Of a stretch of 64,000 nt of DNA, positions 1 through 64,000 are shown one piece after another. The notes beneath the pieces are model-generated. The model ran no database searches, was not told the origin of the DNA, and saw only the letters and a list, made by a program, of their open reading frames with translations. This DNA is from Streptococcus pluranimalium (GTDB lineage Bacteria > Bacillota > Bacilli > Lactobacillales > Streptococcaceae). The DNA is taken from positions 564,001 to 628,000 of the forward strand of contig NZ_CP025536.1 in NCBI RefSeq assembly GCF_002953735.1, written 5' to 3'. The translations under genes were made by a program, and so were the position numbers. Position 1 is the stretch's first letter, and each line of letters opens with the position of its first letter.

Positions 1-875
1 GTTTCAATAGTGCTCTGGTTGTTCTCAAGTTTTCAGCTTTGGTTCTCTTTATTGTTCTTGGTCTTTTCTTCTTAAAACCTGATAACTGGACGCCATTCTC
101 GCCTTTTGGCTGGGGAAATCCTATTGGTGGTCGTTCAGGGATTCTTGCAGGTGCCTCCATTATGTTCTTTGCCTTTCTTGGTTTTGAATCCATTTCCATG
201 GCAGTTGATGAAGTCCATGACCCTCAAAAGAAGGTACCTAAGGGGATTACCTTGTCATTAATGATTGTGACAGCTATTTATATGCTAGTTACCTTAATTT
301 TAACAGGTATGGTGCATTATACCAAGCTCAATATTTCAGATGCGGTCTCTTATGCACTACGCTCTGTAGGATTGACTTGGGCTGGTAATTATGTTTCGGT
401 TGTAGCTATTTTGACCTTGATTACGGTTTGTATTTCCATGACATTCGCCCTATCAAGAACGATTTATAGTATCAGTCGTGACGGTTTGCTTCCTAAAACT
501 CTCAGTCAGGTGACTAAAAAATCTCGCATCCCTAGAAATGCAACACTAGTAACTGGTGTAGGAGCGATGATATTTGCTGGTATGGTGCCATTAGCTAGTT
601 TAGCTGAGTTTGTCAATATCACAACCCTTGCTTATCTCATGCTTTTAGCCATTGCTATCATCGTTTTACGAAAACAAGCAGGTTTACCAAAAGAGGGCGA
701 ATTTAAAATGCCATTTGTGCCTGTTTTACCGATCATTGCTATTGTCATTTGTCTAGTCTTTATGAGCCAGTATCAAGCTGTGACCTGGATTGCTTTCATA
801 GTAGCTTTAGGTTTAGGAACTTTGATTTATGTCAGTTATGGTTATCAACACTCGACGATCAATGATGGGAAATAA
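1..875 (+). CDS. APC-family amino acid permease, C-terminal part (5' end outside window)
   Basis: The reading frame is open from base 3, so the gene starts upstream of the window and only about 290 C-terminal residues are seen. The protein is a string of hydrophobic membrane segments. The stretch FAFLGFESISMAVDEVHDPQ is the typical TM6 substrate-site and loop region of amino acid-polyamine-organocation permeases, and SRDGLLP followed by a helix after SRIPRN is also family-typical. This points to the cationic amino acid transporter (CAT/YfnA-like) group in the cell membrane. The substrate cannot be decided from this fragment. The TTG at 39 is internal and is not a real start. Confidence 0.9.
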   Translation, partial: FNSALVVLKFSALVLFIVLGLFFLKPDNWTPFSPFGWGNPIGGRSGILAGASIMFFAFLGFESISMAVDEVHDPQKKVPKGITLSLMIVTAIYMLVTLILTGMVHYTKLNISDAVSYALRSVGLTWAGNYVSVVAILTLITVCISMTFALSRTIYSISRDGLLPKTLSQVTKKSRIPRNATLVTGVGAMIFAGMVPLASLAEFVNITTLAYLMLLAIAIIVLRKQAGLPKEGEFKMPFVPVLPIIAIVICLVFMSQYQAVTWIAFIVALGLGTLIYVSYGYQHSTINDGK

Positions 876-883
876 GGAGTAGC

Positions 884-1071
884 ATGATGCAAAAAAAGTA
901 ACATTGATTGCTGTTGTTTTTATGATAATAGCAACAGTTGCACATATTGTGATGTCAATCCATGCCTTTAATGATGGTGCTAGTTTTAGTAAAAATATCT
1001 TAAATGGGATTCTAGTTCTCGTTTTTCTCAGTATTACTAAAACTTTACTAGATCTCAGAAAAACAAAATAA
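884..1071 (+). pseudogene. Small membrane protein ORF interrupted at a poly-A tract (frameshifted)
   Basis: AAGGAGTAGC followed by ATGATG (884, 887) is a good ribosome site and start, but after CAA-AAA-AAG the frame meets TAA at 899. Starting at base 898 the -1 frame is open to 1071 and encodes VTLIAVVFMIIATVAHIV and a second hydrophobic stretch, ending LLDLRKTK. Joined, the product would be a protein of about 62 aa with two membrane helices. The join falls on A-AAA-AAG inside a run of seven A, a classic slippery sequence, so it may be a broken gene, a sequencing slip, or real slippage. The family is not recognised. It lies 8 bases behind the permease and probably shares its transcript. Confidence 0.5.
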
Positions 1072-1105
1072 CCAAGCAGAGTTAATGCTCTACTTGGTTT
1101 TTTAA
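1070..1105. terminator. Bidirectional Rho-independent terminator
   Basis: An imperfect hairpin ACCAAG..AGAG / CTCT..CTTGGT is followed by a T run on the plus strand and T-rich sequence on the minus strand. It sits between the convergent permease unit and the CDF transporter gene. Confidence 0.75.
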
Positions 1106-1108
1106 TGC

Positions 1109-2011
1109 CTAAAAGGCAAATTCAACAGTGACGAATTCAAAAGAATTTTGTAAATCTTCAAGGATAAGGGATTTGAGATTGACGGATTCTGAGATGAGAT
1201 CTAAGTTGGCTGGGTCTAGGATGTGGACTCGAACACTGATATGAGTTCCCTGCTTGTAAATAAAAATATCCAAGTCGTGATAGTATTTATTGAAATGTGT
1301 CTGGAAAACATCGTGGATGACAGGAACAATTTGCCTATTTCGAGTAGGTGACTGTGTAAATTCTTTGAAGGAATCTGTTAAGATTGTTAAAGGTTCTTTA
1401 TAGGAAAAAAGAACGAGAATTAAAGTGATAAAAAAGTCTGCAGTATAATGCAAAAAGCCAAGAGCACTTTCTATCGGGATAATTTTTAGTAGCAAGATAG
1501 AAATACCCACTCCCGCAGAAATTAGACCATCGATAAAATTTCCTTTGCTTTCAGCAGCAATAATAGTTGATAAGTGATTGATTTGACGATTTTTCTGACG
1601 ATTATAAAATCCTAACCCAAAGCATAGGATGACCATCGAGATAGTATAAGGTAGTACCAAATTGGTCTCAATGACATGCCCTTCTCCGTGGATAAAAAAA
1701 GCATAGGCAGCAGCGCTTGTTTCGAGTAAGGTAATAATCAGGAGCATAAGCGTTGCGATTGATTTCAAGATGCCGTATAAGGGCTCTAAAAAGTACATGC
1801 CATTAGGAAATGTCTCAGTTTTACGGTGGCTGTTACCTGAGATAAAGACAGCTGCTAAAGTAGAGATGAAGGCTATCAGTGAGAATACGCCATCTAAAAG
1901 CAAGGCATTTAAATCGGTCACAATATAGATAATGAGACCTGCAAGCCCAATAAAGAAATTTCCGATCGTAGATACGATAAGGGATTGTCTCTCAACTTGT
2001 TTTTGTGTCAT
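1109..2011 (-). CDS. Cation diffusion facilitator (CDF) family transporter, atypical
   Basis: This 300-residue membrane protein has about six hydrophobic segments (roughly residues 10-30, 35-57, 80-105, 115-135, 160-178, 185-202) and a C-terminal soluble domain of about 90 residues, as in CDF metal efflux proteins. The start is supported by GGAGG five bases upstream. CDF proteins normally carry an HxxxD or DxxxD pair in TM2 and TM5. Here TM2 reads LLLDGVFSL and TM5 reads KGNFIDGLIS, so one partner of each pair is missing and the metal site may be altered. It is monocistronic and convergent to the permease. The substrate is unknown. Confidence 0.75.
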   Translation of the reverse strand: MTQKQVERQSLIVSTIGNFFIGLAGLIIYIVTDLNALLLDGVFSLIAFISTLAAVFISGNSHRKTETFPNGMYFLEPLYGILKSIATLMLLIITLLETSAAAYAFFIHGEGHVIETNLVLPYTISMVILCFGLGFYNRQKNRQINHLSTIIAAESKGNFIDGLISAGVGISILLLKIIPIESALGFLHYTADFFITLILVLFSYKEPLTILTDSFKEFTQSPTRNRQIVPVIHDVFQTHFNKYYHDLDIFIYKQGTHISVRVHILDPANLDLISESVNLKSLILEDLQNSFEFVTVEFAF

Positions 2012-2111
2012 GCTAACCTCCGTAGTCTGAATGTCTTAAATTCAGTATATCAATTTTTAGAGGTCACTTCAAATACCTTTTTAATAGTCAGATAATTTCT
2101 ATTCTAATCTA

Positions 2112-2150
2112 TAACGTAAAAATCCAGGCGTGATAGCCTGGATTTAATGT
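2112..2150 (-). terminator. Terminator of the nrd operon
   Basis: A perfect 9-bp stem (AATCCAGGC 2121-2129 with GCCTGGATT 2136-2144) is followed on the minus strand by TTTTTA, just downstream of nrdF. Confidence 0.85.
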
Positions 2151-2169
2151 TTTCATATAGTCGTGAGAC

Positions 2170-3135
2170 CTATAGTCCCATGTTGTAATCATCATCTTGC
2201 ATGGCTTCAACACTACCAAGTAGGTAACCATTACCAACCTGACTAAAGAAGTCGTGGTTAGATGTTCCTGTTGAAATACCATTCATGACAATTGGATTAA
2301 CATCATTTGCTGTATCTGGGAAAAGTGGATCTTGCCCCAAGTTCATAAGAGCTTTGTTAGCATTATAGCGAAGGAAAGTCATGACTTCTTCGGTCCAGCC
2401 GACATTGTCATAGAGTGTTTCCGTATATTTTTCTTCATTTTCATAAAGCGTATAAAGAAGGTCATACATCCACTCACGGAATTCTTCTTGCTTATCTTCG
2501 GACAATTCGTTAAAGCCTAATTGGAATTTGTAACCAATGTAAGTACCGTGAACAGATTCATCACGGATGATCAATTTAATGATTTCAGCGACGTTAGCCA
2601 GTTTGTTATTCCCTAAATAGTATAAAGGTGTAAAGAAACCAGAGTAGAAGAGGAAGGTTTCCAAGAAAGTAGAAGCCACTTTTTTCTGAAGAGCATCACC
2701 GTTCTTGTAGATTTCATTGATGATTTCTGCTTTACGTTGGAGGTAAGGGTTGGTATTAGTCCATTCGAAAATATCTTCAATCTCTTTTTTAGTGTTAAGC
2801 GTTGAAAAGATGGAAGAGTAAGATTTGGCATGGACTGATTCCATAAACTGAATATTATTAAGGACAGCTTCTTCGTGTGGCGTACGAACATCGGCACGGA
2901 TAGCCTCAACTCCTGTCTCAGATTGAAGAGTATCAAGAAGGGTAAGGCCACCAAAAACTTTCCCAACAAGGTCTTTTTCATCAGCAGATAGTTTACGCCA
3001 ATCATCTAAATCATTAGAGAGTGGGATACGGGTGTCAAGCCAAAATTGTTCTGTCAATTTTTCCCAAGTGGATTTATCAATCACATCTTCGATTTCATTC
3101 CAGTTGATGGCTTCATAATAAGTAAATTTTGTCAT
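2170..3135 (-). CDS. nrdF: Class Ib ribonucleoside-diphosphate reductase, beta (radical) subunit NrdF
   Basis: The 321-residue ferritin-like protein houses the dimetal/tyrosyl radical that starts ribonucleotide reduction in NrdE. It is the usual NrdF length. Carboxylate and histidine ligand motifs are visible, including SVHAKSYSSIF and IIRDESVHGTYIGYK. The acidic C-terminal tail (MQDDDYNMGL) is the part that docks on the large subunit. An AAGGAG site precedes the ATG. It lies 215 bases behind nrdE with a strong hairpin between (3203-3228), so its expression may be partly separate from nrdHIE. NrdI in the same operon suggests a manganese cofactor can be loaded. Confidence 0.97.
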   Translation of the reverse strand: MTKFTYYEAINWNEIEDVIDKSTWEKLTEQFWLDTRIPLSNDLDDWRKLSADEKDLVGKVFGGLTLLDTLQSETGVEAIRADVRTPHEEAVLNNIQFMESVHAKSYSSIFSTLNTKKEIEDIFEWTNTNPYLQRKAEIINEIYKNGDALQKKVASTFLETFLFYSGFFTPLYYLGNNKLANVAEIIKLIIRDESVHGTYIGYKFQLGFNELSEDKQEEFREWMYDLLYTLYENEEKYTETLYDNVGWTEEVMTFLRYNANKALMNLGQDPLFPDTANDVNPIVMNGISTGTSNHDFFSQVGNGYLLGSVEAMQDDDYNMGL

Positions 3136-3202
3136 GGAGACTCCTTAAAAACAGATAGTAAAAATGACGTTTAATGACTCTTTATAGTTTAACATAAACA
3201 AG

Positions 3203-3228
3203 CAGCCAACTTCAAAATAAGTTGGCTG
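3203..3228 (-). other. Intra-operon hairpin between nrdE and nrdF
   Basis: A perfect 10-bp inverted repeat (CAGCCAACTT / AAGTTGGCTG, 6-base loop) lies in the 215-base nrdE-nrdF gap. On the minus strand it is followed by CTTGTTTATG, only partly U-rich, so it may be a weak attenuator or an mRNA-processing/stability hairpin. Confidence 0.55.
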
Positions 3229-3350
3229 AAAGTCAATGAACATCGGTGATATTGATTTGGCTAATGAAAGTGGCTGTAAAGCAAATTAGCAAATCAGGTA
3301 TGTCAAAGTGTGAGAAGACTAGACAAGCTTCAATACATTACGGTGTTCTA

Positions 3351-5513
3351 TTAGATGACACAAGATTCACACTGGTTAGCGCCAACTTCATCACCATCAT
3401 CGGTGTAGGTACGTACATAGTAGATTGATTTGACACCTTTGTTGAAAGCGTAGTTACGTAAGATAGATAGATCACGAGTGGTTTGTTTGGTGGCGCTACC
3501 TTTCCATTCGTAGAGCCCCGTTGGGATTTCGCTACGCATGAAGAGGGTCAATGACAAACCCTGGTCAACATGCTCAGTAGCAGCAGCGTAAACATCGATC
3601 ACTTTACGCATGTCCATATCGTAGGCTGATTTGTAGTATGGGATTGTATCTGTTGACAATCCAGCCGCTGGATAATAGATTTTACCAATTTTTTTCTCTT
3701 GACGCTCTTCAATGCGTTGTGTGATCGGATGAATGGAAGCAGAAACATCATTGATATAAGAGATAGAACCATTTGGTGCCACAGCTAGGCGATTTTGGTG
3801 GTAAAGACCATCAGCCATAACTGCCTGACGTAAAGCTTCCCAATCTTCTGCTTGAGGAATGAAATGATCTTTGAAGAGGTCTTTTACAAGGTCTGATTTC
3901 GGTACAAACTGACCTGTAACATACTTGTCAAAGTAGCTACCGTCAGCATACTTAGAATTTTCAAAACCAACGAAAGTCGTTTGACGCTCACGGGCAATTT
4001 CATTAGAAGCTACAAGTGTCCAGTAGTTGAGCAACATGAAGTAAATATCCGTAAACTCAATTGATTCCGGACTACCATATTCGATGTGCTGTTGAGCAAG
4101 GAAGGAATGAAGTCCCATAGCGCCAAGTCCGAAAGTATGAGCTTGGTCGTTACCGTTCTTAATAGATGGAACGGCTTCGATACTTGATGAATCTGTCACG
4201 AAAGTAAGGGCGCGTGTCATCGCTTTGATCGAACGTCCAAAATCAGGAGAGGTCATCATATTTACAACGTTGGTTGAACCAAGGTTACATGAAATATCTG
4301 TTCCCAGTGTAAGATAGTTTTGACCGTCGTCAATCATGCTTGGTTGTTGTACTTGTAGAATCTCTGAACACAAGTTGGACATGATGATTTTACCATCAAT
4401 TGGATTAGAACGGTTGGCAGTATCAACATTGATGATATAAGGGTATCCAGACTCTTGTTGTAACTTAGAAATCTCCGTTTCTAATTCACGAGCATTGATT
4501 TTAGTCTTTGTAATCTTAGGATTAGCTACTAACTCATCATATTTTTCAGTGATGTCGATGTAGTTGAATGGGATACCGTATTCTTTTTCAATATTGTAAG
4601 GAGAAAAGAGGTACATGTCCTCGTTCTTACGAGCCAACTCGTAGAATTTATCAGGAACAGTTACACCGAGTGACAGGGTTTTAACACGCACTTTTTCATC
4701 CGCATTTTCTTTTTTGGTTGAAAGGAAAGAGATGATGTCTGGATGGAAGACATTGAGATAAACCACTCCAGCACCTTGACGTTGCCCTAGTTGGTTAGAG
4801 TAAGAGAAGCTATCCTCAAAGAGTTTCATAACAGGAACCACACCAGATGCAGCTCCAGCAAAACCTTTGATAGGAGCTCCAGCCTCACGAAGGTTAGAAA
4901 GGGAAATACCAACACCACCACCAATACGTGAGAGTTGAAGTGCAGAGTTGATTGAACGGCCGATTGAGTTCATATCATCAGTCACTTGGATCAAGAAACA
5001 AGAGACCAACTCCCCACGACGGCTACGTCCAGCATTTAAAAATGAAGGAGTAGCAGGTTGATACCGCTGGCTAATCATTTCTTTAGCTAAATCACGAGCC
5101 AATTCTTCATTACCATCTGCAAAATAGAGGGCGTTAAACATAACGCGATCTTCCATGCTTTCTAGGTAAGCCTCTCCATCATTTGTTTTAAGAGCATACT
5201 GTTGGTGGAATTTATAAGCCGCCATAAATGACTTAAATTGGAAATTCTCGTTTTTTAAGTCTTGGGCTAAGGATTCAATAAATGCTTGGCTATACTTGTT
5301 AATGAAACCTGTTTCGATGTAATCATTTTCAATCAGATAGTTGATTTTATCTGTCATTGAACCAAAAGGCATCATGTTAGGGTTGACATTTTCTTCAAAG
5401 AAAGCTGCGAGAGCTTCTTTGTCCTTATGCAGAGGAATTTGTCCATCAACGGGACGGTTAATTTCATTATTTAAACGGAAATAAGTAACATTTCCCAAAT
5501 CTTTAAGACTCAT
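3351..5513 (-). CDS. nrdE: Class Ib ribonucleoside-diphosphate reductase, alpha (catalytic) subunit NrdE
   Basis: This protein of 720 residues, full family length, reduces ribonucleoside diphosphates to deoxyribonucleotides. The active-site segment NPIDGKIIMSNLCSEI holds the conserved Asn, Cys and Glu. The redox-active C-terminal cysteine pair that NrdH re-reduces is present (CESCVI). The N-terminus lacks the long ATP-cone of class Ia enzymes, as expected for class Ib. The start codon overlaps the end of nrdI by 11 bases, which implies translational coupling. Confidence 0.98.
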   Translation of the reverse strand: MSLKDLGNVTYFRLNNEINRPVDGQIPLHKDKEALAAFFEENVNPNMMPFGSMTDKINYLIENDYIETGFINKYSQAFIESLAQDLKNENFQFKSFMAAYKFHQQYALKTNDGEAYLESMEDRVMFNALYFADGNEELARDLAKEMISQRYQPATPSFLNAGRSRRGELVSCFLIQVTDDMNSIGRSINSALQLSRIGGGVGISLSNLREAGAPIKGFAGAASGVVPVMKLFEDSFSYSNQLGQRQGAGVVYLNVFHPDIISFLSTKKENADEKVRVKTLSLGVTVPDKFYELARKNEDMYLFSPYNIEKEYGIPFNYIDITEKYDELVANPKITKTKINARELETEISKLQQESGYPYIINVDTANRSNPIDGKIIMSNLCSEILQVQQPSMIDDGQNYLTLGTDISCNLGSTNVVNMMTSPDFGRSIKAMTRALTFVTDSSSIEAVPSIKNGNDQAHTFGLGAMGLHSFLAQQHIEYGSPESIEFTDIYFMLLNYWTLVASNEIARERQTTFVGFENSKYADGSYFDKYVTGQFVPKSDLVKDLFKDHFIPQAEDWEALRQAVMADGLYHQNRLAVAPNGSISYINDVSASIHPITQRIEERQEKKIGKIYYPAAGLSTDTIPYYKSAYDMDMRKVIDVYAAATEHVDQGLSLTLFMRSEIPTGLYEWKGSATKQTTRDLSILRNYAFNKGVKSIYYVRTYTDDGDEVGANQCESCVI

Positions 5514-5868
5514 GCGCTAAGATTCCTTTTACTATGTTAGTGTCTTCTACAGTACCGCTAAATTCCAATTCATGGAGCAGTGGTAGCTGATATTTTTGTG
5601 CTAATTCCTTGGCTTCACGACAAAAATCAGGGCCGAAGTTTCGATTGCCGATACCAATGATACCGTAACAATGTGCTAGATTGTCTTCAATAAAATCTTC
5701 AACATAGTCAAAATTGTCATTGTAAGTGGGAATAATGACAACAAACTTATGATGACAGTGAGGTGTTTGCCCACTTGGCATCAGTGTTATAATATCATCT
5801 TGGGCGATGTCAAGTTTGTTGATAAATCTGGCTGTCTGACCAGTAAGGGTATGAAAGGCAACCTTCAA
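5503..5868 (-). CDS. nrdI: Flavodoxin-like protein NrdI, activator of class Ib RNR
   Basis: The 121-residue protein matches NrdI in length and layout, with an N-terminal flavodoxin-like strand, the segment MPSGQTPHCHHKFVVIIPTY and the glycine-rich IIGIGNRNFGPDFCREA. NrdI carries FMN and supplies the oxidant that assembles the Mn-tyrosyl radical cofactor of NrdF. It sits between nrdH and nrdE and overlaps nrdE by 11 bases. In S. pyogenes one of the two class Ib loci lacks nrdI at this position (recalled knowledge), so a full nrdHIEF set here is worth noting. Confidence 0.93.
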   Translation of the reverse strand: MKVAFHTLTGQTARFINKLDIAQDDIITLMPSGQTPHCHHKFVVIIPTYNDNFDYVEDFIEDNLAHCYGIIGIGNRNFGPDFCREAKELAQKYQLPLLHELEFSGTVEDTNIVKGILAHES

Positions 5869-5883
5869 TGGCTTACCCTACTT

Positions 5884-6108
5884 TTAGACAATTTCTTTGA
5901 GTTTAGCAGGTTGAAATCCAGAAAAAACAACATCGCCAGCTTGGATAACTGGAGCTGCTGCAAATCCTAAACTTTTCACGTATTCGATGTGTTCAGGTTC
6001 TTCGTCAATGTTGATTTCTTTGAATGAAACACCTTCCTTTTCTAGGAATTTTTTAGTCATTTTACATTGCATGCAGTTGTTTTTTGAAAAAATAGTAATG
6101 TTACTCAT
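5884..6108 (-). CDS. nrdH: Glutaredoxin-like protein NrdH
   Basis: The 74-residue thioredoxin-fold protein is the electron donor to NrdE. The redox motif is CMQC (in NNCMQCKMTKKFL), and the C-terminal SGFQPAKL matches the NrdH consensus. The frame extends 9 codons further upstream, but the ATG at 6108 is preceded by AAGGAGAG at 7-8 bases and gives the normal NrdH length, so it is chosen. It is the first gene of nrdHIEF, 15 bases ahead of nrdI. Confidence 0.95.
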   Translation of the reverse strand: MSNITIFSKNNCMQCKMTKKFLEKEGVSFKEINIDEEPEHIEYVKSLGFAAAPVIQAGDVVFSGFQPAKLKEIV

Positions 6109-6138
6109 CTGATAACTCTCCTTTTTAAGTACCACAAT

Positions 6139-6167
6139 AGCATACCCAAAATTAGCTTAAAATGCAA
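6139..6167 (-). promoter_or_regulatory. Promoter of nrdHIEF
   Basis: Read on the minus strand, TTGCAT (6162-6167) and TATGCT (6139-6144) are separated by 17 bases, about 30 bases upstream of the nrdH start. Confidence 0.65.
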
Positions 6168-6185
6168 TAGATTATTACTGGTGAA

Positions 6186-6232
6186 ACACAAAATATAGTT
6201 ATATCTTTTTCTTATACCCCAATATATTGTGT
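6186..6232. promoter_or_regulatory. Pair of NrdR-box-like operators
   Basis: Two 16-base sites, ACACAAAATATAGTTA (6186-6201) and CCCCAATATATTGTGT (6217-6232), resemble the NrdR consensus ACACWATATATWGTGT. They are separated by 15 bases, so their centres are 31 bp (three helical turns) apart, the usual arrangement for NrdR. They lie just upstream of the nrdH promoter, so the operon is probably repressed by NrdR according to dATP/ATP levels. Confidence 0.7.
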
Positions 6233-6421
6233 TGGAATGAAAACTTAAGGAAAACAGATAGAACTAGTCTTTGAACAAATATTTTACGCTAAGTAGTGAT
6301 TTTTTTCTTCAATATATAGGTTGAAAATATAGATTGAAAACAAGCCAAAATTATTTTTCCATAAGTGATGTAAGAAGGTCGAAAGTATCCTGTAAATTTT
6401 TTCAATCTAGCTTATAAAATC

Positions 6422-6450
6422 TTGAAAAAAAAATAGGCTTGTGTTATAAT
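6422..6450 (+). promoter_or_regulatory. Sigma-A promoter of ptsHI
   Basis: TTGAAA (6422-6427), a 17-base spacer and a perfect TATAAT (6445-6450). This fits a strongly expressed housekeeping operon. The rest of 6136-6513 is AT-rich leader without a gene. Confidence 0.85.
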
Positions 6451-6513
6451 TGGAAATTGTAAGGGTTATCATGGATGACTCAAAAATTAAAAAGAGAAAA
6501 AAGGAGAACCATC

Positions 6514-6777
6514 ATGGCTTCTAAAGATTTTCATATTGTAGCAGAAACAGGTATTCACGCTCGTCCAGCTACTTTGCTTGTTCAAACAGCTAGCAAATTT
6601 GCTTCAGACATCACTCTTGACTACAAAGGTAAAGCAGTTAACCTTAAATCAATCATGGGTGTTATGAGTCTTGGTGTTGGTCAAGGTGCTGATGTTACAA
6701 TTTCTGCAGAAGGTGCAGACGCTGACGATGCTCTTGCAGCAATCGAAGAAACAATGACAAAAGAAGGATTGGCATAA
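6514..6777 (+). CDS. ptsH: Phosphocarrier protein HPr
   Basis: HPr of 87 residues carries phosphate from enzyme I to sugar-specific PTS enzymes II. His15 lies in ETGIHARPA, and the regulatory Ser46 in NLKSIMGVM is the HPr-kinase target used in CcpA carbon catabolite repression. The frame runs 13 codons further upstream, but the ATG at 6514 has AAAAGGAG in front and starts the classic [13 protein letters not shown], so it is used. ptsI follows after 4 bases in the same operon. Confidence 0.98.
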
Positions 6778-6781
6778 GAAA

Positions 6782-8506
6782 ATGACAGAAATGCTTAAAG
6801 GAATCGCAGCATCTGATGGTGTTGCAGTTGCTAAGGCATATCTATTGGTTCAACCGGATTTGTCATTTGAAACTGTTTCAGTTTCAGATACAGATGCAGA
6901 AGAAGCTCGTCTGGATGCAGCTCTAGCGGCGTCTCAAGACGAGCTTTCTGTTATCCGTGAAAAAGCCGTAGGTACGCTTGGTGAAGAAGCAGCATCCGTT
7001 TTTGATGCTCATTTAATGGTTCTTGCTGACCCAGAAATGATTGGTCAGATTAAAGAAACAATTCGCGCGAAACAAGTTAATGCAGAAGCTGGTTTGAAAG
7101 AAGTTACTGATATGTTCGTGATACTTTTTGAAGGTATGGAAGACAACCCATACATGCAAGAACGTGCAGCGGATATTCGTGATGTTGCAAAACGTGTCTT
7201 GGCTCACCTCCTTGGTGTGAAATTGCCAAACCCAGCAACGATTAGTGAAGAGTCAATTGTTATTGCGCATGACTTAACACCTTCAGATACAGCTCAACTT
7301 GATAAAAACTTTGTTAAAGCTTTCGTAACTAATATTGGTGGACGTACAAGTCACTCAGCTATCATGGCTCGTACTCTTGAAATCGCAGCTGTACTTGGAA
7401 CTAACAACATTACTGAAATTGTAAAAGATGGTGATGTTTTGGCTGTTAATGGAATTACTGGTGAAGTTATCGTTAACCCAAGCCAAGAAGAAATCGCAGC
7501 TTTCAAAGAAGCTGGTGAAGCTTATGCCAAACAAAAAGCTGAATGGGCACTTCTTAAAGATGCACAAACTGTTACAGCTGATGGTAAGCACTTTGAATTA
7601 GCAGCTAACATTGGTACACCAAAAGATGTCGAAGGTGTTAATGATAATGGTGCTGAAGCTGTAGGACTTTACCGTACAGAATTCTTGTACATGGATTCTC
7701 AAGACTTCCCTACAGAAGATGAGCAATATGAAGCCTATAAAGCTGTGCTTGAAGGCATGAACGGTAAACCGGTTGTGGTTCGTACAATGGATATCGGTGG
7801 AGATAAGGAACTGCCTTACTTCGATCTTCCTGATGAAATGAACCCATTCCTTGGATTCCGCGCACTTCGTATCTCAATTTCTGAGACTGGTGATCAAATG
7901 TTCCGTACACAGATTCGTGCTCTTCTTCGTGCGTCTGTACACGGTCAATTGCGCATCATGTTCCCAATGGTTGCTCTACTTAAAGAATTCCGTGCAGCAA
8001 AAGCAGTCTTCGATGAAGAAAAAGCTAACTTGCTCGCTGAAGGTGTAGCAGTAGCCGATGACATTCAAGTTGGTATCATGATTGAAATCCCAGCTGCAGC
8101 AATGCTTGCTGATCAATTTGCGAAAGAAGTTGACTTCTTCTCAATTGGTACAAATGACCTTATCCAATACACAATGGCAGCAGATCGTATGAACGAACAA
8201 GTGTCATACCTTTACCAACCATATAACCCATCAATCCTTCGTTTGATTAACAATGTTATCAAAGCAGCTCATGCTGAAGGGAAATGGGCAGGTATGTGTG
8301 GTGAGATGGCTGGTGATCAACAAGCTGTACCGCTCCTTGTTGGAATGGGTCTCGACGAGTTTTCTATGTCAGCGACATCTGTACTTCGTACACGTAGCTT
8401 GATGAAAACTCTTGATTCAGCAAAAATGGAAGAGTATGCCAATCGTGCTCTTACAGAATGTTCAACTGCTGAAGAAGTTCTTGAACTTCAAAAGGAATAT
8501 CTATAA
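6782..8506 (+). CDS. ptsI: PTS enzyme I (phosphoenolpyruvate-protein phosphotransferase)
   Basis: The 574-residue enzyme takes phosphate from PEP and hands it to HPr. The N-terminal domain carries the active His191 in [12 protein letters not shown]. The C-terminal TIM-barrel PEP-binding domain shows [19 protein letters not shown] residues (GIMIEIPAA), [10 protein letters not shown] and MCGEMAGD with the catalytic Cys. Length and domain order are normal. It is cotranscribed with ptsH and followed by a terminator. Confidence 0.98.
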
Positions 8507-8513
8507 TTTAAGC

Positions 8514-8548
8514 AACTAAGAAGAGGGCAACCTCTTTTTAGTTTGTTT
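8514..8548 (+). terminator. Terminator of ptsHI
   Basis: A hairpin AACTAAgAAGAGG / CCTCTTttTAGTT with a GCAA-type loop is followed by a T-rich tail. Confidence 0.75.
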
Positions 8549-8598
8549 GAATCATCAAATAAAAATACGAAAATTCAGATATTTTATGTAGTAAATAA

Positions 8599-8626
8599 TT
8601 GAATTCCCTAGATAAAGTGCTAGAAT
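8599..8626 (+). promoter_or_regulatory. Promoter of gapN
   Basis: TTGAAT (8599-8604), 16-base spacer, TAGAAT (8621-8626), ahead of the GGAGG ribosome site of gapN. Confidence 0.6.
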
Positions 8627-8659
8627 AGAAAACATACTAAGTGTAAAGGAGGCAAGGAA

Positions 8660-10087
8660 TTGTCTAAACAATATAAAAACCTTGTCAACGGAGAGTGGAA
8701 ACTTTCAGATAATGACATTAAAATCTACGCTCCAGCAACAGGAGAAGAACTAGGATCTGTCCCAGCTATGAGTCAAGAAGATGTTGACTACGTTTACGAA
8801 ACTGCTCGCGCTGCTCAACCAGCATGGCGTGCACTTTCTTATGTAGAACGTGCAGCTTACCTTCATAAAGCTGCAGATATCCTTGTTCGTGATGCTGAAA
8901 AAATTGGGGCTGTTCTTTCTAAAGAAGTTGCTAAGGGTTATAAAGCAGCGGTTTCTGAAGTTATTCGTACAGCAGAAATTGTCCGCTATGCAGCTGAAGA
9001 AGGTGTTCGTATGGAAGGTGAGGTTCTTGAGGGCGGTAGTTTTGATGCTGCTAGCAAGAAAAAAATTGCCATCGTTCGTCGTGAACCTCTTGGTCTAGTG
9101 CTTGCTATTTCACCGTTTAACTATCCCGTTAACTTGGCAGGTTCAAAAATTGCTCCAGCCTTGATTTCAGGGAATGTTGTTGCTCTTAAACCACCAACGC
9201 AAGGATCAATTTCAGGTCTATTATTGGCTGAAGTATTTGCTGAAGCTGGTCTTCCAGCTGGTGTCTTCAGTACCATTACAGGGCGTGGTTCTGTTATTGG
9301 TGACTACATTGTAGAACATGAAGCTGTTAACTTTATTAACTTTACAGGTTCAACTCCAGTTGGTGAACGTATCGGTAAAATGGCTGGTATGCGTCCAATC
9401 ATGCTTGAGCTTGGTGGTAAAGACTCAGCTATCGTTCTTAAAGATGCAGACCTTGAGAAAGCAGCTAAAAACATCGTAGATGGTGCCTTTGGTTACTCAG
9501 GTCAACGTTGTACAGCGGTTAAACGTGTTCTTGTACAAGAAGAAGTTGCTGATGAACTTGTCGAAATCATCCGTGAAAAAGTTCTTAAATTAACAATCGG
9601 TAACCCAGAAGATAATGCGGATATCACACCACTTATCGATACTGGTGCTGCAGACTTTGTTGAAGGACTTATTAATGATGCTGTTGAAAAAGGCGCTGAA
9701 GTTAAGACTGAAATCAAACGTGAAGGTAATCTTATCTGCCCAGTCCTTTTTGATAAGGTAACGACTGATATGAAATTAGCTTGGGAAGAACCATTCGGTC
9801 CTGTCCTTCCAGTTATCCGTGTTAAATCAGTTGAAGAAGCTATTGAGATTTCAAACCAATCTGAATACGGTCTTCAAGCTTCTGTATTTACAAACGACTT
9901 CCCACTTGCTTTCTCAATTGCAGAACAGCTTGAAGTTGGTACAGTACACATCAATAACAAAACACAACGCGGTACCGATAATTTCCCATTCTTGGGAGCT
10001 AAAAAATCTGGTGCTGGTGTCCAAGGGGTTAAATACTCTATTGAAGCTATGACTTCTGTAAAATCGGTTGTCTTTGATATTAAATAA
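8660..10087 (+). CDS. gapN: Non-phosphorylating NADP-dependent glyceraldehyde-3-phosphate dehydrogenase GapN
   Basis: This 475-residue aldehyde dehydrogenase superfamily enzyme oxidises glyceraldehyde-3-phosphate directly to 3-phosphoglycerate and supplies NADPH, which matters in streptococci lacking the oxidative pentose phosphate route. The catalytic Cys284 lies in GYSGQRCTAVKR and the general base Glu250 in MLELGGKDS, the same numbering as the well-studied S. mutans enzyme. The Rossmann region has FINFTGSTPVGERIG. Translation starts at TTG, supported by AAAGGAGG 7 bases upstream. It is monocistronic. Confidence 0.97.
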   Translation: MSKQYKNLVNGEWKLSDNDIKIYAPATGEELGSVPAMSQEDVDYVYETARAAQPAWRALSYVERAAYLHKAADILVRDAEKIGAVLSKEVAKGYKAAVSEVIRTAEIVRYAAEEGVRMEGEVLEGGSFDAASKKKIAIVRREPLGLVLAISPFNYPVNLAGSKIAPALISGNVVALKPPTQGSISGLLLAEVFAEAGLPAGVFSTITGRGSVIGDYIVEHEAVNFINFTGSTPVGERIGKMAGMRPIMLELGGKDSAIVLKDADLEKAAKNIVDGAFGYSGQRCTAVKRVLVQEEVADELVEIIREKVLKLTIGNPEDNADITPLIDTGAADFVEGLINDAVEKGAEVKTEIKREGNLICPVLFDKVTTDMKLAWEEPFGPVLPVIRVKSVEEAIEISNQSEYGLQASVFTNDFPLAFSIAEQLEVGTVHINNKTQRGTDNFPFLGAKKSGAGVQGVKYSIEAMTSVKSVVFDIK

Positions 10088-10126
10088 TCAAAAAAATCGT
10101 TCTAATTATTAGAGCGATTTTTTTGA
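10088..10126 (+). terminator. Terminator of gapN
   Basis: A hairpin AAAAAATCGTTCTAA / TTAGAGCGATTTTTTT lies directly behind the gapN stop codon and is followed by a run of T. Confidence 0.85.
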
Positions 10127-10191
10127 TGACATTAAGATTTTTTCTTGTCTTTTTTAATTCTTCTCTTTATAATGAAGAAAAGGAGTTGCAG

Positions 10192-11493
10192 ATGAAGAAA
10201 ATATTACTCATATTATTCTTTCTTATCGGGGGAATATTTTTAATAATGTTTTTAGGAAGAATGTTCTATACCCAATATCGACAAGAAAAAGTAACAAACT
10301 TTGTTGAGGGCTTTCAAAATAATCTTAGTCGTGATATCCCGATATCAAATGGGCAAGAAGTTTGGTCGGATAAGGAATCCTGGATTTATTTTAGCATAGG
10401 CGAAGAAGGTAACCCTGTTCAAAAAGAATTAAAGGCGCTAATGCCTAAGCAAAATCAGCTAGGGAAATATGCCAATCATGAAGTTGAGCGTCTGCACCTA
10501 CTCTATCCGCAAAAAGCATCGTCTAATTTAGATGGAATTTCAGAATTAGTCTTAAAAGAAAGTAGTTATCGCATTAAGGGATTAGATATTATCAAGGAGA
10601 AAGATAAAGAACATCAACGGATACATTTTAAAGATGCTAGGTATAAGACTCCTTTTACTTTAAATGACTTAATAAGGGATAAAGCTGCTTTTCGGAAAGT
10701 TATTGAAGCGGCAACTAGCCAGGGATCTTGGTCACAAGAGAGAAAAAAAACAGTTTTAGAACCCTTCCAAAGTGATGATTGGTCAGAGATTAATTTTTCT
10801 TATAAGGATAGCCAGCTTTTTTTGACTAAGGAACTGAGTCTACCACTTACGTCTATTTTTGATGCTATTCAAGGAACATATCTCACAGGGAATGATTTAA
10901 CAAGTTATCAAGATTACCAGGAGGAGAAGAAAAAGAATCTTAAGAGAGTTGCTTTAACTTTTGACGATGGGCCTAATCCTGACACAACACCTCGTGTTTT
11001 GGAAATATTAGATCAATATAATGCTAAAGCGACATTTTTTACGCTTGGTCATAAATTAGCTGGTCAGGAGACATTAGTAAAAAGAATGATTGATCAAGGT
11101 AATGAAATTGGAAATCATACTTGGTCTCATCCGAATTTGACAACTCTATCTGTTGAAGGGATCAAGCAAGAAATTACAGCTACTAATCAAGCGATTGAAA
11201 AGATTACTCATCAAAAACCAACGTTGATGCGTCCGCCTTATGGAGCTACTAACGCAACGGTACAAGCTGCTGTGGGTATGAAAGAAATTATGTGGACAGT
11301 TGATACTCTCGATTGGCAAAGTCATTCCACACCCGCCATCATGAAAAAACTTAAGGAGCAGTTGACGCCTGGAGGAATTATCTTGATGCATGATATTCAC
11401 CAAACATCCGTAGATGCTTTGCCGTCAGTATTAGACTATTTAAAATCGCAAGGTTATGAGGTTGTTACAGTTAGTGAGTTATATGGTTATTGA
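10192..11493 (+). CDS. pgdA: Membrane-anchored peptidoglycan N-acetylglucosamine deacetylase
   Basis: This 433-residue protein has an N-terminal membrane anchor (residues 4-24), an extracellular region of about 220 residues and a C-terminal NodB polysaccharide deacetylase domain. Metal and catalytic motifs are present: LTFDDGPNPD with Asp258/Asp259, NHTWSHPNL with His309 and His313, RPPYGATN, and ILMHDIH. PgdA-type enzymes deacetylate GlcNAc in peptidoglycan and confer lysozyme resistance. The ATG at 10192 has AAAAGGAG in front. The upstream-extended start at 10123 lies inside the gapN terminator and was rejected. It stands alone in the operon. Confidence 0.92.
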   Translation: MKKILLILFFLIGGIFLIMFLGRMFYTQYRQEKVTNFVEGFQNNLSRDIPISNGQEVWSDKESWIYFSIGEEGNPVQKELKALMPKQNQLGKYANHEVERLHLLYPQKASSNLDGISELVLKESSYRIKGLDIIKEKDKEHQRIHFKDARYKTPFTLNDLIRDKAAFRKVIEAATSQGSWSQERKKTVLEPFQSDDWSEINFSYKDSQLFLTKELSLPLTSIFDAIQGTYLTGNDLTSYQDYQEEKKKNLKRVALTFDDGPNPDTTPRVLEILDQYNAKATFFTLGHKLAGQETLVKRMIDQGNEIGNHTWSHPNLTTLSVEGIKQEITATNQAIEKITHQKPTLMRPPYGATNATVQAAVGMKEIMWTVDTLDWQSHSTPAIMKKLKEQLTPGGIILMHDIHQTSVDALPSVLDYLKSQGYEVVTVSELYGY

Positions 11494-11515
11494 TTAGTTA
11501 AAAAATGAAAATATA

Positions 11516-11568
11516 AACAGGCTTAGAATAACGTTGTCAAGAAACGCTCCTTCTAAGCCTTTTTATAT
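11516..11568 (+). terminator. Terminator of pgdA
   Basis: AACAGGCTTAGAA is followed after a loop by TTCTAAGCCT and TTTTTATATT. The long stem AGGCTTAGAA / TTCTAAGCCT is perfect. Confidence 0.85.
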
Positions 11569-11615
11569 TGTTCAATTGTCAACAGAGCACCGAACAGGCA
11601 CATTTCTACCTAACC

Positions 11616-12701
11616 TTATTTCTTTAATGATAGGGTCTGATTTTTGAGTTGTAATTCTTGGACAGAAGCCATCTTTTTCAATTTTTTGAGATCTTCTTTG
11701 TGAGTGACTAATGAAATAACTTGTCCTTCTTTTCCCATACGCCCAGTTCTTCCAGCACGATGGGTATAGGTTTCACGATCACGGGGGATGTCAAAATTGA
11801 TGACCGTTTCAAGGTTGTTGATGTCAATTCCTCTAGCGACTAGATCAGTAGCTAGTAGTAAACTTAATTCATAGTTTTTGAATTTCTCCAAGATAACTTT
11901 TCGCATTTTAACATTGATGTCACTTGCGAGTGAGACAGCAGATGTGCCATTGAATTGTAGCCTCTCTTCAGCCGCACCCAAATCAGATAGGTTATTGAAA
12001 AACACTAGTCCACGAAAATCAGGGATGTTACTGAGTTTACGCAAAAATTCTAGGCGCTCGCGTTTTTCAAGACTAATATAATAATGAGCGATAGCACTTT
12101 GTTCCTGATCAGAAAGATCAATAATTTTGGTGTCATCAGCTAAACTATCAATGCTTATCTTTTGAGTTGCAGATAGATAGACCATTTGATGATTGCGGGG
12201 AACATGGTTACTAATCTTAGTGACAAATTGTATTTGAGAATCGCTTAAGAGTTCATCGTATTCATCAAGCACAATTGTATTGATGTTCATCATTTTAACT
12301 TTTTTAAGTTTCACTAGTTCAAAAATACGTCCGGGTGTGCCGATGATGATTTCAGGTCCTTTTTTTAGGCGTTCAATTTGTCTTTTTTGGCTAGATCCTG
12401 AAAGCAGTAGCTGCGGGGTCAATCCGATTGATTCCGCCCATGTTTTAGCAACGTCAAATAATTGACCAGCTAATTCACTATTAGGAGCTAAAATGAGTAA
12501 TTGTTGTGCTTTTTTAGGCGTCAGTGTCAAGAGTAGAGGCCACATATAAGCCAATGTTTTACCAGTACCAGTTGGGCTAGTGCCTAAAACATTTTCACCA
12601 GCAGATAAGGGTGAAAATAGCTCCTTTTGGATAGGTGTTGTGTCATTAAATCCAAGATCAGCAAGTTTGTTCTGCCATTCTTTTGGGAGATGTTTAATCA
12701 T
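11616..12701 (-). CDS. DEAD-box RNA helicase (short form)
   Basis: The 361-residue superfamily 2 helicase consists of two RecA-like domains with almost no C-terminal extension. Motifs in order: TPIQKELF (Q motif), SPTGTGKTLAYMW (I), APNSELAGQ (Ia), GTPGRIFEL (Ib), LDEYDELL (II, DEYD instead of DEAD), YLSATQ (III), LLATDLVARGIDI (V) and HRAGRTGRMG (VI). It probably unwinds RNA in ribosome assembly or mRNA decay. It is transcribed away from udk, with overlapping divergent promoters. A specific paralogue name cannot be assigned. Confidence 0.93.
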   Translation of the reverse strand: MIKHLPKEWQNKLADLGFNDTTPIQKELFSPLSAGENVLGTSPTGTGKTLAYMWPLLLTLTPKKAQQLLILAPNSELAGQLFDVAKTWAESIGLTPQLLLSGSSQKRQIERLKKGPEIIIGTPGRIFELVKLKKVKMMNINTIVLDEYDELLSDSQIQFVTKISNHVPRNHQMVYLSATQKISIDSLADDTKIIDLSDQEQSAIAHYYISLEKRERLEFLRKLSNIPDFRGLVFFNNLSDLGAAEERLQFNGTSAVSLASDINVKMRKVILEKFKNYELSLLLATDLVARGIDINNLETVINFDIPRDRETYTHRAGRTGRMGKEGQVISLVTHKEDLKKLKKMASVQELQLKNQTLSLKK

Positions 12702-12735
12702 GGGGATTCCTTTTATTTTTTTCTGTAGATTTGCT

Positions 12736-12764
12736 TTATATTATAGCATGAATTGTGATATAAT
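12736..12764. promoter_or_regulatory. Divergent promoter region helicase / udk
   Basis: A plus-strand TATAAT at 12759-12764 with a TG extension points to udk. A minus-strand TATAAT at 12745-12740 points to the helicase gene. Both lie in the 95-base gap. The -35 regions are weak. Confidence 0.6.
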
Positions 12765-12796
12765 AGCTAACAATGTTGTAAAAAATGGAGCGAACA

Positions 12797-13426
12797 ATGC
12801 GTAAAAAACCTATTATTATTGGTGTTACTGGTGGTTCTGGTGGTGGAAAAACCAGTGTTTCTCGAGCAATTTTAGCTAATTTCCCAGATGAAAAAATTGC
12901 TATGATTGAACATGATTCTTATTATAAAGATCAGGCTCATCTGACCTTTGAAGAACGTGTGAAGACTAATTATGATCATCCACTTGCTTTTGATACGGAT
13001 TTAATGATTGATCAGCTTAACGAACTCATTGAAGGTAGACCTGTGGATATTCCTGTCTATGATTACACTCAGCATACCCGTAGTAGTAAGACTTATCGCC
13101 AAGAGCCACAAGACGTCTTTATTGTGGAAGGTATTCTTGTTTTAGAGGATAAGCGCTTGCGTGATTTGATGGATATCAAATTATTTGTGGATACAGATGA
13201 TGATATTCGTATCATCCGTCGTATTAAGCGTGATATGGAAGAGCGGGGGCGTAGTTTAGATAGTATTATCGATCAGTATACCAGCGTGGTTAAGCCCATG
13301 TATCATCAGTTTATTGAACCTACTAAGCGTTATGCTGACATTGTTATCCCAGAAGGTGTGTCTAATACCGTTGCTATTGACTTGATTAATACCAAAGTGG
13401 CGAGTATTTTAGGCGAATCTTATTAA
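12797..13426 (+). CDS. udk: Uridine kinase
   Basis: The 209-residue P-loop kinase phosphorylates uridine and cytidine in pyrimidine salvage. It opens with [20 protein letters not shown] (Walker A). Also visible are the nucleoside-site [27 protein letters not shown] and the [13 protein letters not shown] arginine-rich lid. ATG 12797 is preferred over the in-frame ATG 12785 because GGAG lies 6 bases before it and nothing precedes the earlier one. Confidence 0.96.
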
Positions 13427-13505
13427 TGAAAGAGTCTTGTTGAGAAAGTTATAAAATCGGTGGATTATGTAAGGATAATTCACTGATTTTTTAGTAGGGA
13501 GAAAA

Positions 13506-13781
13506 ATGTTAACGGTATTATTAATGGCATTGTTTATCTGGAATTTGTTTGTTTTTTTAGCCTACGGCTATGACAAGATTCAAGCAATTAAAGGAGGGTG
13601 GCGAATATCGGAACGCTTTTTACTGACCATTACCTTTTTTTTAGGTGGCCTGGGAGCTTTGATTGGTGGCAAGTTATGTCATCATAAAACACAGAAGTGG
13701 TACTTTGTCTGGTCATGGTGGTTAGGGATTTTGTTGATTTTAGGGATGATTGTTTTCATATTGTTTCTTCAAAATGTGTGA
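13506..13781 (+). CDS. DUF1294 family small membrane protein
   Basis: This 91-residue protein has an N-terminal helix, a conserved YGYDKIQAIKGGWRISE segment, a glycine-rich membrane stretch (GGLGALIGGKLCHHKTQKW) and a C-terminal helix. The YDKxxA, RISE and HKT motifs identify the DUF1294 family, whose function is unknown. GGGAGAAAA precedes the ATG. It follows udk at 79 bases and may be cotranscribed. Confidence 0.85.
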   Translation: MLTVLLMALFIWNLFVFLAYGYDKIQAIKGGWRISERFLLTITFFLGGLGALIGGKLCHHKTQKWYFVWSWWLGILLILGMIVFILFLQNV

Positions 13782-13906
13782 GCTGTTTTTTGTCATTAAG
13801 AAGTATTTACAATTGAAACTAATGTATAGAATAACTAAATTGTGAAAAATATTAAAGAGATTATTATTTTTAGCTTGAATTAGTAAGCTATTTGAATTAT
13901 TAATAA

Positions 13907-14038
13907 GGTGCAGGCAATCGTTATGTCTATAATTTTCCTGTTGTCATTCGAAAAGGTCTAGACATTGATAAGATTATGATGGATCTTTCAGATTTTTTAA
14001 TTCATGGAATTATCGTCAAGGAGAATATTATTGATTGA
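13907..14038 (+). pseudogene. Possible coding remnant without start codon
   Basis: The 291-base gap after the DUF1294 gene holds a frame that opens directly after TAA, without a start codon, and reads about 43 residues of ordinary protein composition (for example NRYVYNFPVVIRKGLDIDK) before TGA. It looks like the surviving 3' end of a gene whose upstream part is lost. The family is not recognised. Confidence 0.3.
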
Positions 14039-14072
14039 TTTTTTCTGATACTTTTTCGATAATGAGTTAATA

Positions 14073-14819
14073 ATGATGCTATTTAAGCAGAAAGTGGTGA
14101 CAGTATTGCATTTATACTTTATAGATGGTCTTGGCTCAAATCACTATTACACGAAAACATTTGCTGAGCATTTGTCATCGTTCGGTATTCAATTACAATA
14201 TTTAAACTTACCCGACGACTTAGCCCATTTAGTAGCTTGGTTTGAAGACATGATTTCTCAAGAAGAAGTGGTTTATTTGACAGGATTTTCCTTGGGTGCA
14301 GATATTGCTAATTATTTAGCTAACCATAGCAGAGTTGATTATTTAATTCTTTTAGATGGTGGCTTAAGGGTTCATGATATTTCCCAACAATCTTTAGAAC
14401 AGGAAATTACAGATGCCTTATCTTATCTAGAAGTTTGCCAAATTTCCGATATCAATCTTGCTATTGAGGAAGAAAAAAAGAGTACCAAGCATTGGAGCAA
14501 CTATCTTGAAATGGCTGTTCGTGAAAATTATGTCCAGACAACTACTGGCTACCAACTAAAACTCAACTCCGATAGGGTTATCAATCTCTTAAGGACGAGG
14601 CGAAAGTGTTGGTTGGATAATCAAGAAAGAGAGTTAAGAGTTGAGACACTCCTTATTTTAGCAGGACAACCCACAGAATATCTTGAGGTCAAAAAAGAAG
14701 CTCTTAAACCTGATGATAATGTGACTTATTGTGTCTTACAAGATGCAAGTCATCAGCTTTATTTAGATGATGTCGCAGGGCTTGTGGATGGTATTGTGGA
14801 TTTTTTAAAGCCAGCATAA
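14073..14819 (+). CDS. Alpha/beta hydrolase fold protein
   Basis: This 248-residue protein carries a nucleophile elbow GFSLGAD (Ser at about residue 74), an Asp-containing stretch [12 protein letters not shown] and a C-terminal [10 protein letters not shown] that provides the likely catalytic His. This is an alpha/beta hydrolase, possibly of the thioesterase-like type (opening [20 protein letters not shown]). The substrate is unknown. The start is uncertain: ATG 14073 or 14076 has no clear ribosome site, and TTG 14106 is an alternative. No signal peptide, so cytoplasmic. Confidence 0.75.
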
Positions 14820-14825
14820 TTATGG

Positions 14826-14831
14826 TATAAT
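14826..14831 (+). promoter_or_regulatory. Extended -10 placing the start site at the ATG of the fRMsr gene
   Basis: TGG-TATAAT ends 7 bases before ATG 14839. With normal spacing transcription would begin at 14838-14839, so the mRNA would be leaderless. No ribosome site is visible upstream. Confidence 0.6.
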
Positions 14832-14838
14832 AATATCT

Positions 14839-15336
14839 ATGATTAATAGTATAAAAAAAGATAATTACGAGATTTTGTTAGCTCAAGCGGAAGGCTTATT
14901 TGCCAATGAAAACAATGCATTAGCTAATCTGTCAAATGCTTCAGCCATGATTAGAACAACGCTACCCAATACCGTTTTTTCAGGTTTCTACCTGTTTGAT
15001 GGGCAAGAATTAATTTTGGGTCCCTTCCAAGGTAATGTTTCCTGTGTACATATCGCCCTTGGTAAAGGTGTTTGTGGTGAATCTGCTGAAAAGAATGAAA
15101 CCTTGATTGTTGACGACGTAACCAAGCATGCCAATTATATTTCCTGTGATTCAGCAGCCATGAGTGAAATTGTTGTTCCGATGGTGAAAAATGGCAAATT
15201 GATTGGTGTTCTTGACTTAGACTCAAGTGTTGTTGGTGATTATGATGAGATTGATCAAGAATACTTAGAAAAATTTGTTGCTATCTTACTTGATAAAACA
15301 CGTTTTAATTTCCACATGTTTGGAGTAGAAGATTAA
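14839..15336 (+). CDS. GAF-domain free methionine-(R)-sulfoxide reductase
   Basis: The protein is a single GAF domain of 165 residues. Three cysteines occupy the positions used by fRMsr enzymes: Cys69 (GNVSCVHI), Cys79 (GKGVCGESA) and Cys103 ([15 protein letters not shown]). The SEIVVPM and VLDLDS motifs are typical. It should reduce free methionine-R-sulfoxide in the cytoplasm as part of oxidative-stress repair. Its stop codon shares a base with the dnaX start (TAATG), so the two are coupled. It appears to be translated from a leaderless mRNA. Confidence 0.88.
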
Positions 15337-17003
15337 TGTACCAAGCCCTTTATCGTAAATACCGGAGTCAACGTTTTGATGATATGGTTGGACAGACGGT
15401 TATTTCGACAACCTTGAAAAAAGCTGTCGATTCAGGTAAAATCAGCCATGCTTATCTCTTTTCTGGTCCGCGAGGAACTGGAAAAACCAGCGCAGCTAAA
15501 ATTTTTGCCAAGGCTATGAACTGCCCTAATCAAGTGGATGGCGAACCTTGTAATCAATGTGATATTTGCCGTGATATTACTAAGGGAAGTCTTGATGATG
15601 TTATCGAGATTGATGCGGCATCAAATAATGGTGTTGATGAGATACGTGATATTCGAGATAAATCAACCTACGCACCAAGTCGAGCAACCTATAAGGTCTA
15701 CATCATTGATGAGGTTCACATGTTATCCACAGGTGCTTTCAATGCCTTGTTGAAAACCTTGGAAGAGCCAACGGAGAATGTGGTTTTTATCTTAGCGACT
15801 ACGGAGTTACATAAGATTCCAGCCACTATCTTGTCTCGTGTTCAACGATTTGAATTCAAAGCTATTAAACTAGCTGATATTCGTGAGCATATGGCAAGCG
15901 TTCTTGATGAAGAATCAGTACCTTATGATAAGGATGCACTGACGCTTATTGCCAGAAGAGCTGAGGGAGGTATGCGTGATGCTTTGTCTATTTTGGATCA
16001 AGCTCTATCCCTGTCAACTGATCAAGGTGTCTCTCGCGAAATCGCTGAGGAAATAACCGGCTCCATCAGCCTAGCGAGTTTGGATGCTTATGTTGAGAGT
16101 TTGATGATAAGTGACACAACTGCAGCCTTAAATCACTTAGAAATCATTTTTGATCAAGGTAAAAGCATGAGTCGCTTTGTAACAGATTTGTTGCAGTACC
16201 TGAGAGATCTGTTAATTGTTCAATCAGGTGGTGAGAATACCCATATCAGTCCTATTTTTGAAGCTAATCTAGCTTTGGAGTCTCAAACGATTTTTGACAT
16301 GATTGATGTGGTAACAGATGGCTTACAGCAAATAAAGCAAGGAACTCATCCTAAGATTTATGCTGAAATGTTGACCATTCGTTTATCTGAAAGAATTGCT
16401 AAAGGGAGTCACGAAACGCATTTACCGGATGATGTTTGGCAACAGTTTCAGGAAATGAAAAATGAGATTGCCCAGCTTAAAGAAAAATTAGCTGAAACAC
16501 TCAACCAATCATCATCAGTTTCTGTGACTAAACCAACAAAACGTACGACACGTTTTAAAGTGGATCGTGAAAAAATCATAACGATTATGCAGGAAACGGT
16601 TGAGGATTCTGAAAAATCTCGTCAGTATTTGGAAGCTTTGAAAACCTCATGGAATGAGATTTTAGATTCTATTACCCCACAGAACCGCGCCTTGCTATTA
16701 GGGTCGGAACCTGTTTTGGCTAATAGTGAGAATGCTATTTTAGCTTTTGATGCAGCCTTTAACGCGGAACAAGTTATGAAACGAACAGATTTGAATGATA
16801 TTTTTGGTAATATCATGAGTAAGGCGGCTGGTTTTTCACCAAATATCATGGCTGTACCTAAATCAGATTTCAACAGCATTCGAACAGAGTTTGCCAAACG
16901 AATGAAATCAGCTAAACAGACCGAAGAAGCAGAGGAAGCACAGGCTACTATCCCAGAGAATTTTGCCTTTCTCTCTGATAAAATTTCCACAGTAGAAGAC
17001 TAG
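15336..17003 (+). CDS. dnaX: DNA polymerase III subunit gamma/tau
   Basis: The 555-residue clamp-loader ATPase shows Walker A GPRGTGKTSAAK, the four-Cys zinc module (CPNQVDGEPCNQCDIC), Walker B YIIDEVHMLS, sensor 1 (LATTELHKIPATILSR) and RAEGGMRDALSILDQ. The C-terminal 170 residues are the less conserved tau region. It loads the beta sliding clamp at the replication fork. The ATG overlaps the stop of the preceding GAF gene. Confidence 0.97.
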   Translation: MYQALYRKYRSQRFDDMVGQTVISTTLKKAVDSGKISHAYLFSGPRGTGKTSAAKIFAKAMNCPNQVDGEPCNQCDICRDITKGSLDDVIEIDAASNNGVDEIRDIRDKSTYAPSRATYKVYIIDEVHMLSTGAFNALLKTLEEPTENVVFILATTELHKIPATILSRVQRFEFKAIKLADIREHMASVLDEESVPYDKDALTLIARRAEGGMRDALSILDQALSLSTDQGVSREIAEEITGSISLASLDAYVESLMISDTTAALNHLEIIFDQGKSMSRFVTDLLQYLRDLLIVQSGGENTHISPIFEANLALESQTIFDMIDVVTDGLQQIKQGTHPKIYAEMLTIRLSERIAKGSHETHLPDDVWQQFQEMKNEIAQLKEKLAETLNQSSSVSVTKPTKRTTRFKVDREKIITIMQETVEDSEKSRQYLEALKTSWNEILDSITPQNRALLLGSEPVLANSENAILAFDAAFNAEQVMKRTDLNDIFGNIMSKAAGFSPNIMAVPKSDFNSIRTEFAKRMKSAKQTEEAEEAQATIPENFAFLSDKISTVED

Positions 17004-17143
17004 CTCAAGCTGTGTTCAACCCATCGTCATTATGATGAAGATATTTATAGATCTAGCTGAGCGTAAGCGTAAAGAGGAAACGGCTTTTGGTAGCTGCTTC
17101 CTCTTTATATTTATGGTTCGATGTCTTTTATAAGAATAGACTT

Positions 17144-17172
17144 TTGCTCAGATTATTTCTTTTTGTTATAAT
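17144..17172 (+). promoter_or_regulatory. Promoter giving a predicted leaderless mRNA for the 65-aa membrane protein
   Basis: TTGCTC (17144-17149), a 17-base spacer and TATAAT (17167-17172). The expected start site is 17179, exactly the A of the ATG. No ribosome binding site is present. Confidence 0.65.
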
Positions 17173-17178
17173 ATCAGC

Positions 17179-17376
17179 ATGCCTTATTCACAATTTTTTG
17201 TCGTGGCACTAATCTGTGCACTTGAAACTTATTTTTTTAATCAAGCTATGATGACTGGTAATTATTTACTAGCCTTTTTTTGGGGATTGATGTTACTGAG
17301 AAATCTTCGTCGTGTTCAGTTAGTCTCACGATTTACAAAACGCTTGTTGGAGCAATTTACCAAGAAGAAAGACTAA
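17179..17376 (+). CDS. Small membrane protein, DUF3272-like
   Basis: The 65-residue protein has two hydrophobic helices (about residues 4-20 and 27-42) and a basic C-terminus ending KKKD. It resembles the short streptococcal DUF3272 family by size, location between dnaX and birA, and the LLRNLRRV segment, from memory only. It runs 20 bases into the 3' end of convergent birA. The promoter position predicts a leaderless transcript. Confidence 0.65.
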   Translation: MPYSQFFVVALICALETYFFNQAMMTGNYLLAFFWGLMLLRNLRRVQLVSRFTKRLLEQFTKKKD

Positions 17377-18289
17377 CCTCGCCACTAGCTAAGGTCACAA
17401 TTTGACCATTGTTTGTTTCTAAAATTAAGTGTCCCTGATCAGTGATATCTGAGACTTTGGCAGTAATAACTTGGTTATCTTTTTCATAAGTCACTTGTTT
17501 ATGTAAGACAAGTGATTTTTCTTTGTAAACTTTGATATGGTCATGCTCTGGGATCTTAAAGAAGAGTTTCCAAATTTCACAAATCAGATCATTACGCGTA
17601 ATAGTTGGCGTTTCTGTGAAAAGAGAAGCCGCGATACCATCTAACTCATTAGGAAACGTTGATATATGGAAATTGAGACCAATGCCAATAAAGACATCAG
17701 TAACTTGCCCTGTTTCAACAGAAGTGACAGCTTCTGAGAGAATGCCAGCAATTTTTTTGCCGTCTAAGAAGATATCATTAACCCACTTAATCTCAGGAGA
17801 TTTATCCGTTAGTCTTGAAATGGCTTTAACAATGCTAGATGCTACTAAAACCGTATAGGGTGGCAATTTATCATAGGATGCATTAGGTTTAAGATGGAGT
17901 GTCATGTAGATACCACCGTTTTTATCCGCGTGGAAATGGCGGCCAAGTCTCCCTCGGGCTGCCGTTTGATTAGGAGCTAGATAGAGATGAGGTGCTTGAG
18001 CTCCATTGAGAGCGGCTGTTTTAGCATCTTGTTGTGTTGATTCACTGGAAACTAGGTAGCTCACAGGGAGGTTTAAGGCATTGGAAATGACATCAGGTAA
18101 CAGTAAATCCCCAGATAGAATACGGTATCCTCTTTTTTTAATAGCCTCAATCTGGATACCATTATCTTCTAAAGTTTTAATAGCTTTCCAAACAGCTGCT
18201 CTTGAGATATCCAATTCTCGAGCCAGTGTCTCACCAGTAATAAAATTTTCTTTTAATAAGCGTTGGTAAATACGTTCATAGGTTTTCAT
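17357..18289 (-). CDS. birA: Biotin--[acetyl-CoA-carboxylase] ligase / biotin operon repressor BirA
   Basis: This 310-residue bifunctional protein has an N-terminal winged helix (LARELDISRAAVWKAIKTLE), a central ligase domain with the biotin/ATP loop ARGRLGRHFHADKNGG and KWVNDIFLDGKKIAGIL, and a C-terminal SH3-like domain. It attaches biotin to acetyl-CoA carboxylase and represses biotin genes through biotinyl-5'-AMP. It is convergent with the preceding small gene and divergent from metK. Confidence 0.96.
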   Translation of the reverse strand: MKTYERIYQRLLKENFITGETLARELDISRAAVWKAIKTLEDNGIQIEAIKKRGYRILSGDLLLPDVISNALNLPVSYLVSSESTQQDAKTAALNGAQAPHLYLAPNQTAARGRLGRHFHADKNGGIYMTLHLKPNASYDKLPPYTVLVASSIVKAISRLTDKSPEIKWVNDIFLDGKKIAGILSEAVTSVETGQVTDVFIGIGLNFHISTFPNELDGIAASLFTETPTITRNDLICEIWKLFFKIPEHDHIKVYKEKSLVLHKQVTYEKDNQVITAKVSDITDQGHLILETNNGQIVTLASGEVSLSSW

Positions 18290-18370
18290 ACTGTTAGTAT
18301 AGTATAAGGCATTTGACTTGTCAGTAATTTTCCTAAATTTTGCTAAAAAGATTAATAAAAGTGATTTTTA

Positions 18371-18379
18371 TGGTACAAT
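18371..18379 (+). promoter_or_regulatory. Extended -10 promoter of the metK leader
   Basis: TGG-TACAAT (-10 at 18374-18379) would start transcription near 18386, just ahead of the riboswitch. The -35 element is poor. Confidence 0.55.
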
Positions 18380-18390
18380 ATTAGGCGTTA

Positions 18391-18612
18391 TTAAGTCCCG
18401 ATAAGATAGTCTGGATGATTAAAAGATTTCTAGTCTTCGTTAGTCGACTTCGGTGAACTCTAGTTCTACCTTCAGATCATCTGCCTCGATTAGAAAACTT
18501 TTTCTGCATTCACACTCTGTTTTGAGTATGAAAGGCTAGTTCTTTGTAACCTAGTAACATGTCGCAGGACATTTCCTGTAGTAAACATTTTTTAAGGGGG
18601 ACATTTTTTATG
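18391..18612 (+). promoter_or_regulatory. SMK box (SAM-III) riboswitch controlling metK
   Basis: The 220-base leader ends in AAGGGGGACATTTTTT-ATG, where the Shine-Dalgarno itself (18596-18602) is complementary to GUCCC at 18395-18399 near the transcript 5' end. The conserved TTTGTAACCTAG segment of the SMK aptamer is present (18543-18554). In the SMK box, SAM binding pairs the Shine-Dalgarno with its anti-sequence and blocks metK translation. The middle part (about 18420-18540) is a long peripheral hairpin insert. Confidence 0.9.
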
Positions 18613-19815
18613 TCAGAACGTAAACTTTTCACGTCTGAGTCAGTTTCGGAAGGACATCCGGACAAGATTGCAGACCAGATTTCGGATGCTATTTTAGATG
18701 CTGTTTTAGAGCAAGATCCAGATGCCCACGTGGCTGCAGAAACGGTTGTTTACACAGGATCAGTTCATGTTTTCGGTGAAATTTCAACATCAGCCTATGT
18801 GGATATTAACCGAGTGGTTCGTGATACCATTGCTGAGATTGGATACACTAATGCAGAGTATGGCTTTGCAGCTGAATCTGTTGGTGTTCATCCATCACTG
18901 GTTGAACAGTCAGCAGATATCGCTCAGGGTGTTAACGAAGCGCTTGAGGTTCGTGAAGGGGATAAAGATGATCTAAGCTTGATTGGAGCAGGTGATCAGG
19001 GTCTTATGTTTGGATTTGCTATTGATGAAACCCCTGAATTCATGCCATTACCGATTTCGCTATCTCATCAATTGGTTCGTAAATTAGCAGAATTACGCAA
19101 GTCTGGCGTAATCTCATATCTTCGTCCTGACGCTAAGTCACAAGTGACAGTCGAATACGATGAAAATGATAAGCCAGTTCGCGTTGATACTGTTGTTATC
19201 TCAACCCAACATGACCCGGAAGCAACCAATGAGCAAATCCGTGAAGATATTATTAATCAGGTTATCAAAGCTGTTATTCCTGAACAGTATCTTGATGATG
19301 AAACGAAATTTTTCATCAATCCAACTGGACGCTTTGTTATCGGTGGTCCACAAGGGGATTCTGGTTTGACAGGACGAAAGATCATTGTCGATACTTATGG
19401 TGGTTATAGTCGTCATGGCGGTGGGGCATTCTCCGGAAAAGATGCTACTAAGGTAGACCGCTCAGCTTCATACGCAGCTCGTTATATCGCTAAAAATATT
19501 GTAGCAGCAGGTTTAGCCAAGAAAGCAGAAGTTCAGTTGGCTTATGCCATCGGTGTGGCACAGCCAGTATCTGTTCGTGTTGATACTTTTGGTACTTCAA
19601 CGGTTTCAGAAGCAACACTAGAAAAAGCAGTTCGGCAGATTTTTGATCTGCGTCCTGCAGGCATTATCAAAATGTTAGATTTGAAACGACCAATCTACAA
19701 ACAAACAGCTGCCTATGGCCACATGGGACGTACCGATATTGACCTTCCGTGGGAAAGATTAGATAAAGTAGAAGTCTTAAAAGCTGCAGTTGAAAAAATT
19801 AAAATCGAGATTTAA
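18610..19815 (+). CDS. metK: S-adenosylmethionine synthetase
   Basis: The 401-residue enzyme makes SAM from methionine and ATP. Typical motifs: [20 protein letters not shown] (ATP site), [30 protein letters not shown] and [17 protein letters not shown]. The ATG at 18610 is used because it follows the riboswitch-controlled GGGGGA. The frame extends to 18559, inside the aptamer, and is not a credible start. Feedback comes from the SAM-III riboswitch. Confidence 0.97.
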
Positions 19816-19851
19816 CATCAACTGCCTCAAACAGTTAAACAAATTATTATT

Positions 19852-19907
19852 GAAAGGGTTTAGTTCTGTAGTGAATAGAACGAAACCCTTTTAGTTTTGT
19901 TTTAGAT
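19852..19907 (+). terminator. Terminator of metK
   Basis: Long hairpin AAAGGGTTTaGTTCT / AGAACgAAACCCTTT followed by TAGTTTTGTTTT. Between this and 20040 I see no gene. Confidence 0.85.
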
Positions 19908-20040
19908 TGTTTATTCTTGCAGTAAAAATACAGTTAGTAAGGCTTGTTTGATCTTATTAAAAATCTGAATGCTTTACGGGGTTATTCAAAAAAAGCTATT
20001 TGAAGTAATAATTCAGCAGCAGTTAGGTTAAAATAAAGTG

Positions 20041-20067
20041 AAAAAACCAGCTGTCTTAAGACGCTGG
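20041..20067 (-). terminator. Terminator of the YiaA/B gene
   Basis: Palindromic hairpin ACCAGC..GTCTTAAGAC..GCTGGT, followed on the minus strand by TTTTTTCACTTT. It lies about 110 bases behind the gene it serves; the stretch 20068-20178 is otherwise empty. Confidence 0.75.
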
Positions 20068-20178
20068 TCGGTAATGTAGATTGATAGTTTTTGTTTAAGC
20101 GATCATGAGATGAATGGTTACGATGGTTGATAAGAATTATGATCATAAACTTTTGGGGGAATAAGTTCTTCTTTAAAC

Positions 20179-20454
20179 TTATTCTATCGTATCGTCGTTG
20201 TGGAGATTAGCATTCTGGAAAAGGGAATTGTAGTTTTCTTCGTCTTCTTGGTTGTCGCGTATAACTTTAGAGACCGTAAAAGATGAAGAAATGAGTCCGA
20301 CAGATCCCATGAGATAGTATCCTTTAACCATAAGTGGTTCTTTTAAAGTGTATAATCCAATCAACATTAAACCAAGGAAGAAAAGGAATGATCCCCAAGC
20401 CATCATGGTAAATGCAGGGGTATTGCGATAGATTTTTTTCTTAACTTTATTCAT
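20179..20454 (-). CDS. YiaA/YiaB family two-helix inner membrane protein
   Basis: The 91-residue protein contains the family signature NTPAFTMMAWGSF, two predicted membrane helices (about residues 15-36 and 42-62) and an acidic soluble tail (DNQEDEENYNSLFQNAN). The family is widespread and has no assigned function. GGAG lies before the ATG on the minus strand. Single gene with its own terminator. Confidence 0.85.
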   Translation of the reverse strand: MNKVKKKIYRNTPAFTMMAWGSFLFFLGLMLIGLYTLKEPLMVKGYYLMGSVGLISSSFTVSKVIRDNQEDEENYNSLFQNANLHNDDTIE

Positions 20455-20570
20455 AATGAACTCCTGTTTCTCTTTAATTTTAAAAAAATTATATCATATT
20501 AGATTGTTATTTTCAAAAATATTAGAGAAATAACAATTAATTAGGTATTGAAATACTAAATTTTTTGTAT

Positions 20571-20599
20571 TTGGCACTCTTCTAAAATTGTGATAAAAT
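20571..20599 (+). promoter_or_regulatory. Promoter of murA
   Basis: TTGGCA (20571-20576), 17-base spacer, TAAAAT (20594-20599). Confidence 0.65.
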
Positions 20600-20642
20600 A
20601 GAGGGGATGAATTCATGTATTAGTATAAGAAAGTATTAGTTT

Positions 20643-21905
20643 ATGCGTAAAATTGTTATTAATGGGGGGAAACCTCTGCAAGGTGACGTTGCCGTTTCGG
20701 GTGCTAAAAATAGTGTTGTCGCTTTGATTCCGGCTGTTATTTTAGCTGATGATGTCGTCATATTAGATGGTGTTCCTGCAATCTCAGATGTTGATAGCCT
20801 GGTTGAGATTATGGAAATCATGGGAGCAAGAATCAAACGTTATGATGATACACTTGAGATTGATCCCCGTGGTGTTAAAAATATTCCAATGCCATACGGT
20901 AAAATCAACAGTCTTCGTGCTTCTTATTATTTTTATGGTAGTCTTTTAGGACGTTTTGCTGAAGCTACTGTTGGTTTACCTGGTGGTTGTGATCTTGGTC
21001 CTCGTCCGATTGATTTACATCTAAAAGCTTTTGAAGCAATGGGAGCGAAGGTCTCTTATGAAGGTGAGTCAATGCGTCTTGCTACTGAAAATAGCGAGCC
21101 TATTCATGGAACACATATTTATTTTGATACTGTAACTGTTGGAGCGACGATTAATACCATGCTTGCAGCGGTGAAAGCTCAAGGGCGTACAGTTATTGAA
21201 AATGCAGCTCGCGAACCTGAAATTATTGATGTAGCAACTTTATTAAATAATATGGGAGCTCGTGTTCGTGGCGCTGGTACAGATGTTATTACCATTGACG
21301 GAGTGGATCGTTTAAATGGTACACGTCACCAAGTTATTCCAGATCGTATTGAAGCTGGCTCTTATATTGCTTTGGCAGCGGCAGTAGGTAGTGGTGTTAG
21401 AATTACAAATGTTCTATACGAGCATTTAGAGTCATTCATTGCTAAGCTGGAAGAAATGGGCGTGCGAATGACAGTTGAGGAAGATTCCATTTTTGTTGAA
21501 AAACAAGATAAACTAAAAGCAGTCTCTATTAAAACGTCTCCTTATCCAGGATTTGCTACAGATTTACAACAGCCTCTGACACCTCTATTGTTGAAGGCAG
21601 AAGGTCGTGGCACAATCTTTGATACGATTTATGAAAAGCGTGTCAACCATGTACCAGAATTAGCTCGTATGGGCGCAAAAATCTCTGTGCTTGGTGATCA
21701 GGTTGTCTATGATGGTCCAAATCAACTCACTGGTGCAGAAGTGAGAGCAACTGATTTGCGTGCGGGAGCAGCTCTTGTGACAGCTGGTTTGATGGCTAAA
21801 GGACGTACGGAAATTTCAAATATTGAGTTCATTCTGCGTGGTTATTCTAATATCATTGAGAAACTACGCGCTCTAGGTGCTGATATCACATTAATTGAAG
21901 AATAA
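20643..21905 (+). CDS. murA: UDP-N-acetylglucosamine 1-carboxyvinyltransferase (MurA paralogue)
   Basis: This 420-residue EPSP-synthase-fold enzyme adds enolpyruvate from PEP to UDP-GlcNAc, the first committed step of peptidoglycan synthesis. Lys22 ([12 protein letters not shown]) and the active-site Cys116 in [20 protein letters not shown] are present, so it should be fosfomycin-sensitive. Low-GC Gram-positives carry two MurA paralogues. The length and the GCDLGPRP loop suggest the MurZ/MurA2 type, but I cannot be sure. No strong ribosome site precedes the ATG. Confidence 0.93.
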
Positions 21906-21907
21906 AA

Positions 21908-21940
21908 TAAAGGTTGAGGATAGAAATCCCAGCCTTTTTC
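21908..21940 (+). terminator. Terminator of murA
   Basis: AAGGTTGaGGAT / ATCCcAGCCTT hairpin followed by TTTTT. Confidence 0.8.
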
Positions 21941-22074
21941 TGGTGGGTATTATTATCAGATAGGACAATGCCATATCATGATGATTGAGCTTTAGATGCA
22001 GTGACGGCTCTTGTGAAAAGATATCTGTTTTATAATTAACTTTGTCCTCTGATATAGCAACAGTTTAACTGTTA

Positions 22075-22083
22075 TGCTATAAT
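22075..22083 (+). promoter_or_regulatory. Extended -10 predicting a leaderless mRNA for the GNAT gene
   Basis: TGC-TATAAT ends at 22083. Position +1 would be 22090, the A of the ATG. No ribosome site is visible. Confidence 0.6.
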
Positions 22084-22089
22084 TTTAGT

Positions 22090-22644
22090 ATGTCAGTAGC
22101 ACTTAAATTAGCGCAGTTTGCCACCTTTGAAACTGAAAGGCTCTTTTTTCGCCCTTTTTCTTATCCAGACTTAGACGATTTTGCAGATATTGTTTTAAAC
22201 CCTCGTGTGACAAGGTTCATACATCCGAGCTATCAAAACAAGCAGGAAGCGGCAGAATTGCTAATAGAAGCCTTTATGAAAGAACCTTTGGGAAAATGGG
22301 CTATTGTTAACCAAAAAACGAGTACAGTGATTGGTGCAATTCGCCTAGAAAATAGAGATGACCGACACAAGCGCGTAGAGATAAGTTATTTTTTATCAGA
22401 AGAATTCTGGCACCAAGGTTTTATGTCAGAGAGCCTTAGGGCCCTACTCAATCTCTGTTTCAAGGAATTCGAGATTCGTGTTATTGATATTATTGTTCAT
22501 GAGGAGAATATAGCGAGCCAAGCTTTAGCGGAAGCGTGTGGGTTCAAAATAAAAGAGCGTTTCAAGGGAAGCGATCGCTACACTCATAAAATGAGGCGGT
22601 ATACCCGTCTGGAATTACAAGGTGAGGATTATCATTATGAGTAA
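22090..22644 (+). CDS. GNAT acetyltransferase, RimJ/RimL-like
   Basis: This 184-residue N-acetyltransferase begins ETERLFFRPFSYPDLDDFAD, the RimJ-type opening (TERLxLRP...D). Acetyl-CoA-site features follow: AIRLENRDDRHKRVEISYFL and EEFWHQGFMSESLRALL, with ALAEACGFK near the end. The target is unknown. It overlaps the next gene by ATGAGTAA, so the two are coupled. It may be read from a leaderless transcript. Confidence 0.87.
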   Translation: MSVALKLAQFATFETERLFFRPFSYPDLDDFADIVLNPRVTRFIHPSYQNKQEAAELLIEAFMKEPLGKWAIVNQKTSTVIGAIRLENRDDRHKRVEISYFLSEEFWHQGFMSESLRALLNLCFKEFEIRVIDIIVHEENIASQALAEACGFKIKERFKGSDRYTHKMRRYTRLELQGEDYHYE

Positions 22645-23923
22645 GCATAAGGAAATTCTTGATTATTTAGAAAATTTAAGAATTGGTAAACGTGTCAGTG
22701 TCCGCAGTATTTCCAATCATTTAAATGTTAGTGATGGAACAGCGTATCGTGCAATCAAAGAGGCTGAAAATAGAGGGATTGTTGAAACAAGACCCAGAAG
22801 TGGGACTGTACGCGTTGAAAATAAGAAAAAAATTAGTCTTGAAAAAATAACGTTTGCTGAAATTGCTCGTATTAGCGATTCGGAAGTGGTGGCAGGAAAA
22901 GACGGTTTATCTCAAGAATTTAGTAAGTTTTCAATTGGTGCCATGACGCGAGAAAATATCTTGGATCATTTGGTTTCTGGAGGTTTGCTTATCGTTGGTG
23001 ATCGTGAAGATATTCAGTTATTAGCCTTGGAACACGGTAATGCTATTTTGGTGACAGGTGGTTTTGCAATTTCTGAGATAGTTAAGGATACGGCTGATAA
23101 ATTAGCCATTCCTGTTATGGTAACGGCCTATGATACTTTTAGTGTTGCAACTTTAATTAATAAAGCTATTTCGAATGCTAAAATCAAAACAGATATCAAA
23201 ACAGTAGGGCAAATTTATTTATCTAAGGAAGATTATGGCTTTTTAATAGAGACGGATTTAGTATCTACTTATCATGATTTAGTAAAAGAAACAAATCATG
23301 TACGTTTTCCAGTTATAGACAGTAAGAATCGTGTCGTTGGCATTGTCAGCATGCGAGATGTTATTGGGAAAGATCAGCAGTTACAAATTCGAAAAGTGAT
23401 GGCAAAAACACCAGTAACAACGAGTCCTAATATTAGTTTGGCGACTGTTAGCCAAAAGATGGTTTTTGAAGATTTTGACATGCTTCCAGTTGTGGATAAA
23501 TCGAAAAATTTTCTAGGTGTTGTAACACGTCGGCATGTGATGGAAACCTTGAAAAATCTTTCTAAGACACATATCCATAGTTATAGTGAGCAATTTGTTT
23601 CAAACTTAGAAGTTCTAAAAGACGGTCGTTTTCAGTTTGTGGTTGAGCCACATATGATTGACAATTCGGATAGCTTGGCTTACGGTGTATTAACAGAATT
23701 TTTGAAAGAAGCGACCATGAACCTTTTAACTAAGCGCCATCAAAAGAATATCATTATTGAACAAATGATGGTATACTTTTTACAGGCTTTACAAATTGAT
23801 GACTTTTTGACCATTACACCCAAAGTTATTGCGGAAAGTCGTCGTAGCATGACTCTTGATATTGATGTAACATCAGCAGAACAACTAGTCGCTAAAGCAA
23901 TCGTCACTACGAAGATGACTTAG
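22637..23923 (+). CDS. spxR: SpxR/YtoI-like regulator: HTH, DRTGG, two CBS and hotdog domains
   Basis: The 428-residue multidomain protein shows an N-terminal winged helix (IGKRVSVRSISNHLNVSDGT), a DRTGG domain (about 70-180), two CBS repeats (about 195-310, with FPVIDSKNRVVGIVSMRDVI and LPVVDKSKNFLGVVTRRHVM) and a C-terminal hotdog thioesterase-like domain. This is the architecture of B. subtilis YtoI and pneumococcal SpxR, a regulator of pyruvate oxidase and other genes that responds to metabolic ligands. Linkage to map supports the assignment. Start ATG 22637 overlaps the GNAT stop. Confidence 0.85.
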   Translation: MSKHKEILDYLENLRIGKRVSVRSISNHLNVSDGTAYRAIKEAENRGIVETRPRSGTVRVENKKKISLEKITFAEIARISDSEVVAGKDGLSQEFSKFSIGAMTRENILDHLVSGGLLIVGDREDIQLLALEHGNAILVTGGFAISEIVKDTADKLAIPVMVTAYDTFSVATLINKAISNAKIKTDIKTVGQIYLSKEDYGFLIETDLVSTYHDLVKETNHVRFPVIDSKNRVVGIVSMRDVIGKDQQLQIRKVMAKTPVTTSPNISLATVSQKMVFEDFDMLPVVDKSKNFLGVVTRRHVMETLKNLSKTHIHSYSEQFVSNLEVLKDGRFQFVVEPHMIDNSDSLAYGVLTEFLKEATMNLLTKRHQKNIIIEQMMVYFLQALQIDDFLTITPKVIAESRRSMTLDIDVTSAEQLVAKAIVTTKMT

Positions 23924-23958
23924 AGAAAAAGATTGAATAGTAGGAGAATAATGTAAAC

Positions 23959-24819
23959 ATGATAACATTAAAATCAGCGCGTGAAATTGAAGCGATGGAT
24001 CGTGCAGGGGACTTTTTAGCAAGTATTCACATTGGCTTGAGAGAGATCATTAAGCCGGGTGTTGATATGTGGGAAGTTGAAGAGTATGTTCGTCGACGCT
24101 GTAAAGAAGATAATGTTCTTCCATTACAGATAGGGGTAGATGGTCATCTTATGGATTACCCATATGCGACTTGTTGTGGGCTAAACGATGAGGTTGCTCA
24201 TGCCTTTCCACGTCATTATATTTTACAAGACGGTGATCTTTTAAAAGTAGACATGGTTTTAAGTGAACCTTTAGATAAATCAATTATTGACGTATCAAAG
24301 CTTAATTTTGATAATGTTGCTGAGATGAAGAAACACACCCAATCTTATGCTGGTGGATTAGCGGATTCTTGTTGGGCTTATGCAGTAGGCGATGTTTCAA
24401 ATGATGTGAAGCAGTTGATGGATGTTACCAAAGAAGCTATGTACATTGGTATTGAGAAAGCTGTTGTTGGTAATCGTATCGGTGATATTGGTGCAGCCAT
24501 TCAAGAGTATGCTGAGAGTCATGGCTACGGCGTTGTTCGAGATCTTGTTGGGCATGGTGTTGGGCCGACGATGCATGAAGCACCCAATGTCCCACATTAC
24601 GGTACGGCAGGTAAAGGTCTTCGCTTAAAAGAAGGAATGGTCCTGACCATTGAACCAATGATCAATACAGGAACTTGGGAAATTGATACAGATATGAAAA
24701 CTGGTTGGGCACATAAAACCCTTGATGGTGGTCTATCTTGTCAATACGAACATCAGTTTGTGATTACAAAAGATGGTCCAGTGATTTTGACCAGTCAAGG
24801 TGAAGAGAGAACTTACTAG
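23959..24819 (+). CDS. map: Methionine aminopeptidase, type I
   Basis: The 286-residue metalloprotease removes the initiator Met from nascent proteins. Metal ligands are in VDMVLSEP (the conserved Asp), DVSNDV region, GHGVGPTMHEAPNVPHYG (His), TIEPMINTG (Glu) and CQYEHQFVI (Glu). It is longer than the 250-residue E. coli enzyme because of an insertion near residues 105-130 (IIDVSKLNFDNVAEM), which is usual in streptococci. AGGAGAATAATG stands upstream. Confidence 0.95.
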   Translation: MITLKSAREIEAMDRAGDFLASIHIGLREIIKPGVDMWEVEEYVRRRCKEDNVLPLQIGVDGHLMDYPYATCCGLNDEVAHAFPRHYILQDGDLLKVDMVLSEPLDKSIIDVSKLNFDNVAEMKKHTQSYAGGLADSCWAYAVGDVSNDVKQLMDVTKEAMYIGIEKAVVGNRIGDIGAAIQEYAESHGYGVVRDLVGHGVGPTMHEAPNVPHYGTAGKGLRLKEGMVLTIEPMINTGTWEIDTDMKTGWAHKTLDGGLSCQYEHQFVITKDGPVILTSQGEERTY

Positions 24820-24830
24820 AGAGAGTTTCC

Positions 24831-25751
24831 GTGAAAAAACTAATTTCAAGACTACAGTCCAGTGATTTTGTTAAATATTTTTTAGAATTGTTTCGCACTG
24901 CAGAAATGGATTTATCCAGTATTGCTGTGGCTTACTATCTTCTTTTAACCATATTTCCTTTCTTTGTGCTCCTAGCTAATATTTTTCCATATATCAATAT
25001 CAATACAGATCAGATACTGATGTTCTTACAAGAAAATTTACCGGAAGAATTATATCAGACAACATCTGGTATTGTTATTAACATTTTCAATGAGCCTAAT
25101 ACTGGCTTGGTTTGGATTTCGATTGCGACTGGGTTATGGACTATGTCACGAAGTATGACCTTTTTGCAAAAATCCATTAACAAGGCTTACGGTGTTCAGG
25201 ATCACAGAGATATTGTCTTAGGTTACCTCTTTGGTTTTTTATCCAGTCTTGTAGTCATTTTATTTTTAGCGATTGCTATTTTGTTATCAACATTTGGTAA
25301 GGCTGCCCTGCATTTGCTCTATTCGAATTACCCATTTGATCCCAAATTGTTTGATCTTTTGATGAGTTTAACTCAGCCGGTTACAGCGGCAGTGTTTTTC
25401 ATTGCTTTAGGGGTTCTTTATTACATTTTGCCTAATGTTCATATTCGTAAAATGAGATACATCATGCCAGGAACTATTTTTACAACTTTTGTATTTATGA
25501 CAATGACAAGTATTTTTGGACGTTATGTGACCTCTATGATGGATCGATTGGACAATCTTAGAATGTTTGGTTCCATTACGATTTTAGCAGTTATGCTTTG
25601 GTTTACTGTTTTTGCTAAAGTCATTATTTTCGGAGCTATTTTAAATGCATCCTACCAAAAAAAACACATGGATGACTTTGAAACACGTGATGGCAATCTG
25701 ATTACTCTGATTAAAAATACTTTCCAAAAAGCTAAAAAAGCCAATGATTAG
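24831..25751 (+). CDS. YihY/BrkB family membrane protein
   Basis: This 306-residue polytopic protein has about six hydrophobic segments and the YihY signature: AVAYYLLLTIFPFFVLLANI, then GLWTMSRSMTFLQKSINKAYGV, and YYILPNVHIRKMRYIMPGTI. The family was once called ribonuclease BN, wrongly, and its true role is unknown. It starts at GTG, 11 bases behind map, so it is probably in the spxR-map operon. Confidence 0.88.
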   Translation: MKKLISRLQSSDFVKYFLELFRTAEMDLSSIAVAYYLLLTIFPFFVLLANIFPYININTDQILMFLQENLPEELYQTTSGIVINIFNEPNTGLVWISIATGLWTMSRSMTFLQKSINKAYGVQDHRDIVLGYLFGFLSSLVVILFLAIAILLSTFGKAALHLLYSNYPFDPKLFDLLMSLTQPVTAAVFFIALGVLYYILPNVHIRKMRYIMPGTIFTTFVFMTMTSIFGRYVTSMMDRLDNLRMFGSITILAVMLWFTVFAKVIIFGAILNASYQKKHMDDFETRDGNLITLIKNTFQKAKKAND

Positions 25752-25791
25752 GCGAGGAATGACTAAATTAGCTTACAAGTAACAATACATT

Positions 25792-25840
25792 TGAGACTAG
25801 TTTCTTGTGTTGAACAAGAGGCTAGTCTCTTCATTTTTTT
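25792..25840 (+). terminator. Terminator of the GNAT-spxR-map-yihY operon
   Basis: GAGACTAG / CTAGTCTC hairpin with an internal CTTGT / ACAAG pair, followed by TTCATTTTTTT. Confidence 0.85.
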
Positions 25841-25883
25841 GAATACCGATAGCGTTATAGACTGTCATGGGATGTGAATAGTA

Positions 25884-25987
25884 ATACTCATTGAAAATCA
25901 AAATCTGACGTTGTCAAGTATACCTTGAAGAACTTTAGTTCTATCTGTGGCACCTTTCCTAGTCAGATATTGATTTTCTTCTAGTAT
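25884..25987. repeat. 104-bp MITE-like element with terminal inverted repeats
   Basis: The left end ATACTCATTGAAAATCAA is matched, inverted, by the right end (reverse complement ATACTAGAAGAAAATCAA). Both continue into ATCTGAC, so about 26 bases pair with about four mismatches. An internal AGAACTTTAGTTCT palindrome lies at 25930-25943. There is no coding capacity. Size and structure fit a small non-autonomous repeat such as those scattered in streptococcal genomes. Confidence 0.65.
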
Positions 25988-26204
25988 ATAGCCTTTTGAA
26001 TTACCGTTGATACATCGCCGCTTTCAACTTACCGTGCTCGTACTCCAGTACTATCTACGGCTTAGTTCCCTGTCTGAAAGTTAATTCATTTGACTGTATT
26101 TCTCTTGTGTTTCTTTCATTTTGAAGATAGAAGATTTTAGATTTTGGTGTTGAAAAACGTTTAGATCATTTGATCTGATGGTGTAAAGATATGGTTGGAT
26201 AAAA
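25988..26204. other. Non-coding spacer with repeat fragments
   Basis: No gene is visible. The segment TCTGAAAGTTAATTCATT (26073-26090) recurs at 39332 with one change in the first 18 bases, which suggests a second class of dispersed repeat. Confidence 0.4.
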
Positions 26205-26245
26205 AAAGACCCCCGTTTTCTATTTATCTAGAATATAACGGAAGG
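26205..26245 (-). terminator. Terminator of the nrnA-gtrA unit
   Basis: On the minus strand CCTTCCGTT pairs with AACGGGGG across a loop and is followed by TCTTTTTTT. Confidence 0.7.
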
Positions 26246-26281
26246 TTATTATCATATCACTTTATAAAGATAGCAGCTGAT

Positions 26282-26722
26282 TCAACTGGTTTTCTTGTTT
26301 TTAAAGACTAAATATTTACTAATGACGTAATTGACAATGATAATGATGACTTGTGCCATGAGAGATTCAATTAGGTTGACTCTAGCTAAATCATGGTTGA
26401 CGAATTGTCCAATCAGGTTAGGAAATTTTTCTACAAAGGTAACAACTAATACTAAATCAATCAGTAGTGTAAAAAGTCGAGCTCCAACAAAGGACACCAG
26501 ACGTTTTTGCCAACCAGCTTTCTCTTGTTTGAAAACAATACTATCATTGGTGAAAAAAGCAAAGAGAATAGCAATAGCGTTAGCTATAACCGCAGATAGA
26601 GTTGCTTGTTGGCTGATTGAAAACACAATAGTCCTGACAATCAAGTAGACAAGTGTTGTTAGAACACCGAAGATGAGGTAAGAAATCACTTCATTGTTGA
26701 GTAATTTTTTGATAGTCTTCAT
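26282..26722 (-). CDS. GtrA/GtcA family membrane protein
   Basis: The 146-residue protein has four hydrophobic helices and the GtrA opening (NNEVISYLIFGVLTTLVYLI), ending in the basic ISKYLVFKNKK. GtrA proteins are thought to flip lipid-linked sugars or help decorate wall polysaccharides. The in-frame ORF is longer, but ATG 26722 with AAGGAG 7 bases before it is the likely start. It is one base from the end of the NrnA gene, so the two are cotranscribed. Confidence 0.85.
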   Translation of the reverse strand: MKTIKKLLNNEVISYLIFGVLTTLVYLIVRTIVFSISQQATLSAVIANAIAILFAFFTNDSIVFKQEKAGWQKRLVSFVGARLFTLLIDLVLVVTFVEKFPNLIGQFVNHDLARVNLIESLMAQVIIIIVNYVISKYLVFKNKKTS

Positions 26723-26723
26723 T

Positions 26724-27665
26724 CTAATACTCCTTCGTAGCAATAGCATCAATGATTTCTTGGAAAATTTGGTCATTTTCTTCTGAACTGTAGGAATTTG
26801 CACCGCTAGCTAGGGGATGACCGCCTCCGTCATGTTTTTGAGCAATAGTGTTAATGACAACCTCTTTACTACGCATACGAACGCGATATGATTTGCCGTC
26901 AGCTTGTTGGACGAAGATAGCCCAAGCTTTGACACTATCAATTTTTCCAGGAGTTCCAACAATGGCAGAGGATTCTGCTTCGGTAACGTTTAAAGATTGG
27001 AGAATTTCTTGTGTCAGTGTGACACGAGCAGCACCATTTTCTGAAACCTCTAAGTTATCAAAAACGTAGCCTTGTAGTTTAGCGATTTTAAAGGGAAATG
27101 AATCCATTTGACGAGCCATAGCTGCAAAATCCACATTGAACTCCCTAAGTTCGGCTGCAATGCGCATGGTTTTAGCGCTAGTAGCTGGGTAAAGGAAACG
27201 GCCAGTATCTCCAACGATACCTGAGTATAGGAGGCGAGCAGCTTCATCGGTTAATATTAATCCGGTTTCAAGAGCAAATTCAGTAATGATTTCGCTGGCA
27301 CTAGAAGCTTTAGTATCAACATAGGATAAATCACCGTAGACATCTTCATCGGGATGATGGTCAATTTTAATCAAAAAATCCCCTTCTAGGTAGCGCTGAT
27401 CGTCAATACGGGGTTGATTAGCGGTGTCTGTAACAATCACTAAAGCTCCGTTATAAGATTCGTCTGTGACCGTATCCATTTCTGCCATCCAAGATAAGGT
27501 AGGTTCATCAATGCCTGTGGCTAAGACTGTTTTTTCTGGGAAGTTATGGCGAAGGATTTCTCGAAGACCTAATTGCGAACCAAGAGCATCAGGATCGGGA
27601 CGCTGATGGCGATGGATAATAATAGTCTGGTAGTTTTTGATGGTTGATAAAATAGATTGAAACAT
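26724..27665 (-). CDS. nrnA: DHH/DHHA1 phosphoesterase (NrnA / Pde2-type)
   Basis: The 313-residue enzyme has an N-terminal DHH domain with HRHQRPDPDALGSQ, VTDTANQPRIDD and IDHHPDEDVYG (metal ligands) and a C-terminal DHHA1 domain with the GGGHPLASGAN substrate loop. NrnA degrades nano-RNA and pAp; its streptococcal homologue Pde2 also cleaves pApA from c-di-AMP turnover. It is two bases behind the ElaA-like GNAT gene, in one operon with gtrA. Confidence 0.93.
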   Translation of the reverse strand: MFQSILSTIKNYQTIIIHRHQRPDPDALGSQLGLREILRHNFPEKTVLATGIDEPTLSWMAEMDTVTDESYNGALVIVTDTANQPRIDDQRYLEGDFLIKIDHHPDEDVYGDLSYVDTKASSASEIITEFALETGLILTDEAARLLYSGIVGDTGRFLYPATSAKTMRIAAELREFNVDFAAMARQMDSFPFKIAKLQGYVFDNLEVSENGAARVTLTQEILQSLNVTEAESSAIVGTPGKIDSVKAWAIFVQQADGKSYRVRMRSKEVVINTIAQKHDGGGHPLASGANSYSSEENDQIFQEIIDAIATKEY

Positions 27666-27667
27666 TC

Positions 27668-28111
27668 TTATTTTTCCTTTGATTTTAATAACATGTCAGT
27701 ATGAGGAATGCCATCTTCCAAATAGGAATCTGACATTTTGACAAATCCAAAACGTTCGTAAAAAGCACATAAATAGCTTTGAGCTTGAGCAAAGATATCC
27801 CTATCTGGAAATTCAGAATGGCAAACCTCGATAGCTTTTGCGACTAATTGGCTCCCTAAATCTTGTCCACGATAGAACTTTGCAACCAAAACACGACCTA
27901 ACTTGACGATGTCTTCATCTGGAATCAGGCGACAGTAAGCTTTAATCTGGTCGTTTTCATTCACTTGAAAAAGATGGAGAGCTTCTCTATCAGTCTCGTC
28001 AATTTCGGGGTAGGCACAGGTTTGCTCGACGACAAAGACGTCAACTCGTGCTCGATAAATGTAAAATAATTCTAGAGTATTCAGTTGATCAAATGTTTTG
28101 ATTTGCCACAT
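27668..28111 (-). CDS. GNAT acetyltransferase, ElaA family
   Basis: This 147-residue single-domain acetyltransferase carries the ElaA features YRARVDVFVVEQTCAYPEID near the N-terminus and the acetyl-CoA loop LGRVLVAKFYRGQDLGSQLV. AQAQSYLCAFYERFGF is the C-terminal family signature. The substrate is unknown. An AAGGAG lies upstream of the ATG on the minus strand. First gene of the ElaA-NrnA-GtrA unit. Confidence 0.88.
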   Translation of the reverse strand: MWQIKTFDQLNTLELFYIYRARVDVFVVEQTCAYPEIDETDREALHLFQVNENDQIKAYCRLIPDEDIVKLGRVLVAKFYRGQDLGSQLVAKAIEVCHSEFPDRDIFAQAQSYLCAFYERFGFVKMSDSYLEDGIPHTDMLLKSKEK

Positions 28112-28153
28112 TGCTTCAAAGGTCTCCTTACTTGTATTAACCTATTATAACAT

Positions 28154-28188
28154 GAAAAAAGAATTGAGCCTAAACCCAATTCTTCACA
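28154..28188 (-). terminator. Terminator of the GST gene
   Basis: On the minus strand AAGAATTG..CAATTCTT forms a hairpin followed by TTTTC. Confidence 0.8.
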
Positions 28189-28191
28189 GTT

Positions 28192-28971
28192 TTATTTAGA
28201 TAACGGCTTATAGTCAGCTTCAAGACCACGTTGAACAGCAGGACGCTTAGCAATTTTATCAGCCCATTTTAGGAGATTTGGATAAGAAGCGACGTCTAAA
28301 AAGACATCAGAACCGTCATAGAGTTTGCCATCTACGAGGCGGCCATACCAAGACCAGATAGCGATATCAGCGATAGTATAGTCATCGCCAGCGATATATG
28401 GTTTCTTAGCCAATTCCTTATCTAATAAATCAAGTTGGCGTTTGGCTTCCATGGTATAGCGGTCAATAGCATACTCGATTTTTTCTGGCGCATAGTGGAA
28501 GAAGTGTCCAAAACCGCCTCCAAGAAATGGCGCAGCACCTGTTTGCCAGAAGAGCCAGTTGAGGACTTCGTTGCGTTCTTGGTGTGATTGAGGCATTAAC
28601 TGTCCAAATTTTTCAGCCAAATAAAGCAAAATATTAGCTGATTCGAAGACATTAACTTCCTTTTCTTCGGATACATCAAGCATAACAGGGATTTTAGAGT
28701 TGGGATTGATGGATACAAAGTCAGAACCGAATTGATCTCCTGAAGAAATATCGATTTTGAACAAATCATAGTCCACATCAACACCGAGTTCTTTTAATTC
28801 CTCAAACATGACAGCAACTTTGATACCATTCGGTGTGCCTAAAGAATACACTTGGAAAGGTTTTTCGCCACGTGGAAGATTTTGATCAAAACGGCTTCCT
28901 GCAGTTGGACGATTAAGACCGGTGTATTCTTCTGGTTCTTGCCATATTTTTGGTAATTGATAATCAGTCAT
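28192..28971 (-). CDS. Glutathione S-transferase family protein, YghU-type
   Basis: This 259-residue protein has an N-terminal extension (about 40 residues, with LNRPTAGSRFDQNLPRGEKP), a thioredoxin-like domain (YSLGTPNGIKVAVMFEEL, NPNSKIPVMLD) and an all-helical GST C domain (DDYTIADIAIWSWYGR). The YghU/Nu-class enzymes act as glutathione-dependent disulfide reductases or peroxidases. GGAGG lies upstream of the ATG on the minus strand. Monocistronic. Confidence 0.9.
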   Translation of the reverse strand: MTDYQLPKIWQEPEEYTGLNRPTAGSRFDQNLPRGEKPFQVYSLGTPNGIKVAVMFEELKELGVDVDYDLFKIDISSGDQFGSDFVSINPNSKIPVMLDVSEEKEVNVFESANILLYLAEKFGQLMPQSHQERNEVLNWLFWQTGAAPFLGGGFGHFFHYAPEKIEYAIDRYTMEAKRQLDLLDKELAKKPYIAGDDYTIADIAIWSWYGRLVDGKLYDGSDVFLDVASYPNLLKWADKIAKRPAVQRGLEADYKPLSK

Positions 28972-29116
28972 AAGTGTGACCTCCTTATTTTGTTGATTAA
29001 AGACTAGCAGATTTAAAAAGCGATTTCAAGAATTTGCCCTTAGGATTCAAATAGATTTGCGAGTCAGTTGGAAAATATGATACAATAATCGGTGATATAA
29101 TGATACGGAGGAAATT

Positions 29117-29560
29117 ATGGCCTTAGCAAAAGTGGTTTATGCCAGTATGACAGGGAATAATGAAGAATTAGCAGATATTATTACCAATAAGTTAGAAGAA
29201 TTGGGACACACCGTTGAAATGGAAGAATGTACTATGGTTGAAGCTAGTGATTTTGAAGATGCTGATATCTGTATCGTTGTAACTTATACATACGATGATG
29301 GTGAGTTGCCAGATGAAATTGTTGATTTCTATGAAGAATTAGCAGACCTTGATTTATCAGGAAAAGTATACGGGTGTGCAGGTTCAGGAGATACCTTTTA
29401 TGATGATTTCTGTACCTGTGTCGATGACTTTGACAAACAGTTTGCGCTTACTGGTGCGACAAAAGGAGCAGAGTCTGTTAAGGTAGATTTGGCTGCCGAC
29501 GATGAAGATATTGAAAACTTGGAACGTTTTGCAGAAGAACTGTCTGCATGTGTAAGCTAA
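29117..29560 (+). CDS. Flavodoxin
   Basis: The acidic protein of 147 residues begins with the FMN phosphate loop YASMTGNNEELAD and contains the isoalloxazine-contact loops TYTYDDGELPDE and CAGSGDTFYDDFC. It is a short-chain flavodoxin acting as a soluble one-electron carrier. AAATAATCGG-type promoter sequence (ATACAATAATC) and GGAGG precede it. Its physiological partner is not evident. The fluoride riboswitch begins 9 bases after its stop codon. Confidence 0.92.
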   Translation: MALAKVVYASMTGNNEELADIITNKLEELGHTVEMEECTMVEASDFEDADICIVVTYTYDDGELPDEIVDFYEELADLDLSGKVYGCAGSGDTFYDDFCTCVDDFDKQFALTGATKGAESVKVDLAADDEDIENLERFAEELSACVS

Positions 29561-29568
29561 GACATAAC

Positions 29569-29662
29569 TGGGAATGATTGTCTCCCTAGGGAAACCTAAA
29601 CCGCTGAAAAGCTGATGACGTCTACGCTTTTTTGTCGTAGCCTCATTGGCTTTTTTCGTGGT
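29569..29662 (+). promoter_or_regulatory. Fluoride (crcB-type) riboswitch with expression platform
   Basis: The 29569-29630 region follows the crcB consensus: GGGAATGATTGTCTCCC, then AAACCGC, then AAGCTGATGACGTCTAC. It is followed by CTACG / CGTAG and AGCC / GGCT hairpins with TTTTTT runs that can serve as expression platform and terminator. The downstream gene encodes a CLC-F fluoride exporter, the expected partner. Fluoride should relieve termination. Confidence 0.85.
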
Positions 29663-29679
29663 ATTGAGAAAGGAATCAT

Positions 29680-30900
29680 ATGAAGTCACAAGACCATTTT
29701 TATCGACAGTTGCTCAGCTTAGAAGTCGCTGCCGTTATCATTGGCTTATCTGCTGGCGCCTTAGACGCCCTGTTTGGGAGAGTGCTCCTCTTTGTTTCGG
29801 ACATACGCACGCAATCTCCTTACTGGACTATCCCCTTTTTAGGTTTAGCAGGTTTGCTGATCGTATTTCTATATCAGAGATACGGTGGTGAGAGTGTTAA
29901 AGGTATGGGTCTAGTGTTTGAAGTCGGACAAGGTCAACGCCAAAAAATTCCTAAACGCCTTATGCCCCTAGTGATAGTGACCACTTGGTTAACACATCTT
30001 TTCGGAGGATCAGCAGGTCGAGAAGGAGTAGCTGTCCAACTGGGCGCAACTATTGGAACAAACTTAACAGCCTTCAGTTTTCTAAAAAAATATAGTAAAG
30101 AACTCTTAGTCATTGGTATGGCAGCAGGATTTGGTGGTCTTTTTGAGACACCGATGGCAGCAACCTTTTTTGCACTGGAGGTCTTAGTGATTGGAAAATT
30201 AAGCCTTCATCTTTTTCTGCCAGCCTTTACCGCAGCTTTTATAGCTAGTCAGACGAGCCATTTTTTAGGTTTGGAAAAATTCAGTCATGATATCTCTAGC
30301 AATTTACAGCTGGATTTTCTGACAGTTGGAAAATTACTCCTTGCAGGTTTCTGCTTCGCCTTTGTTGGGAAACTATTTGCTCTTAGTTTACAGTTTCTTA
30401 AAGCCAAATTGACCAAGATGGACCCTAATCCTTATGTCAAAATGGCTTTAGGTGGTTTGGTTCTGTCGCTTATTTTTCTAAGTTTAGCAAGTGGTCGTTA
30501 TTCAGGGTTAGGGACAAATCTTATTGATGCTAGTTTTTTGGGTGGTTATATTTACGCTTATGATTGGCTATTAAAATTATTTTTGACGGTTATCACAATT
30601 TCACTAGGTTTTCAAGGAGGAGAAGTAACACCTCTGTTCTCCATTGGGGCAAGTTTAGGAGTCGTTTTATCCCCTTTCTTTGGCTTACCTATTGACTTAT
30701 TAGCAGCTCTTGGCTATGTTGCAGTTTTTGCTAGTGCGACCAATACTCTCTTTGGACCTCTTTTAATCATGGGAGAAGTTTTTGGTTTTACCAATACACC
30801 TTATGCCTTTATCGTCTTAGTCATGGTTAGTTGTCTACAATTCTTACCCTCAATTTACCAACTTCAGAAACATTCCATAGCAGAAAAGCCAAAAATCTAA
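29680..30900 (+). CDS. CLC-F family fluoride/proton antiporter
   Basis: This 406-residue CLC-fold membrane protein carries the fluoride-subtype filter GMGLVFEVG (residues 75-83, with Met where chloride CLCs have Ser) and GGSAGREGVAVQLG with the gating Glu115, plus GFQGGEVTPLFSIGA. The GREG and GMG forms, together with the fluoride riboswitch upstream, mark it as a fluoride exporter and not a chloride channel. GAGAAAGGA precedes the ATG. Monocistronic. Confidence 0.9.
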   Translation: MKSQDHFYRQLLSLEVAAVIIGLSAGALDALFGRVLLFVSDIRTQSPYWTIPFLGLAGLLIVFLYQRYGGESVKGMGLVFEVGQGQRQKIPKRLMPLVIVTTWLTHLFGGSAGREGVAVQLGATIGTNLTAFSFLKKYSKELLVIGMAAGFGGLFETPMAATFFALEVLVIGKLSLHLFLPAFTAAFIASQTSHFLGLEKFSHDISSNLQLDFLTVGKLLLAGFCFAFVGKLFALSLQFLKAKLTKMDPNPYVKMALGGLVLSLIFLSLASGRYSGLGTNLIDASFLGGYIYAYDWLLKLFLTVITISLGFQGGEVTPLFSIGASLGVVLSPFFGLPIDLLAALGYVAVFASATNTLFGPLLIMGEVFGFTNTPYAFIVLVMVSCLQFLPSIYQLQKHSIAEKPKI

Positions 30901-30955
30901 ATTCTCAAAGTAAGTTCTAGCTCCCACCAAACTGGAATTTACTCTGAGAAATTTA
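30900..30955 (+). terminator. Hairpin behind the CLC-F gene
   Basis: TTCTCA..GTAA..TTC / GGAA..TTAC..TGAGAA forms a long imperfect hairpin. A T-run occurs only further on (about 30989), so termination is plausible but not certain. The remaining sequence to 31085 shows no gene. Confidence 0.45.
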
Positions 30956-31089
30956 GGAAACTAAATAGAATTTAGTCTCAGACTAAGTTCTTTTTTCATG
31001 GCCTGATAAGAGCAAGGGTAAGGTAGCTTGTGATTACGATTTTTGAGCATTCTAAAAGCTAAAAAACAGATGATTACCTAGCATGATAC

Positions 31090-31118
31090 TTTACAAATGA
31101 GGTGATATATGTTATGAT
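31090..31118 (+). promoter_or_regulatory. Promoter of rplS
   Basis: TTTACA (31090-31095), 17-base spacer, TATGAT (31113-31118). Confidence 0.8.
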
Positions 31119-31124
31119 AACTTT

Positions 31125-31190
31125 TGTGTGTAATGGACGCACGAAATACGGCTAATCCGCTGAGACAAGTACTTACGATTAGTAAGATAA
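31125..31190 (+). promoter_or_regulatory. Probable L19 leader RNA
   Basis: The 5' untranslated region contains two short hairpins (GTGTG / CGCAC, then around ACGGCTAATCCGCTG) and resembles the autoregulatory L19 leaders of Firmicutes. Assigned by position and shape only. Confidence 0.45.
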
Positions 31191-31201
31191 GGAGAATAAA
31201 A

Positions 31202-31549
31202 ATGAATCCATTAATCCAAAGTTTGACTGAAAGTCAACTTCGTACTGATATCCCTGATTTCCGCGCTGGGGACACTGTTCGTGTACACGCGAAAGTTGTC
31301 GAAGGTAACCGTGAACGTGTTCAGATCTTTGAAGGTGTTGTTATTTCACGTAAAGGTCAAGGGATTTCAGAAATGTATACTGTTCGTAAAATCTCTGGTG
31401 GTATCGGGGTAGAACGTACTTTCCCAATCCACACACCACGTGTTGAAAAAATCGAAGTGACTCGTCATGGTCGCGTTCGTCGTGCTAAACTTTACTACCT
31501 ACGCGCATTGCAAGGTAAAGCTGCACGTATCAAAGAAATCCGTCGTTAA
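31202..31549 (+). CDS. rplS: 50S ribosomal protein L19
   Basis: The 115-residue protein is the normal length for L19. It opens [20 protein letters not shown] and contains [13 protein letters not shown] and [15 protein letters not shown]. It sits at the 30S-50S interface. The ATG at 31202 follows AAGGAGAATAAA; the frame extends further upstream into the leader and that start is rejected. Single gene with its own terminator. Confidence 0.98.
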
Positions 31550-31578
31550 TTTTAGGTATATACCAATTAACCCAGATT

Positions 31579-31612
31579 TCAACTCTTCTCTTTTGGGAAG
31601 AGTTTTTTTATC
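31579..31612 (+). terminator. Terminator of rplS
   Basis: AACTCTTC / GGAAGAGTT hairpin followed by TTTTTT. Confidence 0.9.
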
Positions 31613-31635
31613 CAAAAATAAAAGAGAGACAATAG

Positions 31636-32307
31636 ATGAATCAACTAGTTCCTTCTGTAAAGTCAGAATTGAGGCAGGAAATTGTCGAAGTTCCTTCTGT
31701 CATTAGTCAATGTTCAGGAATTGAAATATATGGTCGCAAGATAAAATCGGTCATTTTTACAACAGATGTAGCAATAATTGCCAATAATAATGCGGATGCT
31801 GTGCTAGCAGTATATCCTTTCACACCGACTCCTTCTGTCTTGAAAAGTATTATGTTAGTGTCGTCAGTGCCTGTATTTGCTGGTGTTGGTGGTGGTCTGA
31901 CAACTGGACAGCGATCAGCAAATATGAGTTTATTTTCCGAATCTGAAGGTGCTACAGCAGTAGTTGTTAATGGTCCGACTAATGCAGAAACTATCCAGAC
32001 CATAAATGATTTTATTGATATTCCTATTATTTACACAGTTGTTACAGAAACAGCTGATATTGCTACCCGTTTAAAAGCAGGCGTTGATATTTTAAACGTA
32101 AGCGGTGGTTCTAAAACAGTTGATATTGTGCGAAAAATTCGTGAGTCCTATCCAGACATCCCTATCATGGCAACAGGTGGACCAACGGAGCAAAGTATTC
32201 AGGAAGTAATCGCTGCAGGAGCCAATGCCGTAACTTATACGCCGCCAAGTAATGCTGACATTTTTAAAAAGAAAATGCAAAAATATCGAGAAGAGACTAG
32301 TCGCTAA
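31636..32307 (+). CDS. TIM-barrel protein of unknown function (KDPG aldolase/HisA-like)
   Basis: This 223-residue protein has the alternating pattern of a (beta/alpha)8 barrel with phosphate-binding style loops VFAGVGGGLTTGQRS and IMATGGPTEQSIQEVIAAGA near the C-terminus. It resembles streptococcal proteins annotated as hydrolases or aldolase-like that follow rplS. I see no catalytic motif that fixes the reaction. Ribosome site AAAGAGAG, ATG 31636. It follows the rplS terminator by 24 bases, so it depends on read-through or a weak promoter. Confidence 0.65.
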   Translation: MNQLVPSVKSELRQEIVEVPSVISQCSGIEIYGRKIKSVIFTTDVAIIANNNADAVLAVYPFTPTPSVLKSIMLVSSVPVFAGVGGGLTTGQRSANMSLFSESEGATAVVVNGPTNAETIQTINDFIDIPIIYTVVTETADIATRLKAGVDILNVSGGSKTVDIVRKIRESYPDIPIMATGGPTEQSIQEVIAAGANAVTYTPPSNADIFKKKMQKYREETSR

Positions 32308-32539
32308 CCTTGACAATTCCTCTTGTATGTTACATGAGTTTTATCATCATTTAAAAAGGAAAACGCTATTTTTGTAGCGATTTTTCTTTTTGAAAAAAAT
32401 ATCTGAGTAGTTTAAATGTTAGCAGCCTTGAGGGAAATGATTGAGCCGTGGATTATTCTATAAGACTGTAAATCAAACTGATTTTATATTACCATAAGGA
32501 GTACTTGAGATTATTCTTGTGACTGCCGTGGATTAAAAC
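32308..32539. other. Intergenic region before tRNA-Arg
   Basis: GGAAAACGC..TTTTGTAGCGATTTTTCTTTTTG at 32357-32392 can form a weak GCG/CGC-type terminator for the preceding gene. Nothing else is recognised. Confidence 0.4.
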
Positions 32540-32568
32540 TTGCATGTCTCAAGAGTCTGATGTAAAAT
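32540..32568 (+). promoter_or_regulatory. Promoter of tRNA-Arg
   Basis: TTGCAT (32540-32545), 17-base spacer, TAAAAT (32563-32568). Confidence 0.75.
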
Positions 32569-32579
32569 AGACGTATCCA

Positions 32580-32651
32580 GTCTCCTTAGTTAAATGGATA
32601 TAACAACTCCCTCCTAAGGAGTCGTTGCTGGTTCGATTCCAGCAGGGGACA
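32580..32651 (+). tRNA. tRNA-Arg (anticodon CCT)
   Basis: A 72-base cloverleaf. The acceptor stem GTCTCCT pairs with AGGGGAC, the anticodon arm is ACTCC-CTCCTAA-GGAGT with CCT in the middle of a 7-base loop, and the T arm GCTGG-TTCGATT-CCAGC is canonical. It reads AGG codons. CCA is not encoded. It has its own promoter and is followed at 39 bases by a small ORF. Confidence 0.95.
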
Positions 32652-32690
32652 TAATCTCTTACTTTAGTAAGTGGAAGGAGAAGAAGTTTT

Positions 32691-32822
32691 ATGTCAAAAA
32701 AAGTTACTTCAAACATTAAAAATAAACGTCAATCTTTCAAAGTAACAGATATTATTAAACTTATCGCTTTGTTGATCCCGGTTGTTCAATTATTACGTCA
32801 AATGAAAAATGGACAAAAATAA
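32691..32822 (+). CDS. Small basic hydrophobic protein (43 aa), unrecognised
   Basis: A short ORF with a strong GGAAGGAG ribosome site 9 bases before its ATG. It encodes a Lys-rich N-terminal half (MSKKVTSNIKNKRQSFKV), then a hydrophobic segment (IIKLIALLIPVVQLL) and a basic tail (RQMKNGQK). It is closed by a good terminator and has no promoter of its own between it and tRNA-Arg, so it seems cotranscribed with the tRNA. It could be a small membrane or membrane-active peptide. I do not recognise the family. Confidence 0.7.
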   Translation: MSKKVTSNIKNKRQSFKVTDIIKLIALLIPVVQLLRQMKNGQK

Positions 32823-32832
32823 TGTGATAGCA

Positions 32833-32868
32833 TATAGAGGTTGGGCATGAAGTCCAACCTTTTTGCAT
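32833..32868 (+). terminator. Terminator of the tRNA-Arg/small ORF unit
   Basis: AGGTTGG / CCAACCT hairpin followed by TTTTTG. Confidence 0.88.
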
Positions 32869-32924
32869 GAAATGCGTTGTAATATCCCAACGCATTGCCT
32901 GAGAGATGCTTAGTACTTTATCGA

Positions 32925-33003
32925 TTCCCCCGATATTTTTTAGGACTTTAGTTCTATATAACTGCCATTGAATGGTTTTTTCTGATTTTTACGTCTTCTA
33001 GTC
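32925..33003. repeat. Possible diverged copy of the 25884 repeat
   Basis: GGACTTTAGTTCTAT and TCTTCTAGT recur here in the same order as in the element at 25884-25987, separated by diverged sequence. The flanking 480-base gap (32869-33349) otherwise contains only AT-rich sequence and a TTGAAAAG / CTTTCAA hairpin near 33040. Confidence 0.35.
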
Positions 33004-33304
33004 ACTCTGCTATCTATAGGAGCTATGTAGAAGATAGATTGAAAAGTGTTTGGAATACCTTTCAATTGAGAAATAAAGCTTGCGAAGTCAATGTCAAATC
33101 AAAAACAATATATCAGAAAACTTCAGGTATGAATCATGAATGAGAGAGTCAAGACAAGTTCTTTTAATTTTTACAACTCTTTCTGATTCTATATTTATGA
33201 TATGATTTTAAATGGGAATACTTGATAGTTTGCAAATTTTTTCATTTGAAAACGAATGTTAGTCGGAATTGTTAAGGGCAATTTACTCCAAAAGAAAGAA
33301 TTAG

Positions 33305-33313
33305 TGGTATAAT
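33305..33313 (+). promoter_or_regulatory. Extended -10 promoter of rodA
   Basis: TGG-TATAAT with the -10 at 33308-33313. The -35 is poor. Confidence 0.6.
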
Positions 33314-33349
33314 AAAAATCACTTTAAGTATGAAGAGGTTTAGTAGAAC

Positions 33350-34528
33350 TTGAAACACGTAATCAATAAAAGAATTGACTTTATCCTGATAATTCCTGTT
33401 ATTTTATTGATAATCACTGGTTTTGTTGCGATATATATTGCAACGATTCACGACTATCCTGATAACATTGTTCAGGTGATGTTGCAACAAGTTGCCTGGG
33501 TGGTTATTGGTTTAGGAATTGCTTTTGCTGTGATGCTTTTTTCGACAGAATTTTTATGGAAAGTTAGTCCTTTTTTATATGTTCTTGGGCTAATTCTGAT
33601 GATTTTGCCACTCTTTTTTTACAGCCCTGCGATAGTAGAGTCAACAGGATCTAAAAACTGGATAACTATAGGGAATACGACCCTGTTTCAGCCTTCAGAG
33701 TTTATGAAAATTTCTTATATTTTACTCTTGTCTGAAGTTGCTCTATGGTTTCATGGACGCTACCCTGAACAGAGTGTCAGAAATGATTTGAAAATGTTAG
33801 CTAGTTTTTTATTAGTAACCTTACCGATTTTAATCCTTCTTGGTTTACAAAAAGATATCGGTACAGCCATGGTTTTTCTGGCTATTTTTATCGGAATGAG
33901 CTTTCTGTCAGGAGTGAGTTGGAAAATCGTTCTTACCGTTTTTTTGGTTAGTGTGGTATCCTTCTTGACCTTTATAGCCGTTTTTTTATGGGAGCCAGGG
34001 CGTGAATTCCTATATCACATGGGGATGGATACTTATCAAATCAATCGAATATCTGCTTGGTTAAAACCATTTGATTTTGCGTCAAGTATTGCTTATCAAC
34101 AAACGCAAAGTATGCTATCAATCGGTAGTGGTGGCATTTTTGGAAAAGGTTTTTCTGTTCTTGAATTAGCTGTTCCGGTGAGAGAAAGTGATATGATTTT
34201 TACTGTCATTGCTGAAAATTTTGGTTTTATAGGATCAGTAGTGACGTTATCCCTTTATTTATTGTTAATCTATCGAATGATATTGATTACTTTAGAATCT
34301 AATAATCAGTTTTATACTTACATTTCGACAGGGTTTATTATGATGATTCTTTTCCATATTTTTGAGAATATTGGGGCAGCTATCGGCATATTACCCTTGA
34401 CAGGTATACCTCTACCCTTTATTTCACAAGGGGGGAGTTCACTGATTTCAAATTTAATTGGTGTTGGCTTAGTCTTATCAATGGCATATCAAAATCACAT
34501 GCAACGAGAAACAGAGAAAAATGCATGA
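33350..34528 (+). CDS. rodA: FtsW/RodA/SpoVE family SEDS protein, RodA-like
   Basis: This 392-residue polytopic membrane protein has about ten hydrophobic segments and SEDS-family motifs: STGSKNWITIGN followed by FQPSEFMKI, LLGLQKDIGTAMVFLAIF (conserved acidic loop) and the C-terminal LPLTGIPLPFISQGGSSLI. SEDS proteins polymerise glycan strands. RodA works in peripheral wall growth with a class B PBP. Translation begins at TTG. The assignment to RodA over FtsW rests on its length and its place just before gyrB. Confidence 0.9.
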   Translation: MKHVINKRIDFILIIPVILLIITGFVAIYIATIHDYPDNIVQVMLQQVAWVVIGLGIAFAVMLFSTEFLWKVSPFLYVLGLILMILPLFFYSPAIVESTGSKNWITIGNTTLFQPSEFMKISYILLLSEVALWFHGRYPEQSVRNDLKMLASFLLVTLPILILLGLQKDIGTAMVFLAIFIGMSFLSGVSWKIVLTVFLVSVVSFLTFIAVFLWEPGREFLYHMGMDTYQINRISAWLKPFDFASSIAYQQTQSMLSIGSGGIFGKGFSVLELAVPVRESDMIFTVIAENFGFIGSVVTLSLYLLLIYRMILITLESNNQFYTYISTGFIMMILFHIFENIGAAIGILPLTGIPLPFISQGGSSLISNLIGVGLVLSMAYQNHMQRETEKNA

Positions 34529-34621
34529 TAGTTGATTGGAGACTTAAATTCAGAACACCTTTCTTTAGAATTTTATAAAATCTATTTGTAAGGTTAAGGT
34601 GTTATTGATTTTTAGAAAACA

Positions 34622-34657
34622 CCAAAGAAGCTGAGTTATTTCAGCTTTTTTTCTTAC
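34622..34657 (+). terminator. Terminator of rodA
   Basis: AAGCTGA / TTTCAGCTT hairpin followed by TTTTTT. Confidence 0.88.
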
Positions 34658-34684
34658 TAAAATACAGTAAAATAAGAATAATTG

Positions 34685-34693
34685 TGATATAAT
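34685..34693 (+). promoter_or_regulatory. Extended -10 promoter of gyrB
   Basis: TGA-TATAAT, -10 at 34688-34693. The leader of about 105 bases to the gyrB start has no other recognised element. Confidence 0.6.
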
Positions 34694-34805
34694 ATACCCT
34701 ATGGTTGTTTGTCTATTCTTGCATTAATTGGTAAGAATCAGAGAAGCAAAGATTCATAGAAAAACAGATGATTTTTGATAATCACGATGACAGAAAGAGT
34801 AGCAG

Positions 34806-36758
34806 ATGACAGAAGAATTAAGAGACTTGCAAAATAAGGCTAGTGACTATGACGCCAGTCAAATCCAAGTTTTAGAAGGTTTGGAAGCTGTTCGTATGCG
34901 TCCAGGGATGTATATTGGTTCAACCTCAAAAGAGGGTCTTCACCATCTTGTTTGGGAAATTGTAGATAACTCTATTGATGAAGCCCTAGCTGGTTTTGCT
35001 GGACATATTGAAGTATTTATTGAGCCGGATAATTCGATTACAGTTATTGATGATGGACGAGGAATTCCTGTAGATATTCAAGAAAAAACTGGTCGCCCTG
35101 CAGTTGAAACAGTCTTTACAGTTCTTCATGCTGGAGGAAAATTTGGCGGTGGGGGCTACAAAGTATCGGGTGGTCTTCATGGTGTTGGATCATCTGTTGT
35201 TAATGCCTTATCAACACAATTAGATGTTAAAGTTCATAAAAACGGCAAAATCTATTACCAAGAATATCGTCGTGGTGTTGTTGTTGATGATTTAGCAATT
35301 GTTGGGGATACGGATTTGCAAGGAACAACAGTTCACTTTACACCAGATCCTGATATTTTCACCGAAACAACAGAATTTGATTTCGCCAAATTAGCTAAAC
35401 GTGTCCAAGAATTAGCTTTCCTTAACAAAGGTTTGCGTATTTCAATTACTGATAAACGTGAAGGCATGGAGACGAGCAAGGAATACCATTATGAGGGTGG
35501 GATTGCTAGCTATGTCGAATATATCAATGAAAATAAAGACACTATTTTTGAAACTCCTATTTTTACTGAAGGTGAGATGGATGGTATTGCAGTTGAAGTA
35601 GCGATGCAGTATACAACGACTTATCATGAAACTATCATGAGTTTCGCCAACAATATTCATACGCATGAAGGTGGGACACATGAGCAAGGCTTTAGAACAG
35701 CTTTGACTCGTGTCATCAATGATTATGCTAGACACAATAATATCTTAAAAGAAAAAGATGATAACTTGACAGGGGATGATGTTCGAGAAGGGTTAACTGC
35801 GGTTATATCAGTAAAGCATCCCAATCCTCAGTTTGAGGGGCAAACGAAGACAAAATTGGGAAATTCTGAAGTTGTTAAAATTACCAACCGTCTCTTCAGC
35901 GAAGCTTTCAGCCGTTTCCTCTTAGAAAATCCACAAGTTGCCCGTAAAATTGTTGAAAAAGGAATTCTAGCATCTAAGGCTCGTATTGCTGCTAAGCGTG
36001 CCCGCGAAGTGACCCGTAAGAAATCAGGTCTGGAGATTTCAAATCTTCCAGGGAAATTAGCAGATTGTTCTTCAAATGATGCTAGCCAAAATGAACTCTT
36101 CATTGTTGAGGGAGATTCGGCAGGAGGCTCTGCAAAATCAGGACGCAATCGTGAGTTTCAAGCGATTCTACCTATCCGTGGTAAGATTCTCAATGTTGAA
36201 AAAGCTACAATGGATAAAATTTTAGCCAATGAAGAAATTCGTAGTCTATTTACAGCAATGGGAACAGGATTTGGCGCGGAATTTGATGTTTCTAAAGCTC
36301 GCTATCAAAAATTGGTGATTATGACAGATGCTGACGTTGACGGAGCGCATATTCGTACATTACTTTTGACGTTGATTTACCGATTCATGCGTCCTGTGCT
36401 AGAGGCTGGTTATGTTTACATTGCTCAGCCTCCGATTTATGGTGTTAAAGTTGGTAGCGATATAAAAGCATATATCCAACCAGGAATCAATCAGGAAGAA
36501 GAATTGAAGAAAGCTCTAGCTGATTACAGCCAAGGACGTTCAAAACCAACTGTTCAACGTTATAAAGGTCTGGGTGAGATGGATGATCATCAGCTTTGGG
36601 AAACGACTATGGATCCTGAGAACCGCCTAATGGCCCAAGTATCAGTTGACGATGCCGCTGAAGCAGATAAAATCTTTGATATGCTTATGGGAGACCGCGT
36701 TGAACCCCGCCGTGAGTTTATTGAAGAAAATGCTGTATATAGTACGCTTGATATCTAG
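34806..36758 (+). CDS. gyrB: DNA gyrase subunit B
   Basis: The 650-residue ATPase subunit of gyrase introduces negative supercoils with GyrA. It has the GHKL ATPase domain ([37 protein letters not shown]), the transducer domain, and the Toprim domain with [20 protein letters not shown] (the quinolone-pocket region) and [15 protein letters not shown]. The [20 protein letters not shown] motif marks GyrB rather than ParE-like tails. Full length. ezrA follows with its own promoter. Confidence 0.98.
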
Positions 36759-36799
36759 AGTCTATCTAGTAAAAAAGAGGTGCAGAGAGCTTTTTAGTG

Positions 36800-36808
36800 T
36801 GGTATAAT
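36800..36808 (+). promoter_or_regulatory. Extended -10 promoter of ezrA
   Basis: TGG-TATAAT, -10 at 36803-36808, 49 bases ahead of the ATG. Confidence 0.6.
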
Positions 36809-36856
36809 CGTTATGCTAAAAGGCTCATAACAAGGAAGATAACTAAGGAGAAATAC

Positions 36857-38581
36857 ATGTCGAGCGGAATTGTATTAGTGATAGTAGCAATCGTTGTTTT
36901 AGTGATTGTTGCCTATCTTATCGCCGTGTTAATACGAAAAAGAAATGACTCATTAATCGAAAAACTTGTTCAAGAAAAAACCGACATTGAACAGTTACCT
37001 GTTGTTTCTGAAATAGAGGATGTCAAATCACTTCATTTGATTGGCCAAAGTCAGGCTAATTTTAGAGAGTGGCAACAAAAATGGGATGATATTTCATCAA
37101 ATTCTTTAAAGGAAATTGAGAAACAATTATTTGAGGCTGAGAATCTCAATGATACTTTCCACTTCTTTAAAGCAAAGTCAGAAATTGAAAAGGTCGAAAG
37201 TCAATTATCGTTAATTCGTGAAGATATTGCTGCTATTCGAGAAGCTCTTAATATTTTAAAAGCTCAAGAAGAGAAAAATAGTGCACGTGTCAAACATGCT
37301 CTAGACTTATACGAAGAGCTACAACAATCAATTAACGAAAACAGCGACAATTATGGCACGACTATGCCAGAAATTGAGAAGCAACTTAAGAATATTGAAA
37401 AAGAATTCTCACAGTTTGTAACGCTGAACTCATCCGGAGATCCTGTTGAAGCTTCTGCTCTTTTGGACAAAGCCGAAGAGCATACCATCGCTTTGGGGCA
37501 AATTTCAGAGAAAATTCCGGCTATCGTTACGAAGTTAGAAGATGATTTTCCTGATCAGTTGGATGATTTAGAAAGTGGTTACGCACGACTTCTTGAAGAA
37601 AATTATCATTTTAAAGAAAAAAATATTGAAATTCGTTTCCAAAATATTCGTGATTCTATTCGTTCAACGTCAAATGGATTAGTTAGCCTAGATCTTGATC
37701 AAGCTAATGAAGGTAATGAAGATATTCAAGAGCGTATCAATGAGCTTTACGATATTTTTGAACGTGAGATTGAGGCGCATGGAAAAGTTGTTAAAAATAG
37801 CAAGATTATTCCTGATTATCTAGCGCATGCAAAAGCTAACAACGTTCAACTAACAAATGAATTAAATCGTCTTTCTAAAAAATATATTCTAAATGATGGA
37901 CAAAACGTTAATATCCGTCATTTCTCTGATGAGTTGGAAACAATTGAAGAGAAGATTTTACCAAGTGTTATGAATCTTGAAGAGCAAGAACAGCCATTTT
38001 CTTTACTTGATGGCCGCTTAGAAGATGCACTTCAGACTTTAGCACGTATTGAAAGCGCACAACTTGAAGTTGCGGAAGAATTGAGTGCAGTTGAGCGAAC
38101 CGAAGCCAATGCTCGTGAAAAATTAGATTACTATATCAATAAACTTCACATGATTAAACGTTATATGGAAAAACGTCATCTGCCAGGAATTCCTCAAGAA
38201 TTTTTAAGTGTCTTTTTTACAGCAAGTGCGCAACTTGAGGCTTTGATGGAGGAGTTGAGTCGGGGTCGTATTCATATTGAGACTATAGCAAGAATGACTG
38301 AATCAGCAACATCTTCATTAGATATGCTAGAGGAAACGACCTATCGTGTTGTCCAAAATGCTGCATTGACTGAACAATTACTACAATATTCAAATCGTTA
38401 CCGTAGTTTTGAACCAGGAGTTCAAAGTAGTTTTGAACATTCTTTAAAATTATTTGAACAGGATTACGATTATCAAGGAGCATTTGAGGAAATTTCATAT
38501 GCTTTAGAAACCGTAGAACCGGGTGTTACAGATCGTTTTGTAAACTCTTACGAAAAAACACGCGAAGAGATTTTACTATAA
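36857..38581 (+). CDS. ezrA: Septation ring formation regulator EzrA
   Basis: The 574-residue protein has a single N-terminal membrane helix (about residues 4-24) followed by a long, coiled-coil, spectrin-like cytoplasmic region rich in Glu, Lys and Leu. EzrA binds FtsZ and helps position and constrict the Z ring and septal wall machinery. The ATG at 36857 has CTAAGGAG in front. The longer frame starting at 36797 lies on the -10 box and is rejected. Confidence 0.95.
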
Positions 38582-38603
38582 CAACAGATACTTGAAAGAA
38601 CTA

Positions 38604-38672
38604 AAGACTCTCTTAGGGATAGACAGTGACATACTTATAGTCACTCGAAACTCCTAAGAGAGTTTTTGGGGC
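38604..38672 (+). terminator. Terminator of ezrA
   Basis: ACTCTCTTAGG / CCTAAGAGAGT with an inner AGTGAC / GTCACT stem, followed by TTTTTGG. Confidence 0.88.
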
Positions 38673-38710
38673 TCTTCGTCAACTGTAGTGGGTGACTAAT
38701 AGCTAACAAC

Positions 38711-38744
38711 TAGAGAGAATCGTTTCGGTTCTCTCTTTTTGGAT
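38711..38744 (+). terminator. Second terminator-like hairpin
   Basis: AGAGAGAATCG / CGGTTCTCTCT followed by TTTTT. Confidence 0.6.
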
Positions 38745-38792
38745 GTTTAAAGCGATGAGAATTTTGGTTTTAAAGTTTTTGAATATTTTAAC

Positions 38793-38933
38793 TCCAAAAG
38801 CTTGGCGTTTGATATCTTTGATGAGCTTGAAGAAGCCATTATAGACTTTATTTATTACTACAACAACAAACGAATTAAAGCAAAACTAAAAGGACTTAGT
38901 CCTGTCCAATACAGAACTAAATCCTTTCAATAA
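38793..38933 (+). pseudogene. IS3-family (IS150-group) transposase OrfB, C-terminal remnant
   Basis: About 46 codons read FDELEEAIIDFIYYYNNKRI and KAKLKGLSPVQYRTKSFQ before TAA. This is the conserved end of IS150-group transposases (YYN.KR...L.GLSPVQYR). The catalytic core and the 5' end are absent, so it is inert. Confidence 0.85.
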
Positions 38934-38935
38934 TT

Positions 38936-38963
38936 ATTTGTTCAACTTTTTGGGGTCAGTACA
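38936..38963. mobile_element. Right inverted repeat of the degraded IS3-family element
   Basis: TTCAACTTTTTGGGGTCAGT-ACA (38941-38963) matches the terminal inverted repeat usual for this IS group (TGTACTGACCCC...). No matching left end was found upstream, so the element is truncated. Confidence 0.7.
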
Positions 38964-39358
38964 TTGAATATCGTTTTTATTAAAGATGAAACGATTAGTA
39001 AGATAGTGAAAGGAGATGTGGAGGAATTAACAATATCAAAGAGATCATAGTAGCTGGTATTAGCGAATGTCAAGACAAAGCCTGCTCCTTAACTAAAAGA
39101 AGCAGGTCATAAAAAGAACGATAGAATTCGAAAGTAACTTTTTAGTGCTTTGCTTTCTGAGTATAAGTTCAGTTAAAATCCCATTAGGAGAGTATTTATG
39201 ATTTTGTTTTATAGTAATCTGCACGGCAAACATTAGACTCTCTGGTGTCCCTTTTGTTAATCTAGATTCGTGAGAACTATCGTAGAATAACAATGCATTT
39301 CACCATATTTGGAAAGTTTGACTTTGCTTTATCTGAAGGTTAATTCATTGAACTATCA
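38964..39358. other. Non-coding region with possible gene debris
   Basis: Short open stretches (for example 38994-39110, with IKEIIVAGISE) are broken by stops and shifts and look like decayed coding sequence. A CCTGCT / AGCAGG hairpin lies at 39079-39107. TCTGAAGGTTAATTCATTGA (39332-39351) resembles a segment at 26073. Nothing functional can be assigned. Confidence 0.35.
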
Positions 39359-39865
39359 TTACAGACGCCATTGTTTTGTTTGTAAATAGTGATTGATTAG
39401 TTTCTTTTGCTTGGCGATAATGAGATGACTTTTTAAAAATGATGCTAAATGATCGAGAGAAACCCATTGAAAATCAGTGGTTTCATTTTTTTGGAGCTTG
39501 ACACTTTCTTTATTACCGCTATAAGTTGCGTGATAATTGTGGTAAATTGAATATTCTGTAGGCTTAATGGCCTCTCCGAGGAAGGTAATGTTGGATACTG
39601 ATAAGCCAGTTTCTTCCCAAATTTCTCGTTTGATAGCTGCCAGAGACTCTTCACCTTTTAAGACAGAACCTCCAGCACTTGCTTCGTAATAATTAGGATG
39701 AATCGGTTTATTGGCATCTCTTTTCATGAAAAGAATACTTCCGTCTTTTGATTGAATAATAGCCTCTACAACTAAATGGAAGCGCCCTGGAGGAATAATC
39801 TGTCCTCTGATGAGTGTTTCCCCTGTTTTTGTGACAGTTTGATCATAAGCATCCCAATATTCCAT
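39359..39865 (-). CDS. NUDIX hydrolase
   Basis: The 168-residue protein contains a complete Nudix box, GGSVLKGEESLAAIKREIWE followed by ETGLS, which binds Mg and hydrolyses a nucleoside diphosphate linked to another group. The N-terminal part (MEYWDAYDQTVTKTGETLIR) resembles the IPP isomerase-like/YfcD-type Nudix subgroup. ATG 39865 has AAAGGAG at 8 bases and is preferred to 39892. The substrate is unknown. Single gene. Confidence 0.87.
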   Translation of the reverse strand: MEYWDAYDQTVTKTGETLIRGQIIPPGRFHLVVEAIIQSKDGSILFMKRDANKPIHPNYYEASAGGSVLKGEESLAAIKREIWEETGLSVSNITFLGEAIKPTEYSIYHNYHATYSGNKESVKLQKNETTDFQWVSLDHLASFLKSHLIIAKQKKLINHYLQTKQWRL

Positions 39866-39892
39866 GTGTAAAACTCCTTTGCTGTAAACCAT

Positions 39893-40198
39893 TGTCTTTG
39901 AAAAAAACTAAACATTCAAACCCAGTATCTCCGTTTTTTAGTAATCAAGCATATAAACTAGATGTTCTTAAAACTGTAACAAAATCAGTTATGCTTTGAT
40001 GGAGATAAGGAGTGATGGGGACATCATTTTAAAAGACACAATAACTTTGTCGCCAGATCCCTTTTTAGGGGAACTAAAAGAGAGCGTGAGTTTATCAAAT
40101 AGAAAAGGAATCTTCCATTGCTCGCTGGAACAAGTCAGTATAAAAATGATGTGTTAGAAGTAGGTCAATCGGGGCAACAGGTCATAAATTATCAGGCT
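39893..40198. other. Intergenic region with a 10-bp inverted repeat
   Basis: ACATCATTTT (40021-40030) and AAAATGATGT (40143-40152) form a perfect inverted repeat around 112 bases. There is no gene. Promoter-type sequence for the NUDIX gene is expected near 39900-39960 but is not clear. Confidence 0.35.
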
Positions 40199-40648
40199 TT
40201 ATTTTCCGAAAAGACGATTGAAAAATCCTTTTTTAGGTTTATTCAATATAGTATGGTCGGTATCGTCTTCAGTTAAAGTGATTAAGTCTGTTTCGCTACG
40301 ATTGATAGCATGATCAGTGAAAATGATAACACCAAAAGGAGATGTTACTTGTTTTTCTTCAATAATAGTAGCAGATAGACCTTTATTTTTAGCAGTTGTC
40401 ATAAAAGCCATCTGTTTTTCTTCACTGATACGTGATGATATTTTAACTTTTATAGGATTAATGAGTTCAATTTCTTTGTCTAGGGCCGTCGAAAATAAAC
40501 CTAATATCTTGTCATTATTAACATCCTCGATATTTATAGTAATCAGAACACGCTCTTGAAATGTACCAAGATAATATCGCTGTTCATCAGGATTTAAAAC
40601 GCGATTACCTGATGAGCGTTCCATAATTTTTTGATTGACATCTGACAT
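40199..40648 (-). CDS. YueI / DUF1694 family protein
   Basis: This 149-residue cytoplasmic protein has the DUF1694 pattern: YLGTFQERVLITINIEDV early, LDKEIELINPIKVKISSRIS in the middle, and FGVIIFTDHAIN towards the C-terminus. Function unknown. The family is common in Firmicutes. GAGGAACTTTG precedes the ATG on the minus strand. Divergent from eno. Confidence 0.82.
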   Translation of the reverse strand: MSDVNQKIMERSSGNRVLNPDEQRYYLGTFQERVLITINIEDVNNDKILGLFSTALDKEIELINPIKVKISSRISEEKQMAFMTTAKNKGLSATIIEEKQVTSPFGVIIFTDHAINRSETDLITLTEDDTDHTILNKPKKGFFNRLFGK

Positions 40649-40723
40649 ACAAAGTTCCTCAAATTTCCATTTTTTAATATTGTACTATAATTTTCAGTTT
40701 TTCTGAAAAGATTGTCTTTTAAT

Positions 40724-40752
40724 TTGAAGAAAATATGATATTGTGGTATTAT
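40724..40752 (+). promoter_or_regulatory. Promoter of eno
   Basis: TTGAAG (40724-40729), 17-base spacer, TATTAT (40747-40752) with a TGG extension. Confidence 0.7.
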
Positions 40753-40771
40753 TAACATGTAAAATATTTAA

Positions 40772-42094
<1,323 letters not shown>

Positions 42095-42113
42095 TAGCTA
42101 ATCTTATTAGCTA

Positions 42114-42146
42114 AAGAAGAGTCGAGAAATCGGCTCTTTTTTAATT
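42114..42146 (+). terminator. Terminator of eno
   Basis: AAGAGTCG / CGGCTCTT hairpin followed by TTTTT. Confidence 0.85.
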
Positions 42147-42197
42147 GGTTATTATGTAAGTATTACATCTTAATATTTTATGAAAATTAGAAAAAAC

Positions 42198-42225
42198 TTG
42201 ACAAATTATAGAATGGTGATAAAGT
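42198..42225 (+). promoter_or_regulatory. Promoter of the Bsp-repeat amidase gene
   Basis: Perfect TTGACA (42198-42203), 16-base spacer, TAAAGT (42220-42225). Confidence 0.65.
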
Positions 42226-42254
42226 TGTAATAATTGGAATTAGGAGATTAAACC

Positions 42255-44885
42255 ATGAAAAAGAAGATGTATAAGTCTAAGAAACATTGGGTCGTTGCAG
42301 GGATCACATCAGCAGGTCTGATTTTATCACCTAGTGTGTTAGCAGAAGAGAGTGCTAATCACACCACAAGTTCGTCCGTCAGTAGTTGGGTTGGGCTCAA
42401 TCAGCCAGCTCAATTAGCACCAACTTCTCCTGACACAGCACCAGCTTCATCAGAGACAGACAGCCGTGTGACCAGTGAGCCGACACTTGCTAGTACTGAT
42501 TTGTCAGTGAACAAGACTCAGTCAGAGTCACCAGCATCCTCAGTTCGTTCATCAGAGGCGACTCTAGTAGAAAGCTTTGCGGCTGCTTCTGAGCAATCCT
42601 CTTCCTCAGTAAGAAGTGCTAGTGCAACAGCTACTCATGTTGAAAGCGTCACTGAACCTACAGTGTCTCGAAGCACATCTTCTCCAGAAAGAGCTAGTGC
42701 TCTTACTAGTACCGCTGTCAGCTCTAGTAACGGTGACCTGCCTGGTGCAGCAGCAGGTAATGGGCATTCAGAAGAAGTCTTAGTCGCTAAAGTGGTCAAT
42801 CAGAAGACCCTGACCTTGAAATATAACGGACCTATCGCCAGCAATGAAAAAATTCAATACGCCGTTTGGGGAGATGTTAATGGTCGTAATGATATCACTT
42901 GGTATACCGCAGATCAGATAGGAGCTGCCTATGTTGATTTGTCTAAACATAAAGAATATGGTCTTTATCATGTTCATACCTATAAGAATAGCTCAGGGAA
43001 AATGATTGGTTTGGAAGGTGGTCAACTAACGGTTGCTAAACCTTGGTTAACCCCTAAAATCACAGAAAGTTCTCCTAACCATTATGTGGTTCGTTTAGAG
43101 GGTGTTCCATCAAGTATCAGTGCGGTCAAAGTACCGGTATGGTCCGACAAAAATGGTCAAGATGACCTCAAGTGGTATTCTGCCAGTCAAGTTTCTTCTG
43201 GTATTTATGAAGCTCATATTGATACGGCACATCATAACAATGACTTTGGCACCTATCATGTTCATGCCTATGGGGTTAGTGCCATCACGGGTCAACAGAT
43301 TGCGATTGCCTCAACACGCTTTGAACGGGTTGCCAAAGCAGTTCCGCAACAAAGCTTGGCCAAGGTCTCTATTTCTGCCAAGACAGACACGACGGCAACA
43401 GTGACAGTGACCACTGTCGAAAAAGCTATCAAAAGTATCGCCGTTGCTGCTTGGTCTAAGACAGGTGGTCAAGACGATCTCAAGTGGTACCAAGCTAACG
43501 CTGTTAATCAAACCGCGCAAGTGACGGTTAACATGCGTGATTTGTCTAACACCAGCGATGACTATACCATTCACGTTTACACCACCTATCAAGATGGTAG
43601 TCGTGTTGGGACTAATTTAGGGGATCATCGCTTTACAAGGCCAGCTGCTAGTCAAACCGTGTCAGCTCGTTTAACCTCAACGGGGATTGCCTTAAGTGTT
43701 GCCTCAACGGCCGTGAAAGACCTTAGTAAGGTTCGTGTTGCGGTCTGGTCAGATGCCAGCGGACAAGATGATATCAAATGGTATGCGACGGACACCAAGG
43801 GAGAGGCTTTAGCGCTCTATGGCAACCATAAATCCACAGGTCTTTATCATATTCATGCTTATTCCTACGAGACAGGCAAGCCAGTGTTTGTAGCTAAAAC
43901 AACGGCAACTATTGCGCAATTGCCAAGTAAAACAGGCAGTGTCAGCATTTCAAGTGTTAATCACACAACGAATACCTTTCAGACAACTATTAGTCAGGTG
44001 AGTGCACGTGATGGCTTGAAATCCGTTCGTGTTGCGGTCTGGTCGGATGCTAGTGGACAGGATGACCTTGAATGGCAAGTAGCCACAAGACAGTCTAACG
44101 GCACCTACATCGCCACAACCTCCTTAGCCAAACACGGCTATACTAACGGTAAATATCATGTGCATGTTTATTATGAATTGGGAAATGGCAGTTTATCAGC
44201 TCTATCAGCTTCAACCACGACTATTAGTGGAGTAGTTGCGAAAGAGGATACCACTGGATCGGCTTCACAAGGTAATTATGGAAAAGTAAATAAGATCATT
44301 TACCTGGATGCAGGTCATGGCGGTTATGACCCAGGTGCTGTTTATGGGAATATTACTGAAAAGTCTCTGAATTTAAAAATTCAGTCCTTAGTACAAGCAA
44401 AATTAGAACGCGCCGGCTATAAGGTCATCACAACAAGAACAGCTGATAGTTTTGTCGATTTATTACCAAGATCTTCAAAAGCTAATCAGAGTTTAGCAGA
44501 TTTATTTGTAAGTATTCATTTTAATGCTTCAACAAGTGCTTCTGCAAATGGAATTGAAACTTATTATTACGAATATTATCCAGAGTACCAACCATCAATA
44601 AATAAGCTCTATCATAATCATGCGGAGCGTTTGAAGAGAAGTGCTACACTCGCCTCTGCCATTCAAAGTGCGGCTGTCGGAGCTACTGGAGCAAAAAACA
44701 ATGGTGTCTTACGGAATACTTTCGCGGTTCTGAGAGAAACAACTGCTCCAGCGGTACTTTTAGAGCTTGGCTACTTATCCAACGATATTGAGAGAAGCCG
44801 TATCAGCCAAAGTTCCTATCAGGAAAAACTAGCTAATGCCATTGTTAGTGGTATCTTGAGCTATTATAAAACTTATTCAATTTAA
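42255..44885 (+). CDS. Secreted N-acetylmuramoyl-L-alanine amidase with GBS Bsp-like repeats
   Basis: The 876-residue exported protein has a signal peptide (about residues 1-30, ending LSPSVLAEE), a Ser/Thr-rich low-complexity region (about 31-175), five Bsp-like repeats (about 176-660) each with a core like VWSDxxGQDDLKWY...YHVHAY, and a C-terminal Amidase_3 domain from 682. Zinc ligands and catalytic residues are His688 (LDAGHGG), Glu702, His755 (SIHFNAS) and Glu837 (LLELGYL). It should cleave the MurNAc-L-Ala bond in the wall. It has no LPXTG motif, so the repeats probably hold it to the wall. AGGAGA precedes the ATG. Confidence 0.93.
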   Translation: MKKKMYKSKKHWVVAGITSAGLILSPSVLAEESANHTTSSSVSSWVGLNQPAQLAPTSPDTAPASSETDSRVTSEPTLASTDLSVNKTQSESPASSVRSSEATLVESFAAASEQSSSSVRSASATATHVESVTEPTVSRSTSSPERASALTSTAVSSSNGDLPGAAAGNGHSEEVLVAKVVNQKTLTLKYNGPIASNEKIQYAVWGDVNGRNDITWYTADQIGAAYVDLSKHKEYGLYHVHTYKNSSGKMIGLEGGQLTVAKPWLTPKITESSPNHYVVRLEGVPSSISAVKVPVWSDKNGQDDLKWYSASQVSSGIYEAHIDTAHHNNDFGTYHVHAYGVSAITGQQIAIASTRFERVAKAVPQQSLAKVSISAKTDTTATVTVTTVEKAIKSIAVAAWSKTGGQDDLKWYQANAVNQTAQVTVNMRDLSNTSDDYTIHVYTTYQDGSRVGTNLGDHRFTRPAASQTVSARLTSTGIALSVASTAVKDLSKVRVAVWSDASGQDDIKWYATDTKGEALALYGNHKSTGLYHIHAYSYETGKPVFVAKTTATIAQLPSKTGSVSISSVNHTTNTFQTTISQVSARDGLKSVRVAVWSDASGQDDLEWQVATRQSNGTYIATTSLAKHGYTNGKYHVHVYYELGNGSLSALSASTTTISGVVAKEDTTGSASQGNYGKVNKIIYLDAGHGGYDPGAVYGNITEKSLNLKIQSLVQAKLERAGYKVITTRTADSFVDLLPRSSKANQSLADLFVSIHFNASTSASANGIETYYYEYYPEYQPSINKLYHNHAERLKRSATLASAIQSAAVGATGAKNNGVLRNTFAVLRETTAPAVLLELGYLSNDIERSRISQSSYQEKLANAIVSGILSYYKTYSI

Positions 44886-44891
44886 TAAAAA

Positions 44892-44926
44892 TTAAAAAAT
44901 CTACTCGTAGGAGTGGATTTTTTGGT
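44892..44926 (+). terminator. Terminator of the amidase gene
   Basis: AAAAAATCtACTC / GAGTgGATTTTTT hairpin. A TGG-TATAAT (44926-44931) that can serve pepT follows at once. Confidence 0.88.
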
Positions 44927-44963
44927 ATAATTCAGTTGAGATAAATAAGAAAGAGGTTCTTTT

Positions 44964-46190
44964 ATGGCATATTCGAATTTATTAGATCGTTTTTTAACGT
45001 ATGTAAAGTTTAATACACGTAGTGATGAAACAAGTCAGACAACACCTAGTACACAAAGTCAGATTGACTTTGCCTTAACGATTCTAAAACCAGAAATGGA
45101 AAAAATTGGTTTGCAAGATGTTCATTATTTAGAGTCAAATGGTTATATTATCGGAACATTGCCGGCAAATTCTGATAAATTCAGCTATAAAATCGGCTAT
45201 ATTTCTCATATTGACACAGCTGATTTTAATGCTGAAGGTGTCAATCCCCAAATTATAGAGAACTATGACGGCTCTGATATTCCACTAGGAGAATCAGGAT
45301 TTCAATTATCACCGACTGATTTTCCTAATCTAAACAATTATCATGGACAAACCTTAATCACTACCGATGGTACGACACTTTTAGGAGCTGATGATAAATC
45401 TGGTATTGCTGAAATCATGACTGCTATTGAGTATTTTACCAGTCATCCAGAGGTTGAACATGGGGAAATTCGTGTTGGCTTTGGACCTGATGAAGAAATT
45501 GGTGTGGGTGCAGATAAGTTTGATGTTGCTGATTTTGATGTAGACTTCGCCTATACGGTTGATGGTGGTCCACTCGGTGAACTTCAATTTGAAACTTTTA
45601 GTGCAGCTGCAGCCGATATCACCTTTAAAGGTCGCAATGTCCATCCTGGCACAGCTAAGGATCAAATGGTTAATGCTTTTCAACTGGCGATTGATTTTCA
45701 CAATGCGCTTCCAGAATCAGATCGTCCAGAACTAACCGAAGGCTACCAAGGCTTTTATCACCTCCACGGACTTGACGGTTCAGTAGAAGAAGCACATAGT
45801 TCTTACATTATCCGAGATTTTGATAGTAATGCGTTTGAAAATCGTAAGAAGTTAATGCTAGATATCGCTACAAAAATGAATGAAGCGCTTGATCAAGAGC
45901 GTGTTCTAGTTAGTTTGAAAGATCAATACTTTAATATGCGTCAGGTGATTGAAAAAGATATGACACCAATCAATCTTGCAAAAGAGGTGATGGAAAAACT
46001 TGATATTAAGCCAATTATTGAACCTATCCGTGGTGGAACAGATGGCTCTAAGATTTCCTTTATGGGGATTCCAACACCAAATATTTTTGCTGGTGGAGAA
46101 AATATGCATGGTCGCTTTGAATTTGTCAGTCTTCAAACGATGGAAAGAGCAGTTGATGTTATTGTTGGTATATCGACTGCTGTGAAATAG
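44964..46190 (+). CDS. pepT: Peptidase T (tripeptidase)
   Basis: The 408-residue M20-family zinc aminotripeptidase is cytoplasmic and completes peptide breakdown. Metal ligands lie in [12 protein letters not shown] (His, Asp), [14 protein letters not shown] (bridging Asp), [13 protein letters not shown] (catalytic Glu and ligand Glu), FAYTVDGG and the C-terminal [12 protein letters not shown] (His). Length is normal. AAAGAGGT precedes the ATG. Confidence 0.97.
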
Positions 46191-46243
46191 CTTTTTGAAA
46201 GTTTATAAGAAGTATGGTAGAATAGCTTTGGGGGTTACCGCAT

Positions 46244-46741
46244 ATGATTAGAATTTTTGGTAAAATAAGATACCATTGGCAACCTGAACTATCATGGCTC
46301 TTAATTTATTGGTCTTTAACAATAGCACCAATTTTTATTGGCTTATCTTTACTATTTGAACGAACAAAGATACCATTGGCATTCTTCTTATTGTTTGCTT
46401 TGTTTTTAATCTTATTGGGGTTTGGACTACATCGCTTTTTCATTATTGGTGAGGATGATCAATTAAAAATTGTATCAATGGATGTTTTTAAACCACAGAA
46501 TGTGAAGATTTCTAGCATCAAAAAGATCGAAGTAACAAAGTTAAGCATCACCTTGTTGTTTAATGGCAGTACAAAAAAACGCATCTTTTATATGCGTAAG
46601 TGGCCTAAGAAGTATTTTCTTGATGCTCTGGCAGTTCATCCTTATTTTAAAGGTGAGGTTGAATTAATGGATAACTTTGTTGAGTTGGATTATTTTGAAG
46701 CATATAAAAACGAAAAGACTCCTAGAGCATTAGAGCCTTAG
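46244..46741 (+). CDS. EbsA family protein
   Basis: This 165-residue protein has two N-terminal membrane helices (about 17-40 and 45-68), then a basic beta-rich domain (KPQNVKISSIKKIEVTKLSI). Size, topology and the neighbouring ferredoxin gene match the EbsA family, which was named from an enterococcal pore-forming protein linked to cell-surface properties. GGGGG lies upstream of the ATG. It overlaps the convergent ferredoxin gene by 20 bases. Confidence 0.78.
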   Translation: MIRIFGKIRYHWQPELSWLLIYWSLTIAPIFIGLSLLFERTKIPLAFFLLFALFLILLGFGLHRFFIIGEDDQLKIVSMDVFKPQNVKISSIKKIEVTKLSITLLFNGSTKKRIFYMRKWPKKYFLDALAVHPYFKGEVELMDNFVELDYFEAYKNEKTPRALEP

Positions 46742-46916
46742 TGGGACAGTTCTTAACTGCTTCAATCGTCGCAAAATCATCATTAGGAAATTCAGCTACT
46801 AATTCATCGCTATCTGTAAACTTAACGATACCATCGTCATGGTAATCAAACGCATCAGAATGGGTTTGGCAAAGCCCACAAGCGATACATTTTTCTGGAA
46901 TAAGTGATACTTTCAT
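46722..46916 (-). CDS. fer: Ferredoxin (single 4Fe-4S)
   Basis: The acidic ferredoxin of 64 residues has ligands in EKCIACGLC (Cys10, Cys13, Cys16) and a fourth Cys in VKNCPTKAL. The second cluster motif found in longer clostridial ferredoxins is lacking. It is an electron carrier in the cytoplasm. It is convergent with and overlaps ebsA, and diverges from the LysM protein gene. Confidence 0.93.
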   Translation of the reverse strand: MKVSLIPEKCIACGLCQTHSDAFDYHDDGIVKFTDSDELVAEFPNDDFATIEAVKNCPTKALML

Positions 46917-46961
46917 AGTATTATTGTAATATTATTTAATTTATTTAACAAGGGGGAAGTC

Positions 46962-47531
46962 ATGGGCAAGAAACCATGGGAATTGAAAATTTTTGAAACT
47001 AAGAAAGATGTTGGTGAACAGACATCACGAAAAGATAAACATAGTGGTTTTTTAAGTACTCCCCTGTTGACCGGTTTACTTAGTGTTTTCTTTTTAATTG
47101 TTGTCGGTATTTTGATTGTTGTCTTCTATACGTCAAATGGTGGAAGTGATGAAACTAAAGCAACATCAGGCTTTTATCGTTCGTCGCAATCTACTTCTAA
47201 AGAAGTGAAATCTTCTCAAGGACAATCAGCGAAGAAAAAGAAAACTTCCACTTCTAAGAAGAATAAAAAGAAAGAAGCGTCTACAGAATCTTCTACTAAG
47301 GTATCAACTCAAGAAAGTAGTTCAACAAGTTCTAGCTCAGAAGTAACTACTGAGGAAACAACGCCTTCTACAACAAATGGGCAAACGATTGTTGTTCAAG
47401 CTGGTGAAGGTGCAGCTTCAATTGCAGCTCGTGCAGGAATTTCAATTGAGCAGTTGCAGGCATTAAATCCACAAAATATGACATTGGGTTACTGGTACGC
47501 TAATCCAGGAGATGTTGTTAATGTCAATTAA
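46962..47531 (+). CDS. Membrane-anchored LysM protein (SAG1386/EF1546 family)
   Basis: This 189-residue protein has a short basic cytoplasmic tail, one membrane helix (about 31-54), a Lys/Ser/Thr-rich linker (about 60-135) and a C-terminal LysM-type domain ([20 protein letters not shown] through ALNPQNM). It is expected to bind peptidoglycan from the membrane. AAGGGGGAAGTC precedes the ATG. It is cotranscribed with cmk, which starts 20 bases behind its stop codon. Confidence 0.87.
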
Positions 47532-47550
47532 TTTAGAGAATGAGGACATC

Positions 47551-48231
47551 ATGAAATCTATAAAAATAGCTATTGATGGGCCTGCTTCAAGTGGTAAAAG
47601 TACAGTGGCCAAGATTATTGCTCGTAATCTTGGCTATACCTATCTTGATACAGGTGCTATGTATCGTTCTGCAACTTATCTTGCTTTAAAGCATCAATTA
47701 GACGATTCTAAAGTAGAAGAAATCCTTGAAAAACTATCAGAGTACCCTATTTCTTTTGGAAAAGACGAAAAGGGACAACAAACTGTTCTTATAGGATCAA
47801 TTGATGTAACAGATGCCATTCGTCAACCAGATGTGACCAATAATGTTTCCTGGGTTTCAGCATTGCCAGAGATTCGTGAAGAGCTTGTTGCTCAACAACA
47901 ACGTATCGCTGCACAAGGTGGGATTATCATGGATGGTCGTGATATTGGAACAGTTGTTCTTCCTGATGCGGAATTAAAAATCTTTTTGATTGCTTCGGTA
48001 GAAGAGAGGGCGGAACGTCGCTTTAAAGAGAACCTGGAAAAAGGGATTACAACTGATTTTGAAACGCTAAAAGATGAAATCGCCGCGCGTGATTATAAAG
48101 ACAGTCATCGTAAGGTATCACCATTAAAAGCTGCTGAAGATGCCATTACTTTTGATACAACTGGTATCTCAATCGAAGGTGTGGTTGACTTTATTCAAGA
48201 AAAAGCGAAGAAAATTATTGACAAGGGATAA
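47551..48231 (+). CDS. cmk: Cytidylate kinase
   Basis: The 226-residue P-loop kinase converts CMP and dCMP to the diphosphates. Walker A is [49 protein letters not shown] and the [10 protein letters not shown] lid region are typical. The frame begins earlier at 47512, but ATG 47551 with GAGGACATC in front gives the standard protein. A strong promoter for infC sits inside its last codons. Confidence 0.96.
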
Positions 48232-48246
48232 TAAAACTGTTATTAT
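48218..48246 (+). promoter_or_regulatory. Promoter of infC-rpmI-rplT
   Basis: Perfect TTGACA (48218-48223), 17-base spacer, TATTAT (48241-48246), overlapping the end of cmk. Confidence 0.85.
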
Positions 48247-48253
48247 GTTAACA

Positions 48254-48389
48254 ATGAGAAAAGCAGAAGTGAGAACTTCTCGCCTTGCGACTGACGTTGT
48301 CTGGCCCTACATATCAAGTTTCTTATTGGAACATAATGTGTGCGGGCTTGGTTTGTCAAGTCCGCTTTGTTTTTCTCTAAAAAAATAAA
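48254..48389 (+). promoter_or_regulatory. infC/L20-type ribosomal leader with terminator-like hairpin
   Basis: The leader of about 135 bases has GAGAAAAGCAGAAGTGAGAA-CTTCTC pairing near its start and ends with GCGGgCTTG / CAAGtCCGC followed by TTTGTTTTTCTC. That looks like an attenuator just before the infC ribosome site. Infc-rpmI-rplT operons in Firmicutes are autoregulated by L20 through such leaders. Confidence 0.65.
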
Positions 48390-48401
48390 GAGGTGAAGAT
48401 C

Positions 48402-48923
48402 ATAGCTAAAAAAGATCTATTCATCAACGACGAAATTCGTGTTCGCGAAGTTCGTTTAGTTGGTCTTGAAGGTGAACAATTAGGGATTAAACCATTATCA
48501 GAAGCTCAATCAATTGCCGATGAGGCTAATGTTGATTTAGTGCTTATCCAACCGCAAGCCACTCCACCTGTTGCTAAAATTATGGACTATGGTAAGTTCA
48601 AGTTTGAGTATCAGAAGAAACAAAAAGAGCAACGCAAAAAGCAAAGTGTTGTCACTGTTAAGGAAGTTCGACTTAGTCCAGTTATTGATAAAGGGGACTT
48701 TGAGACAAAGCTTCGTAACGGCCGTAAGTTCCTTGAAAAAGGAAATAAGGTTAAAGTTTCTATTCGCTTTAAAGGGCGTATGATTACTCATAAGGAAATT
48801 GGAGCAAAAGTGTTGGCTGAGTTTGCTGAAGCAACTCAAGATATTGCTATCATTGAGCAAAGAGCTAAAATGGATGGTCGCCAAATGTTCATGCAACTTG
48901 CACCGATTCCAGACAAGAAATAA
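48402..48923 (+). CDS. infC: Translation initiation factor IF-3
   Basis: IF3 keeps 30S subunits free and checks start codons. The N domain ([20 protein letters not shown]), the Lys-rich linker ([12 protein letters not shown]) and the C domain ([26 protein letters not shown]) are all seen. No ATG exists. The ribosome site AGAGGTG lies 6 bases before ATA 48402, giving 173 residues beginning [14 protein letters not shown] at 48393 is in frame but is itself part of the Shine-Dalgarno. A rare AUA start fits the known autoregulation of infC by start-codon discrimination. Confidence 0.93.
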
Positions 48924-48958
48924 CTTGTCAGATTATATCTATCAATAGGAGAAGAAAA

Positions 48959-49159
48959 ATGCCAAAACAAAAAACACACCGTGCATCAGCTAAACGTTTT
49001 AAACGTACAGGTTCAGGCGGATTGAAACGCTTCCGTGCTTTCACGTCTCACCGTTTCCACGGAAAAACTAAGAAACAACGTCGTCATCTTCGTAAAGCGT
49101 CAATGGTGAACGCTGGAGATTTCAAACGTATCAAAGCAATGCTTACTCGCCTTAAATAA
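48959..49159 (+). CDS. rpmI: 50S ribosomal protein L35
   Basis: The 66-residue, very basic protein starts [20 protein letters not shown] and has the typical [14 protein letters not shown] segment. It is the second gene of the infC-rpmI-rplT operon. AGGAGAAGAAAA precedes the ATG. Confidence 0.98.
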
Positions 49160-49213
49160 TTAGGTCTGTAAACATTAACAGTATTATTGAGAATTATTCG
49201 GAGGAAAATATAA

Positions 49214-49573
49214 ATGGCTCGTGTTAAAGGTGGCGTTGTTTCACGCAAACGTCGTAAACGTGTTTTAAAATTAGCTAAAGGTTACTATGGAGCAAAACAC
49301 ATCTTGTTCCGTACTGCAAAAGAGCAAGTAATGAACTCTTACTACTATGCATACCGTGACCGTCGTCAGAAAAAACGTGATTTCCGTAAACTTTGGATTA
49401 CACGTATCAATGCGGCTGCTCGTATGAATGGTTTGTCATACTCTCAATTGATGCATGGTTTGAAACTTGCTGAGATTGAAGTAAACCGTAAAATGCTTGC
49501 TGATTTAGCAGTTAACGATGCAGCAGCTTTCACAGCTCTTGCAGATGCTGCTAAAGCAAAACTTGGTAAATAA
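49214..49573 (+). CDS. rplT: 50S ribosomal protein L20
   Basis: The 119-residue basic protein has the long N-terminal arm ([20 protein letters not shown]) and the globular end ([20 protein letters not shown]). It is essential for early 50S assembly and is the likely repressor of its own operon through the infC leader. A CGGAGGAAAAT ribosome site precedes it. Confidence 0.98.
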
Positions 49574-49581
49574 TTATCAAT

Positions 49582-49612
49582 GAAAGAACTGGAAAACCAG
49601 TTCTTTTTTTTA
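49582..49612 (+). terminator. Terminator of infC-rpmI-rplT
   Basis: AAAGAACTGG / CCAGTTCTTT hairpin with a short loop, followed by TTTT. Confidence 0.9.
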
Positions 49613-49667
49613 GGTATACTTTTTGATATAATAAAGGATAACGATTAAATGACATAGGATAACATAG

Positions 49668-51500
49668 ATGAACATTGAAGACTTAAAAAAACGTCAGGAG
49701 AAGATTCGTAATTTCTCCATTATTGCTCATATCGACCATGGAAAATCGACACTAGCTGACCGTATTTTAGAAAAAACAGAAACAGTCTCAAGTCGAGAAA
49801 TGCAAGCACAATTGCTTGATAGTATGGACTTGGAGCGTGAGCGTGGCATTACCATTAAATTAAATGCTATTGAGCTCAATTATACAGCTAAAGATGGCGA
49901 GACGTATATTTTTCACTTGATTGACACACCAGGGCACGTTGACTTTACCTATGAGGTATCACGTTCCTTGGCTGCCTGTGAGGGAGCTATCTTGGTTGTT
50001 GATGCAGCACAAGGTATTGAAGCTCAGACACTTGCCAATGTCTATTTAGCTTTGGATAATGACTTAGAAATCATGCCAGTCATCAATAAAATCGACTTGC
50101 CAGCTGCAGATCCTGAGCGTGTCCGTACGGAAGTTGAAGATGTAATTGGACTTGATGCGTCAGCTGCTGTTTTAGCTTCTGCCAAGGCTGGTATTGGTAT
50201 CGAAGAAATCTTGGAGCAGATTGTTGAAAAAGTTCCAGCACCATCAGGCGATGTAGCAGCACCACTTCAAGCCTTGATTTTCGACTCTGTTTATGATGCT
50301 TACCGCGGGGTTATCCTTCAGGTTCGTGTGACTAATGGAATGGTTAAGCCGGGTGACAAGATTCGACTCATGTCTAATGGTAAAACCTTTGATGTAACTG
50401 AAGTCGGTATTTTTACGCCTAAGGCTGTTGGGCGTGACTACTTGGCAACAGGTGATGTTGGTTACATTGCGGCATCGATCAAGACCGTAGCAGATACGCG
50501 TGTTGGTGATACCATTACCTTGGCTGATAATCCTGCGAGCGAGCCACTGTCTGGCTACAAGCAAATGAACCCAATGGTTTTTGCGGGACTATATCCGATT
50601 GAATCCAATAAATATAACGATTTGCGTGAAGCTTTGGAAAAACTCCAGTTGAATGATGCTAGTTTGCAATTTGAACCGGAAACGTCACAAGCTTTGGGAT
50701 TTGGTTTCCGTTGTGGCTTTCTAGGTCTACTTCACATGGATGTTATTCAAGAGCGTTTAGAGCGTGAATTTAACATTGATTTGATTATGACTGCGCCATC
50801 GGTAGTTTACAATGTTAATACAACGGATGGTGAGATTTTAGAGGTTTCTAACCCTTCTGAATTTCCTGATCCTACGCGTATTGATGCCATTGAAGAACCT
50901 TATGTTAAAGCTCAAATCATGGTACCACAAGAGTATGTTGGAGCTGTGATGGAATTGGCTCAGCGTAAACGTGGTGATTTTGAAACTATGGAATACATTG
51001 ATGACAATCGTGTTAATGTTATCTATCAAATTCCATTGGCTGAAATTGTCTTTGACTTCTTTGATAAGCTCAAATCCTCGACACGTGGTTATGCTAGCTT
51101 TGATTATGAAATATCAGAGTATCGTCGCTCACAATTGGTTAAGATGGATATCCTTCTTAATGGGGACAAGGTCGATGCCCTCAGCTTTATTGTTCACAAA
51201 GAATTTGCCTATGAACGTGGGAAACTCATTGTGGATAAGTTGAAGAAAATCATTCCTCGTCAACAATTTGAAGTGCCAATTCAAGCGGCTATTGGTCAAA
51301 AAATTGTGGCACGTACAGATATCAAAGCCCTTCGTAAAAATGTTTTGGCTAAATGTTATGGTGGTGACGTTTCACGTAAACGTAAATTGCTTGAAAAACA
51401 AAAAGCCGGTAAGAAGCGCATGAAATCTATTGGTTCAGTTGAAGTACCGCAAGAAGCCTTCTTGAGTGTCCTTTCAATGGACGATGATGAGAAGAAATAA
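49668..51500 (+). CDS. lepA: Elongation factor 4 (LepA)
   Basis: This 610-residue translational GTPase has G1 [14 protein letters not shown]2 GITIK, G3 DTPGHVDF and G4 NKIDLP, EF-G-like domains II, III and V, and the unique LepA C-terminal domain ([20 protein letters not shown]). It back-translocates or rescues stalled ribosomes under stress. A TGA-TATAAT promoter lies at 49624-49632, behind the L20 terminator. Confidence 0.97.
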
Positions 51501-51519
51501 GTTGATATGATGTAGGGAA

Positions 51520-52320
51520 ATGATGACTATTACGAAGAAAAATTTAGAAACAACTATTGGTGATTTATCGATTCACTACCGAAAAGGTAATCCGACGCTT
51601 ATTTTTCTCAGTGGTATTGGTAGCTTCCCAACCTTCGAAAATTTTTCAGCAATTATCAAACCTTTACCTAAAAACTTTGGTATCTTAACCCTTGATTATC
51701 CCAATATTGGAGAATCAAGTTTAAAGAATCAAAGAGAGCTCACATTGGTTGACTGGATAGAGGCTATTGAACTTGTATTAGATAGCTTACAAGTTGAGGA
51801 TTATATTTTGATTACTCATAGTATTGCTGGTATACTCGGACTTAGATTAATGACTAAACGATTAGGATGTAAAGGTTTTATAGGAATTGAACCTTCCACA
51901 GTAGCCATTTTGACGGGAATAGTTGATTATTCTCAAGAATTTGGACGAGTGAACCAAATTATTTCTGAAATAGGTGTTAGGAATTATTTACAGGGAATCT
52001 CTCGACAAGGGTTGAATGAAATAGAAAATAAAGCTCTTTGGGATGCTTTTGATAGAACTGAGAAGCGCTTATCAACTATTGCTGAATCTGATTTTGCTGC
52101 CTTTCCAGATTTGAATAAGAGTGACTTTGCTAGTCAACCTAGTATTCCAAAAGATATTCCTAGCTTTGTTTTTAGTCAAGCTTTTCGAAGAGAGGAATAT
52201 GAAGCGTCAGAGTATCAAAATCGAGAAGGTAGATACCACCTATATCTGACTGGTGATCATCATTATTTACATTGGACAGAAAGTGAAGCTATTCTTAAAG
52301 TCATCAAATCTGTTGTGTGA
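51520..52320 (+). CDS. Alpha/beta hydrolase
   Basis: This 266-residue cytoplasmic protein has the strand-loop LIFLSGIGSFPTFENFSAI (oxyanion region), a nucleophile elbow THSIAGILGLR (Ser in HSIAG instead of the usual GxSxG), and a C-terminal YLTGDHHYLHWTES with the likely catalytic His. The substrate is unknown. It follows lepA by 19 bases and may be cotranscribed. ATG 51520 or 51523 is possible. Confidence 0.8.
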   Translation: MMTITKKNLETTIGDLSIHYRKGNPTLIFLSGIGSFPTFENFSAIIKPLPKNFGILTLDYPNIGESSLKNQRELTLVDWIEAIELVLDSLQVEDYILITHSIAGILGLRLMTKRLGCKGFIGIEPSTVAILTGIVDYSQEFGRVNQIISEIGVRNYLQGISRQGLNEIENKALWDAFDRTEKRLSTIAESDFAAFPDLNKSDFASQPSIPKDIPSFVFSQAFRREEYEASEYQNREGRYHLYLTGDHHYLHWTESEAILKVIKSVV

Positions 52321-52373
52321 TATATCATTTGATTTTCAATTTCATTACTTCTATTTTTAATCTTTTATACTAT

Positions 52374-52430
52374 ATTGAAACCACTCCTGTGTTCTAGTTT
52401 ATTAGAGTTTAATAGGAGTTTTTTGTATAT
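52374..52430 (+). terminator. Terminator before the pilus operon
   Basis: ACTCCT / AGGAGT with inner CTAGTTTATTAG pairing, followed by TTTTTTG. The rest of 52321-52571 holds only the pilus promoter. Confidence 0.7.
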
Positions 52431-52534
52431 CCGAAAACTAGATGAATGGTATTATTTTGGTAAAAATCAAAAAATGAAATTATCAGATTTTTTTCTGGTT
52501 TTAAGTTGTTATTTCAATAAAAATACTTAAAATA

Positions 52535-52543
52535 TGCTATAAT
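52535..52543 (+). promoter_or_regulatory. Extended -10 promoter of the pilus operon
   Basis: TGC-TATAAT, -10 at 52538-52543, with no recognisable -35. The leader is about 20 bases. Confidence 0.6.
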
Positions 52544-52571
52544 GACCTAATAGATTTTAAAGGATATTGTA

Positions 52572-52832
52572 TTGGAAAAAGAGTTAAAAAAATTAAAACG
52601 TGATCAATTATTAGAAATAATGTTGAGACAACAAGAAAAAATTGAAGAACAAGAAAAAGTGATTAGCGAGTTAGAACATAAATTAAATGATAAACGAATA
52701 GCAATAGAAACTTGTGGCTCTATTGCTGAAGCATCTTTAGTTTTAAATGATATCTTCAATTCAGCCCAAGCAGCAGCAGACCAATATTTGGATAATATTA
52801 AGCAACAAGCTAAAAACAATGGAGTTCATTGA
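52572..52832 (+). CDS. Small coiled-coil protein, first gene of the pilus operon
   Basis: The 86-residue soluble protein is rich in Glu, Lys and Gln. A heptad-like coiled coil covers about residues 1-45 (IMLRQQEKIEEQEKVISELE). A conserved-looking second half follows: GSIAEASLVLNDIFNSAQAAADQYL. Similar short proteins occur in front of signal peptidase genes in other Firmicutes, with no known function. It begins at TTG with AAAGGA 7 bases upstream. Its TGA overlaps the ATG of the signal peptidase, so the two are coupled. Confidence 0.75.
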   Translation: MEKELKKLKRDQLLEIMLRQQEKIEEQEKVISELEHKLNDKRIAIETCGSIAEASLVLNDIFNSAQAAADQYLDNIKQQAKNNGVH

Positions 52833-53404
52833 TGACAAAATTAAGCTTAAATTCTAAGGATTTTTCACGAGAATTGGAACGTGTGAGATATCAAAGACGG
52901 TTCTGGATGATCGTTAGAAATACGGTGTATATTTTATTGGGTGTAGCTTCAATTGCAATTTTAATTGCAGTTTTATGGTTACCGGTTTTACGAATCTATG
53001 GCAGATCGATGAATAAAACACTGTCTGAAGGTGATATTGTGATTAGTCAAAAAGGTTCAAAGTTTAAATCAGGTGAAGTCATAGCTTTTTATTACAATAA
53101 TAAAGTTCTTGTCAAGCGTGTTATTGCAAAATCAGGTGATTGGGTTGAAGTAACTCCTGAAGGTGATGTTTATGTCAACCAAAAAAAATTAAAAGAACCT
53201 TATATTATGGCGAAAGCTTTGGGAGAGAGTAATATTAAATATCCTTATCAAGTTCCTGATGGTCAGATTTTTGTGATGGGAGATAACCGTAAGACATCTA
53301 TTGATTCTAGAAATACGTCTATTGGTGGAGTCTCTCAAGAGCAGATTGTTGGTGAAGTTTCTTTTCGAATTTGGCCGATATCAAATATTGGACCAATCAG
53401 GTAA
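52832..53404 (+). CDS. Signal peptidase I of the pilus locus (SipA/LepA-type)
   Basis: The 190-residue S26 peptidase has one N-terminal membrane helix (about 31-52). The catalytic Ser59 is in YGRSM and Lys95 in VLVKRVIAKSGD. Box E, MGDNRKTSIDSRN, is also present. In S. pyogenes FCT loci the SipA homologue has lost these residues and works as a chaperone; here both are kept, so real peptidase activity is likely, perhaps on the pilins. ATG 52832 overlaps the preceding stop. Confidence 0.9.
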   Translation: MTKLSLNSKDFSRELERVRYQRRFWMIVRNTVYILLGVASIAILIAVLWLPVLRIYGRSMNKTLSEGDIVISQKGSKFKSGEVIAFYYNNKVLVKRVIAKSGDWVEVTPEGDVYVNQKKLKEPYIMAKALGESNIKYPYQVPDGQIFVMGDNRKTSIDSRNTSIGGVSQEQIVGEVSFRIWPISNIGPIR

Positions 53405-53424
53405 TATTGAGAGGTATACTGATT

Positions 53425-56400
53425 TTGAGAAAATATTATATGATTTTAAAAGAGTCTATTGTGAAGGGGAAGTACAAGAAGATATGGAAAAGTCTGTTCT
53501 GGGCGAGTATTTTGGTAACGACATTCTTAACCACTTACTTTTTAATTTTACCAGCAATCACAGTGGAGACTCAAAAAACGGATAATGTAGGAATATCATT
53601 ATCAAGCTCCTCCCCAGTGAATGAGACTCCTAAAGAAGTCACTGGTAGCCCCCCTTCTAGCGAAGATCAAACGGAATTTAAACATGATATAAAAACAGAA
53701 ACTTCAAGTGCTCAAAAAGAAGAAACCTCTGATTCTTCGTCAAACGACACAACACAAGAAACGACACCAAACGCTTCGAAAGAAAAAGAGACAGCTTTTC
53801 TTAAGGATACCTTAATTCATAAAGGTGAGGGCTTTGAGATTCACGTAACTGTTGGGGAAGAAGCTGAGCTTCCTAGAGATACTCATTTGGAAGTCTCAGA
53901 AGTGAAAGAGATGGATCAATCTTTTGAAACCTATAAACAAAAAACTCTTGAGAAGGTTTCTAGAAAAGATGACGAAATCAAAAGCTTATTTTTTTATGAT
54001 ATAACTCTCGTTTCGAACGGCAAGGAGATACAACCATCATCTGCCGTTAAAGTAGAAGTAGTGTATGATAATCCTTTAGAAGTCTCTGATGAAGAGTTAG
54101 AAATCGTTCACTTTAAAGACAATGGAGCTCTGGAAGTTCTAAAATCGAAAACTGATCCAGAGACAGTTGATTCTTCTAGTGATATTGCTTTTAGAACAGA
54201 ATCTTTTTCAGTATATGCCATTGTTCAACCGGATAACACGAAACTACCTCTGAGGACTTATATCTTCGAAAATGCTGATGGTTCGCAATATCTGTTTAAA
54301 ACAAATAGTGACACAGAAACAGATACTCAAATCATAAAAGACGGACAAAGTCTTCATGGTGTAGGGATTCCATATGTTGATGATGATAAGCATTTTAATG
54401 GATGGTATATTTTTAATAAAGATACGAACACTTACGGAGATGAAATTCACTTTGAAGAAGCTATTGAAGTGAAGCAAACAGAGACGATTTATGTTAGGCC
54501 AAGTTATGGAAATGTTGCCTACGTGACGTTTTATGATAATGAAGATGGCACTTTAGTTTTAGAGAAACATCAAGTTGCGCTAGAAGAGGGCAAAGGAACA
54601 GTAAATCTAGCTGAACACACGGCTGTTTCACCTTCAGCTACTCAAGTATTTGCAGGGTGGTCATTGACCAAAGGTGGTTCTGTGATTACTGAAAATATTA
54701 CTAACTATCCGATTGCTAAAGATACTGTTTTTTACCCAATATTTAAAGAATCTAAAAAGATTGAATTCAATACAGGTGACATTGGTGAGGGTGCACCTTA
54801 CGTAGCTCCGAAATTTGTTATTGAGGGTGAAAAAGCTGAAAGTATTAAGCCGACAGATCCGACTCGAAATGGTTACACATTTGGAGGATGGTATCGAGAT
54901 AGTAATTATCAAACGGCATTTGATTTTTCATCAACTGTTACTGAAGACATTGTTCTATACGCTAGATGGCTTCCTGCGACAGCCAACTACACGATTGTGT
55001 ATTGGCAACAGTCTAAAACAGATTCTAAAAATAGTTTAGCAGCAGATAAGACTTACGATTACGCAGGGCAAGTAAGCCGAACCGCCACTGTAGATTCGAT
55101 TGTTTCCCTGACATCTTCAGACAGGAATCCAGATTCTAAAGGATTTGTTTATACTAATGCGAGAGGAGAAACGAGTACTGTTGTAAAGGCAGATGGTTCA
55201 TCCATTATCAATGTCTATTTTGACCGAAAATTGATAACGATGCGTTTTTTAAATGATACATACTATAGAAGCTATACAGGACCAGTTGCTGTGAATAGTA
55301 CAGTATGGACTAGTCCAACCTATGCTCAGTATGTAACAACTTACACTGGCCTTTATGGAACAAGTTTAGCCGAAAATGGTTACACTTGGCCAAGTTCTGG
55401 AACTCAGAATTGGACGTACTATGCTTCGGGTGGTCAAGCTCGAGGAATGAGTTATCTAGGAGAATTTATTTTACCAGAAGATACGTATGATACCTCGAAT
55501 ACTGAGATTCGTTTTTATCGGAATGGTAGAAAGACCGTTAACTACTATTTTTATAAACAGAATATAGATGGTACCTATAGTAGCACTCCGACTGATGTTG
55601 GTTCTGGTCAAATGGCAACTTTTACTTTTTCAGAAAAATATAGTGGTTTTAATGTAGCCTGGTATAGGCGTTATTATTCTGGAACAACTAGTTCCTATGA
55701 TAGTGATTGGCGAAAAGCAGCAAATAATGGAACAACTCAAACTTTCTATACTTACGGAACCTACTATAATTCTGTAGATTATCCATTAGATTTGCATATT
55801 CAATATGACCGAAAGGCATATCATATTAATTTCTTAGATCCTCTGAATAATCAAGAACTTACTAATTTTGATCCAGTTAGTGTCTACTATGAAGATAATC
55901 TATCTAAATACAAGCCTGATACAACGATTGACAAACCTACTCCGAGTCTCCCTGGCTATCGCTGGGATGGTAAATGGTATAAAGACCAAACGTTGACCCA
56001 GGAGATTGATTGGTCGATTACTATGCCATCACATGACTTAAAGGTTTACGCTGGTTGGGAGAAAATTCGATATGATGTTACTATCGAAGCTAATGGAGGA
56101 GAATTGCTTGATACACAGGCAACATACTTCACTTTGGATTATGGTGAAAAAATTACAGAGTTTGCTAATATCACACGTGATTATGTAGAAGATCCAAATG
56201 GAGAGTACTATTATAGACACGATACGGATAATGGCCTTGCAACAGATGGTAGACATGCTCATTATACAAAAGACCCTACAGAACCAAACGTTGATACGAC
56301 CAAGCGTTATCGCTACGAGAAAGATGCTTATAAACTAGTAGGTTGGTACTACGTGAATGCTGATGGAACAACTCGTCCCTATAACTTTTCTGGAATCGTT

Positions 56401-57849
56401 GTTGGTGATACAACCTTGAGAGCTATTTGGCGTCGAGTAGGGGAATATAAGGTTAACTATAGCCCGATAGTGTATGACTACACAACCAATCAGCCAATGG
56501 TAGACGATAAAGGGAATGCTGTATTAGCAACCAATCTCCCTATTGATGGCAATTCCTATGATGATCAATCGCACTCAGCCATGTTGACAAGACCAACCAT
56601 TTCAGGAGAATACCGTTTTCGTGGTTGGTATTATGACGGGAAACTCTATAATCCACATGATGAATTTATTATTGATGCCGAATTAGCAGATGAGAATAAA
56701 ATCATTCATATATACCCTGTTTTTAAATCAGTTAATGATTTGAATGTGGAGACTACTAGAATAACCTATGACGGTAATGGTGGTGAAAAGGATGTTGATG
56801 GTAAAACTGTTACCCATGTTTCAGAAGAAGATTTGTTAATTAATACGGTTAAAACTTTACCGAAAGAGACATACTTTGATAGAGTAGGATACAATCTAGT
56901 GGGATGGAATACCAATGAAGCAGATGCTGATGCAGGTCACATTCAGTTTGAACTAGGTCAAGAAGTTGGAGTGGATAATCTCCCTAATTCTGAAAATGTT
57001 TTATATGCCGTATGGCAACCAAAACTCTACTCTGTTACTATTTCGAAAAAAGTTATAGGTAATGAATCTGACAAAGTAAAGAGTTTTACGTTTACTCCTG
57101 GTGGTGCTTTAACGAGTGCCAACTTTGCATTGAAAGATGGGGAAGTTAAGGTTTATCAAGATATTCCTTATGGTTCTACAATCAGTGTTGATGAACAATA
57201 TAATGAGGCTTATACGACAATTGAGCGTATTACTCATACGAACTTAGCATCTGGTAAGAGCGATAGAACGTATGAAAAAACTGGTCTAGCTGAATTAATC
57301 GTTGATGGTAATATTGAGATTAATTTTGTCAATGAACGACGACGACAAAATATTTACCTTCAGAAAGTTGATGTTGGCAATCTTTTGACAGGTTTAAAAA
57401 ATGCAGAGTTTACACTTTATAAGGTAGAAAACGGTCAACGTCAGCCATTACCAGACTATGAGCAGTTAGTCTCTGATGGCGATGGTTATCTAACAACTGG
57501 GAAAAGTAGGAAATTTAGCTTAGACATTGGTAACTATCAATTAATCGAGACAAAGGCACCAGATGGTTACTTATTAGAAGAAAACCCTATTGACATTTCA
57601 GTCACTAGTACTAGTGTCTCTTTGATTCAAAACGGCAATGCTTCTGAGGTAACAGTCTCTTCTTTAGATGATGGCTCAACTTTATTTAGTACCAAAGTGA
57701 CAAATTCACAAGGTATTGAGTTACCCAATACTGGTGGTATTGGACAATATATTTACGTTATACTAGGAGGAAGTTTAGCTATATTTGCGGCTTATCTCTA
57801 TTATGTTAAATCAAAAAAGAAAGGTACTGAATCATCAGTATTATATTAG
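53425..57849 (+). CDS. Giant LPXTG pilus tip/ancillary protein with InlB-B (Listeria-Bacteroides) repeats
   Basis: The product is about 1474 residues. An atypical long signal segment (WASILVTTFLTTYFLILPAI) is followed by a Ser/Glu-rich linker (about 50-140) and a domain of about 150 residues. About seven InlB-B-type repeats, with cores like GYTFGGWY...LYARW, flank an unrecognised Tyr-rich region (about residues 605-800). Next come a pilin-type domain (LYSVTISKKVIG) and a SpaA/Cna-B domain with E-box YQLIETKAPDGY. LPNTG at about 1433 with a membrane helix and basic tail ends it. The TTG at 53425 has GAGAGG 10 bases upstream; ATG 53440 is the alternative. Confidence 0.9.
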   Translation: MRKYYMILKESIVKGKYKKIWKSLFWASILVTTFLTTYFLILPAITVETQKTDNVGISLSSSSPVNETPKEVTGSPPSSEDQTEFKHDIKTETSSAQKEETSDSSSNDTTQETTPNASKEKETAFLKDTLIHKGEGFEIHVTVGEEAELPRDTHLEVSEVKEMDQSFETYKQKTLEKVSRKDDEIKSLFFYDITLVSNGKEIQPSSAVKVEVVYDNPLEVSDEELEIVHFKDNGALEVLKSKTDPETVDSSSDIAFRTESFSVYAIVQPDNTKLPLRTYIFENADGSQYLFKTNSDTETDTQIIKDGQSLHGVGIPYVDDDKHFNGWYIFNKDTNTYGDEIHFEEAIEVKQTETIYVRPSYGNVAYVTFYDNEDGTLVLEKHQVALEEGKGTVNLAEHTAVSPSATQVFAGWSLTKGGSVITENITNYPIAKDTVFYPIFKESKKIEFNTGDIGEGAPYVAPKFVIEGEKAESIKPTDPTRNGYTFGGWYRDSNYQTAFDFSSTVTEDIVLYARWLPATANYTIVYWQQSKTDSKNSLAADKTYDYAGQVSRTATVDSIVSLTSSDRNPDSKGFVYTNARGETSTVVKADGSSIINVYFDRKLITMRFLNDTYYRSYTGPVAVNSTVWTSPTYAQYVTTYTGLYGTSLAENGYTWPSSGTQNWTYYASGGQARGMSYLGEFILPEDTYDTSNTEIRFYRNGRKTVNYYFYKQNIDGTYSSTPTDVGSGQMATFTFSEKYSGFNVAWYRRYYSGTTSSYDSDWRKAANNGTTQTFYTYGTYYNSVDYPLDLHIQYDRKAYHINFLDPLNNQELTNFDPVSVYYEDNLSKYKPDTTIDKPTPSLPGYRWDGKWYKDQTLTQEIDWSITMPSHDLKVYAGWEKIRYDVTIEANGGELLDTQATYFTLDYGEKITEFANITRDYVEDPNGEYYYRHDTDNGLATDGRHAHYTKDPTEPNVDTTKRYRYEKDAYKLVGWYYVNADGTTRPYNFSGIVVGDTTLRAIWRRVGEYKVNYSPIVYDYTTNQPMVDDKGNAVLATNLPIDGNSYDDQSHSAMLTRPTISGEYRFRGWYYDGKLYNPHDEFIIDAELADENKIIHIYPVFKSVNDLNVETTRITYDGNGGEKDVDGKTVTHVSEEDLLINTVKTLPKETYFDRVGYNLVGWNTNEADADAGHIQFELGQEVGVDNLPNSENVLYAVWQPKLYSVTISKKVIGNESDKVKSFTFTPGGALTSANFALKDGEVKVYQDIPYGSTISVDEQYNEAYTTIERITHTNLASGKSDRTYEKTGLAELIVDGNIEINFVNERRRQNIYLQKVDVGNLLTGLKNAEFTLYKVENGQRQPLPDYEQLVSDGDGYLTTGKSRKFSLDIGNYQLIETKAPDGYLLEENPIDISVTSTSVSLIQNGNASEVTVSSLDDGSTLFSTKVTNSQGIELPNTGGIGQYIYVILGGSLAIFAAYLYYVKSKKKGTESSVLY

Positions 57850-57858
57850 GAGAAAATT

Positions 57859-59316
57859 ATGAAAAAACAACTAATAAAAGGGTTATTACTTACAACTTTA
57901 GTGCTTGGAACGGCAGCACCTCTTGCAGATCAGGTGGTCTTTGCTGAAGGTCCAGGTTCAATTACTGTTGAGAGTACTAACGCAGGGGCGAAGTATCAAG
58001 CTTTTAAAATCTTTGATGCAACCTACTCTGGTGATGCAACGTCATACACCATTCCAGAAGGATTAGAAGCTACTTATAAGGGAACAGGAAACTTTGAACA
58101 ACTGTTTTCAACATCAACAAACGGTGGCAAAACTTATGTGACAAAGAAAGAGTCTGCATCTGATACGGATATTGCAGCTTGGACAAAAGCAGTCGTAGCG
58201 GCTGCTAACATTCAGCCATCTGATACACAGACTGCAGCTGGCGCAACAGCAACTCTGGCAGTTCCGTATGGTTATTATTATGTTGGAACGGATGTGAATG
58301 GTGGCGCAACAACCATGGTAACGTCAGCTTCTCCTCAGGCAACAGTTCGTGAAAAAAACAACGAACCATCATGGGGTGAAAATGGTGGTAAAACTGTTGG
58401 TGACGACAAGACATATGCTGTTGGTGAAACAGTGACTTATACGCTAGACTATCAAAATGCGACTTATTACACCGCAGGTGAGAAAGTGTATCAATATGTG
58501 GTTAAAGATGCTCTGCCAACAGGTGTTGATTTTTCTGAAGGAACAGTTAAAGTGACAGTAAACGGTGTTGCCTTAACTCAGGGGACAGGAACAGGGACAT
58601 ATGCTATTACGGAAGGTACAAATGGCTTTGAAGTGACGATTCCATGGGCAGCTACTAATACAGCTAGTGATGCTGCAGGTTTAGGTGAAAAGGATGACTT
58701 TTTCTATGATCCAATATCAACGATTAAAGTAACTTATCAAGGTGTTCTTTTGAAAGATGCTACCGAAGGTTCTGATAAATACGACACAAATAAAAACTTA
58801 GCTACTATCAATCCTAACACTAAAACAAATGATCCCGGTAAAGAAGAATATGTCTATAATGGAAAAATTACAATTGATAAAGTAGCGGCCAATAGTGACA
58901 CAAAGTTACAAGGTGCTAAATTTGTTCTTCGTCAAAAAGGTTCAGAGAATTATTTAAACCTAGCTGCAGGTACTGAAAATGTAACATTTGGTTCACGTAA
59001 CAATGCAACTGAATTTACAACTGATCAAAATGGTGCAGTGTCGATTTCAGGTTTAGATGCTGGTGACTATGAGCTTATCGAAACACAGGCTCCTGAAGGT
59101 TATAATCTTTTAGATTCTCCTGTATCCGTTACTTTAGGACTAGGTAAGGCAGATGGGAAAGATAATCTTTTGGTAACTTCAAAAGTCGAAAATAATAGTG
59201 GTGCCGAATTACCATCAACTGGTGGTATTGGAACAACTATATTTTATACTGTTGGAACAATTCTGATTGTTGCAGGTGGTGTAGTATTAATTGCTCGTCG
59301 TCGTGCGCGTGATTAA
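57859..59316 (+). CDS. Major (backbone) pilin, LPSTG
   Basis: The 485-residue pilin has a signal peptide (1-29, ending DQVVFAE), an N-terminal domain ending near VREKN (Lys166, a candidate linking Lys), an isopeptide-forming middle domain (YAVGETVTYTLDYQNA, about 180-340), and a C-terminal Cna-B/SpaA domain with E-box YELIETQAPEGYNLL (from 404). It ends with LPSTG at 451, a membrane helix and RRRARD. No YPK pilin motif is seen. Sortases polymerise such subunits by Lys-Thr bonds. It sits 9 bases behind the tip gene, with AGGAG. Confidence 0.93.
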   Translation: MKKQLIKGLLLTTLVLGTAAPLADQVVFAEGPGSITVESTNAGAKYQAFKIFDATYSGDATSYTIPEGLEATYKGTGNFEQLFSTSTNGGKTYVTKKESASDTDIAAWTKAVVAAANIQPSDTQTAAGATATLAVPYGYYYVGTDVNGGATTMVTSASPQATVREKNNEPSWGENGGKTVGDDKTYAVGETVTYTLDYQNATYYTAGEKVYQYVVKDALPTGVDFSEGTVKVTVNGVALTQGTGTGTYAITEGTNGFEVTIPWAATNTASDAAGLGEKDDFFYDPISTIKVTYQGVLLKDATEGSDKYDTNKNLATINPNTKTNDPGKEEYVYNGKITIDKVAANSDTKLQGAKFVLRQKGSENYLNLAAGTENVTFGSRNNATEFTTDQNGAVSISGLDAGDYELIETQAPEGYNLLDSPVSVTLGLGKADGKDNLLVTSKVENNSGAELPSTGGIGTTIFYTVGTILIVAGGVVLIARRRARD

Positions 59317-59337
59317 GAAAATAGGTTAGATTACTCG

Positions 59338-60216
59338 ATGAAAACATTATCAGATAAGCTCGTTTCCTATCTGCTTATCGGAGCTATGATACTTGGGATA
59401 GGGTTAATAGCTTACCCCTCGGTATCTGATTGGTGGAATTCTTATCATCAATCTAGGGCTATCATGGACTACCAGGATAAAGTTAGTCATATAGATAAAC
59501 GTCAATATCAGAAAATTCTTGCTCGAGCTGAGAATTACAATAAACAATTTCTTGAAACAAATATAAAATGGCAATTAACCAAAGAGGAAAAAAAGGAATA
59601 CAATTCTCAGTTATCCATTGATCAGTCAGGAAATATGGGTTTTATCACGATTCCAAAAATTAACGTTAATCTCCCAATTTTTCACGGTACTAGTGAAGAT
59701 GTTCTTCAGACTTCAATTGGGCATTTAGAAGGTACGAGTCTGCCTGTGGGAGGTCAGTCAACGCACTCGGTATTATCAGGTCATCGAGGCTTGCCGTCGG
59801 CAAAATTGTTTTCAGATTTGGATAAACTGCGTGTGGGAGATCGATGGACTGTTAATATTCTTGATGAGACGTATACCTATGAAGTTGATCAAATTAGAAC
59901 AGTTTTGCCAAAAGATTTAAGCAATTTGCAAATTGAAGAGGGCAAAGATTACCAAACCCTATTAACATGTACACCTTATGGTATTAATACTCATCGCCTT
60001 TTGGTTAGGGGACACCGAGTTGCAAATGAGGATGGTGATGCTTTGGTCATTGCGGATGCTATTCAAATTGATCCTATTTATATAGCTCCCTTCATTGGAT
60101 TTCCTATTTTACTGTTATTGCTGATGATTTTTCTTCGGTTAATGCGAAAAGATGATCGAAGAAAGCAAATTGTACTGAGTTGGTTTAGAAAGGAACAATC
60201 AAATGAAAAGAATTAA
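59338..60216 (+). CDS. Pilus-type class C sortase
   Basis: The 292-residue transpeptidase has an N-terminal helix (10-28), catalytic His149 (LSGHRG), Cys211 (TLLTCTPYG) and Arg220 (NTHRLLVRGHR), and a second C-terminal helix (about 245-268) before a basic tail. That two-helix layout is typical of class C pilin polymerases. The usual DP(F/W/Y) lid motif ahead of the barrel is not seen in residues 60-100. It should polymerise the LPSTG pilin. It overlaps the next gene by 14 bases. Confidence 0.92.
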   Translation: MKTLSDKLVSYLLIGAMILGIGLIAYPSVSDWWNSYHQSRAIMDYQDKVSHIDKRQYQKILARAENYNKQFLETNIKWQLTKEEKKEYNSQLSIDQSGNMGFITIPKINVNLPIFHGTSEDVLQTSIGHLEGTSLPVGGQSTHSVLSGHRGLPSAKLFSDLDKLRVGDRWTVNILDETYTYEVDQIRTVLPKDLSNLQIEEGKDYQTLLTCTPYGINTHRLLVRGHRVANEDGDALVIADAIQIDPIYIAPFIGFPILLLLLMIFLRLMRKDDRRKQIVLSWFRKEQSNEKN

Positions 60217-60853
60217 GCTAATACTGATAACCTTTCTAATCCTCGTTGGTATCACTTTTCAAGAGAAAGTCTCTGCCCAAGTGGAACAAAAGGGATCAAT
60301 TGTTATTTCTCCAACTTATAATGGTGTTCCTGTAGTCGGTGGTGATTTACTCGTATATCAAGTGGCAAATTGGTCAGAAAAGGATAATCGCTTTGCTTTT
60401 ACAAAAGAGTTTTCATCAACAGCGCTTTCTCTTGAACATTTGATAAGTCCTGAGTTAGATCAGTCAGATATCCAAGTTTTAGTGAATAATAGTCATCATG
60501 TCAAACCCTATCAGTACATTGATAGCATACCTCAAAAGGGTGTTGTTTTAGAGAATCTCTCGCAAGGCATCTACCTATTTGTACAAAAGGAGTCGGCTCA
60601 AGGTTATGAGAAAATGAATCCTTTTGTGATCAGTATTCCAAACAATGGGTCATTATCTGTAGAAGCTAAGGAAAAAATGAGTCCGATCTCTAGCTCGGCC
60701 TCTCCGTCAAAAATAGTCAGCTCAAAGGATGACGTGCCAAGGGAAAAGGTGAAAGTATTGCCGTTCACAGGACAAGTTTGGTGGCCTGTGTATCTATCGT
60801 TAGTGTGTGGAATTATCTGTTTAGTGCTTTCAATGATTGGAAAAAAAGAATGA
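60203..60853 (+). CDS. Minor (base/anchor) pilin, LPFTG
   Basis: This 216-residue protein has a signal peptide (1-25, ending VSAQ), one pilin-like domain (GSIVISPTYNGVPVVGGDLL, with GIYLFVQKESAQGYEKMNPF as its E-box-like end), a Ser/Pro linker (about 155-180) and the sorting signal LPFTG, a helix and GKKE. Size and place fit the AP2-type subunit that joins the pilus to the wall. It overlaps both neighbouring sortase genes. Confidence 0.9.
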   Translation: MKRIKLILITFLILVGITFQEKVSAQVEQKGSIVISPTYNGVPVVGGDLLVYQVANWSEKDNRFAFTKEFSSTALSLEHLISPELDQSDIQVLVNNSHHVKPYQYIDSIPQKGVVLENLSQGIYLFVQKESAQGYEKMNPFVISIPNNGSLSVEAKEKMSPISSSASPSKIVSSKDDVPREKVKVLPFTGQVWWPVYLSLVCGIICLVLSMIGKKE

Positions 60854-61443
60854 TTAATCGAAATGTTCGCATCTATTTGTTGAGGCTATTAGGTATTGCC
60901 TGTATCATTTTTTCAGTCTTTTATACTTGGAATAACATCGATGCAGCAAGGACGGCTGAAAAGTCAAGTCAAGATATCAACCAGAAATTACAGATAGATC
61001 AATCGTCAAAAAGGCTTTTATCAGAAAATGATGCTATGCCTGTCTCCGCTGTATCTGGTGTGGACTATCTTGGAAAATTAACGATTACTAGTGAGAATAT
61101 TACTCTACCAGTAGCTGCTAAATATCGTTTTGAACAAATGTCACTAACACCGACTCGATACAGAGGTTCATATAAAACCAATGATCTTGTCATCTGTGCT
61201 CATAATTATCGTTATCAATTTGATCCACTTAGGACGATTCCTATGGGAGAAAAGATTGAATTTGAAACAGTTGATGGTAAAACATATTCTTATGTGATTA
61301 CAAATCGAGAAATCATTAAGCCAACAGCAGTTGAAGAGGTTATTAAGGAGACGGCAGGTGATACTGACTGGGATTTGAGTTTATTCACCTGTACTCCAAG
61401 CGGTGCTGCTAGGGTAATCATTCGGTGCCGATTAGTTGCTTAA
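60850..61443 (+). CDS. Second pilus-locus sortase (short, single membrane helix)
   Basis: This sortase of 197 residues has an N-terminal helix (8-27), catalytic His118 (VICAHNY), Cys181 (LFTCTPSG) and Arg188 (AARVIIRCRL), and no C-terminal helix. It is shorter than its partner and resembles the accessory second sortase of PI-2/PI-2b islands. It may attach the finished pilus or the minor pilin. ATG 60850 overlaps the previous stop (ATGA), and this start replaces a longer frame that lies in the previous gene. Confidence 0.87.
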   Translation: MINRNVRIYLLRLLGIACIIFSVFYTWNNIDAARTAEKSSQDINQKLQIDQSSKRLLSENDAMPVSAVSGVDYLGKLTITSENITLPVAAKYRFEQMSLTPTRYRGSYKTNDLVICAHNYRYQFDPLRTIPMGEKIEFETVDGKTYSYVITNREIIKPTAVEEVIKETAGDTDWDLSLFTCTPSGAARVIIRCRLVA

Positions 61444-61487
61444 CATTGGTAGCTGACTTTAATGGATGATAAGATTTTAAATGATTT

Positions 61488-61538
61488 TTAAGTGATTAAG
61501 ATGTCGTATTTACGATGTTTTGGTCACTTTTTTTATCT
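61488..61538 (+). terminator. Terminator of the pilus operon
   Basis: Long imperfect hairpin AGTGATTAA..TCGT / ACGA..TTGGTCACT followed by TTTTTT. Confidence 0.7.
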
Positions 61539-61569
61539 AGTTAAGAAGGCTGTAGTAATTGTTAAGGTT

Positions 61570-61606
61570 AGAAAAAAAGCAAACCTCCTAGGAGATTTGC
61601 TTCTGA
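61570..61606 (-). terminator. Terminator of mscL
   Basis: On the minus strand AGCAAATCTCC / GGAGGTTTGCT followed by TTTTTTT. Confidence 0.9.
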
Positions 61607-61642
61607 CTTGGTTCGCCCCAAAAGAATAGGGGGAATACAGGG

Positions 61643-62014
61643 TTATTTACGAGCTAAAAGGTCACGAATTTCAGTAAGAAGAACTTCTTCGTTTGAAAGA
61701 ACAACTTCTTCAACAACTTCGTCTTGTTTTGGCATGAATTTAGTTGCAGCTTTAACAACGAAGAAGAGAATTGTACCAACAACTAAAAAGTTGAGGACAG
61801 CGCTCAAGAAGCTACCGTATGCTACACCATTCCAAGTTAATTCAGCGATGCGTTCTGCACCAGCTGCTTTCAAAACAGGGTTCAATAGAAGTGGTGTGAT
61901 GATGTCTTCTACTAATGAAGTGATGATGGCCCCAAAGGCAGCACCAAAGATAACGGCAACAGCCAAGTCAAGGACATTACCTTTAAACAAAAAAGCTTTT
62001 AATTCTTTAATCAT
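61643..62014 (-). CDS. mscL: Large-conductance mechanosensitive channel
   Basis: The channel subunit of 123 residues opens under membrane tension to release solutes on osmotic downshock. It has the amphipathic N-terminus (MIKELKAFLFKGNVLDLAVA), TM1 with the glycine-rich pore (VAVIFGAAFGAIITSL), TM2 (LNFLVVGTILFFVVKAATKF) and a charged C-terminal helix. GAAAGGAATC precedes the ATG. Single gene, convergent to the pilus operon. Confidence 0.97.
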   Translation of the reverse strand: MIKELKAFLFKGNVLDLAVAVIFGAAFGAIITSLVEDIITPLLLNPVLKAAGAERIAELTWNGVAYGSFLSAVLNFLVVGTILFFVVKAATKFMPKQDEVVEEVVLSNEEVLLTEIRDLLARK

Positions 62015-62041
62015 AATTGATTCCTTTCTTTATTAGAATTT

Positions 62042-62070
62042 ATTATACAGTAAAGGAAGATTAGGAGCAA
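62042..62070 (-). promoter_or_regulatory. Promoter of mscL
   Basis: Minus strand TTGCTC (62065-62070), 17-base spacer, TATAAT (62042-62047). Confidence 0.75.
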
Positions 62071-62310
62071 GGGATTTGAATTTTTTCTTATGTTAAAGAT
62101 ACTGTCATATCATAGGATGGCAAGTTTTTTCTAAAAGTTTCTGGTTTTTTCTGAAAATAGCCAAGTGAGTCTGTTAAAAGGGGTATCCCAAAATGATACC
62201 TAGAATTGGTTTTTAAAATGATAGCTTTATCAATAGTGATCGATAGACCTAGGTAAGTTTTTTGATGAAGAGAACAAATTCCATTTTTACGGCATAGACT
62301 AAATTTTTAT

Positions 62311-62339
62311 TTTACACGTGCTATGGTTAATGCTATAAT
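62311..62339 (+). promoter_or_regulatory. Promoter of dnaG
   Basis: TTTACA (62311-62316), 17-base spacer, perfect TATAAT (62334-62339) with a TGC extension. The rest of the 365-base mscL-dnaG gap holds only a GGTATC / GATACC hairpin near 62182-62203. Confidence 0.8.
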
Positions 62340-62379
62340 GTAATGTAAGGCAAAATTGGATTTTTGTGGAGGTGATGTT

Positions 62380-64000
62380 GTGATTTTGGATAAAGAAACC
62401 ATTGCTCAAATCAAGCAAGAAACCAATATTGTAGATGTTATCGGAGAGGTTGTTGCTCTATCGAAAGCAGGTCACAATCACTTGGGGCTCTGTCCCTTTC
62501 ATAAGGAAAAAACGCCATCATTTAACGTTATCGAAGATAAGCAATTTTACCATTGCTTCGGTTGTGGAAAATCAGGTGACGTTTTTAAGTTTCTAGAAGA
62601 TTATAGGCAAATTCCGTTTAAAGAGGCTGCTTCTATCTTGGCAGAGCGCTTGGGCATGTCTGTTCAAGTGACACAAACTAATTATCATCAGCCTAAGCAT
62701 CCTCACGAGAAACTATTTCAGATCAATGCTGATGCCAATAAGTTCTTTCAGGCAGTTTTAATGACAACAAAGCAAGGAGAGGTGGCACGACAGTATTTAT
62801 ATGAGAGAGGGCTAACGGATGAGTTGATTAAGCATTTCCAGATTGGACTATCACCTGAAGAACCTGATTATTTATTCAAATCTTTATCGAATAAGTATGA
62901 TGAGGAGACTATTTTAGCTTCAGGTCTTTTCAATCTATCTGAGGAATCAAATCGTATCTATGATGCTTTTCAAAATCGGATTATGTTTGCCTTGACGAAT
63001 GATCAAGGGAAAGTCATTGGTTTTTCTGGCCGTATTTGGACAGAGCAGGCTAAAGAGAGTCATCAAGCAAAATACAAAAATACTCGTTCAACACCAATCT
63101 TTAATAAATCTTATGAGTTTTACCATTTAGATCAGGCTAAACCAGTCATTGTCAAAAAACGTGAAGTTTATCTAATGGAAGGTTTCATGGATGTCATCGC
63201 TGCCTATAAAGCTGGTATCGTCAATGCTGTAGCTTCTATGGGGACGGCGTTGACGCAGGAACATGTGAATCATCTGAGTCAATTCACTAAAAAAGTCGTC
63301 CTAACCTATGATGGTGATGCTGCTGGGCAAAACGCCATTGCCAAATCTTTAGATATTCTAGCACCGTTTACAGTGGATGTTGTCAAGATGCCACAAGGAA
63401 TGGATCCGGATGAATACTTGAAAGCTACTTCAGCGGGAGAATTGGCCTATTTACTTGAAAAATCTCGGATTAGTCAAGTGGAATTTTGGATGTATCATCT
63501 CCTTCCTGAGAACAGTGATAACCTTCAAAGTCAGATTGCTTATGTGGAGCAAATAGCTGATATCATTGCTAAAGAACCATCCATTACAGCTCAAAATACC
63601 TATATCAGTAAAGTTGCAGAGTTGCTGCCAGATTTTGACTACCATCAAGTTGAGCAGTCTGTCAATAACCGGCGTCTCTCCATAAGACAAGATGCGGTTC
63701 AAACGCAAGTAGCGGAGCCTGTCTATATCGATATGCCAATCGTTAAGCAGGTGACAGCCCTTAGAAAGACAGAGAACCATCTTTTTCATCGCATGCTCTT
63801 TCATCCTGTGATTTTAAATGATTTTAAACTAAGGGATGACTTTCAATTCCATACCCCCGAATTAATTGAGTTGTATCAACTGTTATTGGCTAATGGGGAT
63901 ATTACTTCATTTGAATTATCTGGAGAGTCTGAAGCAGTGCAGCAGGCCTATTATCAAGTTTTGGAAGAGCAGTTGCCAGAAGAAGTTGGAGACAATGAAA
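62380..64000 (+). CDS. dnaG: DNA primase DnaG (3' end outside window)
   Basis: About 540 N-terminal residues are in the window and the frame is open to its end. The CHC2 zinc domain (GLCPFHKEKTPSF, HCFGCGKSGDVF), RNAP catalytic domain and Toprim motifs (YLMEGFMDVIAAYKAG, LTYDGDAAGQNA, PQGMDPDEYL) are intact; the start of the helicase-binding part follows. It makes RNA primers for Okazaki fragments. GTG 62380 has GGAGGTG 5 bases upstream and is chosen as the start. rpoD commonly follows dnaG in this group. Confidence 0.96.
   Translation, partial: MILDKETIAQIKQETNIVDVIGEVVALSKAGHNHLGLCPFHKEKTPSFNVIEDKQFYHCFGCGKSGDVFKFLEDYRQIPFKEAASILAERLGMSVQVTQTNYHQPKHPHEKLFQINADANKFFQAVLMTTKQGEVARQYLYERGLTDELIKHFQIGLSPEEPDYLFKSLSNKYDEETILASGLFNLSEESNRIYDAFQNRIMFALTNDQGKVIGFSGRIWTEQAKESHQAKYKNTRSTPIFNKSYEFYHLDQAKPVIVKKREVYLMEGFMDVIAAYKAGIVNAVASMGTALTQEHVNHLSQFTKKVVLTYDGDAAGQNAIAKSLDILAPFTVDVVKMPQGMDPDEYLKATSAGELAYLLEKSRISQVEFWMYHLLPENSDNLQSQIAYVEQIADIIAKEPSITAQNTYISKVAELLPDFDYHQVEQSVNNRRLSIRQDAVQTQVAEPVYIDMPIVKQVTALRKTENHLFHRMLFHPVILNDFKLRDDFQFHTPELIELYQLLLANGDITSFELSGESEAVQQAYYQVLEEQLPEEVGDNE

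Follow-up and report, generated by a model that had tools for sequence, protein, structure and literature searches.

A probable PI-2b-type pilus operon at the lepA-mscL site of Streptococcus pluranimalium

Seven forward-strand genes at positions 52572 to 61443 of the window (the whole 64,000-nucleotide stretch of S. pluranimalium DNA analyzed here) almost certainly constitute a PI-2b-type pilus operon, and a sortase-assembled pilus of this type, encoded in a Streptococcus other than S. agalactiae, is very probably the best explanation of the locus as a whole. Research on S. agalactiae (group B Streptococcus, GBS) treats PI-2b pili as virulence factors and vaccine antigens. All seven open reading frames lie at the places and on the strand given by a first-pass annotation (Table 1), and its description of a complete pilus operon with a PI-2b-like order is borne out, the order orf-lep-AP1-BP-SrtC1-AP2-Srt2 being that published for GBS PI-2b (PMC5249243). 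Because this order is already published, the annotation's further suggestion of a little-described system does not stand; the S. suis srtF cluster, highly homologous to PI-2b, has also been published (PMC2797073). The window operon is a further case of a known type at another site: the GBS PI-2b island adjoins the antigen B operon in the core genome (PMC5249243), whereas the window operon has lepA and a hydrolase gene on one side and mscL and dnaG on the other, a site that is pilus-free in the two nearest species. The source is not S. agalactiae, its lepA being 82% identical to that of genome G012 and at best 87% (genome G095).

Table 1. Positions of the operon genes and of the predicted signals around them
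Feature	Position	Strand	Basis
Hairpin with T run, likely terminator for the hydrolase gene 5' of the operon	52383..52419	+	Sequence; fold z -2.9 over 52370-52430
Predicted extended -10 element of the operon promoter	52535..52543	+	Read from sequence
orf, 86 aa, TTG start	52572..52832	+	ORF list; alignment of six species
lep, signal peptidase I-like, 190 aa	52832..53404	+	TIGR02227, 127 bits (cut-off 47)
AP1, giant predicted tip pilin, 1474 aa, LPNTG	53425..57849	+	Family profiles, alignment, model
BP, backbone pilin, LPSTG	57859..59316	+	SpaH/EbpB major pilin, 107 bits (cut-off 95)
SrtC1, class C sortase, predicted polymerase	59338..60216	+	NF033745, 286 bits (cut-off 160)
AP2, small predicted base/anchor pilin, LPFTGQVWWP	60203..60853	+	Alignments, signal survey
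Srt2, second sortase, 197 aa, predicted wall-anchoring	60850..61443	+	Pfam sortase, 53 bits (cut-off 26.6)
Intrinsic terminator, 18-pair stem with T run	61490..61529	+	z -7.0 versus shuffles over 61480-61540

Organization and relatives of the operon

The seven genes are predicted to form a single transcription unit, as the annotation had it, with a promoter 5' and a strong terminator 3'. The predicted extended -10 element, TGCTATAAT, lacks a good -35, a promoter scan gave a 9/12 site at 52506-52533, and promoter-like sites in the region number 48, versus 39 (SD 5.7) in shuffles. The hairpin between the operon and the upstream hydrolase gene is absent from the terminator scan's list. SD-like sequences precede most of the starts, of which those of Lep and Srt2 were corrected to ATG 52832 (from 52829) and ATG 60850 (from 60778). 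The AP1 start was corrected too, to TTG 53425, in the same column as the starts of four aligned orthologues, and AP1 and Lep therefore do not overlap. The genes had been described as following without gaps and often overlapping; three of the six junctions do overlap (orf/lep by 1 nt, SrtC1/AP2 by 14 nt, and AP2/Srt2 by 4 nt), but the other three have gaps of 20 nt (lep-AP1), 9 nt (AP1-BP), and 21 nt (BP-SrtC1).

The arrangement is more than a chance one, for all seven genes recur in this order in five further Streptococcus genomes: S. varani, S. moroccensis, S. gallinaceus, S. agalactiae ATCC 13813 (with AP1 and BP partly masked), and Streptococcus genome G071. There are 56 SrtC1-like places, and the neighborhood was read for 36 of them (the window, these five, and 30 more), the remaining 20 being 44 to 51% identical. 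The likeness to GBS PI-2b covers the seven genes, their order, homologous BP and SrtC1, six isopeptide residues, the pilin lysine motif, and an LPFTGQxWWP signal on AP2; SrtC1 and Srt2 are 65% and 48% identical, respectively, to those of ATCC 13813, and AP1 ends in LPNTG in the window but in LPSTG in GBS PI-2b.

Genome contigs provided 375 relatives, of which the best 80 (79 loci) were listed; among these, 68 non-streptococcal loci have SrtC proteins that are 51 to 65% identical. PI-2b-like operons occur in rumen and gut Clostridia, and one (L089) is arranged orf-lep-AP1-BP-SrtC-AP2-Srt2 with the AP2 end LPQTGQLWWP; the third residue of non-streptococcal AP2 signals is usually Q, and some of the operons carry additional pilins. 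A literature search found no paper naming PI-2b-like operons of rumen or gut Clostridia. The orthologues in other streptococci and in these rumen relatives show which pilus parts are kept, and the comparison makes two questions directly testable: the role of the pilus-linked signal peptidase and how Srt2 picks AP2. The genome has only three sortases of the Pfam family (SrtC1, Srt2, and one elsewhere), so that a small number of deletions could suffice to take pilus assembly apart.

The orf product matches no family in Pfam or NCBIfam; it has a conserved GSIAEA...AQ.AAD.YL in the six-species alignment, and may be an unexplained partner of lep. Its coiled-coil-like character is judged by eye.

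Shaft and base of the predicted pilus

The enzymatic steps of assembly are all proposed by homology. SrtC1 would join BP to BP, linking the LPST end of one subunit to K166, the pilin lysine, in its neighbor, and would cap the fiber with the giant AP1 as its tip; Srt2 would add AP2 at the base and, like housekeeping SrtA, attach it to the cell wall; and Lep would process the signal of a pilin, perhaps AP1. An AP1 tip and an AP2 base are the published GBS arrangement (PMC5496222).

BP matches GBS Spb1 (4uzg; E = 2.2e-68) and contains, besides K166, the isopeptide sets K178-D217-N313 and K341-E408-N445; all six isopeptide residues (D2 and D3) named for GBS BP (PMC4420484) are kept. The noncanonical GBS pilin motif, VTPNATIHEKN (PMC4420484), has its counterpart at the end of D1, where ATVREKN in the window aligns with ATIHEKN in GBS, and the pilin lysine is kept in all 12 aligned BP rows, including the window. 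The E-box is LVEK in GBS BP (PMC4420484), whereas the window has a canonical one, YELIETQAPEGY. A BP-only scan of genome contigs confirmed no relative; BP relatives exist there, and a single-protein query is too narrow. Against plasmids, BP gave 22 partial matches, all below 60% identity. SrtC1, annotated as class C-like, scores well over the class C profile cut-off and matches SrtC1 of S. agalactiae (4d7w; E = 6e-105); it is highly likely to be the polymerase.

Srt2 keeps the invariant His118, Cys181, and two Arg. Five NCBIfam sortase models are listed among its matches, and it stays under the cut-off of each, reaching 31 bits against 160 for class C; no class A model is among its NCBIfam matches. 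Its predicted structure (pLDDT 89.5) has a class-A-like topology with one N-terminal membrane helix; the class C profile, lid, and C-terminal membrane helix are all lacking, the latter two as judged on the model. The model superposes on SrtA cores at about 2.5 to 3.1 Å, and by Foldseek E-value class C structures rank 1 and 2 with class A mixed in and no better than class C, so that the fold leaves the class unsettled. Lazzarin 2015 is said to place the second PI-2b sortase outside the known classes, and its dissection of SrtC1-2b and Srt2-2b reportedly has Srt2 anchoring and SrtC1 alone polymerizing. These roles are supported here by just one review sentence (PMC5817068) and one introduction (PMC5249243).

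AP2 has a sub-threshold family match only, and Srt2 is found in 7 of 284 species genomes. In streptococci, the AP2 signal and Srt2 are coupled. LP[FY]TGQxWWP ends AP2 in all six seven-gene streptococci, and also in the truncated locus of genome G086; of the 35 other streptococcal loci read, 5 have both the signal and Srt2, and none has just one of the two. (Repeat-genome loci L041, L042, L044, L046, L053, L075, L085, L095, L107, L110, and L113, and likewise L045, the truncated locus of G086, were dropped from signal and motif counts.) Srt2 probably anchors the pilus through AP2. The annotation had proposed that the third residue of each sorting signal directs a subunit to a given sortase; this holds insofar as the AP2 signal is distinct and co-occurs with Srt2, but fails for N versus S in AP1 and BP, and sorting on that residue was rejected, as AP1 has N in three and S in three of the six seven-gene streptococci, including the window. 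A rule pairing TGG in BP with AP2/Srt2, and TGS or TGA with their absence, was likewise rejected in general, because all 35 non-streptococcal BP signals read have G regardless of AP2. Among streptococci, the residue after TG is G in 6/6 with the module and S, A, and G in 20, 5, and 3, respectively, of 28 without it; this is a hint only, as the tree gives just two independent contrasts, too few to reach significance.

Pili with two class C sortases are commonly described as anchored by housekeeping SrtA. Srt2 could accordingly be a second pilin polymerase, with SrtA anchoring the pilus, and its catalytic residues and the class C structures heading its fold search would fit; this is unlikely, given its class C score, the missing lid and C-terminal helix, and the joint absence of AP2 and Srt2, as a separable module, from all 30 streptococcal loci that were fetched for this sortase family. 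The upstream genes match the srtF-type layout found in 27 of these 30 loci, which raises the idea that the operon is a srtF-type cluster with two extra terminal genes of unrelated origin. The S. suis cluster (sipF-sfp2-sfp1-srtF), called highly homologous to PI-2b (PMC2797073), shares the order of signal peptidase, giant ancillary pilin, backbone, and class C sortase, and its peptidase keeps Ser and Lys as Lep does; it is described there with neither AP2 nor a second sortase, and strain P1/7 carries its giant gene, sfp2, as a pseudogene. The window departs from this single-class-C-sortase, AP2-free plan in having both genes. AP2 and Srt2 follow SrtC1 in 6/6 seven-gene streptococci, including the window, and both are nearby in 14 of the 68 non-streptococcal loci from the best 80 of 375 relatives, so that the module belongs to the family; a quick SrtC1 tree (97 of 102 rows, with five rows of at least 400 aa left out) requires 2 changes of AP2/Srt2 among 34 streptococcal rows. 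An unrelated origin is thus improbable. Broken AP1 genes in related loci (G087 and G022) could indicate a decaying or silent island remnant, but the window has seven open frames, kept catalytic and cross-linking residues, SD-like sequences at most starts, and a strong terminator, and decay is very hard to credit. Anchoring by Srt2 through AP2 in an intact PI-2b-type operon is the preferred reading.

AP1 and the pilus-linked signal peptidase

Lep is a signal peptidase I-like protein, in line with its annotation as a signal peptidase, and keeps the Ser (GRSM) and Lys (LVKRV) in alignments. The gene orders of pneumococcal PI-2 and the GAS FCT pili differ from that of the window operon. They also have a signal-peptidase-like gene amid pilin and sortase genes, as here, although GAS SipA is without the catalytic Ser and Lys that Lep keeps (PMC2797073).

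AP1 contains an N-terminal YFLILPAITVE motif, InlB-type B-repeats, a CnaB/SpaA domain, and the LPNTG anchor. Its description as a distinct tip is upheld in that no vWA domain is found by Pfam, a domain often present in tip pilins (PMC5817068). The motif was first counted as LILPA.[ST] within the first 140 residues, and occurs in 39 of 67 AP1-labeled ORFs (fragments included), 0 of 71 BP, 0 of 40 AP2, and 2 of 1178 unlabeled ORFs, both giant LPxTG proteins. Relaxed to a YxLILPAxTxE type, it is present in 52 of 55 AP1 proteins of at least 900 aa, 4 of 12 AP1 fragments, and 1 of 12 unlabeled LPxTG proteins, and in none of the other classes (0/71 BP, 0/40 AP2); the pattern was relaxed after inspection of the misses, so that its sensitivity is fitted and its specificity less so. 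Some rows in these counts are near-copies, and the window's own AP1 is excluded.

Confinement of this membrane-end motif largely to AP1 suggests that the operon's own signal peptidase may serve AP1, although the tie between motif and Lep cannot be separated from conservation of the operon. That Lep acts mainly on AP1 is tentative, and so is a joint reading, possible but doubtful, in which a private Lep would be dedicated to AP1 and Srt2 to the AP2 TGQxWWP code, with the shaft made by common machinery plus SrtC1. The noncanonical AP1 signal, TTYxLILPAxTxE, might then be poorly handled by the housekeeping signal peptidase, while BP and AP2 would have ordinary-looking A-x-A signals; if so, tip and base would each be addressed by their own dedicated enzyme. 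Such a Lep would explain why backbone export continued after sipF was deleted from S. suis P1/7, a strain whose AP1 gene is dead (PMC2797073). Against a role for AP1 only, the same deletion gave fewer larger backbone polymers, and the signal-peptidase-like proteins of GAS T3 and pneumococcal PI-2 are reported to be essential for polymerization (PMC2797073).

Tip identity by structure was dropped, the AP1 model being poor (pLDDT 69.9, pTM 0.35). Matches of the model are weak apart from that to the InlB B-repeats (2y5p), with a TM score of 0.82 (target-normalized, 77 columns) and an E-value of 0.027.

A pilus operon of the PI-2b kind

The first-pass annotation's complete pilus operon is real, and judging from its sequence it is probably working: seven open frames in the ORF listing, all rightward, span 52572 to 61443, and family scans (Pfam, NCBIfam) support all but orf, which has no match, and AP2. 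The start codons of Lep, AP1, and Srt2 are corrected relative to the ORF list. The junctions are tight but not, as first described, free of gaps; three overlap (1, 14, and 4 nt) and three have gaps (20, 9, and 21 nt). Of the single promoter and single terminator proposed, the terminator is strong and the promoter is a prediction.

Features of the pilus operon and its flanks, in window coordinates
Feature	Start	End	Strand	Description
Hydrolase gene	51520	52320		Alpha/beta hydrolase, between lepA and the operon
orf	52572		+	86 aa; immediately 5' of lep
Lep	52832 (ATG)		+	Signal peptidase I
AP1	53425 (TTG)		+	1474 aa, LPNTG protein; predicted tip pilin
BP			+	485 aa, LPSTG backbone
SrtC1			+	Class C sortase
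AP2			+	216 aa, LPFTG protein; predicted base pilin; sub-threshold family match (27 bits, cut-off 47)
Srt2	60850 (ATG)	61443	+	Second sortase
Terminator	61490	61529		3' of operon; z -7.0

All seven genes follow the order of PI-2b in S. agalactiae (group B Streptococcus, GBS), namely orf, lep, ap1, spb1, srtC1, ap2, and srt2 (PMC5249243). SrtC1 has a match in structure 4d7w, the SrtC1 of S. agalactiae (E 6e-105), and BP in Spb1 structure 4uzg (E 2.2e-68). The isopeptide sets of the GBS backbone, K187-D225-N330 and K358-E423-N462 (PMC4420484), correspond to K178-D217-N313 and K341-E408-N445 here, and the noncanonical pilin lysine, within VTPNATIHEKN in GBS (PMC4420484), to lysine 166 in ATVREKN; the E-box, in contrast, is canonical in the window (YELIETQAPEGY) and LVEK in GBS (PMC4420484). 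The operon thus joins the known PI-2b pili as a further member, at a different site. With the order already published for GBS, the system is not the little-described one first supposed, and what is new lies in the comparison of relatives.

Relatives and sorting signals

Srt2 is present in 7 of 284 Streptococcus genomes (E up to 1e-10), and the synteny search suggested at first pass finds all seven genes in order in five genomes beyond the window: S. varani (G013), S. moroccensis (G140), S. gallinaceus (G077), S. agalactiae ATCC 13813 (G012, with AP1 and BP partly masked), and G071; the Srt2-bearing locus of G086 ends at a contig end. An AP2 protein search returns 7 relatives (E up to 1e-5) out of 236 candidates, the closest 97% identical and two from S. 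agalactiae. SrtC1 relatives occupy 56 places in 41/284 genomes, and in 27 of 30 further neighbourhoods inspected Lep, AP1, BP, and SrtC are in order (including L156, whose giant LPxTG protein at the AP1 place is missed by the AP1 profile), the exceptions being interrupted (L130), cut by the contig (L153), or without any partner (L157). None of the 30 has AP2 or Srt2. The counterpart of this shorter form is the S. suis srtF cluster, termed highly homologous to PI-2b (PMC2797073). AP1 is apparently broken in two relatives, by intervening ORFs in L130 (G087) and by an in-frame stop in L151 (G022). The small orf lies immediately 5' of 31/32 streptococcal and 21/38 other lep genes in the counted loci.

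Outside the streptococci, the best 80 of 375 SrtC1 relatives include 68 loci (51 to 65% identity), chiefly of rumen and gut Clostridia with a few Erysipelotrichaceae. Within this set, in which many contigs are short, an LPxTGQxWW protein lies within 3 kb downstream in 29/68, a Srt2 relative within 4.5 kb in 17/68, and both in 14/68; L089 has the complete seven-gene order. PI-2b-like operons with AP2 (LPQTGQLWWP) and Srt2 occur in L089, L056, L054, L084, and other rumen or gut clostridial loci, some such operons have extra giant pilins, and a limited literature search found no publications on them.

The sorting signals were first proposed to direct subunits by their third residues (N, S, and F). 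Among the six seven-gene streptococci (window included), AP1 has LPNTG in three and LPSTG in three, BP has LPSTGG in all, and AP2 has LPFTGQ in five and LPYTGQ in one, followed by xWWP in all; in Clostridia the AP2 signal is chiefly LPQTGQLWW. The AP2 signal is therefore distinct, as proposed, but because its third residue varies (F, Y, or Q), the shared mark is TGQxWWP. Besides the window, AP2 signal and Srt2 occur together in 5/35 streptococcal loci and either alone in none, whereas among the 68 non-streptococcal loci (from the best 80 of 375) the signal lacks a detected Srt2 in 15 and Srt2 lacks the signal in 3, some of these cases being at contig ends. By this co-occurrence the two are tied in streptococci and more loosely outside. 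In BP, the residue after LPxTG is S or A in 25/28 streptococcal operons without AP2/Srt2 (L128 to L156) and G in 6/6 with them, a phylogenetically confounded contrast.

A quick tree of SrtC1 places the window beside S. varani, S. moroccensis, S. gallinaceus, and G071, with a support of 84 that is not strong, and puts S. agalactiae among shorter loci, including those of S. pseudoporcinus (support 99). This split implies at least two changes of state of the AP2/Srt2 module within the streptococcal rows.

Possible roles of Lep and Srt2

Only AP1 starts with a basic stretch and a membrane helix followed by YxLILPAxTxE, a pattern loosened after a first look at matches and present in 52/55 long AP1 proteins but in 0/71 BP, 0/40 AP2, and 0/1166 unlabelled ORFs without LPxTG; none of four motif strings was found in the open PMC library. 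A profile of this region (A5) matches in 66/279 genomes at E up to 0.01. At E 2.2e-6 or better there are 47 places; an SrtC1-like gene lies no more than 16 kb away in 44 of them but not in the other three (G112 and G294). Weaker places, mostly in short frames, look like chance, and in the window's source genome AP1 has an E-value of 5e-21, against 6e-4 for the second-best place. A Lep relative lies within 1.5 kb in 30/30 loci fetched (two pieces in G112). In S. suis P1/7, whose AP1 gene sfp2 is a pseudogene, backbone export and polymerisation persist after sipF deletion, with fewer larger polymers (PMC2797073). The AP1-restricted motif, its proximity to SrtC1 and Lep, and this deletion outcome together suggest that Lep may serve AP1. 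Counting against this link, SipA is reported to be essential for polymerisation in the T3 pili of GAS and the PI-2 pili of pneumococci (PMC2797073), and the motif-Lep association is not independent of operon conservation.

By homology, SrtC1 would most likely polymerise BP and attach AP1; in the published GBS pilus, AP1 forms the tip and AP2 the base (PMC5496222). One membrane helix lies at the N-terminus of Srt2, whose predicted structure has no lid, ends at the last strand, and superposes on streptococcal SrtA cores at about 2.5 to 3.1 Å. This topology and SrtA-like core would fit a wall-anchoring enzyme, although class C structures take the first two ranks by E-value in a fold search. Srt2-2b of GBS reportedly anchors via the minor subunit (Lazzarin and others, 2015). 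A review citing that work states that anchoring does not always require SrtA (PMC5817068).

The lepA-mscL site

In the two nearest species by lepA, G095 (87%) and G083 (86%), lepA, mscL, and dnaG adjoin, with lepA-mscL spacing of about 0.8 and 1.1 kb, and no pilus genes match in the lepA region. The simplest reading is insertion of the operon between lepA and mscL in the window's lineage; the alternative is its loss in both G095 and G083. In the next two relatives (G207 and G208), mscL and dnaG were not found within the stretch read around lepA, so the gene order at the site is itself variable. No flanking repeats were seen, each flank being searched within itself. The hydrolase gene has no match in the lepA region of these four relatives and, if insertion is preferred, may thus have come with or before it. 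In G083, the nearest complete relative, a small transposase-like ORF, presumably of the IS200 type, lies between lepA and mscL (L159, 11568 to 12032), where the window has the pilus genes, so that the site may be an insertion hotspot.
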